Positions 1 to 64,000 of a stretch of DNA of 64,000 nt are shown here, in pieces (positions within the stretch are counted from its first letter, which is position 1; each line of letters begins with the position of its first letter). The stretch comes from Tubulanus polymorphus (Eukaryota; Nemertea; Palaeonemertea; Tubulaniformes; Tubulanidae): contig NC_134034.1 of the NCBI RefSeq assembly GCF_964204645.1, positions 2,574,072 to 2,638,071 on the forward strand, given 5' to 3'. Made by a program: the position numbers and the translations under genes. Below the pieces are notes generated by a model that searched no databases, had not been told where the DNA came from, and saw nothing but the letters and a program-made list of their open reading frames with translations.

Positions 1-420
1 GTGGTCCGCTACCTAAGTGCATCACTGATTTATACACCGTATTGCTGTGTAGACGCACTGAAAGGGTCATGTGAAATCGAATCTGATTTATACACCGCAC
101 TGAGGTGTAGACACTGTAAGGGTTAAATCTTATGAAATTGAACCTGATTTCTACACCGAACTGTGGTGTAGACACTGTAAGGGTTAAATCTTATGAAATT
201 GAACCTGATTTCTACACCGGATTGTAGTGTAGACACTGAAAGGGTTAAATCTTGTGAAATTGAATCTGATTTCTACACCGCACTGTGGTGTAGACACTCA
301 AAGGGTTAAATCTTGTGAAATTGAATCTGATTTATACACCGCACTGTGGTGTAGACACTGAAAGGGTTAAATCTTGTGAAATTGAACCTGATTTATACAC
401 CGCACTGTGGTGAAATCGAT
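1..420. repeat. 61-bp tandem array derived from a piggyBac-like MITE end
   Basis: About seven copies of a 61-bp unit. The core TACACCG recurs at 33, 91, 152, 213, 274, 335 and 396. Each unit contains the near-palindrome TACACCGCACTGtGGTGTA, then GACACTGAAAGGGTTAAAT, which is the right end (including TTAA) of the dispersed MITE described at 18152. The array therefore looks like a satellite grown from a MITE terminus. It lies in the intron just before the first HECW exon in the window. Confidence 0.85.
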
Positions 421-456
421 AAATCTTATATCTTACTGAAACCCAATCTATTTCAG

Positions 457-14918
<14,462 letters not shown>

Positions 14919-14999
14919 TTCCAGCTGAATCAACGCGATCGATTAGGCTCGTTCTAAAAATGTGATCGAATAACGGTCGAACTGACACGGATGCAAGGA

Positions 15000-15310
15000 T
15001 GTTGCATTAAAGCTGAACTGACTAATTGTATAGGTTGAATTAAAGCTGAACAGAAGCTGTAAAGTTTGTATTAAAGCTGAACTGACATGGATCACTGAGA
15101 ATGTTGCATTAAGCTGAATACCGGTTATATTAAAAGCTGAACTGACTAATTGTATAGGTTGAACTAAAGCTGAACAGAAGTTGAAAAGTTTGTATTAAAG
15201 CTGAACTGACATGGATCGCTGAGAATGTTGCATTAAGCTGAATACCGGTTATATTAAAAGCTGAACTGACTAATTGTATAGGTTGAATTATTAAAGCTGA
15301 ACGGACGCAG
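15000..15310 (+). repeat. ~120-bp direct repeat (TTAAAGCTGAACTGAC family)
   Basis: Two long copies and partial ones are built on ATTAAAGCTGAACTGACTAA, TTGTATAGGTTGAA and CTGACATGGATCACTGAGAA, TGTTGCATTAAGCTGAATAC. They lie just after the HECW stop. Sequence at 15400-15680 is related in reverse complement to the repeat unit at 40570-41020 (GGCCGCTTCTATCAGG family). Confidence 0.75.
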
Positions 15311-16169
15311 GTTGTATTATCTAAGGCAGGTTTTGATCGGTCGCTACCAGTTCTGAAATTTTCCTCTGGCGTTTTCGCATTGACCAGAGTCAAGACCCAT
15401 CGATAGTGTAATCTGTAAACCTGATAGAAGCTGCCGATTTGATAGGTTTATATGGATTCTGGAATTCGACCAGAATATACTCTACCTATTCTCGAAAAGC
15501 AAAAATTTCTACAACCTGATAAAAGCGGCCGGTAGAGAGTTTGTAATCCGAAATTCTTATTAATTGGTCTCTTCTGATTCGGGAATTCTGTTCTGTTACG
15601 TCTGCTCTACCTATTGCAGAATAGCGTAATGTGTAAACCTAGAAGCTGCCGGCAAAGAGTTCTTTTGATCTGGAATCGCTATTCCTAAACCGAACTACCT
15701 GCAGTCGAAACTCGCCTGAAGCTTGAACTGACATGGGGGGGTTGTATTAATAGACATTGAACTGACATGAGGTACTGATCTTCCACGTAAGAATGCTTAA
15801 AGCTGAAGTGATATTGAGATTGTTTTTGTGCGTGTGTAAGTTGCTGACCCTCGATTGCGAAACTGAAAAAGAAATGCGCTTCACTTTTTTTTTCGTGGAT
15901 TTGTTGCATCTGAGTGTGGAAAATAACTGAAAAATCAGCGACAACAAAAAAAATATTTTTCTACTTTTCTGTTACTTGATAACGTTGTCGGACCGAAAAC
16001 TAGTTCTCCTCAAAATGCTTGTATATATTGATGCATCTAAGCATCCCACTGTATAGATATGAATTATCCACTTTATAGTTGGTTTTCATCATAAATAGGT
16101 TTCGTTGTGATAGAAATGTTTACGAGACCAGGGTAGGGCGTCTTTAAATCGGATCCAAGTTGAAATTGG

Positions 16170-16620
16170 TCTATAAAACCAGCCCCTGCAGGGTTAAACT
16201 TTAAACAGACCAACTGATTAATTACTCAATATTATATAAATGGAGTAAAATTAGTCTGTAAACTAGCCCGTGCAGGGTTCAAGTTAAAACTGGTCTATAA
16301 AACCAGACCCTGCAGTGTTCAAGTTAAAACTGGTCTATTAAACCAGCCCCTGTAGGGTTCAAGTTAAAACTGGTCAATAAAACCAGCCCCTGTAGGGTTC
16401 AAGATAAAACTGGTCTATAAAACCAGCCCCTGCAGGGTTCAAGTTAAAACTGGTCTATTAAACCAGCCCCTGCAGGGTTCAAGTTAAAACTGGTCTATTA
16501 AACCAGCCCCTGCAGGGTTCAAGTTAAAACTGGTCTATTAAACCAGCCCCTGCAGGGTTCAAGTTAAAACTGGTCTATTAAACCAGCCCCTGCAGGCTTC
16601 GAGTTAAGACTGGTTTATAG
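16170..16620. repeat. 41-bp minisatellite (orientation 2)
   Basis: About ten copies of CCCTGCAGGGTTCAAGTTAA, AACTGGTCTATTAAACCAGC, C. It is the reverse complement of the array at 9985-10385. Each unit carries a PstI-like CTGCAG core and a TGGTCTATAAAACCAG mini-palindrome. Confidence 0.9.
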
Positions 16621-17204
16621 AACTACCCTGGAACCAGTGGCAAAGAGCCTAAGTCCAAAAATAGTCTTGGACAAAAACTCGGCTAAAGCCGTAACATTGG
16701 CCGTAATGAACTTAATTCCACTGAGCCTTGAATGTCTAACTAGGTGCGTGGTCTACAAAACTAGTATCTTGAATCAGATCTATAAAACCGGCCCGATGTC
16801 GTAAGTTTGCTAGGTAGCTTTTTACAAGTCCGTATATGATAATAGTTGAAGTCTGGTTCGTGAATATGATATTATATTTTCTAAATACGCTCGCTTGAAC
16901 AATTTGCTTCGTGGTCTGTGTGAGTGTTTGTAGGTACGTGTGATGTATTTGAGGCGTGAGGGCCCGCCGATGTAAAGAAATTAAAATCTAGTTACACCGC
17001 GAGATTGTAAATAATCGTGTTCTAATTATAATTATTGACTAATTAATCGATTAGTGTAATTAATGAATATACTCTACCACCGATTATTAATTAGTTTATT
17101 ATAGACATTAATTGAAGGAATTGGTGCAAGGCAAGAATGAAATTGTCTTAGGGTAAAATTGAGTTCTGCCAATGCGAGAGTTTGTTTAGTCGTACTCTGT
17201 TTTC

Positions 17205-17440
17205 TGGCTGTCGAAATTCGAGTTATGAAGGTTGAAATTTGAGTTATTCATGACGAAATTCGAGTTATTTTTATGTTGAAAATCCATATAGTAATAACTC
17301 GAATTTCGACGTAATTAACTCAAATTTCGACAAAAACTAATGACACAATGAGTCAAATTTCGACATGATATTTCGAATTTCGACATAATAACTCGAATTT
17401 CGACATGATAACTCAAATTTCGTCGTAATAAGTTGAAATC
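17205..17440. repeat. Inverted array of AACTCGAATTTCGACAT units
   Basis: Units GTCGAAATTCGAGTTAT on the left (17213-17265) face ATAACTCGAATTTCGAC on the right (17295-17440). They would fold into a branched hairpin if transcribed. The array lies in the putative HECW 3' UTR. Confidence 0.75.
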
Positions 17441-17584
17441 ATGAAGAAAAAAAAACGGATCTCGTACGTCAGCAACGGGTTTCTTCTGAATCCAATCCCT
17501 TCAACTTGTAGAAATAATAACTTGAATCGACGACGACGAACAAAACCATTTCGAAAAGCTTGTAAATAATTTTTTGCTTCGCTT

Positions 17585-17695
17585 ATTTATATGCGAGGAG
17601 TCGCAGTAGCAGACGGCGTGACATGTACAACATCCGGTCGCTGCGAGAAGCCGCAGCAGCAGACGGCGTGACTTGTACAACAACCGGTCGCTGCA
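17585..17695 (+). repeat. ~52-bp direct duplication
   Basis: GTCGCAGTAGCAGACGGCGT, GACATGTACAACATCCGGTC, GCTGCGAGA is followed at once by a near-identical second copy (GCCGCAGCAGCAGACGGCGT...). No coding frame is conserved. Confidence 0.75.
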
Positions 17696-18151
17696 TATTG
17701 TATATTAGTTACCGGGTATATCATCGTTTTTGATTTTACATAAAATCGTAGTTTACCCTTTTTATCGTCATTAGTTGCGTATATATTGTATTTTAGTCAG
17801 TTTTTGTAAATATTGGAGAATGTGATTTTTAACCGGCCGCGCTGTCGCGGTTCGGAAATATGTAAATTGTAAGTTTGTAAATACGCGGAGGTAACGAAAA
17901 TTATTACGGTTCGTTTTGTTTCCGGTTTTTCATTCGCGATCGTTGCATTTAGAATTTACGTTTATATCTCGTATGAAATTATATCGCGATCGAAGCGCAG
18001 AAACGAACGGCAGAACCTCTGTCACAACACACTTCAGGATTCAGTTCCACAGTGCTACTTTTTGATGATGAACGAGGCATCTGCAAAAACTTTTTCAGAG
18101 CGTTCGTGATAGTGATACTAAATGTTGATCGAATAATCGTGATAATCTTAA

Positions 18152-18432
18152 CCCTTTCCGTGCTGACTAATTAATACCCTATAGTGCTTGAGAAAATGTG
18201 AAAATTTGGGAAAATTCCACCCTAGTGTGTTGAATTACGGGAATACCACTATAGTGCGTCTACACCGCGGTGCAGTGTATCATTAGTTACTAATATTTCA
18301 CTATGTTTGACAGGTGCTGCCATCTTTCAAGAGAGAGAATTACTAATTACATCAATACACCACATTGCAGTGTACAAGCAAAATCCATCACCGATTTATA
18401 CACCGCACTGCGGTGTAGACGTACTGAAAGGG
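18152..18432 (+). mobile_element. Full-length piggyBac-like MITE flanked by TTAA
   Basis: TTAA (18148-18151), then CCCTTTCCGTGCTGAC at the left end and GTACTGAAAGGG at the right end, then TTAA (18433-18436). TTAA target duplication and CCC/GGG termini are typical of piggyBac elements. At 281 bp with no ORF it is non-autonomous. Internal landmarks are ATTAATACCCTATAGTGCT, CACTATGTTTGACAGGTGCT, GCCATCTTTCAA and two or three 19-bp palindromes of the type TACACCGCACTGCGGTGTA. Other copies: 5040, 34795 (reverse), 38920 (reverse, decayed), 41356, 41639 (partial), 49905; satellite form at 1-420. Confidence 0.85.
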
Positions 18433-18436
18433 TTAA

Positions 18437-18995
18437 GCAAAACACGTATCACTTCTGGGCAGCAGACATGTCCTAGTACACGTGATTAGTGCGTAGGTTA
18501 TTCAGTGATGATGAGCGGTTACAATGTTTATCGTGAACGCAATTCACTAAACCAGTACTTCTTTTTCCGCACCAAAAGTGCTGTGAAAAGCGCTTACTTT
18601 TTTGCTTGAAAGCCGAACTGCTACAAACCGTGCGATCGGTATGAATGTATTGAAATTGTCCCAATATTTGGGACAAAATTCTAGGTTTGTAACTGATAAA
18701 CCGTTTTATCTGAGGTCGTTATAATAAGGTTCGGCCGTATCAAAACAATCCCAGTAATAAACCGTGCTCGACCCATGATATATATTATTCAATGTCCCGG
18801 CCTGAGTGCTTGGCGCAATTGTAACAGCCACTTCGATTGGTTGATTTTAAAGGTTTTTCAATGAACTGACCAATGAAAACTGATGACACTTTAAAGCGCA
18901 CTGTTTACAACTGAGTGGGTATCAATCCGCAGCCTGGAGTAATCATCCGACATACTCCGAGCTGGAAACCACCACTAACGGATATTCAGTATTGT
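18437..18995. other. Non-coding interval, no recognisable feature
   Basis: Unique-looking AT-rich sequence between a MITE and the 109-bp repeat. Short ORFs are present but have no recognisable motif, splice pattern or codon bias. Confidence 0.5.
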
Positions 18996-18999
18996 TTGT

Positions 19000-19565
19000 G
19001 AAGGATGGATGATTTGTTTTTGTAAGAAGACTTTTGATCAGAACACTTTCATAAACTAATCGTCCACACTTCACATGAGTTCAGTGCTTCACCAGAGACA
19101 TTTTTAATCGAAAATGAACTACAAACATCAGATATTAGACATTTCATCAGAACACTTTCAAAAACTGATCATCCACACTTCACATGTGTTCAGTGCTTCA
19201 CCTGAGACATTTTTAATCGAAAATGAACTACAAACATCAGACACTAGACATTTTATCAGCACACTTTCAAAAACTGATCGTCCACACTTCACATGTGTTC
19301 AGTGCTTCACCTGAGACATTTTTAATAGAAAATGAACTACAAACACCAGACATTAGACATTTTATCAGCACAATGTCTGGTGTTTGTAGTTCATCATTTG
19401 GAATTGAAATGTCGGGTGAAGTTCTGAACTCATGTGAAGTGTGGTCAGTTTTTGAAAGTATGCTGATAAAATGTCTCATGTCTAGTGTTTGTAGTTCATT
19501 TTCAATTAGAAATATCCCTGATGAAGCACTGAACACATGTGAAGTGTGCACGATCACAAATTGAA
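19000..19565. repeat. 109-bp repeat array that inverts at ~19374
   Basis: Units of the 6770-7215 family run in reverse orientation from ~19030 (GAACACTTTCAAAAACTGAT, CCACACTTCACATG) to ~19373. They then continue in forward orientation (AATGTCTGGTGTTTGTAGTTC). The junction is a head-to-head palindrome. Confidence 0.85.
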
Positions 19566-20380
19566 TGAATATCGATAAAGTATGGAATGCCTGTAGGGGG
19601 GACACCAGGTCTGTAGATATGACGATATCCGTATTAGGCCGAGTATTTTTAAATAATTCGATATCGGGTAATTTATAATTTATCAGAAAAATGCATTTCT
19701 ATCAATGAAAAATATATAAATATCGACGCGATGCTTCGATTACTTGAATCATCGACAATTGTGAAATCGATTATGATGTTAGCTTTAGTAACTATTTTTA
19801 TACTAATTATGTATTTCTCATGTAGTGATTATTATTATTATTATTGATATTTCTACATGATTATGGTAGCTTTATTGTCTTCTCTGCCTATGCAACGATA
19901 GTACAAGTACTAGTAGAACGCATGCATCGTCCTCGAGCGTTTATGAAACTATATCCAGTTCCGCCGATGTGAGTAAAATAGTTTTTTTTCAAAGGCAAAA
20001 CCTCATTCCGCATTTCTCCGATTAGATACGGCGTTTGGAAAAGTACTCGACATGTTCTAATGCTTAAAATGGATACCTTGTTTTCTCATTTCTGCTGAAT
20101 TTTATTTAAAGTTGATATTGCGGTTTAACGAAAATGACCCGGCCGATTAGCACGAACAAGGTATCATTTTTTTAAGCCTAAGATTTCATTTTCACATGAA
20201 CTAATTTTAACTTTGAAGTCAAATTCAAGATTTGACATCTACGGTTAAAACATGATTTCTTACTCTCAAATTGAACATAGAATGTGGAATTAAGCAAGGT
20301 TTGTCGTACATGTACCAGTAATATCTATTATCATATAGGACTCATCAGTTAGTGAATATGAATTTTTGTTGTAGTGCAGC

Positions 20381-20382
<2 letters not shown>

Positions 20383-20425
<43 letters not shown>

Positions 20426-20455
20426 CATTATAATTATTATTAGTATTAATATTAA
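20383..20455. repeat. (ATT)n microsatellite
   Basis: About 20 trinucleotide copies, interrupted near the end (ATCATTATAATTATTATTAG). A shorter run is at 19829-19843. Confidence 0.9.
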
Positions 20456-20493
20456 TTGTTATCGAGGCGGGTTGTACATATTTAATGAAGTAA

Positions 20494-20499
20494 AATAAA
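20494..20499 (+). terminator. Poly(A) signal AATAAA, plus-strand transcript end (HECW candidate)
   Basis: AATAAA is followed at 20529-20545 by a GGTCTTTTTGTTTTAG downstream element. It is the last plausible plus-strand poly(A) signal before the tandem duplication and the convergent GALNT11 gene. Confidence 0.5.
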
Positions 20500-20636
20500 A
20501 TCTCTTTGTTACCAAATGTAGATATGGTTGGTCTTTTTGTTTTAGCGGTTGAAGCCGATGGTTCTAAAGGGAATTAATTACAAATTGGAAAATGGAGGCT
20601 TCGGGATCATCGAGTTCCCGCGCAGCACGCCTAGGC

Positions 20637-22208
20637 TTGGTGTAATCTGCTTCGCTTCAGGAAAATCACTACTTATCACTTCTACAAACTTGACTTCACC
20701 TGTGACATTTCTAATTGAAAATGAACTACAAAAATGAAAATGTACTGACACTGATTCAGAGTGGTCCCGATGCTGAATAGAGGATGTGGGTGTCCCGGAT
20801 TCGAACCCAGTTATTACTGATACTGGTTCAGAGTGGCCCCGATGCTGAATAGAGGATACAGGGGTGTCGGGTTCAAACCCAGTAATTACTGATACTGATT
20901 CAGAGTGGTCCTGATGCTGAATAGAGGATGTACAGGGTGTCCGACGAGGAGGGATATCAAGATTTTTTAACGTTATCGCCATCTATTGGAATTTGGCTGA
21001 ACTGACTAGATAGCTCTTAGTTGTCTCACTAACTCTTCTTTAATCCGTTAAAATCACACTCGCCATCTGGTGGATATAACCATTATTAGACTGTGGTAGC
21101 ATAGAAATCCACCAGATGGCGAGTGTGATTTCAACCCATTGAAGAAGAGTCAGTGAGACAAATAAGAGCTATCTAGTGAGTTCATCCAAAATCCAATAGA
21201 TGGCGATCATAGTATCATTATTCTATGTACCAAAAGTTTTGGTTCGAGTGTAATAAACTATCTTATCTTATCTTATCTTAAACTAAGCGGATGTCCCGGG
21301 TTCGATCCTTGTACAATCTATGTGTTAATAGCTTCTGGGGTCCGAATCCCTAAGAGTCCACCCTTTAATTCACGCTGAGGGTACTGGTACCCTATATCCC
21401 GACTCGGAGTCAGTACTCAATACGGCGTTGTGCCCCAGCCATCCTCATTCCTGTAGCAGCCTTGTATTCATTATCCTTGTGTACCAGATATCTCGGGTCC
21501 AGTTCCACAGTTCCGAGTTTAGATTTAACTCTGAGTTAAATCATCGAAAATGAACTAACTTTAAAACTCTAACTCACAACTGTGTAACTGGGCCCTGAGT
21601 AGTTGCATTAGCACGTGTGAAGTTATTAGTCTGAACTGGCCGAACACACAGCACATAAACAATAAACCAATTGACAAAAACTATTTCAAAATGCATAATT
21701 TTTTTATTTCATAAAACATTCGCGTTTCATAGAAATATAAAATTCATCTATTCTCTCTTTTTTTCAATTTCTTTTTCGTGTTTAGCACCAATTATTAAAA
21801 AAACTTTATCCCGTAGCGTTATCTAAAAAGAAATGCTTTAATCCATACAGCGCGGGATTTCGTTGTAACGAACAGATCCCCGCTGGCCTGTTCTCATGAA
21901 AAAGGTTCGACTCTTAATCCGGATTTTATGGGTTTTTAAAAGTCTTGGGAAGTTATTAAAACTGGCAGCAGAAATAATAAACAAGGTATCCATTTTCTTT
22001 AGTTATGACTTTGCAAATGGAAGACAAAAATACAACAAATACAACAAACACAACAAACACCATTCCGTGTGAATTATTGTCATAAAACTAAATACAAAAT
22101 ACTGATTAGTGATGGCTTGACTCAATGCAATATATATAAGGGCCTTTCCCTCGGCATATGTTCAAACCTGATGACATCTTGAGACTCTGTCACAGTAGAC
22201 ACATCCTT
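20637..22208. repeat. Tandem segmental duplication, unit 1 (~1.57 kb)
   Basis: Starts TTGGTGTAATCTGCTTCGCT and ends before the same TTGG at 22209. The following unit is nearly identical over its whole length. It contains ~84-bp repeats with GGGTTCAAACCCAG B-box-like cores (20745-20945), a 233-bp foldback (20975-21207), a (TTATC)n run near 21255 and a foldback with GGTCCAGTTCCACAGTTCCG/AACTGTGTAACTGGGCCC ends (21499-21595). No ORF with recognisable domains. Confidence 0.9.
20975..21207. mobile_element. Foldback element with ATCGCCATCTATTGGA ends
   Basis: Inverted arms of roughly 100 bp begin ATCGCCATCTATTGGAATTT and end AAATCCAATAGATGGCGAT. The loop is around ATAACCATTATTAGACTGTG. It is non-coding. 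An almost identical copy lies in duplication unit 2 near 22605-22840, duplicated along with the segment rather than by transposition. Confidence 0.8.
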
Positions 22209-23834
22209 TTGGTGTAATCTGCTTCGCTTCAGGAAAATCACTACTTATCACTTCTACAAACTTGACTTCACCTGTGACATTTCTAATTGAAAATGAACTA
22301 CAAAAATGAAAATGTACTGACACTGATTCAGAGTGGTCCCGATGCTGAATAGAGGATGTTTAGGGGTGTCTCGGGTTCAAACCAAGTAATTACTGATACT
22401 CTCGATGCTAAATAGAGGATGTGGGTGTCCCGGATTCGAACCCAGTTATTACTGATACTGGTTCAGAGTGGCCCCGATGCTGAATAGAGGATACAGGGGT
22501 GTCGGGTTCAAACCCAGTAATTACTGATACTGATTCAGAGTGGTCCTGATGCTGAATAGAGGATGTACAGGGTGTCCGACGAGGAGGGATATCAAGATTT
22601 TTTAACGTTATCGCCATCTATTGGAATTTGGCTGAACTGACTAGATAGCTCTTAGTTGTCTCACTAACTCTTCTTTAATCCGTTAAAATCACACTCGCCA
22701 TCTGGTGGATATAACCATTATTAGACTGTGGTAGCATAGAAATCCACCAGATGGCGAGTGTGATTTCAACCCATTGAAGAAGAGTCAGTGAGACAAATAA
22801 GAGCTATCTAGTGAGTTCATCCAAAATCCAATAGATGGCGATCATAGTATCATTATTCTATGTACCAAAAGTTTTGGTTCGAGTGTAATAAACTATCTTA
22901 TCTTATCTTATCTTAAACTAAGCGGATGTCCCGGGTTCGATCCTTGTACAATCTATGTGTTAATAGCTTCTGGGGTCCGAACCCCTAAGAGTCCACCCTT
23001 TAATTCACGCTGAGGGTACTGGTACCCTATATCCCGACTCGGAGTCAGTACTCAATACGGCGTTGTACCCCCAGCCATCCTCATTCCTATAGCCATTATC
23101 CTTGTGTACCAGATATCTCGGGTCCAGTTCCACAGTTCCGAGTTTAGATTTAACTCTGAGTTAAATCATCGAAAATGAACTAACTTTAAAACTCTAACTC
23201 ACAACTGTGTAACTGGGCCCTGAGTAGTTGCATTAGCACGTGTGAAGTTATTAGTCTGAACTGGCCGAACACACAGCACATAAACAATAAACCAATTGAC
23301 AAAAACTATTTCAAAATGCATAATTTTTTTATTTCATAAAACATTCGCGTTTCATAGAAATATAAAATTCATCTATTCTCTCTTTTTTTCAATTTCTTTT
23401 TCGTGTTTAGCACCAATTATAAAACATACTTTATCCCGTAGCGTTATTTAAAAAGAAATGCTTTAATCCGTACAGCGCGGGATTTCGTTGTAACGAACAG
23501 ATCCCCGCAGGCCTGTTCTCATGAAAAGCGTTCGACTTTTAATCAGGATTTTTATGGGTTTTTAAAAGTCTTGGGAAGTTATTAAATCTGGCAGCAGAAA
23601 TAATAAACAAGGTATCCATTTTCTTTAGTTATGACTTTGCAAATGGAAGACAAAAATACAACAAATACAACAAACACAACAAACACCATTCCGTGTGAAT
23701 TATTGTCATAAAACTAAATACAAAATACTGATTAGTGATGGCTTGACTCAATGCAATATATATAAGGGCCTTTCCCTCGGCATATGTTTAAACCTGATGA
23801 CATCTTGAGACTCTGTCACAGTAGACACATCCTT
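22209..23834. repeat. Tandem segmental duplication, unit 2 (~1.63 kb)
   Basis: Copy of 20637-22208 at an offset of 1572 bp at its start and 1628 bp at its end. The ~56-bp excess comes from an extra partial 84-bp repeat near 22360-22420. It closes with TTGG at 23835-23838, the 4-bp sequence present at each junction. TTTATT at 23328-23333 (AATAAA on the minus strand) is a candidate poly(A) signal for the converging GALNT11 gene, whose stop is at 24174. Confidence 0.9.
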
Positions 23835-24150
23835 TTGGATTGTGGTAGTCTCATGATGTCATCAGGTTGAAATCCCTGCTGAGGGAGGATGTGTCTACTA
23901 GGGGCAGGGGTTTGTACTGTGACAGAGTCTCACGATGTCATCAGGTTCAAATTCCTGCTGAGGGAGGATGTGTCTACTAGGGGCAGGGGTTTGTACTGTG
24001 ACAGAGTCTCGTGATGTCATCAGGTTCAAATACCTGCTGAGGGAGGATGTGTCTACTAGGGGCAGGGGTTTGTACTGTGACAGAGTCTCATGATGTCATC
24101 AGGTTCAAATCCCTGCTGAGGGAGGATGTGTCTACTAAGACAAGGGTTTG
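23835..24150. repeat. ~80-bp tandem repeat next to the GALNT11 stop
   Basis: Four copies of GTCTCATGATGTCATCAGGT, TCAAATCCCTGCTGAGGGAG, GATGTGTCTACTAGGGGCAG, GGGTTTGTACTGTGACAGA. It probably lies in the GALNT11 3' UTR, because the stop is 24 bp away. Confidence 0.85.
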
Positions 24151-24173
24151 TACTGTGATCTTTTTAAAACAGC

Positions 24174-27100
24174 TTAGAAGCGTTTATATTTTGGATTCAA
24201 TCGGAATTGTTGAGTTTCGACGAAAGTTTGACAATCTTGTACTTCCAAAACGGCGCCTTCTGACGCGCGAGGGACCCCGAGACATTTTCTGGAAGCAGTA
24301 TGCAGAACTGAACCCTGGAACGTAAAAACAAAATTGTGGTCAATGGATGTGCATAAGGAAGGAAGAGTTTTAGAATAACCCCCTCCCCCTGGTACTGACT
24401 GACTATTCGAGTCAGGACCTAGCAGTTCTTTAGTTGTGAAAAAGTCATATAAACCCAAACAACGTGAAACTGGATCCAGAGTCAAATTAGATCCACACAA
24501 CTGTGGAACTGGATTTAAGAGTCAATTTAAACCCACACGACTGTGGAACTGGATTTAAGAGTCAATTTAAACCCACACTACTGTGAAACTGGATCCAGAG
24601 TCAAATTAGATCCACACAACTGTGGAACTGGATTTAAGAGTCAATTTAAACCCACACGACTGTGGAACTGGATTTAAGAGTCAAATTAAACCCACACAAC
24701 TGTGGAACTGGATTTAAGAGTCAATTTAAACCCGCACAACTGTGGAACTGAAATCTGGTTCATTACTGTAAGTTTATATATTTACCATCCAACTGCGGAT
24801 ATCGTGGAATTTCCAGTGTTCCAGTTTTTCGCCGTAGTTACACTTCATCAGGCGCGGTTTGTGATTGGTCGACGTGTCCAAGTGATGTAAACACAACATC
24901 TTAGCGAGCATCAGCGATAGGTCGGTTTGAAAGTTCCAATCCTGACGAAACAAAAATTTGACGTCGAAAAATTTTCGTTTCATTCAATTACGTAATGAGT
25001 GTGAGGGTTGATTTGATTGACACGTTTAAGCCACGCCCCCGGGCCACGCCTACCTGGTCGGATTCGTTGTTACACTTGCGAAGGATGATGTTCGCGCGTT
25101 TGGTGTAAATCTGTTCGGCCGATGCCAAACACAAGTTTGTCCCGATCAGATTGATCTGCCGATGAAAACAATCATAAGTTAAATACAGTCCGGTTGTTCA
25201 CTATCCACACGCTACCTTCTGCTACCCGTCTCTCCCTTTTATCATCCCCTCCCTCTTCGTTCAGCCCTTCTCTTCTCCATCTCCTTCAGCCTCTCCCTTC
25301 TCTCTCCCTCTCTTCATTTAGCCCCTCTCTCTCCCTCTCCTCTCCTCTCTCACTCTCACTTACCCTCTCTCCCTCTCTTCATTGAGCCCCTCTCTCTCCC
25401 TCTACCTCTCCTCTCTCACTCTCGCTTACCCTCTCTCCCTCTCTTCATTTAGCCCCTCTCTCTCCCTCTACCTCTCCTCTCTCACTCTCGCTTACCCTCT
25501 CTCCCTCTCTTCATTTAGCCCCTCTCTCTCCCTCTACCTCTCCTCTCTCCCTCTCTCGCGTAAACCCTCTCTCCCTCTCTACATTTAGCCCCTCTCTCTC
25601 CCTCTACCTCTCCTCTCTCCCTCTCTCGCGTAAACCCTCTCTCCCTCTCTTCATTTAGCCCCTCTCTCTCCCTCTACCTCTCCTCTCTCACTCTCACTTA
25701 CCCTCTCTCCCTCTCTTCATTTAGCCCCTCTCTCTCCCTCTACCTCTCCTCTCTCACTCTCACTTACCCTCTCTCCCTCTCTTCATTTAGCCCCTCTCTC
25801 GCCCTCTTCCTCTCCTCTCTCACTCTCGCTTACCCTCTCTCCCTCTCTTCATTGAGCCCCTCTCTATCCCTCTACCTCTCCTCTCTCCCTCTCGCTTACC
25901 CTCTCTCCCTCTCTTCATTTAGCCCCTCTCTCTCCCTCTACCTCTCCTCTCTCACTCTCACTTACCCGCTCTCCCTCTCTTCATTGAGCCCCTCTCTATC
26001 CCTCTACCTCTCCTCTCTCCCTCTCGCTTACCCTCTCTCCCTCTCTTCATTTAGCCCCTCTCTCCCTCTACCTCTCCTCTCTCCCTCTCGCTTACCCTCT
26101 CTCCCTCTCTTCATTGAGCCCCTCTCTCTCCCTCTACCTCTCCTCTCTCCCTCTCGCTTACCCTCTCTCCCTCTCTTCATTGAGCCCCTCTCTCTCCCTC
26201 TACCTCTCCTCTCTCCCTCTCTCGCGTAAACCCTCTCTCCCTCTCTTCATTTAGCCCCTCTCTCTCCCTCTACCTCTCCTCTCTCACTCTCACTTACCCT
26301 CTCTCCCTCTCTTCATTTAGCCCCTCTCTCCCTCTACCTCTCCTCTCTCCCTCTCGCTTACCCTCTCTCCCTCTCTTCATTTAGCCCCTCTCTATCCCTC
26401 TACCTCTCCTCTCTCACTCTCACTTACCCTCTCTCCCTCTCTTCATTTAGCCCCTCTCTATCCCTCTACCTCTCCTCTCTCACTCTCACTTACCCTCTCT
26501 CCCTCTCTTCATTTAGCCCCTCTCTCTCCCTCTACCTCTCCTCTCTCCCTCTCACTTACCCTCTCTCCCTCTCTTCATTTAGCCCCTCTCTCTCCCTCTA
26601 CCTCTCCTCTCTCCCTCTCACTTACCCTCTCTCCCTCTCTACATTTAGCCCCTCTCTCTCCCTCTACCTCTCCTCTCTCACTCTCACTTACCCTCTCTCC
26701 CTCTCTACATTTAGCCCCTCTCTCCCTCTACCTCTCCTCTCTCCCTCTCACTTACCCTCTCTCCCTCTCTACATTTAGCCCCTCTCTCTCCCTCTACCTC
26801 TCCTCTCTCCCTCTCGCTTACCCTCTCTCCCTCTCTACATTTAGCCCCTCTCTCTCCCTCTACCTCTCCTCTCTCACTCTCACTTACCCTCTCTCCCTCT
26901 CTACATTTAGCCCCTCTCTATCCCTCTACCTCTCCTCTCTCCCTCTCGCTTACCCTCTCTCCCTCTCTACATTTAGCCCCTCTCTCTCCCTCTACCTCTC
27001 CTCTCTCACTCTCACTTACCCTCTCTCCCTCTCTACATTTAGCCCCTCTCTCTCCCTCTACCTCTCCTCTCTCCCTCTCGCTTACCCTCTCTCCCTCTCT

Positions 27101-30100
27101 ACATTTAGCCCCTCTCTCTCCCTCTACCTCTCCTCTCTCACTCTCACTTACCCTCTCTCCCTCTCTACATTTAGCCCCTCTCTCTCCCTCTACCTCTCCT
27201 CTCTCACTCTCACTTACCCTCTCTCCCTCTCTACATTTAGCCCCTCTCTATCCCTCTACCTCTCCTCTCTCACTCTCACTTACCCTCTCTCCCTCTCTTC
27301 ATTTAGCCCCTCTCTCCCTCTACCTCTCCTCTCTCCCTCTCGCTTACCCTCTCTCCCTCTCTTCATTTAGCCCCTCTCTCTCCCTCTACCTCTCCTCTCT
27401 CACTCTCACTTACCCTCTCTCCCTCTCTTCATTTAGCCCCTCTCTCTCCCTCTACCTCTCCTCTCTCACTCTCACTTACCCTCTCTCCCTCTCTTCATTT
27501 AGCCCCTCTCTCTCCCTCTACCTCTCCTCTCTCACTCTCACTTACCCTCTCTCCCTCTCTACATTGAGCCCCTCTCTATCCCTCTACCTCTCCTCTCTCA
27601 CTCTCACTTACCCTCTCTCCCTCACTACATTTAGCCCCTCTCTATCCCTCTACCTCTCCTCTCTCCCTCTCACTTACCCTCTCTCCCTCTCTACATTTAG
27701 CCCCTCTCTATCCCTCTACCTCTCCTCTCTCACTCTCACTTACCCTCTCTCCCTCTCTACATTTAGCCCCTCTCTATCCCTCTACCTCTCCTCTCTCACT
27801 CTCACTTACCCTCTCTCCCTTTCTACATTTAGCCCCTCTCTATCCCTCTACCTCTCCTCTCTCACTCTCACTTACCCTCTCTCCCTCTCTTCATTGAGCC
27901 CCTCTCTATCCCTCTACCTCTCCTCTCTCACTCTCACTTACCCTCTCTCCCTCTCTTCATTGAGCCCCTCTCTATCCCTCTACCTCTCCTCTCTCCCTCT
28001 CACTTACCCTCTCTCCCTCTCTACATTTAGCCCCTCTCTATCCCTCTACTCTCCTCTCTCACTCTCACTTACCCTCTCTCCCTCTCTTCATTTAGCCCCT
28101 CTCTATCCCTCTACCTCTCCTCTCTCACTCTCACTTACCCTCTCTCCCTCTCTTCATTTAGCCCCTCTCTATCCCTCTACCTCTCCTCTCTCACTCTCAC
28201 TTACCCTCTCTCCCTCTCTACATTTAGCCCCTCTCTATCCCTCTACTCTCCTCTCTCACTCTCACTTACCCTCTCTCCCTCTCTTCATTTAGCCCCTCTC
28301 TATCCCTCTACCTCTCCTCTCTCACTCTCACTTACCCTCTCTCCCTCACTACATTGAGCCCCTCTCTATCCCTCTACCTCTCCTCTCTCACTCTCACTTA
28401 CCCTCTCTCCCTCTCTTCATTGAGCCCCTCTCTATCCCTCTACCTCTCCTCTCTCCCTCTCACTTACCCTCTCTCCCTCTCTACATTTAGCCCCTCTCTC
28501 TCCCTCTACCTCTCCTCTCTCACTCTCACTTACCCTCTTTCCCTCTCTTCATTTAGCCCCTCTCTATCCCTCTACCTCTCCTCTCTCACTCTCACTTACC
28601 CTCTTTCCCTCTCTTCATTTAGCCCCTCTCTCGCCCTCTACCTCTCCTCTCTCACTCTCACTTACCCTCTTTCCCTCTCTTCATTTAGCCCCTCTCTCTC
28701 CCTCTACCTCTCCTCTCTCACTCTCACTTACCCTCTCTCCCTCTCTTCATTTAGCCCCTCTCTATCCCTCTACCTCTCCTCTCTCCCTCTCACTTACCCT
28801 CTCTCCCTCTCTTCATTTAGCCCCTCTCTCTCCCTCTACCTCTCCTCTCTCACTCTCACTTACCCTCTCTCCCTCTCTTCATTTAGCCCCTCTCTATCCC
28901 TCTACCTCTCCTCTCTCCCTCTCACTTACCCTCTCTCCCTCTCTTCATTTAGCCCCTCTCTCTCTCCCTCTACCTCTCCTCTCTCACTCTCACTTACCCT
29001 CTCTCCCTCTCTTCATTTAGCCCCTCTCTCTCCCTCTACCTCTCCTCTCTCACTCTCACTTACCCTCTCTCCCTCTCTACATTTAGCCCCTCTCTATCCC
29101 TCTACCTCTCCTCTCTCACTCTCACTTACCCTCTCTCCCTCTCTTCATTTAGCCCCTCTCTCTCCCTCTACCTCTCCTCTCTCACTCTCACTTACCCTCT
29201 CTCCCTCTCTTCATTTAGCCCCTCTCTCTCCCTCTACCTCTCCTCTCTCACTCTCACTTACCCTCTCTCCCTCTCTACATTGAGCCCCTCTCTATCCCTC
29301 TACCTCTCCTCTCTCACTCTCACTTACCCGCTCTCCCTCTCTTCATTGAGCCCCTCTCTCTCCCTCTACCTCTCCTCTCTCCCTCTCACTTACCCTCTCT
29401 CCCTCTCTACATTGAGCCCCTCTCTCTCCCTCTACCTCTCCTCTCTCACTCTCACTTACCCTCTCTCCCTCTCTTCATTTAGCTCCTCTCTATCCCTCTC
29501 CTCTCCCTCTCTCGCGTATACCCTCTCTTTCTCACTTGCCCCTCTCTCACTTCCTCTCCCTCTCGGTCTTCTATCATCCCCACCCTCCCCTCTCTTACCT
29601 ATGTCACTCCCCTCCCCTTTCCTTCACTCCCTTCTCCCTCCTTGCCTTTCTCTCTCTCTCCCTTTCTTTAATCAGTCCCTCTACTAAACCCCTCCCTATC
29701 CTCCTCTGACAACCGGCGATAAACACGGTAGTTGATAATGAAATACTAACCGGACCGATGGCCATAGTTTTCGGCGGTAGATTACGCGCGGCGGCGAGAC
29801 TGTTCGTTTTATTCGACGGCGTCGTCTGCTCCGGGTAGATATTCGTCAGATACCAACGAAACGATCGACACTTCAGACGTTGACGCAGCGCCACGCGGTC
29901 GCTGATATCCCCGTAATCGACCGACTTCACCGACGGTTTTATCATGAAGTAATACTTCTGAAAAAAAATTGAAATAGAAATATATATAACTGACTAAATT
30001 TTAAATTACTGAGCAACGAAGTCATCGTGACGAGAGGCATAAAATGCAGGCGTCAAAAATCTGTGTCCACAATTCTGAGTTGAGTTTTAAAACGAGTAAC

Positions 30101-33100
30101 TCGAAACTCAGGGTCCTGTTGCACAGTTGTCAGTTAGATTTAACCCCGATTTTGGGGTCTAGCTCCACAGTTGAGGGATAGAGTTAACTCTGAACTCAGG
30201 ATCCTATTACATAGTTATACGTTAAAAGTTAACTCTGAACTCAGGATCTTATAACAGAGTGCGGAGTTGGAGTTAATCTGATTTTTATATGGTTTTTAGA
30301 ATTAAACCGAAAATTTGAGGTTTTGATAAATCTTTATAGTTTTGATCTTTCAAAATCTCTTTCGAACATGTGATTGTGGGACTTATATTTCGGAATTAAC
30401 TCTGAACTCAGGATCCACTTACACAGTTATACGTTATGAGTTTACTACGAACTCAGGATCCATGAGTTAAGAGTAAACTATATGAACTCAGTTCATTTTC
30501 AGTAAGTTAACTCTGAGTCAAAGTTGGTTCATTTTCAATTTCTCCCCCAACATTTTTACCTGCCCCCTACCCAACCAGCACACTACATGTTTCAAACCCA
30601 CAGATCGTAAAAAATACGATCTATCAATAATAATGCGAGTGAGCGCTCAATTTGTTTGTGCTTTATCTTCAGTTCGTGAGCGGAAATAACGAATAATTAC
30701 TGAATAATTCCGATTCAGCTGCGAGATACATAGCTCTCAGGGGATAGAGCAGAATCTTCGTGATTACTTCTGCAGGTCTGAATCCAGTTCCACAATAGAT
30801 GTACGATTAATCTATTGAAATGAAACCACAATGTTTCCGCTGTGTATCGGCTGTTGTCGAGCAGTACTATCAGATGGAATGACCGGAAAACAACACGTAA
30901 CAAACCACAGAAACCAAGCAGTTAGCATAGGTCAAGTGAAGAATTTTATCGCCACCATTTACCACGCTGAACCCAACACACGTTGTGATATCCAGGGAAG
31001 AACTTGCTGTTTTCGTTATGTTTTCCCGGTTGAAGTAAAGCATGTAGGCGTACACCCACCACGCTTCACTGACCGGGAGCAAAAAAATCTAGGCCTAAAA
31101 AGTCTATTGACTTTTTCAGTGGATTACGGAATTCCATTATGATTAATACCAGGGTTACTCCATTGAACGGACCGGTGTCTATTTGGATAATAAATCAACA
31201 ATACTACATCAAATATTAAGATCGAAGGGAATAATATACTATTTTATCATTAAATATATTATCTTTATGAAATTTCTAAATAAGTATCGGCATCCTTGTT
31301 TCGTCGTATCGGTAAAATAAAGGATTAATTGCATCAACTTGGAAATAATGATTCGTGTCGAAACCGATAGATGGCAGCACGGTCAATCGATGAACAATCG
31401 ATTTAGATCGGCTTTGTGCCCTAGTCTGACGCGCTCTCGGTTATCAGGTATCCATAACGACAAAGCCTGCAGGTTGAATGGAAAGTCTCGAAGGGTTCTA
31501 TAAAATGTTGCATCAAAATAAATGAACTTGAAAATGAATTTGCGTCGATTTCATTGACCTCCAAGCTATGTAGGATCCAGTTACAGACGGACTTGCGAGA
31601 AAATCGAACCCACGTCGAGTTGACTGGTCCCGTGGTCCGGGATAAGCATTTATCGAATTAAATCATCCAGGAAACTACAGAGAGATGAATTTTGATGCAA
31701 ACATTTTACATTTTACATCTTTATCCGCAGAAAAGTGGAATAGTAAGAAGGGTCGATGGTGCCTTTAAAGGAGAAAATTCGTCTAATCACATTGAATTTT
31801 ATATGGCATAAAATGGGATCAAAATATCTAACAGACACTTTTTCTTGAAGTTTTCACTCATTTTTCACATCAAGGTAGATGTGATTATTTATTGATCACA
31901 ATCGGGACGGATTAAAAAAAAATATTTATGGAAACTTAAAACGCAGCTCGTGCATAAATTCTAAATTCTAGAGTAGAGCCTGCATGGCATGAAAACGGCA
32001 TCCCTGAAAGTAACTCGATTACTCTTTTCTTGAATTTTTCGCGCATTTTCATCTTTTCTTCAGAGATTTTCACAAATTCATCACATTTTTCCGTCGTTCA
32101 GAAATTTTAAAAACATTTTTCCCCAACAGATTTTTCAAATTTGTTTTTCAAATATTTTTCACAACTTTTCGAGCGGACGTGTCAGAACCTTTTTCCACGA
32201 TTATTCACATTTTCCCACCGATCTGGCCCCCGGACATCCTCGCTTGCCAGGGTCCGATTACCGCACGCTGAAGCTAACGCCGACACAAAACCCCGGCCTC
32301 AAACCAATAAAGGGTAAGCGAGGAGGCCCCCTTAAATCAGCCCTCCCTAAAATACTTACGATCATATCGTCCATCCAGACGTGCGCGACCCTCAGTGAAT
32401 TACGTGTCATGCTGTCCTTGACCCCGGCCGGGTCGCCGTACGGCCGGTTACGTCTGAACACGTGACCGATTCGACTGCACGGTATTATCTCTAACCTACC
32501 CCCGCACATCCAGATCTATAACAGAAATACAACGACAAAACAATTATTTCCAATGATATCTTTTTATTATGACAAGATAAAACCGATTTCACTTAAAAAT
32601 CATACTTAATTTGACATTTTTTCATTATGACAAGATAAAACCGATAACACTTAAAAATCATACTAAATTTGAAGTGCTAACCTCGCTCTCGATTTCGGTC
32701 ACCGAGTTTCTAAGTACTATGGGACTTGCCCTAATTTCCCAACTAGATGGGAGCCAAATATTGATTTAAATGTCTACTATTAGACAAGCAAGATGAAATC
32801 TAAGCGACGAACGCCAATCCTAACACTACCTTACACCACATATATAAACTTTTCTTGTGCTTAACTAAACGGTGTTTTGTCACCAGCGACTGCAAAATCA
32901 AATTCGTTGTATCCGTGGATTTAGTTTGATCGGATTTCGAAAAGTTTATATTTGTGATTTTACCGAATTAATATCGATTTTCTAAAACATTACCGGATCC
33001 TTCGAGTGGCCTTTAACAACTGCTCGAAACAGGCATCACATATGATGATTCGCTAATCAGACTAAAGGGGGCAGCACGTTTGCGATGGATAAGGATTTTT

Positions 33101-36100
33101 TCTAAAATTCTTCAGTAAAACTTCTGCCAACATCGGATAAGTTTTCGCGGAGATTTTCGAATTGAAATTTGCTGGTTTATTTCTCGGTTTCAATTTCGTA
33201 GTCGACTCACCCGGAAAGATATCTCCAAGTTCTCCCCGCCCCAAGTTTCCATGCCCTTGTCGTATTCGCCCATTTCGAAGAAATATTTCCGATCGATGGC
33301 GAACAATCCGCCTGCCATTGTGGGAGTTCTGTAAAATAAACACAGGACCAAAGATAAGACCACGCTAAGCTTCTTTCATTCCGGTTCAACAATCAAGTCA
33401 TATACATAATAACAATCCGCCTGCCATTTTGGGGGTTCTGAAAATAGACACAAACAGAACCAAAGATATAAGATCCTAAGCTTCTTTCGTTGTTCCAAGT
33501 CATATGCATAATAAGACCAAAATTCCAGTTCTAAGCTCATGTTAGTCCAGTTCCATTAGTAAAGACTCAAAATTGGACTAGACTAAGCCCTTATCGGTCC
33601 ATTTCTACGGTTCAATCTTGAATAATATATAATAACACCAGGCATATCTCACTTAAGCCTAGTTTCACAGTCTAAACTTAAGTTAAGAACAATCTTATGT
33701 ATATAATTCTGGATCCAGTGGCAAAGTATCTCACAGTTCAGTTTTGCAGTCAATACTTTAGATAAGACGTAGCTTTTAGACGCATTTAGGTCCAGGGGCT
33801 GGTTTCTTAGTCAAGACTTAAGACCAAAAGTGGTCTTAAACCTTAAACCTGGTCTTAAGTTGTTAGATTGGCTATAGAACTTAGTTTGTCTTAGACCGGT
33901 CTTAAGTCTAAGCCCTGTCTATGGAACCGGCCCCTGATCTCTAGTTTAAACTTAGGGGTAAGACACGACTTAGCTAATTTTTGGTCCGATTCGATTGTTG
34001 AGACTCAAAACAGGAAACCAAGGTTCCGACCCAATTGAGACTTTAGCGCCGGCTTAGCTCACTTTGGTCCAGTTCTACGGTCGAGACTTAAGTTAAGACC
34101 AGGCTCAGCTCACTTTGATCCATATTCATAGTTGAAACCTATGATAAGACCAGGCTTAGCTCTCTTCCGTCCAATTTCATGGTTTAAACTTATGTCTAGA
34201 CCAGGCTTAGCCAAATTTGGTCTATTTCCCCCGTTGAGACTTTGAGATAAGCCCAGGCTTTTTTTAACCCCTCATCTTCATTTACAAAAGAACGAAAGCA
34301 TAAATACATGATTTACCAAGCAAAGCGCCTAAGGGTCATTATATGCAAGGGTGAGCCCAGGTTTAGCTCAATTTGGTCCAGGCCCAAGACTGAAGACCGT
34401 GCTTCCCATCCAGTCAAGACTTTCAGGTAATACCGGGCTTAGTTAATACTCACTCTATCGGCAGCGAACGGTTGACCTCTTTCGGGATCAACCTGCTCGG
34501 TATACCGTCCCACTTGTAGTTCATGCCCCAGTTGAACCCGCCTCGAACGAGCGGCGCCAACTCGTACTTAAACGAATCCTGATTGATGATGTCGATGACG
34601 GGAATCGCGACGTTCGTGCGGTTCTCGTGAATCCGCTGCAACATCGGCTCCAACCAGTGAACGTTCACCTCGCAGTGGCTGTCTAGAAATACCAACACCT
34701 GCAGCGCGATCGCATAGAGAATAGATAATTAATAAACAACGCGTTAAAAACCCTGTCCCAGCTAGTAAGTTGCCGCAAAATATTCAACGCTTTACCCTTT
34801 CAGTGCGTAAATCGATGGTAGATTTTGTTAGTACACCGCACTGCAGTGTATTGATGTAATAAGTAATTAGTTTTTATCTCTATTCAAAGATGGCAGCACC
34901 TGTCAAACATAGTTAAATATTACTAACTAATGATACACCGCGTCGCGGTGTGTAGACACACTATATACAATTTTTTCAAAATTTCTAAATTATCTCAAGC
35001 ACGATAGGGTATTGATTAGTCAGCGCTGGAAGGGTTTACCAGTTTAGAAACTAGAAAAATTTGAACTAGAAGCGAAAGTGTCGATGATGCTCGATCTTAG
35101 CAGACGTTCGTGGAAATGTTCTATCAGTAGATCAATAAAAATCTTACTATTACTTTTGAAAACCTTCTTTACTATAAATATTTGTTGTTATATTCTAATT
35201 TCTTCATCTATAAAGTTCAACTCTTTCTATTGAGTTTGAAAAAATGACTGACTGTAATCGGACACGATAGTCACAGATATTTTCACTCTTCTTACAAAGA
35301 TGTCTGCAAGTAATTAGGGTATTTTTGCAGCCACCCACTACCAGCCTCGCAGCCTCCCACAAGCGAGAAGGATGGCTCTGAATGCTGTGATTAGGATATT
35401 CTCGGATGCACCCCTATTTTGGATACATGCGTGAAAACTACAAACATCGTTTCTCCATGTGGCTAAGATCGATTTTGAACCAAGAACTGAACCAATGATA
35501 CGCTGTTAATTTCAAGTTTAAACACGACCGATTTTTATTTCGTAAATCATCTTTGAACCCTCAATAAAGCGTTGACGTACCTCTCCAGTAGCGTGAGCCG
35601 CTCCGATCGACCGAGCGCGGATTAAACCCTCACGTTTCGTCGTGCGAATCAATTTCACTTTCGGAAATCTCTTTATGTAACGCACTAACGGCGCTTTCAA
35701 CTCATCTGAAATATATTTCAATGTCAATTACTGTTGCGGTAAGTGAGGATCCGCCAGGTGTCGCTAGTGTGCTGTAGGATATCAACTACAGCAGCAATAG
35801 AGGATTCAAGTTGTGGCAGCCATAGAGGATTCCACTCGTGGCAAGTGAGGATCCACCAGGTGTCGCTAGTGTGCTGTAGGATATCAACTACTATAGCAGC
35901 AATAGAGAATTCAAGTTGTGGCAGCCATAGAGGATTCCACTTGTGGCAAGTGAGGATCCACCAGGTGTCACTAGTGTGTAGTAGGACATCAACTATTTAA
36001 GGTAATAGAGTATTCCACTTGTGGTGAGGATCCACCAGGTGTCGCTAGTGTGCAGTTGGACATTGACCACTGTAAGAATAGAGGATTCTATATTTGGCAA

Positions 36101-37266
36101 GTGAGCATCCACCAGGCATTGTTTGCGCGAAATAGGACATCAACTACTGCAGCAATAGAGGATTCCACTTGTGGCAAGTGAGCACCCACAAGGTGTCGCT
36201 AGCGTACGAGATCTTACCGTATTCACTGAAGTCATCCAGTAGTATAATCTCATGTATATACCGATCAGCAGTTCTGTGTATGATTGTATAGAGCAGACGC
36301 AACAATACCGACCACGCTTCGTTGTAAAAACAGATGACTATAGAGGCCGCCGGTAGTTCTACCGGGTACGTACGACTTTTACATCTGAATCGAGAAAAAA
36401 CGAATTTCCAAAATTATGCTGAGTACAATCCGGCTACATCCCTTCCCGAAACTGTTAGGAAATCAACTGTTTCTACAGATCTACTGTGGGATTTTATGTT
36501 TGTTAACTAGGCCTATACTGAGATTTATATCAGCTATAGCTAATATAATATTATATATTATAAGTAAAGGGTTAATCCCGTTTACTTACAGCAGATGCCT
36601 TGTATCCGGTATCGATCGCGTGTAACTCAGACGATTACTCGCCAGAACGTTGAACGAATATTGACGATAACCTTTCGATAAGAAAATTAATTAATTTTCA
36701 TTAATTTTTTATGAATCATGTCGTCATAAAGAAACGCGAGGACAATGAAATATCCAAATTCCCCGAGGCTGAGTTTTCCAGGCTTTTGTAAATATTATTA
36801 AATTCCCCGAGTTTTCCTGATTTTTTAAAAGATTTTTCTGCGATTCCTAGAGTTTTCCAGGTCGGTGGGGCCACCCTGTAATTCGAACTCTAAAGACAAA
36901 CTAAACGTAGAAGAACTACAGAACCTGGAATCTGTTTTACGAACCTGTATCTTTGATTATTTGATCGCGGGCGTTGTTTATCTTTTGCAGCGATTCGAAG
37001 TCGTACGGCGCGAACGTGACGCGGTCGTCTGCCGGGTACGCCGCGGCCGCCACGTCCTCTACGCCGGCGCTGCTGCCATCGGCGCGACCTTCATCACGCA
37101 CGGACGTCGAACCTCTCCGGCCGATCCTCGCTTTCCATCGACGGTGCACCCTCGACCCGTCGGTCGACGACTGATCGGTCGGCGGATCCAACGTGAATAT
37201 AATCACGATCGTCACGGCGATCAATATGGCCACCGTCAAAAACGATTTCACGTGAAATCGCGGCAT
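24174..37266 (-). CDS. GALNT11: Polypeptide N-acetylgalactosaminyltransferase, GALNT11-like
   Basis: Golgi type II membrane enzyme that starts mucin-type O-glycosylation by moving GalNAc from UDP-GalNAc to Ser/Thr. Coding exons (5' to 3'): 37266-36945, 36671-36590, 36384-36218, 35705-35581, 34698-34454, 33328-33211, 32515-32360, 29957-29751, 25155-25054, 24941-24786, 24314-24174. These give 607 codons with stop, almost the human GALNT11 length. Met1 is followed by a membrane segment (~9-26, [18 protein letters not shown]) and a stem. The GT-A domain carries ICFYNEAWS, the Mn-binding DSH (238-240) and [11 protein letters not shown] (343-353). The C-terminal ricin-type lectin is ~475-606 ([20 protein letters not shown]). 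[12 protein letters not shown], the RRNRPYGDP region and [15 protein letters not shown] favour the GALNT11 subfamily (in vertebrates acting on Notch1 and LDLR-type repeats). Subfamily confidence is moderate; family is certain. Confidence 0.95.
24420..24770. repeat. ~55-bp tandem repeat (CAACTGTGGAACTGGATTTA)
   Basis: About six copies of ACTGTGGAACTGGATTTAAG, AGTCAATTTAAACCCACACG in the last GALNT11 intron. They carry the same GTGGAACTGG motif that ends several foldback families in this window. Confidence 0.8.
25190..29700. repeat. 64-66-bp pyrimidine satellite, ~60 copies, in a GALNT11 intron
   Basis: From ~25190 the plus strand is almost pure C/T. The regular array (25310-29500) repeats CTCTCTCCCTCTACCTCTCC, TCTCTCACTCTCACTTACCC, TCTCTCCCTCTCTTCATTTA, GCCC with 64-66-bp spacing, alternating C/A at two positions and TTCATTTAG/TACATTTAG/TTCATTGAG variants. 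The ends (25190-25310, 29500-29700) are less regular. The strand transcribed as GALNT11 pre-mRNA is purine-rich (GAGA). Long plus-strand ORFs here (up to 309 codons of [15 protein letters not shown] repeats) are by-products of a period divisible by 3. Confidence 0.95.
29960..32355. other. GALNT11 intron, degenerate ACTCTGAACTCAGGATCC repeats, otherwise featureless
   Basis: 30060-30560 holds degenerate units around GAGTTAACTCTGAACTCAGG and GGGTCCTGTTGCACAGTTGT. 30600-32240 shows no repeats or exons that can be supported. A 103-codon plus-strand ORF at 30831-31142 matches nothing recognised and runs antisense in the intron. Confidence 0.5.
33540..34440. repeat. Degenerate GGTCCAGTTCCACGGTTGAG / TAAGACCAGGCTTAGCTCA repeats
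   Basis: Roughly ten diverged copies of a ~70-bp unit in a GALNT11 intron. They include a better-preserved foldback at 33793-33936 with CAGGGGCTGGTTTCTTAGTC and CTATGGAACCGGCCCCTG ends. Confidence 0.7.
33793..33936. mobile_element. 144-bp foldback MITE, CAGGGGCTGGTT ends
   Basis: Left end CAGGGGCTGGTTTCTTAGTC, right end ATGGAACCGGCCCCTG. The arms are mutually inverted (AAGACCAAAAGTGGTCTT, TTAGACCGGTCTTAAGTC inside). No clear target-site duplication. It is the best copy of a family seen at 12888, 37540-37975 (three), 42300 and 55970-56395 (three). Confidence 0.7.
34795..35034 (-). mobile_element. piggyBac-like MITE, reverse copy with TTTA flanks
   Basis: CCCTTTCAGTGCG to GCGCTGGAAGGG, in reverse orientation to 18152. 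It is flanked by TTTA (34791-34794) and TTTA (35035-35038) rather than TTAA, suggesting insertion at a non-canonical site. It lies in a GALNT11 intron. Confidence 0.8.
35735..36212 (-). repeat. ~75-bp GACACCTGGTGGATC minisatellite, GALNT11 intron
   Basis: Six copies in reverse orientation (GTGAGGATCCACCAGGTGTC, GCTAGTGTGCTGTAGGA). They fill the intron between the exons starting 35705 and ending 36218. Same family as in HECW and AF10 introns. Confidence 0.85.
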
Positions 37267-37334
37267 TTTTTTCTCCTTGAATCAAATGCAATCGATTAAA
37301 ATCTGTTCGTTCAATTCTGCCACATTTTAATCAC
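37267..37334 (-). other. GALNT11 5' UTR segment with acceptor and 4-codon uORF
   Basis: On the minus strand TTTATTTCAG precedes 37334, so the first coding exon has a 5' UTR part. A donor AGT|GTAAGT at 38141-38136 on the same strand may end an upstream non-coding exon (promoter then near 38150-38420). An ATG at 37325-37323 opens a four-codon uORF (ATG TGG CAG AAT TGA), out of frame with the main start at 37266. These are inferences from splice motifs. Confidence 0.45.
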
Positions 37335-37539
37335 CTGAAATAAATTCGTTATTTATCATTTTAAAATTTCTATACAGAATTCTTCATCAAAAACCGCTTC
37401 AGTTTAACGACATTTTTAAATTTCAAATTCTTATGGTAAAAAATATGGTTATTTTGAATATTGAATACCCATGTTAGGAGACAAGCAAGATAGAAGTTTT
37501 CAGGTAGAAGTTTATCGTAACCCACAAAACCACAGGGCC

Positions 37540-37975
37540 CAGTTCCAAAGTTATGGCTTAGACCAATTTAAAACCATCTTAGTTCTGTAACCAATCTAAC
37601 AACTTAATACCAGTCTTAAAATTCAAGACCATTTTTGGACTTAAGTCTCAACTCAGGAACCAGCAACTGGGGCCAGTTGCAAAGTCGTGACTTAAGCTCA
37701 AAAGTGGTCTTAACTTGTTAGATTGGCCACAGAACTGAGTTGGTCTTAGAATGGTCTTAAATCTAAGCCATGACTACGCAACTGGCGTTCCAGAGTTGTG
37801 AATTAAGAGTTGAATCACAGGACCTGGGGCCAGTTGCACAGTTGTGACTTAAGTCCAAAATTGGTCTTAAATCTTAAGACTGGTCTTACGTTGTTAGATT
37901 GGCTATAGAACTATGTTGGTCTTAGACTGGTCTTAAATACAAGCCATGACTGTGCAACCAGCCCCAGGTTCCAGA
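37540..37975. mobile_element. Three adjacent foldback elements of the GGGGCCAGTTGC family
   Basis: Three consecutive ~120-150-bp copies, each with GGGGCCAGTTGCAYAGTYGT, GACTTAAG at one side and CTAAGCCATGACTRYGCAAC at the other, and GTTAGATTGGCTATAGAACT inside. They lie upstream of GALNT11, between divergent genes. Confidence 0.75.
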
Positions 37976-40100
37976 GTTTTGAGTTATAGTTAATCATAGT
38001 TCCCAATTTCAGAGTTGCGAGTTATAGATAACTCACAGTTCATTTTCAATGTTATAACTGATAGAGTCTTAAGTGTCCGCGGCACTGGATCCAGGCAATC
38101 AGTTCGAAAATCAGTAATAACGAACACCGATATCTACTTACACTATTTGTAACTTCTCTACAGTCGCGTATTAAATCAGATTTCACGGATGTCACAAGCT
38201 AACTATTCACACTGTAATCGATGACGAGCTTTGTGAGCGCGGTGGCGGTGACAGCTTGCTGCTTCAGGGACCACCATCTGATCAGACAATCATCATGCCT
38301 TATCATCTAGTAAAGCCGGCGCGGCTGTTGAATGAAGAGAAAATGACGTTGATTCGAAGCCACGGTCTCGAGTCGCAGATGTGATGCGCGATCTCTGCGC
38401 TGAGCGATCAAGGTGCAACTGGTATTAATATTATCAGGCTGAGATAAAACGATTTATTTCTCCTAATCAGCAAAGGGTTTATTTTGTATACTGAAATGAA
38501 ATTTGTAATCAGTTCATTTCCTTAATTGCCGGGTCTGTTATTGTTAGCTTGATCATGATTTTTAAAAAAGTAATGTACAGGGTAGATAGGCGGCCGGCCG
38601 GGTCAACTTTAAATTCAGCAGATACGAGAAAAAAGGTATCAATTTTTTAGCCTTTGTTTAATTAAGACTTAATCATGATTAGGCAATTAAAGTGAGGAAC
38701 TGCCCACAGGCCAGGGTCTGACCGCTGGCTCCCACTTTTAAAACGCCTCAAGCCAAGGTTTGGACTCAGACCAAGGCTGTGGTCTAAAGCAATCTATCCA
38801 AATAGGGTTGGAATAATCGGTATCTAAATAGTCTATAGGGGTTAATTCCTTTGAAGGTTTTCAAAATGTAGGGTTCATAAACACTTAGATCATAGTTTAC
38901 AAAAAATAGTCTGTAACACGGCAGTGCAGCGTCTACACCACAGTGCAGTGTCTACACCACAGTGCGATGTAAATTGGTGACAACTTTGCTAAGTGCGATC
39001 TGCATATCGGTGTGCTGATGTTATTAGTTTTATTTCTATTGAAAGATGTCAGAACCTTTTCTCAAACATGGTGAAATAATAAGTAATTAACGATACACCG
39101 CACTGCAGGGTAGGCGCACTGTATGCCTAGTTATACCACACACTGGGGTGGAATTTCTTAAAAGATTTTAAAATCATCTCCAGCGCCTTCGGGAACAAAT
39201 TAGTCAGCACTGAATGGTTAAATCTCTATGGAATTGGGTTCCAATGAAACTATTCTGTCAAGGGCTGCAAGCTAGGGGGCGCGTTAGTAGTCCCAGAGTA
39301 AAAATCGTGTGCAACTTTTAAGGTTCAGTAAGGTATTTAAGGGTTTATTAGAGATTAAGCCTTTAAGCCCCCTTGGCCTGGATTGGCCCGCATGCCATGA
39401 CGGCCACAAACACTAAACAGAATGGAGGTGGTCCGAGTCCGAGGGCCGATTATCAAAAACTGGCGTTAAAAGGTTGAAACATTAAGGGTCTATAGACTGA
39501 ATTGTCTGTTAATTGAAAAACTGATAAACAATAAAATTGATCACGGATAATACGAAAGTTGACACTTAAAGGATCAATTTAGTAAATTGAATTGAATTTG
39601 ATTTAAAATGAAACGCGTTTGAATACGATTCAAACAGTTTAGAAATGCAAACATAGATGCAAATCAAAGTCAGTGGCTTTAGAAACATAACTGATGTGTT
39701 TAAAGTTCTGATCAATATACAAAAATGTAGAATTTAATAGAAAATCGAACGTCGTACTCACTCACCGTCAGGTGCTGCCACCAAGCGGCTGAAACTGTCA
39801 ATTATAGTTTGATATTCGTCTTTAACGTAATTTGATACTGAATTCGAATATCGCGGGTCTTTGTCTTTGGGGTGATTTTTTTAACCGATTTTGTTACCAA
39901 GAAGATGACAATAAATATTAGTTTGAATTTATCAAACTTTTTCTTTGACTTCCTCTTTCTCTATCCCCTTTTTATTTCTCTTGTCTTCCATCTTTATCCC
40001 TCGATATCTTTACGACTAAATTATCATGATCTCGTATCGTTTTTTTTTACATTCGTAAAAATGAAACGAGCCTGTAATAAAGTTTAAATTTGAATTGGAT
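37976..40100. other. Intergenic region between divergent GALNT11 and AF10 genes
   Basis: Holds a decayed reverse piggyBac-like MITE at ~38900-39215 (ACACCGCACTGCAG, CAGCACTGAATGGTTAAA). The rest (38000-38880, 39220-40090) is AT-rich sequence with no supported gene. A GC-richer patch at 38215-38420 could be the GALNT11 promoter. Confidence 0.5.
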
Positions 40101-40121
40101 TTGTCGCGGGATCGGAAATTG

Positions 40122-40165
40122 TGCGCGTGCGCACTGGCGGCGGTATTTATAATTCTATTTCCGGT
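40122..40165 (+). promoter_or_regulatory. AF10 promoter elements: NRF1 site and ETS site
   Basis: TGCGCGTGCGCA at 40122-40133 fits the palindromic NRF1 consensus YGCGCAYGCGCR on the opposite strand. ATTTCCGGT at 40157-40165 is an ETS core. Both lie 55-100 bp before the start codon, in a short GC-rich, TATA-less segment. Confidence 0.5.
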
Positions 40166-40185
40166 AATGGTTGGTGTTGTTTGAG

Positions 40186-40224
40186 ATGTTGTCTATTCTG
40201 CTGATAATGCCACGAGTAAAATGA
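40186..40224 (+). promoter_or_regulatory. uORF whose stop overlaps the AF10 start codon
   Basis: ATG at 40186 (and in frame at 40207) reads 12 codons to TGA at 40222-40224, overlapping the AF10 ATG at 40221 as ATGA. A second tiny uORF is ATG GTT GGT GTT GTT TGA at 40167-40184. It may limit initiation if the transcript starts upstream of 40167. Confidence 0.45.
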
Positions 40225-43200
40225 AGGAAATGGTTGGTGGCTGTTGCGTATGTTCAGATGAGAGAGGTTGGACTGAAAACCCGTTAGTTTATTGTGATGG
40301 CCAGGGCTGTAACGTGGCCGTACATCAAGGTAATGTACCCTCTCCCGACCTCTACCCCCCTCCACCAGCAATCAAGCATCACCATCTCCTGATGAGAGAC
40401 CATCATTAGTCCAGTAGGGAGTCCCCCTTCCTCCAGTCCATTTAGTTTCTTTCTAAATTCTATTGGATGTAATCACCACGGTTTTTAGCACCCTCCCCCG
40501 GCAGGGATTCGAACCTGGCATCGAGATTGTCACCAGTAGTCACCAGTACAAAACCCTACATGCGAAACTCTTCTTCGGCCGCTTCTATCAGATTTACAGA
40601 TTATGATTCTATTCAGGAATAGATAGAGACCAATCAATAAGGACTCTGAATTACAAACTGTCGGTAAAAGTGCAGATCCGCACCTCTCCGCGTAAACGGT
40701 TCAATCAATTACTTAAATATCATTGTTTAGGATTCAAAATGTCATCAGCAATTCAGTACATTGTCAATGGCTAATTTTAAGATATCTTCACTAGAGAGAG
40801 TATAGAGATTTTAGCCTGGATTCTGTCATTCAGCAGATTGCGTCAATCACGAGAGGTGCGGATCTGCACTTTTACCCAAACTGTCTACCGGCCGCTTCTA
40901 TCAGGTTTACAGATTATGATTCTTTTCCGGAATAGATTGAGACCAATCAAAAGGACTCTCTGGATTACAAACTGTCTTATCGGCCGCTTCTATCAGGTTT
41001 ACAGGTTATGATTCTATTCCAGAATAGGTTTTGCGGTCGAAATTACTTGATATGATATTTATTTTCAGCTTGTTATGGTATCGTGCAAGTCCCCACCGGC
41101 CCGTGGTTTTGTCGTAAATGTGAATCGCAAGAGCGAGCCGCCCGGGTGGTAAGTCAAAATTTGGCCATTTCTCGTAGATCTAGTCCATCTTGGCTGATTT
41201 AGATTGTGAGAAGCATCTGGTTTGATTCGACCATGTTTTAAAGGTGAAACTAAAAGAGCAATTTGAAAGTCGTCAGTGTTCGGTCACAGTTTGTATCAAT
41301 GTGAATATTCTTCAGAACGAGTTCATCGTAGATGATTAAAATCAGTCGCGTTTAACCCTTTCAGTGCTGACTGATTAATACCCTAAAGTGCTCGGGATTA
41401 TTTGAAAATTTTGAAAAACTCCACCCTAGTGTGTTGAATAACGCGAATACCACTATAGTGTCTACACTGCGGTGCGGTGTATCGTTAGTTACTAATATTT
41501 CACTATGTTTGACAGGTGCTGCCATCTTTCAATAGAGATAAAAACTAACTACATCAATACACTGCAGTGCAGTGTACTAGCAAAATCCATCAGCGATTCA
41601 TACACCACACTGCGGTGTAGACGCACTGATAGGGTTAACCCTTTCAGTGCGGACTAATTAATACCCGAAAGTAATCTCAAGAGTTTAGAAGCCAAATCAT
41701 CTTTTTCCCTCGTCGTAAACGGCTTCGAAAATGTCAAAACAACATTTCCATCTGCTGAATTTCATTTCAATCCTTGTATTCTTCTATTTTGCGTTGATTT
41801 TGCAGAAATGTGAACTTTGTCCGTCGAAAGATGGCGCTTTGAAGCGAACAGACAACGGAGGTAAGAAAAATCCGAGAAACCTTTCAGTTTTTTGGCTACG
41901 TGGGAAGAATGTACTGAAAAATCAGGCCACTGTCCTTAAAAGAAGAAAATTGTACCCTGAGTATAATCCGGCCAAGCTCCGCATGAAAAAACCTCAAACT
42001 GCAGATGTATTCTTAAAAAGCTACGAATAAGGGAAGAAAGATTGTTTACATGAACCAAAAAGAAATTCCGAGTTATGATTTGAAGGAAATTTTAGTATTT
42101 AGATTTATCTGATGATCCTACTACTAATTTGATATCTGATGTTGAAATGGGAAGTCTAAGCGCTCCCTGATCATCCCTATGATTCATTGATTATTTAAAA
42201 GATTCTTAAGAGAAAATGCCTGAAACTGCTTGAAAGTCCTTTAATTTGAGCTAAACGCCCAAAACTCCTTCAATTTTGAGTGATAGGCAAGTAGTAGATA
42301 CTCCAGGGGCCAGTTGCACAGTCGTGACTTAAGTCCAAAAGTGGTCTTAAATCTTAAGACTGGTCTTAAGTTGTTAGAATGGCTATAGAACAAAGTTGGT
42401 CTTAGAATGGTCTTAAGCCTAAGCCCAGTCTATGGAACCGGTCCCAGAAGTTGTACATTAGGCTCCTATGCCTAAATCGGTACAATTGCGACAGTAAGTG
42501 TTTAATAGTGAAGGGGATAAAAATTTGCTTACGAAACCACTGAATTAACAGTTTTACCGAGACGGTACCAATTTAGGAGGAGTCTACGGTAATTTGAGGT
42601 ATGAAAGTGTGAAGCAGACGCTTCCTCAAAATTTGAAATTTTCTCCTCGATAAGTCAATGATTGATCAGTAGGTAGGGACCCTGAATCAGCAGAACCGAG
42701 ACGAAAAAATCAAACCCCGCTTTCATGATCGAAACGCTAAAACGAATCGGATGATTTTCTATTTTCATGTTTTGTCACCGCGTACGCCGTTGTCTAGGTT
42801 GGGCTCACGTTATATGCGCCCTCTATATTCCGGAAGTGCGGTTCGGTAACGTGGCGACGATGGAACCGATCATCGTACATTCAATTCCACACGATCGGTT
42901 CTATAAGGTACACACAGGTGGCGCCGGCGTGCGGTGTTACGGTGCTCGCTGTGTCAATGTATTGTAATATTATTGTATTTATTTATTGCTGTTAGACGGG
43001 GGTGAATCTGTCCGGTGGCGGGGATTGGTTGCGCGACAAATTTTACTTTCTAAGCAAAGGGCTATTTTGCTGTCTTATGACTAGAGGCAACAGTTTGGGT
43101 TAAAAAAATGGGAGCAGTATTTTGCTGTCAAGGCAGGGGTGGATTTGCTGTCTAAAAGAGGGGCTGGTTTTGCTGTCTGAATAGTAGACAGTGATGCTGG

Positions 43201-46200
43201 AGGACATAGTGCTTTACTGCCTAGCAGGGGTTGGTTTTGCTGTCTAAAAGAGGGGCTGGGTTAATTGCTGTCTAAAAGAGGGGCTGGTTTAATTTTCTGT
43301 CTAAAAGAGGGGCTGGTTTTGCTGTCTGAATAGTAGACAGTGATGCTCTAGGACATGGCGCTTTACTGCTTAGCAGGGGATAGTTTTGCTGTCTAAAAGA
43401 CAGGTGGTTTTGCTGTCTAGTAGAGGCTGTCTTGAAATGGCACAGTACAGTGTTGTCTATCTGGGAGATGGTCTCACTTTCTGGAGACTGTGACGATTCA
43501 GCTGTCTAAGGGGATCATGTTTTACTGTCAAGGAGGGGCAGAATCCTGGCCGTGTTTTGTGAAACTGCTATTATTTTCATGGAATGTTTCGTATTAATTT
43601 AGTTTCGATGTTGTTTTGTTTTTTTATTTTCTATCTCTGTGTCTCTGTCTCACGGTGTGTTGTGTTTGTGGATGATGTGCGCGGTACGTACAGGTGGTTG
43701 GTGTCACGTGGTTTGCGCTCTATTTATACCGGAGGCGTGGTTCGGTAACGTGCAGACGATGGAGCCGGTCATCTTACACCAAATACCACCCGACCGTTTC
43801 AACAAGGTTGGTACCCTCCCCCCTCACTGAACCACCCCAAATTTAATATTTTGCGACAAAGATTAATTCTTTTCCGATATTTCTTTACCCTATTGTCAAA
43901 TTAAACCCTGAACTGTCGAACCGGGTCCCCTGCACTCCTTTCGTACTTGTTTTTGCACATTTATATCTATCCTATGTTAGTACGTACGCCCAGATACTAG
44001 GCTCAGGATTCGGCATCCAACTGTACCCTTAGAATTCTAAAGTTTTAGTTTTTCTTGATGTTCTGAATGTTTTGGATTAGGTTTCTTTTTCAAATCGTTT
44101 AAGTTAGTTCTTTTTCTTGTAAACAAAAAAAATTGGCTAAATTTGGAATTAATTGTAAATATTTAGAACAAAAAAGGTTGTTTGAAAATTAAATGCCAAA
44201 TTGAAATCGATTTTCACGATAAAATCAGCTTAATCCGGATTATTCGGATAAAAATTCCAGGATTCGATACAAATCAATTGTTACCGGATTAAACCGATTC
44301 CTATTTTAAGCGGGTTTTACCACGCCGCGTTTAAATTCTTTAACGAAAACGTTCGTTCGAATTTGATTTCCAGGCGTGCTATATCTGCGAGGAACAGGGT
44401 CGAGAGGGTAAGGCTTGCAGCGGCGCGTGTATGCAGTGCAATCGAAACGGATGCAAACAACATTTCCACGTTACATGGTAAGCGTTCGACCCGCCAGGGA
44501 TGGGGGGTCAGATTGGTGAGAGGAGAATTTTGAAAAATAGATCCGTCTGCTCGAGGGGGGAATTATTGTGAAAAAAGTGAATAATCGGAAAAGTGTGTGA
44601 AAATTTCATGAAAAGTGTCCGTCAAATAATTTTGATCCCTATTTTATACCATACACCGTGGAGCTCGGAATTTATGAACAAACTGCGTTTAAAGTTCGAG
44701 CAATTAGATTTGAATCTGTCCAGATCGTGATAGATAGTTATGGAATAGTATGCGAACAAAAATTATGTTAGTTCTAAAATGTTTTGTTTCAGTGCTCAAG
44801 CGAAAGGTTTATTGTGCGAGGAAGCAGGCAGTTATAACGATAACGTCAAGTACTGCGGATACTGTGCTTATCATTATAAAAAACTGGTAAGTACCGATGC
44901 TTACCACAATCCAACCTTCATAAATTCTCTGGATGTCCTGCAGTTGTTGTCCTACTGCGCGTTAGCGACACCTGGTGGATCTTGACATGCCACAAATGGA
45001 ATCTATAACCGCAGTGGTTGACGTCTTACTGCACTTTAGCGACACCTAGTGGATCCTCTCTTGCCACAGGTGGAATCTTCGAGTCATAGTAGCTGATATC
45101 CTGCTGTATTCTAGTGACACCTGGTGGATCCTCACTTGCCACAGGTGGAATCCTCTATTGCCGCAGTAGTTGATGTCCTACTGCACACTAGCGACACCTG
45201 GTGAATCCTCACTTGACTCAAGTGGAATCCTCTATTGCCGCAGTTATTGATGTCCTACTGCACACTAGCGACACCTGGTGAATCCTCACTCGACACAAGT
45301 GGAATCCTCTATTGCTGCAGTAGTTGATGTCCTACTGCACACTAGCGAAACCTGGTGGATCTTTACTTACCACAAATGGAATCTATAACCGCAGTGGTTG
45401 ACGTCTTACTGCACTTTAGCGACACCTAGTGGATCCTCTCTTGCCACAGGTGGAATCTTCGAGTCATAGTAGCTGATATCCTGCTGTATTCTAGTGACGC
45501 CTGGTGGATCCTCACTTGCCACAGGTGGAATCCTCTATTGCCGCAGTAGTTGATGTCCTACTGCACACTAGCGACACCTGGTGAATCCTCACTTGACTCA
45601 AGTGGAATCCTCTATTGCCGCAGTTATTGATGTCCTACTGCACACTAGCGACACCTGGTGAATCCTCACTCGACACAAGTGTAATCCTCTATTGCTGCAG
45701 TAGTTGATGTCTTACTAGAGACACTTGGTGGATCCTCACTAACCGTAAATGGTATCCTTTATTGCCGCAGTAGCTTTGAACAGTAAAGAAACAGAACACC
45801 CACACTGTAGTGGTGCTCAAGAGAATAAAAATGAAACAATTGATCTTTCATAATAAACATATTGAACAGATGTTTTGATCTGCGTCGTGTATTGAATGCT
45901 CAGTACACGTATCGGTATGTATATATAGTGTGGCTGAAATTTTGCTCATTTCATCAATTTCAGAAAAAAGACAGCCACATCAAAACGATCCCGGCGTTCA
46001 AACCGGTTCCGTCGTCTGCCGGCACGACGCCCGACGGAACGCCCGAGAAAAACAACGGACAAGTGAAACTGTCGTCGAATCCGCGAGTTCACGTGAGTAG
46101 TTCAAATAGAAGCAGCAGACGCTCGGGTCCACAGAATTTGGAATTTTATCCTTCATAACTGCTTAAACCCGGTAATGGCCGATCTGTAGGGATCCCCCGT

Positions 46201-49200
46201 CAAGGTCCCTAAGACTCCTTGATTGCTTGAAAAGTCCTTCTAAACCTAAAATATTTTTCAAGGTACTTTACAAAGAACAATATCCTTGAATTTGAGCAAA
46301 ATGCCCATAGGCCCTTGAAAACTTGAGGTTTTGTGAAATATTCAATTTTTAGGCCTTAGTTATATACTACACAGATTCTACCGAATTTAATGGTTTACTG
46401 AGATAAACTGTACCGATTCAGGAGGAGTCTGCTGTGATCATTGGGGTATGAAAGTGATGCAGACACTCATCGAAATTTTAAAATATCTCCTGGAAAACTC
46501 CTCTTGAATTCTGGAATGACTGATTTGTAGGGACCCTGCCTGTAAATGGAAAAGGGAGGAGGGACCTTCGACGATTCGTTTATCGGGAAGTTGCGATTTT
46601 CATTTTCTTTCCGTTTCCTCTCTGGCAGATACGCGACATCAGAAACTCGAAACAGTTCAACGAGGCCGGACTGAACCTGACTGTAACGATACCGCCGGTA
46701 TCCGTGACAACAGCGGCGGTGACCTCGTCGTCATCGTCTGCTACCCACCAGCAGACGGCGTCGCCGTCCGGCGGTAACTACGCTTCGAAATTCACGACGG
46801 CGAATTTCGTCGAAACGACCATCGTTAAAACGGCGGCCGCGGACTCTTCGTTGGCGACGGCGGCGGACTCTTCGTCGGCGCCGGTGCGCAAAACGAACCG
46901 TAATAATGCGGACGCCGCGGACTCGTCGCCGGCGCCGACGCGTAAACCCACAAATCGCACTAGCGGCGCCACCTCGGGTAAAACGTTGAATCGATCGGAC
47001 AGCGCGAGTTCGGCGTCGACGTCCGCGTCGACCGAGGTCGCGGCCGAATCATCGTCGACGTCGTCGAATCTGAAAACGACGCCCTCTAGTAGTTTAGTTT
47101 CGTTGAGCGGAAACGACGTTAAAATCGAACCGACGACGACGACCGAGTCAGTCGCGTCGTCGTCGTCGAATAAAGAGGGCAGCACCGTCGCGGCCAGTAC
47201 GTCTTCCGTTGTAGCTCGCACGTCTGCTCTCGTCTTCGCCGGCAGTAATAATCGACTGGTGGTGACACCTGCTGGTATGGATACGAATCAATCTAAATCG
47301 TCGGGATTAACGATCGATGTAACCACGGTAACGACGGAGCCGTCTGCTGCTGCTGCTGCTGCTTCGAACAAACGACAACGCGGGAAGTAAGTAGTAAAAG
47401 CAGCCACCAGGGGGCGTATTTCATGACGATTATTGTTTATTTGCGCTTGTCCTTGACTCCTCCATTGCAATGCCTGAGGAGGATTCCTTTGACACATCCA
47501 TTGCTAGAAGACTCCTCCAGGACTCCATAACTCCTCCAGGACTCCTCCATTGCTTGAGGACTCCCTGACACCTTCAGTGATAGAAAACACATGGATATTC
47601 CTCCATTGCTAGAGCATGCTTAGAGTCCTCCATTGCTAGGAATCTTCCCTTGCTAGAGGACTCCTTAGTTTCTGGCGGACTCCTTCATTGCAAAAGGATT
47701 ATTGCTAAAGGACTCTCCTGGAGTCATTGACTCCTCCATCGCTTGAGCACTCATTGACTCCTTCCTCCATTGCCAGGGGAAGAATCTCGACTCATCCATG
47801 GCTAGAGGAGTTGTTGATTGCCAGATGAGGAATCCTCAATTGCCATAGAAGGAATCTTTGAATCCTCAATTCACAAAAAAGGAATCATCGACAGCTGTCG
47901 CAAAGCGTACCCTGTTCCTGATAACTATTACTCTTTGTAGGTCGTCCGATAAAGGAAATCGCAAACGATCGAAAAAATCTGAGATATCGGTCGCCGCAGC
48001 GACAGGGGCTTCATCGGCGGCATTGTTGACGAACGGTATCGTAACTCCCGCGGCGACCGCGGCGGCGTCGTCAGTGGTGCCCCCTACGAGTAACGGTCGC
48101 GCGAAAACGGTGAAGGATATACTGGCGAGCGGGGTCGGCACCGGCGTAGGTGGCGCCGGCGCGGGCTCGCCGCAAATCAGTCCGAATCATAACAACAAAC
48201 AACACGACGTTGCTAAAACTAATAATGTAGTTGTTAAACACGAAGGGTAAGTGTGTGAGAGGACAGGGCGGGCGAGGAGGGGGTAGGCAGTGTTTTCAAT
48301 AAGAGCCAGGTCCCAGACCCGTCTGTCATTTCTTAAGGACCCGCCTGTTTTTTCAAACCAGCTTTCGTTTCAGGTACTGTGACATATTATGGGACCCTCC
48401 TGTTTTTCAAATGGACCTGGCTTGTTAATTTCTTATTGAAAACACTTGAGGGGTGGAGATTATAACCCACGAGGGAAGTAGCTAAATTCGATAGCTCGTA
48501 CAGTGGAACCTTGTTACAACACACTGCAAGGCCCAGTTTCACAAAAACGATTAAGGCCTAAATCGATTTAAGATAAACTGAATTAACGAAGAAATTAAAC
48601 CGATTTAAGAGTTAAACCTTTTTGTGAAACTGGACCCAGGGGACTAGAAGATTGTAAGCTAGTATGGAAGTATTGTAGTTGTCCTAATATCGGGGTTCGC
48701 ACCAGTCTTTGGAGGTCCTTAAAATGTTGAAATGGGAATTGCTGGGTCCATTGGACTTTTCAAAGAAAATCAAGGTTACTAATTACTAAAAAACCAACAG
48801 TTAGTCTCGACATCTATTTACGGAAGTGCTATTATCTATGCTGGGAATTCAAGATAGCTCGTGCGGCTTGTTGCGTTGGATTGTCCTCTATTTATTTTTT
48901 TTGGTTAGATGTTATGAATTTCCTTTCAGCGCGTCGAGTTCCTTGAGCCCTAATTCTCAGATCTCTCAACAGAGTACGCCGCTGTCGTCTTTACCCGGAC
49001 ACGCTAGGGGTAAGTCTAGCACCGCCAATAAGTCGACTCCCCGTCTTAGGCTTGACTCGACTATAATTCAATCATTGAAGATATTCGCGTTCGTTTTTCT
49101 AGGAAGTGGAGAAACGGCTTTAACGTTTAGTTCCGATGGACATTTAACTGGTGGTGAGTATTCTATTTGCATTCGCTATTTATCATCAAAATCAATATTA

Positions 49201-52200
49201 AACTTACCCATAATGATAATGATGATAGTTTATTCAGCCTAAAATCCGTATACCGGTATACAATATGCTCATTGGCTTTACATCATATATAAAAAAGACA
49301 AAACCGATGAAAAGGTGATATTTGTTATGGGGTTTGACATTCTTACCTAATGGGTGGACTACTTGTGTTACAAGATTCTTCAGTCCGGAGGGCAAGATAA
49401 TGCAATTATTTTAGTACTGGATTTAACGCACTATCGGTCATAACGAATAGAATTTCTGGATTCTAGGACAACTGCCCCCTGGACAATTTCCCTAGAATCC
49501 TGAAATTCTATTCGTTATGACCGATAGTGCGTTATATCCAGTTTGAAAATAATCGCATTTTCTTGGTCACAATTTTGTATTTCGTTATGTCCGGGATACT
49601 TTTAACGAGGTTACATTGTATTATTGTTTTTAAAGACGGCAACTTTTGTTTCGATTTCCAGCTGATTTACAGAACGGACCGTTGAAAGGGCCTCAATTAC
49701 CGACGCGCACCGCGTATAAACCGCCGGCTAGAACACCGGACAGGTATGTACGCGCGCAAACGTCGCTTAAGTCTATTCGTTTTTGTCTGGAATCTATTTT
49801 TCGGGGGGTTATATCTCTTAATTTTGTGAATGCGAACCTTAATTTGGTCTACGACCAGTGAAACTATGAGAGAAATCCGACCAAGATGTAAAGTTGTTGC
49901 ATAGAAATGTTTAAATTCCATCCTAGTGTGTTGAATAACGGGAATGCTACTGTAGTGCGTCTACACTGCGGTGCGGTGTATCATTAGTTACTAGTATTTC
50001 ACTATGATTCACAGTTGCTGCCATTTTTCAAGAGAGATAATTATTAATTACCAATTACATCAATACACCGCATTGCAGTGTACTAGCAAAATCCATCACT
50101 GATTTATACACCGCACTGCGGTGTAGATGCACTGAAAGGGTTAAAGAATCACGAATGGAGGGAACAATTTTTTTCAGTCTTCCACAAACGATGGAGCAGT
50201 TGTTAGAGAGACAATGGGAACAAGGCTCGCAGTTTCTCATGGATCACGCTCAAGGTCAACACTTCGACAGTAAGCTTCCGTCGTCTGCATCAATCTGCGT
50301 TTTATGCAAATTAATGCAAATCTTTATGCGTATCTAATGAATAAAAATGGCTGTCGTCCATAAATGCCCCCTACGACATCAAATTGCTCCTGGTCTTTTG
50401 ATCTAGAAAATAATGGCTGCCTCTATAATTCCCCTTATGACATCACCAAACAACGTATGTGCTAGTGATTTGATCCAGAGACCGTTCTCTAGAAACGATG
50501 TCTTCCTCCATAAATCCCCCTATGACAGCACCAATTACTTACTTAAGAGAATCTTCCGAAAGAATGGCTGCCTTCATGAATCCCCCTATGACATCACCAG
50601 TTACCTACTAGTGATATAATCTGAAGAGAATTTTCCAGAAATGATGTCTGCCTCCATAATTCCCATCAGACATCATATACTGCTTAGCCTCAATCATTTA
50701 CTAAATAAAATTTTGAATTAGAATTTTTCATCAAATTGCCAAACATTTGAGTTGATCTACAGCCTCTGTAAAAGATGTCTTCCTCCAATGACATCATCAA
50801 ATTGTCTACTAGTGATTCGATCTAGACCCCTCTAAAAGAAATGGCTGCCCCTGTGTTGTCATTAGAATTACTGAACAAACCTTGAGAAAATATGGCTGCC
50901 TCGTGAGTGTCACGTCTTTCTCGTAAATTTCAGTCGCGTCGCTGTTGAACTGTTTACATCAACTACAAGCGGAGAATCATCGTCTGGAGGAGCACATCAC
51001 GTCTCTGGTGGCTCGTCGAGATCACCTGCTGGCGATCAACGCTCGTTTAACGCTACCTCTCGGCGGTCCGTCTGCTGTCAGCACCGCCGCCGCAACTCAT
51101 CAGCAGACGGATAATCGATCGCTTCGTCTGAACAATTTCATACAACCCGAAACGACGACGACGCCGACGGCCGGGTCTTCATCGTCGTCGACTTTACATT
51201 CCGTGAGTTATCGCGCTCGTTACAGCTTTTGACTCCTTGATTCCTAAACAGAAAATGCTTTTACCGGTGCTTGAAACTCCTTTAATTTGAGCCAAATACC
51301 CGAAACTCCTTTTAAACACTTTCAATTTTGAGAAATAGGCAATTAGAAATGGTTGTAGTACTACAGTTAACTACGCCATACAGTTGGAACCGGGATTTTT
51401 CTTTTACCCAATTAGGCGGTTACTGAAATTGAAACTAGTCAAGTTAGTGTATTGGATAAAATGTTTGGTTATGATGTAATAATCTGTAATAATGTTATAT
51501 TATCCCCTAGGTTTTATCACTTCTGATTACTTGATTAGTCTCTGTTCTGGATGACCGGTATATTTCTGTTGCGTTCAAGAAATTTTTCGATTTATTTTTT
51601 TCGTAGAATGAATCGAGCACACTCGCATCTAGTCAAAATTCACCGATGTTAACTCACTCCACATCAGTAAACAGTAGTAATACACAGCCTCAAATACGTC
51701 CCAGTCCCGTCGGTAAGTTAGTGTCCTACTGCACGCTAGCGACACCTAGTGGATCCTCACTTGCCACAAGAGGAATCCTCTATTGCCGCGGTAGTTGATG
51801 TCCTATTGCACGCTAGCGACACCTGGTGAATCCTCACTTGCCACGAGTGGAATCCTCTATTGCTGCGCAGTTGATGTCCTACTGCACGCTAGCGACACCT
51901 GGTGGATCCTTACCTGCCACGAGTGGTATCCTCTATTGCCGCGGTAGTTGATGTCCTACTGCACACTAGTGACATCTGGTGGATCTTCGCTTGCCACAGT
52001 AGCTAATGGAATGAATCCGAGTATTGAGTATTATTGATATTTTCAGTGACTCCTGTTTTTTCAACACCATCAACTGTTACGTCTCGCACGACCACGAACC
52101 ATCTCCATCGACAGCAGCTTACCCTCACCCCTCAGGTATGTCTTACCCTCACGAATATCTCACCCTCCCATACGTCTTACCTTCATATACATCTTACCCT

Positions 52201-52633
52201 CACCCATCAGGTATGTCTTACCCTCACCCCTCAGGTATGACCTACCCTCACCCCTCAGGTATGTCTTACCCATGTACATCTTACCCTCACGTACGTCTCA
52301 CTCTTCACATACATATTACCCTCACCCCTTAAGTTTGTCTTACCCCCTCCCCTCACGTACATATAACCCTTCATGCTTACCCATCTGTATAACTTTTGAA
52401 ATTATTCGAATTTCTGTTTTCTCTCATCGTTGTAGGAACAACATCAGATGATGTTACATATGTTATCACAACAACAACAGCAGCAGCAACAACAGACCGC
52501 AACAATAGTGCAAGCATTTCCGACAGTGACGCCACCGCCCAGTCGAACAGTAGCGGCGCCCCCTACCGGCGGCAGCATTGCGCGATCGTCGCCCAGTAAA
52601 TCATCGCTAGAAAAATCGCACGATAAAACTTGA
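40221..52633 (+). CDS. MLLT10: AF10/AF17 homologue (PZP and OM-leucine zipper DOT1L cofactor)
   Basis: Chromatin reader that recruits the H3K79 methyltransferase DOT1L. Exons: 40221-40329, 41069-41148, 41806-41860, then either 42798-42907 (4a) or 43694-43806 (4b), 44374-44477, 44793-44886, 45964-46092, 46629-47386, 47941-48246, 48930-49009, 49103-49153, 49662-49743, 50178-50269, 50934-51202, 51607-51712, 52047-52135, 52436-52633. The total is 903 aa with 4a and 904 aa with 4b, in one frame. MKEMVGGCCVCSDERGW starts PHD1. The zinc knuckle is CELCPSKDG...HVxC; PHD2 starts ACYICEEQG and ends YCGYCAYH. A long Ser/Thr/Ala-rich middle follows. The octapeptide EQLLERQW (exon 50178) and the zipper LNCLHQLQAENHRLEEHI (exon 50934) form the DOT1L-binding OM-LZ. 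The C terminus has a poly-Gln run. Invertebrate single homologue of MLLT10 and MLLT6 (fly alhambra). Confidence 0.95.
40490..40550 (-). mobile_element. tRNA-derived SINE 3' fragment
   Basis: On the minus strand the B box GGTTCGAATCC is followed by CTGCCGGGGGAGGGTG, matching the copy at 12495-12572. No A box can be assigned. Confidence 0.5.
40570..41025. repeat. ~95-bp tandem repeat (GGCCGCTTCTATCAGG), three units, the first interrupted by a MITE
   Basis: Units run CGGCCGCTTCTATCAGGTTT, ACAGATTATGATTCTATTCC, GGAATAGATTGAGACCAATC, AAAAGGACTCTGGATTACAA, ACTGTC, starting near 40576, 40888 and 40981. The first unit is split from the second by the element at 40665-40876. Reverse-complement relatives lie at 15400-15680. 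Confidence 0.8.
40665..40876. mobile_element. 212-bp MULE-like MITE with perfect TIRs and 9-bp target duplication
   Basis: 26-bp perfect terminal inverted repeats (40665-40690 starting GGTAAAAGTGCAGATCCG; 40851-40876 ending CGGATCTGCACTTTTACC). It is flanked by direct CAAACTGTC at 40656-40664 and 40877-40885. Nine-base duplications are typical of Mutator-like elements. No coding capacity. The neighbouring repeat unit at ~40965-40978 preserves the uninterrupted site ATTACAAACTGTC. Confidence 0.85.
41356..41634 (+). mobile_element. piggyBac-like MITE, full length, followed by a second partial copy
   Basis: TTAA (41352-41355), CCCTTTCAGTGCTGAC ... GCACTGATAGGG, TTAA (41635-41638). Directly at 41639 a new left end starts (CCCTTTCAGTGCGGAC, AATTAATACCCGAAAG) and fades by ~41695. 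The two share one TTAA, so a second element inserted at, or recombined with, the first one's flank. In AF10 intron 2. Confidence 0.85.
42180..42700. repeat. Dispersed AF10-intron repeat plus foldback at 42300-42450
   Basis: 42310-42447 is a GGGGCCAGTTGCACAGTCGT-type foldback. Around it lie CTTGAAAGTCCTTTAATTTG and ACCAATTTAGGAGGAGTCTA segments. These recur at 46190-46550 and 51235-51360, that is, three times within introns of this one gene. Confidence 0.65.
42798..42907 (+). CDS. MLLT10: AF10 exon 4a (zinc-knuckle/PHD2 linker, version a)
   Basis: 110 nt, entered at phase 1 and left at phase 0. It encodes (G)GWAHVICALYIPEVRF and GNVATMEPIIVHSIPHDRFY, K. The His and Cys of HVIC are zinc ligands of the knuckle. 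Acceptor TTGTCTAG, donor AAG|GTACAC. It aligns along its whole length with exon 4b at 43694, 25 of 36 residues identical by eye. Because neither 110 nor 113 is a multiple of 3, an mRNA stays in frame only if exactly one of the pair is included. Confidence 0.9.
42990..43515 (+). repeat. Minisatellite in the intron between AF10 exons 4a and 4b
   Basis: Degenerate ~30-60-bp units around TTTTGCTGTCTAAAAGAGGG, GCTGG and GTAGACAGTGATGCT. They fill two thirds of the 786-bp intron that separates the two alternative exons. Confidence 0.8.
43694..43806 (+). CDS. MLLT10: AF10 exon 4b (zinc-knuckle/PHD2 linker, version b)
   Basis: 113 nt, phase 1 to phase 0 like 4a, one codon longer (an extra Gly at the start). 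It encodes (G)GGWCHVVCALFIPEAW and FGNVQTMEPVILHQIPPDRF, NK. Zinc-ligand His and Cys are kept. Changes from 4a include A/C, VR/AW, A/Q, S/Q, H/P and Y/N. The acceptor is unusual: the pyrimidine-rich stretch ends well upstream, and no AG occurs from 43603 to 43691, suggesting a distant branch point. Donor AAG|GTTGGT. Confidence 0.88.
43810..44370. other. AF10 intron after exon 4b, no recognisable feature
   Basis: AT-rich unique-looking sequence ending in the acceptor TTGATTTCCAG of the PHD2 exon. No repeats or hidden exon copies were seen. Confidence 0.5.
44926..45780 (+). repeat. ~75-bp minisatellite with a ~360-bp higher-order repeat, AF10 intron
   Basis: About eleven units of the GACACCTGGTGGATC family. 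The block starting AATGGAATCTATAACCGCAG at ~44994 is repeated from ~45375, several units later, with few changes, so several units were duplicated together. Confidence 0.85.
47400..47880. repeat. GACTCCTCCATTGCTAGAGG degenerate repeat, AF10 intron
   Basis: Some 15 diverged ~30-bp units between the large Ser/Thr-rich exon and the next exon. No coding frame. Confidence 0.75.
48250..48925. other. AF10 intron with a foldback MITE at 48530-48650
   Basis: The MITE has ends GGCCCAGTTTCACAAAAACG and TTTTTGTGAAACTGGACCC, the family of 11370-11512. The rest of the intron shows only short GGACCCGCCTGTTTTTTCAA repeats. Confidence 0.6.
49393..49568. repeat. Long near-perfect hairpin in an AF10 intron
   Basis: Inner arms 49417-49467 and 49491-49541 (51 bp each, about three mismatches) flank a 23-nt loop. 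Weaker pairing extends to ~49393 and ~49568. The arm begins CTGGATTTAACGCACTATCG. It could be a foldback MITE or a hairpin small-RNA precursor. No target duplication was found. Confidence 0.8.
49905..50140 (+). mobile_element. piggyBac-like MITE, left end missing
   Basis: Starts within the element (AATTCCATCCTAGTGTGTTG) and ends GATGCACTGAAAGGG, TTAA at 50141. It lies 37 bp before the acceptor region of the octapeptide exon of AF10 (50178). Confidence 0.8.
50340..50905 (+). repeat. TGACATCAC/TGACATCATC repeat, AF10 intron
   Basis: Seven to eight copies of the AATGGCTGCCTCCATAAATC, CCCCTATGACATCACCAA family found in HECW introns. It fills the intron between the octapeptide and zipper exons. 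Confidence 0.8.
51713..52005 (+). repeat. ~75-bp GACACCTGGTGGATC minisatellite starting at an AF10 donor
   Basis: Nearly four units begin within ten bases of the GTAAGT donor at 51713 and fill most of the 334-bp intron. Confidence 0.85.
52120..52370 (+). repeat. 24-bp minisatellite that copies the AF10 exon end and its donor
   Basis: The exon end CTTACCCTCACCCCTCAG|GTATG is repeated. Candidate exon ends lie at 52135, 52210, 52234 and 52258, spaced 75, 24 and 24 nt, all multiples of three. Sites 1 to 3 stay open in frame and would add 25 or 33 residues. Site 4 lies beyond an in-frame TGA (GTA TGA), so it would not. Confidence 0.8.
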
Positions 52634-54475
52634 TGCGCAAATCGGGTGGCTCCGTAAAAATATCCTAAAAACGCGTATCGGGTCGGTCAATCGAAATCAT
52701 TACATCTGGAGACTTGTGGGCGGCTCCAAAAATATCATAATGGTATTATGAGCCCTTTCTCTAGTGGTTGGCTCCAAATATGTTCTAATAAGGGTATCAT
52801 GAGGTCTTTCTCCACTGGGTGGCTCCAGAAATATTCTGATGGTGGTATCATGAGCTCTTCAACCAGTGGGTGGCTCCAAAAATGTTTTGATTATGGTATT
52901 ATTACGGTATTACAAGCTCTTTCTCTCGTGGGTGGCTCCAGAAATCTTGAATCGCTGTATTATGAGCTCTAGTGGGTGACTCCAAAAATATTCAACTTGT
53001 GGTATTGTAGACTCCTCCAGTCGGTTGCACCAGAGCACCTTCTCTAGTGGGTGGCTCCAAAAAATGTTCCAATTATGCATTTATGAGCCAGTTCTCTATT
53101 GGGTGGCTCCTAAAATGCCTAAATTACAACAATCAGTCTCAAACATCCACTGTCACGGTTGTCTCTAAGAATATCGTAATTGTCAACATTTGGAGCCATT
53201 CCTTTTTCCAAAGAGATCCACTGATAAGATACAGATGGGAACACAAGGAGCACGTGCTTCGATCGCAATTTTTTCCTGCGCCCTTTTGAAAAAACTATGG
53301 CAATATTTTCTGATATTAAGTAAAATGATGAAATCGTCTGAAAATGCGCCGAGATTTTCAAAATCTTGCAGACCGTTGTTTTGGCTGTTGTTTGGATACT
53401 TAACTTTTCCTTTTTCGATACACTGTACACGTGTATCGGTGTGTGCTTTTTTCTTTGTGCTCCTGTCGAAGTCCGCCCCTGTTTTACCGCGAGCCTTCTA
53501 CTAGCGGTCGGCTTGAGGCGGACTGGGTTTTTAAGCGCGGCGAAAAATTAACCCCGCGCGGAGGCGACTTCATTTCTGGTTTAAAAATATGCATTTCGAT
53601 AAACGCTCGCGATGACAGGTCATCACGATTTTATCCACAAAAAAGTTTTTTCCAAAAAAAAAAAAGCTGCTAAAAATGTATTTTTCGCGTTGTACGTGCC
53701 GATGATATTTTAGATAGCGGAAAAAATAAACGAAACGAAATTATGCGAAATTCGTCTGTAAATTAATTCATATTTTTATTATTATCTCAATGAAATATAT
53801 ATCTATATATATTGTTAGATTTTGTAGTTTTTCGGTAAAGTTAAGTTTCTGCTCGATAAAAATGTTGTGATTTTGTGATGATGGGTAGTAGCCCTAGGCT
53901 TCTGTTAAGGGTAGGGGTAATATTGATACCCGGTCTATTAAACCAGGCCCCCGAGTTGAGGATTTACCCCTAAGGTTAACATTGATGCCCAGTCTATTAA
54001 ACTGAGCCCAGGTTTAGGAATTGCCCCTAGTTATAAATTTGATACCAGGTCCAGATTGAGCATTTAATCCTAAAGATTTACCCATAGGGATAACTCTGAT
54101 ACTTAGTCTTTAAATGCAGGCTCAGGTCAAGGTTCTACCCCCCGGGAAAACTTTGATACCCAGTCCTTAAAACCGGGCCCAGGTTGAGGATTTATCCCTA
54201 GGGATAACTTTGATACTCAGTCTATTAAACCAGGCCCAGGTTAAGGATTTATTCTTAGAAAGAAATAAAATAAAGCTGGATCTTGAGTTTGATGTTTTGT
54301 ATTTGATGTAAATATCGAGAAATCTTTTATACATGTCAGAAATATAAATTAATTAATTGTTTTTCGTATTATTATCATAATCAGAATACGTGTAATTGAT
54401 TAATTATTAATTAATGAAGCTGATGTTTTATATATTAACTGTACAGAAAATGATAAATAAAATTTAAATGTTTCT
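52634..54475 (+). other. AF10 3' UTR with two tandem repeats and poly(A) signals
   Basis: 52640-53110 holds ~60-bp degenerate units AGTGGGTGGCTCCAAAAATA, TTCTGATGGTGGTATTATGA, GCTCTTTCTC. 53900-54245 holds ~57-bp units ACTTTGATACCCAGTCTATT, AAACCAGGCCCAGGTTGAGG, ATTTACCCCTAGGG. AATAAA occurs at 54264-54269, 54269-54274 and 54456-54461. 53130-53890 has no recognisable feature. Confidence 0.6.
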
Positions 54476-54589
54476 ACCTTCTACGAGAATCAGTTTTACG
54501 AGAGTTTTACATTCGAGATACAAGGAATCAGGATCCTAAAACAAGTATCAACCTGCAGCCTGGAACCTGCACTTATTGAAAGTGCGCCG

Positions 54590-54740
54590 ATAAAGAGTCT
54601 AATGTCTGGTGTTCGTACGAAGTACATTTTCGATTAAAAATGTCTCTGATGAAGAAGAACTGAACACATGCGAAATGTGGACGATTGAAAATTGGAAGAA
54701 TGGTATCAAAGTGTCTGATGTTAGGGTACAACAGGCTGCA
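54590..54740 (+). repeat. 109-bp repeat family, single diverged copy
   Basis: TCTAATGTCTGGTGTTCGTA and AAAAATGTCTCTGATGAAGA mark one copy of the unit at 6770-7215, between AF10 and CISD3. 54760-54900 shows nothing further. Confidence 0.65.
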
Positions 54741-54914
54741 GATTCATTGAGAATGGAGTTACAGATTTAACAGCCTGGTCGAGTGTGAGAAAAGCTTAGG
54801 TTATCATAGCTGGGACAATCATTTGACAACTCGTCCCGTGACAACTTAAAACCAAGTTTGACTAATAACTTAGCCAAACCCCCCCGCCCCCCTAATTTTT
54901 CAATTATAATAGTT

Positions 54915-55116
54915 CAGGCACGGATCCACAGGGGGTTGTTTTTTTGAAAGAATGTACTCAAGACAAAGCGAGCTGACATTCCCACATAATCGGTACCATA
55001 TCATCTTATGTTTGGCCAAACAATATGCCGTATAGGCCACCTATTAAAAGAGATTTTAGTCAGCAGTTTAACATTTTTATGGACCCCGCCTGGAAAAAAT
55101 CCTGGATCCGCGCCTG
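54915..55116. mobile_element. 202-bp MITE with CAGGCRCGGATCC ends
   Basis: Left end CAGGCACGGATCCACAGGGG and right end CCTGGATCCGCGCCTG are inverted relative to each other. Direct TAGTT at 54910-54914 and 55117-55121 may be a 5-bp target duplication. The ends resemble CAGGGGCGGATC-type hAT-like elements. A second relative with CAGGCGCGGATCTAGGGG ends is at 62242-62538. Confidence 0.65.
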
Positions 55117-55244
55117 TAGTTTAGTTACAACAATCATCATAAAATATATGGAAGGAACAGAGATGAAATGGGAACAATCCTAGTATAACTAGGATATACA
55201 TGAAGTCGAAACACCAATACTGTTTTTTCTTTCAGAGAATGAGA

Positions 55245-55250
55245 TTTAAT
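55245..55250 (-). terminator. Variant poly(A) signal ATTAAA for CISD3 last exon B
   Basis: ATTAAA on the minus strand, about 20 nt beyond the TAG stop of last exon B (55272-55270). Confidence 0.55.
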
Positions 55251-55269
55251 ACATTATTGAAACCTAGAA

Positions 55270-55443
55270 CTAAGAGTTTTTGACCGCGTCTGTTTTATGA
55301 GTTCCGTCGCAGAACGGTGACTTTTTCGTCTGTTTACACAAACACAACCAGACGGCCTTCGTGTCGTCTGCTATGAACCGGTGAGGTTTAAATCGCGGCG
55401 CCGACGAGTCAGCGATTCGCTTGTGAGATCCATCGCAGAACGG
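55270..55443 (-). CDS. CISD3: CISD3 last exon B (distal)
   Basis: 57 codons plus TAG. It begins PFCDGSHKR, completing the first motif in the canonical CDGSH form, then WLCLCKQTKKSPFCDGTHK for the second. It ends KTDAVKNS. The acceptor is TTTTTCAG. It shares about half its residues with last exon A, so the pair arose by exon duplication. Because each has a stop, choice between them is alternative terminal-exon use. Confidence 0.85.
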   Translation of the reverse strand, partial: PFCDGSHKRIADSSAPRFKPHRFIADDTKAVWLCLCKQTKKSPFCDGTHKTDAVKNS

Positions 55444-58400
55444 CTGAAAAATGAATTCAAAACTATGCATTAAAAAAGGGTCTTTTGGCGATATTTAGAA
55501 TCAGGCCCTATGGTCTCAAATTTCTATTGTGGAATTGTCCAATCCAAGTCTCCACTGTCGAACCTGGTGCATGGGTCTCATCATAAGTTTTTATTGTGGA
55601 AATTGTCAAAGTCTTCACTGTGGAACTAGATGCTTGGTATTTCAAGTCTCCACTGCGGAACTAGGTCCAGGGGTCTCATCTTGAGTTTTAACTGTGGAAT
55701 TCTCAAAGTCTCCACTGTGGAACTAGATGCTTGGTATTTCAAGTCTCAACTGTGGAATTCTGGAAGTTTCCATTGTGTAACATCGGGTCCTTGGTCTTAT
55801 CTTAAATTCTATCCACTGTGGAACTGGGCCTGAACATTGATTGAAAATCGCTAAGGAGCAGAATAAAGGGGGGCATTTCACGAGTTATGACTTCAAACTT
55901 CATTAGTCACAACAACGCGATACATTTAAAACTTTAAAGTTAGCGAGCTGTGAAATGGCCCCCAGCTCCTGGGACCGGTTCTATAGTCATGGCTTCGACC
56001 TAAGACCGGTCTAAGATCGTCTTACTTCCATAGCCAATCAAACAACTTAAGACCCATCTTAAGATTTAAGACCACTTTTGGTCTTTAAGTCCTGGGCCCA
56101 GTTCCATAGTCATGGCTTAGACTTAAGACCAATTTAAGACCATCTTAGTTCTATAACCAATCTAACAACTTAAGACCAGTCTTAAATTTAAGACCATTTT
56201 TGGACTCAAGTCTCAACTGAGGAACCAGCCCCTGACTATTGAATCTCTGCTCCGGGGGCCGGTTCCATAAGTCACGGCTTAGACTTAGTCTTAGACCGAC
56301 TTAGTTCTAAAGTCAATCTAAAAACTTAAGATTAGTCTTAAGAATTAAGACGATTTTCAGACTTAAGTCTCGACTACTGAACTGGCCCCTGATTCCAAAC
56401 AAAGAGAACAAAATTAACTCTGACTACTTTATTTCCAATATCGACGTTATATGTTACATTATCGTATAGCTGACTGTATATCGTCTCGACGGTGCGTGCC
56501 GTCACAAAATGGCCGCTTGTTCGATTGTTTACAATTACACAACCAATAATCCTTCGTTTCGGTCACCGTGAACGCGAACGGGCGTGTCCTCGCGTACATT
56601 TTAATCTGATTGGTTCCTTCGTATAATTTATGCGTCATGTCGCAAAACGGCTGCAACGAGAGAAAAAAGGAAAAAAAATGGCCGACTGTTGATCACCAAC
56701 GATGATACGGCGTTTGAAACGATGATTTATTCCGAGTCGACTTCCGCTTCAGGAGAATCGGAGTCGTCTGTAGATAATAATGACTCTAACAATCGACAGA
56801 ATCAAATTCTGGACCCAGTTCCACTCATCAACCTCTTCCCTCTCTCCTCTCACCCACTTCTCTTCCCTCTTACCAGCCTTTCCCTCTCTCTCTCTCTTCT
56901 CACCCACCTCTCTTCTATTTTCTCTTTACTCTCCGATCTCTCATCAACTTTTTTCCCTCTCCTTTCATTCCTCTTCCCTCTCTCATTCCCTCTTACCAGC
57001 CTCTCTTTCCTCTCACCCACCAACTCACTTCGCTCTCCTCATTACTCTCCTATCCCTCATCAACCTTTCCTTCTCATCGCTCTATGTTCCTCATCCCATC
57101 ACATCAGTGTTTCCTCTCCCTCTATCTCACTAGTCTCTCCCTCTAGTCACTAGTCTTACCTACTCTCTCTACTTTCCCCTCACACCAGTGTTTCCTCTCC
57201 CTCTCTCCTCTAGCTAGTCTTACCTACTCTCTCTACTTTCCCCTCACACCAGTGTTTCCTCTCCCTCTCTCCTCTAGCTAGTCTTACCTACTCTCTCTAC
57301 TTTCCCCTCACACCAGTGTTTCCTCTCCCTCTCTCCTCTAGCTAGTCTTTCCTACTCTCTCTACTTTCCCCTCACACCAGTGTTTCCTCTTCCTCTCTCC
57401 TCTAGCTAGTCTTTCCTACTCTCTCTACTTTCCCCTCACACCAGTGTTTCCTCTCCCTCTCTCCTCTAGCTAGTCTTTCCTACTCTCTCTACTTTCCCCT
57501 CACACCAGTGTTTCCTCTCCCTCTCTCCTCTAGCTAGTCTTACCTACTCTCTCTACTTTCCCCTCACACCAGTGTTTCCTCTCCCTCTCTCCTCTAGCTA
57601 GTCTTACCTTCTCTCTCTACTTTCCCCTCACACCAGTGTTTCCTCTCCCTCTCTCCTGTCACTTGTCTTACCTTCTCTCTCTACTTTCCCCTCACACCAG
57701 TGTTTCCTCTCCCTCTCTCCTCTAGCTAGTCTTACCTACTCTCTCTACTTTCCCCTCACACCAGTGTTTCCTCTCCCTCTCTCCTCTAGCTAGTCTTTCC
57801 TACTCTCTCTACTTTCCCCTCACACCAGTGTTTCCTCTCCCTCTCTCCTCTCACTAGTCTTACCTACTCTCTCTACTTTCCCCTCACACCAGTGTTTCCT
57901 CTCCCTCTCTCCTCTCACTAGTCTTACCTACTCTCTCTACTTTCCCCTCACACCAGTATTTCCTCCCCATCCACTACCTCTTATCCACTCGCACCGGTAT
58001 TTCTAAGCGTTTTTTTTTTAGGCCGACCTCAAACCGAGACCAAACATCTCAAAAAGGAAAAGACATTCACCTGATTTCTACTGTAGCCGCACGAACACCA
58101 CGAATACCGTTTACCGGCGATCAGTTCCACTTTGAACGGTTTCTTATCGTAGATCTTTCCCTTCGGCGGGTCGGGGTTGTAATCGTCGGGGAACTGAGGC
58201 GTTTCTGGATGTTTTGGTTCCTTCTTTTTGAAAATCTCGTCATCGTTGTTGGCGGCGCCGCCGGTCGGAGGGTTCGTATCACTGTTGTATCTGAATGAAT
58301 TCGCCTGCAAAATTAGAAAGTTATTTTCGAAGCGATTTTCACTTTTTTGGCTACAATCCTAACCTATTTCGCTTCAAAACCAAATTACGAGGGCGGATCT

Positions 58401-58916
58401 AAATTTAAAATTTTTTGAAAGGCCGGACCTGAACAATTCAAAAGCGCGCTTATTTGAGAAGACCATTTGGCAATACTAGGGCTGAATGAATGAATATTGG
58501 TAGGAGTTCTGGTGGCCTTCCCACACATGTCACGACAAAAAGGGGGTTTTTCTGGAGTGGTCTTTATAATAAGGACCAATTATTGGATCTATCTATAACT
58601 AGTCTTGGTTTTTAAAATTGTCCAGACTTTTTGAAGGGCACATTCGAATTTAGAAGAGTGTGGACCAGTCTAGTCTTTTAGTTTAGTTTCACAATCGGAT
58701 ATTTTCACAAGCCCAACCGATTAGGCTTAACGGCAACGCTACATCACCGACCAACCGTCGGTCCAACGTCAACGAAGACCCGACCAAAATCAGTTCACTT
58801 ACCACCAACACACCCGGTGCAATAGCTTGCTGTTTAGATCTGCAGATGAAGATGGATTTTCGACCAGAAATTAGTCGAAGAACGCCAGATTTTGACGCGG
58901 AATTAACGAGATTCAT
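55270..58916 (-). CDS. CISD3: CISD3-like mitochondrial double-CDGSH iron-sulfur protein, two alternative last exons
   Basis: Binds [2Fe-2S] clusters through two CDGSH motifs in one chain, in mitochondria for the known family member. Exon 1 58916-58803 (38 aa): a basic, Ser-rich presequence without acidic residues, fitting matrix targeting. Exon 2 58304-58071 (78 aa): linker rich in Asp/Pro, then KPFKVELIAGKRYSWCSCGYSRNQ-type start of CDGSH 1. Then either last exon A 56650-56459 or last exon B 55443-55270, both entered at phase 0. Form A is 179 aa (C108, C110, C119, H123; C154, C156, C165, H169). Form B is 173 aa (C108, C110, C119, H123; C150, C152, C161, H165). Spans to the human family order C-x-C...C-D-G-[ST]-H twice. 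Divergent from the tRNA-His gene upstream. Confidence 0.92.
55480..56400. repeat. Repeats between the two CISD3 last exons
   Basis: 55500-55830: degenerate CTCCACTGTGGAACTAGATG, CTTGGTATTTCAAGT units. 55965-56395: three consecutive foldback copies of the GGGGCCGGTTCCATAGTCAT family. Confidence 0.75.
56428..56433 (-). terminator. Poly(A) signal AATAAA for CISD3 last exon A
   Basis: AATAAA on the minus strand, 26 nt beyond the TAA stop (56461-56459) of last exon A. This supports A as a true terminal exon. Confidence 0.65.
56459..56650 (-). CDS. CISD3: CISD3 last exon A (proximal)
   Basis: 63 codons plus TAA. It begins PFCDMTHKL, so the first motif reads C-D-M-T-H: the ligands Cys and His are kept but the usual Gly is Met. 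The second motif is WLCNCKQSNKRPFCDGTHR. It ends DDIQSAIR. The acceptor is CTCGTTGCAG. Six residues longer than last exon B. Confidence 0.85.
   Translation of the reverse strand, partial: PFCDMTHKLYEGTNQIKMYARTRPFAFTVTETKDYWLCNCKQSNKRPFCDGTHRRDDIQSAIR
56815..57960. repeat. Pyrimidine-rich region with 64-bp satellite, CISD3 intron
   Basis: 56815-57130 is irregular C/T-rich sequence. 57130-57960 holds ~13 copies of CTCTCTCTACTTTCCCCTCA, CACCAGTGTTTCCTCTCCCT, CTCTCCTCTAGCTAGTCTTA, CCTA at exact 64-bp spacing (for example CACACC at 57181, 57245, 57309). As in GALNT11, the plus strand is pyrimidine-rich and the transcribed RNA purine-rich. Confidence 0.92.
58310..58800. other. CISD3 intron 1, no recognisable feature
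   Basis: AT-rich sequence between CISD3 exons 1 and 2 without visible repeats. Confidence 0.5.
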
Positions 58917-59192
58917 CGTGTTTTCGGCGTAAAAACGGATTATTCGCGAGGAAAAATTCTTAACGGGGCGACGACCTTGAAATTAACTCGAGTTCCGCGG
59001 TTACACTCTCCTTCACCGAAAACCGGAAAAATTGATAAGAAATCAGATTTACACAAGATTCTTTCAGTGAAAACACGTTATTATCATTTTTAACTAACAA
59101 AATAAAGATAAAGACTATTGCATATTAAGATCCAGGTGAGAGAATTTATTGTGATATTTTATATACAACTAAACCAACGGGATTGTACAGCG

Positions 59193-59264
59193 GCCGTGAT
59201 CGTCTAGAGGTTAGGACATTGCGTTGTGGCCGCAATAACCCAGGTTCGAATCCTGGTCACGGCA
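59193..59264 (+). tRNA. tRNA-His (anticodon GTG)
   Basis: 72 nt. Acceptor stem GCCGTGA/TCACGGC with discriminator A. The anticodon stem TTGCG/CGCAA encloses the loop TTGTGGC, anticodon GTG at 59226-59228. The T arm CCAGG/CCTGG carries GGTTCGAATCC (perfect B box), and the A box is around TCTAGAGGTTAGGA. A Pol III terminator TTTTT follows at 59270-59274. Intron-less; the -1 G is added after transcription in this tRNA class. Confidence 0.96.
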
Positions 59265-59462
59265 TTGTATTTTTCTGCCTTTGTCTCTTTTTTAGTTTTT
59301 TTTGCTAGAGTTTTTAGTTTTTTGACGGAGTTCTTTTTACAACAGTTCATCTTTTATTTCAACATTTTATGAGAAATTTAAGTCTTGAGAGTCGGGAGAT
59401 TCAAAGCTGCATGGCCGATTTGAGGATTTTTTATTGCGGGAGGGCAAAATCACGATGCCGAA

Positions 59463-59494
59463 ATATCCATTTCATATAGATATGAAATGGATAT
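59463..59494. repeat. Perfect palindrome, 15-bp arms
   Basis: ATATCCATTTCATAT, two-base centre AG, ATATGAAATGGATAT. It stands alone in unique sequence 200 bp downstream of the tRNA gene. Confidence 0.85.
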
Positions 59495-59499
59495 TCGCA

Positions 59500-62230
59500 T
59501 GGACTCCACAATTGACTCTCGCATGTCCAGGTCTTCCGTGCATGACCTCGATGCCACTGCCTTGTAGGCCCAGGAGGGAGTCCTAACCGTGTCATAATTT
59601 AGACAATTTGCTCATTCTATCCACTTTCTAGATACTCTATGTTTCTGCTAAATAGTCGAGCGAGCGCGTCGGGTCAAGCGACATGATCCGCGATTCTGGT
59701 TGTCATATGCCGGGCAGGGGTGGGCCTAATGAAGTAGATGATCCATGGTTCCATGACAGCGGGTGTGGGGGATGTCCCCAGATGAAATTTCGATTATAGA
59801 GGCATCTCGAAGTCTCTGATATATCCACGTAAAAAAACAGCAAGTAAATTATCAAGAATCTAATTAAAAAATTCAAAATTAAACAGCTGAGCTTATTCTT
59901 TCTTGAAACAACACGTTTACCTTTGTACCAAGAGGAAAAGCAGATAGCATAATTCGGTATCTTTGAACAAAAACTGAGACTGCACAATGCGTTGGTCCAG
60001 CGAATGTTTACCAACTGAGACACTTTTGAGGGGGAGCATCAAAAGTCCACCACCCCTGTCCTTTCGTTAGGGCCCTTGCCGGTACACGATTCTGAATATA
60101 CTATTGTAAATAATAGATAGCTGAAACGGAAGATTGTTTTGTTAAACTTTATTCATTTGTCACTTGATTGTACAGTTTGAAAATTTAGATTTGGTCGGGG
60201 GTTCGGTTTTGGGGGCGTTCTTCTCTTACGATGCCTCCTCCCTTTTTGTTGCAGATGACCCACGTCGATCAGCGCTGGGACCGCGATTTTCCGCATCTTT
60301 TGACGAAATTTCGGCTACCATCGTGTTTCGAATTCAACTGCGACCAGTAATTTTGTAGGGTGTTGAATTAGAGTCTGTCATGACAGGAAAACTGACGAGT
60401 CACCGTCTATGTCTACTGACATAGGATCAAGAAAGGAACTTAAACAAAACACGTCTTCTTTCTTTGACAACTACTCGTGAACTAAACTTTATTTACATCA
60501 GGTCAGCATCTGGTTTCATGCACGTTACAGAGAAAGCGCGGGGAAATATCGCGCCAGTACTGTTCTATTAATGGTGGAGATCACTCTCAACATAGGGTCT
60601 CAAGAGGATCCAACTGGAACTAACCCATGAACATTTTCATCAGAACTAAGTTACACGCTAAGAGACGAATTTGATGAATTAGATTACCACCCCGGATCAC
60701 GCGTTGCCACTTCGATTTCCGATTTCAAAGCTTTCCTCCCTTCCAGCAGGTGTGTTGGGTTTGTAAGGGGACAAAAATCAAATCAAACCAAATCAAACGA
60801 AATAAATCAGGGTCAATCACTAATAAGATACAGAAAATGAGATGCCATAGTGAATCATCATAGATCAATGTGATTGCCGGTTAATTCTAGTGCTAGAAAA
60901 TTAATTCTCTACTTTTTAAATGCGACAAGATTGTTTCAAGTACCAATCGTTGTTTTTAAAACGAATCACACAGCTCCAAACACATTTTGAATTGTGTCCT
61001 GAGCGCGATATTTTACCACAGACGCTGCAAAATAATAATCGCGAATGCGAGTGCGCGCCGGGAATATCAATTTTATGGGGATCGAACCGCAAAATGCGGC
61101 AGATTGCGCAATCGTAATGCCGCCATTTCGTGACCGACACTTAGAATCAATAATACACCCTCTGCCTCGATAAAGTTTTTTGAATTGAAGTGCAGTGAAG
61201 CCCACAAGGGTCAAGGGTTACTTAACCAGCACAATATTGGCAGATCCTGGACAGTGCTAACAAAAATAGTAAACAATGCCAATTATTCAACGAACTGACG
61301 AACTAAATTTTTGCATGTCTTAGAATTCAATTCCTAAGCTCTATCATAGCGTAACTTCTTTCGAACCCTTAGCAGGCTGTAGGCAGGCTATCACCGTTTC
61401 GGAATGTGCTGGTTTGTTTGTTCAAGAAAGCCCGCGACGGTATTCTGATGCTAGACTGGTGGCCTGTTGAATATTGACATCGGATAACCAGTCTACGCCG
61501 CGACCTTTCGCGCTATATGAGCCGACAGCTACAGAATGCTGGTATCGGTCCGGGCTGAAAACTTCGTGAATAAAACTAAACGCGAATATTTTACTTATCG
61601 GAAGAAACTTACCGGTGACAGACATCACAGATATGTGAGTACTTAATTACTTAATTGTTTAAATCAAAAATCTAGAAATGACAATTGTTAATATTGAAGA
61701 TTAAAGCGTTTTATTTTAGTTTGTTGTTTGTAATTTATTAGTAGGTCTGTCCTCCTTTCAGCTCCCCCGCACACACCCACACATAACTAACAACACTGAA
61801 GTCCTATCATGTCGGCTTGCCCGCCGGGTCTAATGTCAAAACTCTACCCCGGTATCCTTGTCAGAGGGGCGGATTTAGGGTCAGGACTTAAGAATAGTAT
61901 TGGAAGGAATTTTGAGCGTGCATTCCAGGACCAGGGGGATCCTCCTAGCCAACGAATGGCCAAGCAAAGGGGGGGGGCACTTATAAATTCTAGACCATAT
62001 CAGGCAATGGCTTATATGCTCTGGAACTGTCCATGTTTCTATGGATCCAGTAAAATACCAACATCTAAGTTTTAGCCATAGTGTCCGACAGTGTTGTGGT
62101 GTCCCCCCTAAAAAAAAAAAAACTTGAAAAGGAAGGGCAATCCTCAGATCCTCCTTGGCAAGCTTCCAAAGTCTGTAACCCTTAAAACGGGTAGGCCTAC
62201 TACTTCATAAAACAAGGAAGATCAATCTCG
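59500..62230. other. Intergenic region, possible transposon remnant at 59715-60058
   Basis: 59715-60058 has short inverted ends CAGGGGTGG/CCACCCCTG and no coding capacity. The remainder shows no supported gene; the longest ORFs have no recognisable motif. Confidence 0.4.
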
Positions 62231-62241
62231 ATGGCAGCGGG

Positions 62242-62538
62242 CAGGCGCGGATCTAGGGGGGTCTTACAGGTCTTCCGGAAAACCCTCAAAATTCTCAAGT
62301 GCCCTCAAAAGATTTTGCTCGCAAAACAATTTCATGACTCAAAATGCAGGAAATGGCTTCAAATCAGTGCAGGAATTTTAAATTTTCTTGAAGGCCTCAG
62401 ATCCCCCCGGAAGGGCTTTGCGCTGAAGCAGTGTTGGCCTCCCGCGCTGCGCTGGTGGTTATCAGTGCCCTTTTCTTTTTTAGGTATGCCCCTAGAATTC
62501 TGAGAAGACCCTCGGATTTACCCCTAGACCCGCCCCTG
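62242..62538. mobile_element. 297-bp MITE with CAGGCGCGGATCTAGGGG ends
   Basis: Left CAGGCGCGGATCTAGGGGGG and right ACCCCTAGACCCGCCCCTG are inverted repeats with a few mismatches. hAT-like terminus. No clear target duplication. Non-coding. Confidence 0.6.
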
Positions 62539-62539
62539 G

Positions 62540-63295
62540 TTGGGTCAGGGGTTTAGACTCCTGAAAATATGAGCTGCGTACATCGTATTGTGCTGGGTGT
62601 ATAAATCTGATTCAGATTAGAATATTGGGCTCATTGTCAACCGGCTAGATTTTAGAAAGAAAAATGTTTACAAAACAAAATAGCGGATTTTAAAAACCGT
62701 CCTGAAAATGATTGTTGAACCCGCATTATGAAAAATAGGTCAGATACTTTTGAATGGGTGTTTTTGAAAAGGTCTAAATGCTGATATTAGTTTTGGTGGC
62801 GTGTTTCAATATCGATTCAATCCCTCCATTAAAACGAAACCAGGAAATAATTTAAACTGCGCATTAGAAATTAAAACTGACCTGTGAATTTATCTAACAG
62901 TACTAGGCCTATATATTTTTTTGGTAAGATGGTCTTTGCTAAGATGGTAAATGCTGTGTACCAAAATTTTCTTGGACTGGTCTTAAGTTAGTTTGGGTGT
63001 AAAACGAAAATGAGCTTAGACTGGTCTTAAGTTGTTAGATGTACTGTCAAGGTCATGCGAGGAGTGTCTGTCTGTACTACACAGTGCAGACAGTCATGTG
63101 ATGATAATATTTATATCGCGTGTGATCCAAATCACTCAAGCCAATCACAGTCATTTACAGTCTTTACAGTTTTACAAAGTTCAGGAATTTTTCGTAGTAT
63201 TTCATGGTAAATAATGGAAAGACAAAAATAGCGTTGACTCGCATGTAGGCCTATATCAGGATCATAGTAAACAACATAGAGAGAAATGAGAACAA
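62540..63295. other. Intergenic, no recognisable gene
   Basis: AT-rich. A GGTCTTAAGTTAGTTTGG and GGTCTTAAGTTGTTAGATG fragment of the foldback family lies near 62975-63045. Confidence 0.45.
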
Positions 63296-63299
63296 ACCC

Positions 63300-63405
63300 G
63301 TTTCCCCTCCCCTCCCACTCTCCCTCTCTTTCCTCTCTCCCTCTCTTTCCTCTCTCCCTCTCTTTCCTCTCCCCCTCTCTCCCCCACTCTCCCTCTCTCC
63401 CTGAT
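63300..63405. repeat. (CTCTCCCTCTCTTTC)n simple repeat
   Basis: Pyrimidine-only tract on the plus strand, shorter than but similar in composition to the satellites at 25190 and 57130. The region 63410-63925 shows nothing recognisable. Confidence 0.85.
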
Positions 63406-63929
63406 TGAAGTATGACTATAAAGCTAAAATTGAGGTTATTCTCAAGGAAATCAAGGAATTCTGATATAAAGTCAGGAATTTGAATTATTGGTGTCTTGTT
63501 GTCGAGTGCCACAAGGAAGCTCTTGATGAGAAACAGATCCCTCTGAGCATCTTAATATAGTTTAATCAGAGATTTTATGGTCAAGGGTCGACATTCTAAG
63601 GAATTTTGGATTTCCTGATTAAGAAACCTGTTTATTAGTAGTTGTGTTGTCGTAATTCTATATGAATTCCTGTGCTATAGAATAAAGTTTCTTTTTCTAA
63701 AGAATGTAAGTGGTTTTTTTTTTCATTCGATGTTGTACGAACCACAAACCAGATTGTTTTGTGGTTTGGTGGTTAACCCCAAAACCATACGTAACTGTGA
63801 GTTGGATGTAGTTTTAAAAAGGTCTCATTTCAAACAAAATCATTTCAGTTAAATGGTAGTCTATAGTGGTTAGAGCTGAATGGCTGACTCGGTCAATTAT
63901 TAAGACAGGATATGATGGTTCATGCATTC

Positions 63930-64000
63930 ATTATTTCAAGTTCATTTTCAATTAAAAATGTCTCAGGTGAAGCACTGAACACATGTGAAGTGTGGACGAT
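63930..64000 (+). repeat. 109-bp repeat family, cut by window end
   Basis: CAAGTTCATTTTCAATTAAA, AATGTCTCAGGTGAAGCACT, GAACACATGTGAAGTGTGGA, CGAT matches the start of the unit at 6770. Confidence 0.85.

Follow-up and report, generated by a model that had tools for sequence, protein, structure and literature searches.

The question raised by this locus is whether an AF10/AF17-type gene, found in the 64,000-nt window (the whole stretch of DNA that was analysed), splices its two tandem copies of exon 4, here called 4a and 4b, in a mutually exclusive manner. The identity of the gene, which had been proposed in a first-pass annotation, held, as AF-10 was its best solved match and a downstream exon resembles the AF10 leucine zipper. 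In the comparison with the PDB, where AF17 itself was absent among the solved chains listed, the best match of the 4b isoform was AF-10 5dag (E 2.4e-104), and the values for other PZP proteins were 3.7e-41 (BRPF1), 1.7e-37 (JADE1) and 1.9e-31 (PHF14). AF-10 was likewise the top PDB match when the 4a isoform was used as the query without exon 2. The translation of exon 1 (MKEMVGGCCVCSDERGW...) aligns with AF-10 5dag from residue 18, and the position of the start codon in this exon is a predicted one. Further downstream, the AF-10 leucine zipper 6jn2 was matched over 42 residues (phmmer, E 4e-07; query residues 3-44 of window:50927-51229). The region before the zipper in which the octapeptide motif would lie (window:50041-50334) gave no match in the PDB at E 0.001; MEQLLERQW, which may be akin to the AF10/AF17 octapeptide motif, is visible by eye. 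The exons of the gene and the other features discussed below are collected in Table 1.

Table 1. Exons and other features of the AF10/AF17-type gene, in positions of the window.
Feature	Position	Strand	Description
Exon 1 (coding model)	40221..40329	+	Predicted start codon and beginning of PHD1; D43 equivalent lies here
Exon 2	41069..41148	+	Remainder of PHD1; open frame, AG/GT ends, ungapped against AF-10
Exon 3	41806..41860	+	First half of the zinc knuckle (CELCPSKDGALKRTDNG); end phase 1
Exon 4a	42798..42907	+	110 nt; codes for the latter half of the zinc knuckle, with its His and Cys, and for the linker leading to PHD2
Irregular repeat array, TGCTGT/YGCY-rich	43041..43540	+	Intron between 4a and 4b
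Exon 4b	43694..43806	+	113 nt; the other copy of exon 4, diverged and longer by one Gly codon
Exon 5	44374..44477	+	First part of PHD2; entry phase 0
Exon 6	44793..44886	+	Last part of PHD2; contains the E179 equivalent
Exon 7, likely start	45964..46158	+	Putative; AG acceptor and open frame until the stop at 46156; coordinates run up to the open-frame stop, not to a 3' splice end
Coiled-coil piece	50933..51058	+	Matches AF-10 over the segment of the structures 6jn2, 7edp and 6ckn

The likeness of 4a and 4b is far beyond chance. Their DNA is identical at 85 of the 111 aligned bases when one 4b codon is set aside, the local score of 116 compares with a shuffle mean of 20 and a 95% point of 28 (500 approximate shuffles), and blastp between the two open frames gave an E of 5e-18. 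The coordinates, AG/GT ends and phases that had been assigned to the copies were all correct: both enter at phase 1 and exit at phase 0, and both lengths are 2 mod 3. Protein identity is 26/37 including the split Gly codon and 25/36, as in the earlier count, without it; the isoforms differ at 11 of the 37 residues and by the inserted Gly. As had also been claimed, the His and Cys ligands are kept in both copies, at the residues matching AF10 H102 and C105, which we take to be zinc ligands of the module. The extra glycine codon of 4b sits right before a Trp that is common to both copies, and a one-residue gap was found there in all five of the alignments shown (two with AF10, two with BRPF1 and one with PHF14). 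Identity to AF-10 was 27/37 residues for 4a and 24/37 aligned residues for 4b. In detail, what exon 4 contributes is the second half of the knuckle plus the linker leading into PHD2, and exons 5 and 6 supply the rest of PHD2.

The two copies were also recognised by profile. With the Pfam family zf-HC5HC2H_2 (cut-off 27), the spliced isoforms scored 104.2 (4a) and 97.8 bits (4b), and the single exon frames scored 36.6 and 27.7 bits, respectively. In a genome search with the related family PF13771, neither 4a nor 4b was among the matches listed. When the genome was searched with the 4a protein, all six candidates were scored (6/6): 4a and 4b themselves, and four further places with a single match each. 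In the same genome, a bantam microRNA model had one match above the cut-off (62.9 versus 61 bits), which points to a protostome as the probable source. Mitochondrial COX1 gave no match under the standard genetic code, a reading that could miss a gene with a different code.

The PZP module is open with 4a alone and likewise with 4b alone. The proposal that including both copies or neither disrupts the frame was confirmed, with a stop at codon 94 when neither copy is used and at codon 222 when both are used, provided that exon 7 starts at 45964. Because an asymmetric exon was duplicated, this frame lock is automatic and so is not independent evidence.

The divergence of the copies is of a coding type (Fisher p 0.0018), the third-position excess being weak by itself (12/26, p 0.12). 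The pairwise dN/dS was 0.22 (NG86: dS 0.81, dN 0.18) and the codon ML estimate was 0.29, an omega of 1 being rejected (2dlnL 7.18); values of 0.22-0.29 point to past coding constraint on the pair. In the pairwise likelihood, neutral evolution of 4b since the duplication was not rejected (2dlnL 1.88, equal parameter number) and neither was an omega of 0.5 (1.46). When the neutral decay of 4b was simulated, the joint probability of reproducing the data was at most 0.015 with no outgroup; taking in the outgroup count lowered this limit to 0.005, and the outgroup score lowered it to 0.0005. The simulation thus disfavours neutral decay of 4b alone, which the pairwise likelihood does not reject. The latter result would be compatible with 4b being a dead or dying duplicate that splicing now passes over, so that only 4a is used, as would the poor pyrimidine tract of 4b (9/20 pyrimidines at -22..-3), its atypical donor GTTGGT, which deviates from GTAAG although its U1 duplex energy (-7.9) is inside the range of the neighbouring exons, and its inserted codon. 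With human AF10 as the outgroup, unique replacements were also more numerous in 4b (6) than in 4a (3), two further sites differing in all three. However, the frame, the AG/GT ends, the phases and both ligands of 4b are intact at a dS of about 0.8, its sole indel is one whole codon, the simulated decay rarely reproduces the data and the Pfam score of its spliced isoform is close to that of 4a, which makes this explanation unlikely. A recent loss of use of 4b following a long functional period is possible.

If 4b were instead a poison exon that joins the message after 4a, the frameshift and early stop would lower AF10 via nonsense-mediated decay. A message containing both copies is indeed out of the PHD2 frame and, with exon 7 beginning as in Table 1, ends at the stop named above. 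Such a role would need no conservation of amino acids, yet 4b is AF10-like in a frame that works only as a replacement for 4a, and we consider the poison exon very improbable. The upstream continuation of the 4b open frame (43603-43830), with two Met codons right before the exon, would suit an alternative transcript from a promoter between the copies with a product without PHD1. This product would, however, have a zinc knuckle that is missing its first Cys pair, and an acceptor AG with matching phase would serve no purpose; we regard this origin as very improbable too. An assembly artefact or duplicated haplotype was also considered, and the 23% base difference and the dissimilar introns speak against it.

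We estimate the probability at about 0.7 that the AF10/AF17 gene splices 4a and 4b, as tandem duplicates, in a mutually exclusive manner, judging from the genomic sequence. The spliceosome would place one copy, 4a or 4b, between exons 3 and 5, and messages with both copies or neither would end early and be cleared by nonsense-mediated decay. The outcome would be two AF10 proteins with different versions of the latter half of the zinc knuckle and of the linker to PHD2. In a review of such events, many human mutually exclusive events that were predicted earlier are described as unreal (PMC9741552).

The choice between the copies would probably depend on weak splice sites, namely the 4a donor and the 4b pyrimidine tract, together with trans-acting factors, long-range RNA pairing being a less likely basis. 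Docking/selector pairing of the Dscam type (see also PMC6071210) would likewise enforce one exon per tandem set; the difference is that pairing among the three introns here was not above that of shuffled sequence. The best intron-intron duplexes reached -38.4, -32.3 and -36.3 kcal/mol compared with -42.7, -38.3 and -39.3 for the strongest of 12 shuffle bests (60-nt windows, approximate shuffles). Intron 3 and the intron downstream of 4b share an inverted repeat (42042-42067/44101-44126, 73% complementary), which was rejected as a pairing element; the window pair that holds it has -28.6 kcal/mol, weaker than all 12 shuffle bests (-29.9 to -38.3) for these two introns. Length-limited exclusion was ruled out by the inter-copy intron of 786 nt. 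Minor-spliceosome incompatibility is made less likely by the intron ends, those read being GT/AG. As to distant branch points, the AG-free zones of 95 nt (4a) and 89 nt (4b) are long but unremarkable compared with those of exon 3 (112) and exon 5 (61).

The best candidate regulator would be a Muscleblind-type protein acting on the UGCUGU array between the copies, a candidate splicing control region of this type; according to the known positional rule, binding there would favour 4a and repress 4b. The inter-copy intron contains 10 TGCTGT, nine of them inside the array, and none occur in the four other introns tested, in which YGCY was found 3, 5, 10 and 3 times versus 20 times here. The cluster, which begins more than 130 nt from 4a, may be a mere minisatellite. 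Muscleblind-like matches were found at three places on contig C9, with a stop inside two of the three stretches. A scan of 5 introns for 8 motifs (40 tests with 300 approximate shuffles each, two introns having ends misplaced by one or two bases) gave nominally high counts, besides those of YGCY and TGCTGT in the inter-copy intron, for TTCT downstream of exon 1 (p 0.013) and of 4b (0.017) and for ACTAA downstream of exon 2 (0.013), and none of these three survives the 40 tests. That a Muscleblind-controlled switch produces two AF10 readers that bind nucleosomes differently, by which DOT1L H3K79 methylation would be steered tissue-specifically, e.g., in muscle or nerve, is a quite unlikely extension.

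The pair can be compared with several known systems. Tandem duplicated exon substitutions of human, fly and worm, as presented in PMC9741552, are similar in that homologous neighbours are used one per message and the isoforms are the same except for one homologous stretch. These sets differ in their enrichment for ion transporters and for terms relating to plasma membrane and muscle; in the main text of that paper, the terms MLLT, PHD and chromatin are absent. In macroH2A1.1/macroH2A1.2, as described in PMC7290658, a mutually exclusive exon also alters the pocket in which a chromatin protein binds its ligand, ADP-ribose being bound by the 1.1 form only. That case is experimentally established and concerns the macrodomain of a histone variant, whereas the AF10 pair lies in a PHD/zinc-knuckle reader. 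In DPF3a/DPF3b, by the account in PMC9363427, alternative splicing likewise changes a chromatin reader in its PHD part, but their C-termini come from unlike exons with no swap of homologous exons. Compared with the PZP of AF10 (MLLT10) itself, the 4b isoform aligns across the whole solved stretch with D43 and E179 kept, and differs in the codon insertion before the knuckle Trp. From human AF10, 4b has five differences in common with 4a and differs in addition at 101, 108, 112, 113, 118, 123, 127 and 130. Exon skipping has been reported for MLLT10, namely of exon 13 (PMC2715136) and also in PMC13095128, with no tandem pair there. In line with what the first-pass annotation had stated, no account of such a pair in AF10/AF17 was found in the open-licence literature, most of which was surveyed superficially.

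According to PMC10124903, AF10 grips H3K27 via three backbone carbonyls, and PMC8257627 describes that the double mutation of D43 and E179 was required for the loss of H3 binding by AF10. The equivalents of D43 and E179 are encoded outside exon 4, so that the two isoforms do not differ at them, and therefore a retuning of H3K27 reading by the swap of 4a and 4b is unproven, as is one of DNA reading. If both exons are used, one gene would give two versions of the module that brings a cofactor of the H3K79 methyltransferase to chromatin, and a histone-tail reader would join the cases in which exon choice changes the binding module of a chromatin protein. The pair would then also be a natural experiment on how residues of the zinc knuckle and linker tune AF10.

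Either copy of exon 4, which encodes the second half of the zinc knuckle and the linker to PHD2, leaves the PZP module (PHD1, zinc knuckle, PHD2) continuous, at 184 residues with 4a and 185 with 4b. The first-pass annotation had proposed that the copies are mutually exclusive because using both or neither shifts the frame; the frame shift was borne out on re-checking, as were its coordinates for the pair. When neither copy is used, a stop is reached at codon 94, and when both are used, the PHD2 frame is lost and, with 45964 as the start of exon 7, translation ends at codon 222. Among the five AG acceptors that were tried for exon 7, 45904 and 45964 let the normal frame run on to 46156; with 45975, a message containing both copies would re-enter the normal frame after a scrambled PHD2.

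Features of the window, with intron ends and repeat characteristics
Feature	Position	Strand	Remarks
Flanking exon	40221-40329		Intron ends GT/AG
Flanking exon	41069-41148		Intron ends GT/AG
Flanking exon	41806-41860		Intron ends GT/AG
Exon 4a	42798-42907
Repeat array between copies	43041-43540		Rich in TGCTGT
Exon 4b	43694-43806
Flanking exon	44374-44477		Intron ends GT/AG
Flanking exon	44793-44886		Intron ends GT/AG
Tandem repeat, intron after exon 6	44942-45773		77 bp, 11 copies; 380-bp period 97% alike
zf-CDGSH exon	55270-55494	minus	Pfam E 1.4e-11
Segmental direct duplication	20581-22179, 22257-23805		Translated pieces 85-100% identical (60 of 712 pairs listed)
Short unit, head-to-tail copies	57147-57918		Start-to-start ~64 bases; translated pairs 86-100% alike among pairs listed
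TNYIN...SVxAKSI...LRCR copies	18294-18473, 41496-41654, 50041-50160		Similar translated stretch

The best solved match of both isoforms was AF-10, the Pfam domains PHD and zf-HC5HC2H_2 were detected, and a downstream exon matched the AF-10 leucine zipper; the exon preceding it had no match to solved structures. The 268 Mb assembly (77 contigs, with the window within C10) was searched with the 4a protein, which matched 4a, 4b and one stretch at each of four other places (6/6 candidates scored), on C3, C2 and twice on C5. PF13832 scored at C3 and C2 too, as well as at a site neighbouring one of the C5 matches. Based on these matches, one AF10 locus was found in the genome, in which masked or missing stretches are possible. 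The zf-CDGSH exon, which encodes a CDGSH iron-sulphur protein, is adjacent to the AF10 gene, and because CISD3 is the neighbour of the human AF17 gene MLLT6, the two may form an old conserved gene pair. The TNYIN...SVxAKSI...LRCR stretch, one copy of which lies within the intron before exon 3, is probably a dispersed repeat.

With the one extra codon of 4b set aside, the copies are identical at 26 of 37 residues and at 85 of 111 bases. The extra Gly follows the exon 3 loop and precedes the conserved Trp, at a position that forms a one-residue gap in all five alignments displayed for the 11 matches (AF10 twice, BRPF1 twice and PHF14). Identity to human AF10 (solved chain 5dag, whose numbering is used) was 27/37 for 4a and 24/37 for 4b. 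Only 4a is changed at 104, 125 and 134 and only 4b at 101, 108, 112, 123, 127 and 130; all three sequences differ at 113 and 118, and the copies agree with each other and not with human AF10 at 115, 124, 126, 128 and 133. The intron flanks of the copies had no convincing likeness, whether over 150 nt (p 0.04 on the upstream side and 0.37 on the downstream side) or over 40 nt (0.51 and 0.99), and therefore the duplication is not recent.

The NG86 method gave dS 0.81 and dN 0.18 for the pair, and a codon model gave an omega of 0.29, with omega 1 rejected (2dlnL 7.18) and omega 0.5 not rejected (2dlnL 1.46). A model with neutral evolution in 4b only was worse by 1.88 at an equal number of parameters, which is no rejection. 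Neutral decay was also simulated from 4a as the ancestor, with 4a restricted to silent changes (4000 runs at each of eight rates). The joint probability that 4b would stay free of stops, with no more than 11 replacements and 10 or more silent codon changes, was at most 0.015 across the rates; it fell to at most 0.005 with replacements limited to 8, and to at most 0.0005 when the observed likeness to human AF10 was demanded instead of that limit. Protein constraint has thus most likely acted on 4b, although its use may have been lost recently.

As for splicing control, the 4a donor had the weakest U1 duplex, at -5.6 kcal/mol; that of 4b was -7.9, and five neighbouring donors ranged from -7.9 to -10.5. 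Of the 20 bases near the acceptor AG, 9 were pyrimidines in 4b, against 13 in 4a and 14 in exons 3 and 5. RNA pairing between the three introns around the copies did not exceed that of shuffled sequence. The irregular repeat array takes up much of the 786 nt that separate the copies; 10 TGCTGT and 20 YGCY occur in this intron, whereas the four other introns tested have no TGCTGT and 3-10 YGCY. By its known positional rule, for which the source paper counted motifs within 250 bases, Muscleblind, a candidate regulator, would promote 4a. Three Muscleblind-like zinc-finger matches lie within 35 kb (C9:10957761-10992500; 7/7 candidates scored), two of which contain a stop. The array may instead be merely a minisatellite; a genome search with 43000-43540, which skipped very common words, returned no second place (1/1 candidates).

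As a type of arrangement, mutually exclusive tandem exons are already known. That none had been described in AF10/AF17 genes, as the first-pass annotation held, is consistent with our search of the open-licence literature, in which no report of such a pair in MLLT10, MLLT6 or Alhambra was found among the matches listed. In the text available, four papers name MLLT10 among splicing-changed genes and do not describe a tandem pair; two of these report skipping of MLLT10 exon 13 (PMC2715136) and MLLT10 exon skipping (PMC13095128), one further paper mentions MLLT10 solely as a fusion partner, and another reports an Mllt6 splicing change with no tandem pair in the portion seen. "MLLT" is absent from the main texts of PMC5740500 and PMC9741552, as are "Alh" and "CG1070" from that of PMC3303723.

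According to the structural work, the H3 20-28 region sits in AF10 in a channel where PHD1, the zinc knuckle and PHD2 meet, and three backbone carbonyls hold H3 K27 (PMC10124903). D43K or E179K alone impairs a single H3 site, the double mutant eliminates binding, and the PZP module also binds DNA (PMC8257627); an earlier BRPF1 paper had expected that AF10 possibly does not bind DNA (PMC4705663). The equivalents of D43 and E179 are outside exon 4 and are unchanged here, and exon 4a has three basic residues (K/R) against two in 4b. A loss of H3 reading through the exon swap is not indicated; it is plausible that the swap would modestly alter stability, the geometry between knuckle and PHD2, or the contact with DNA.
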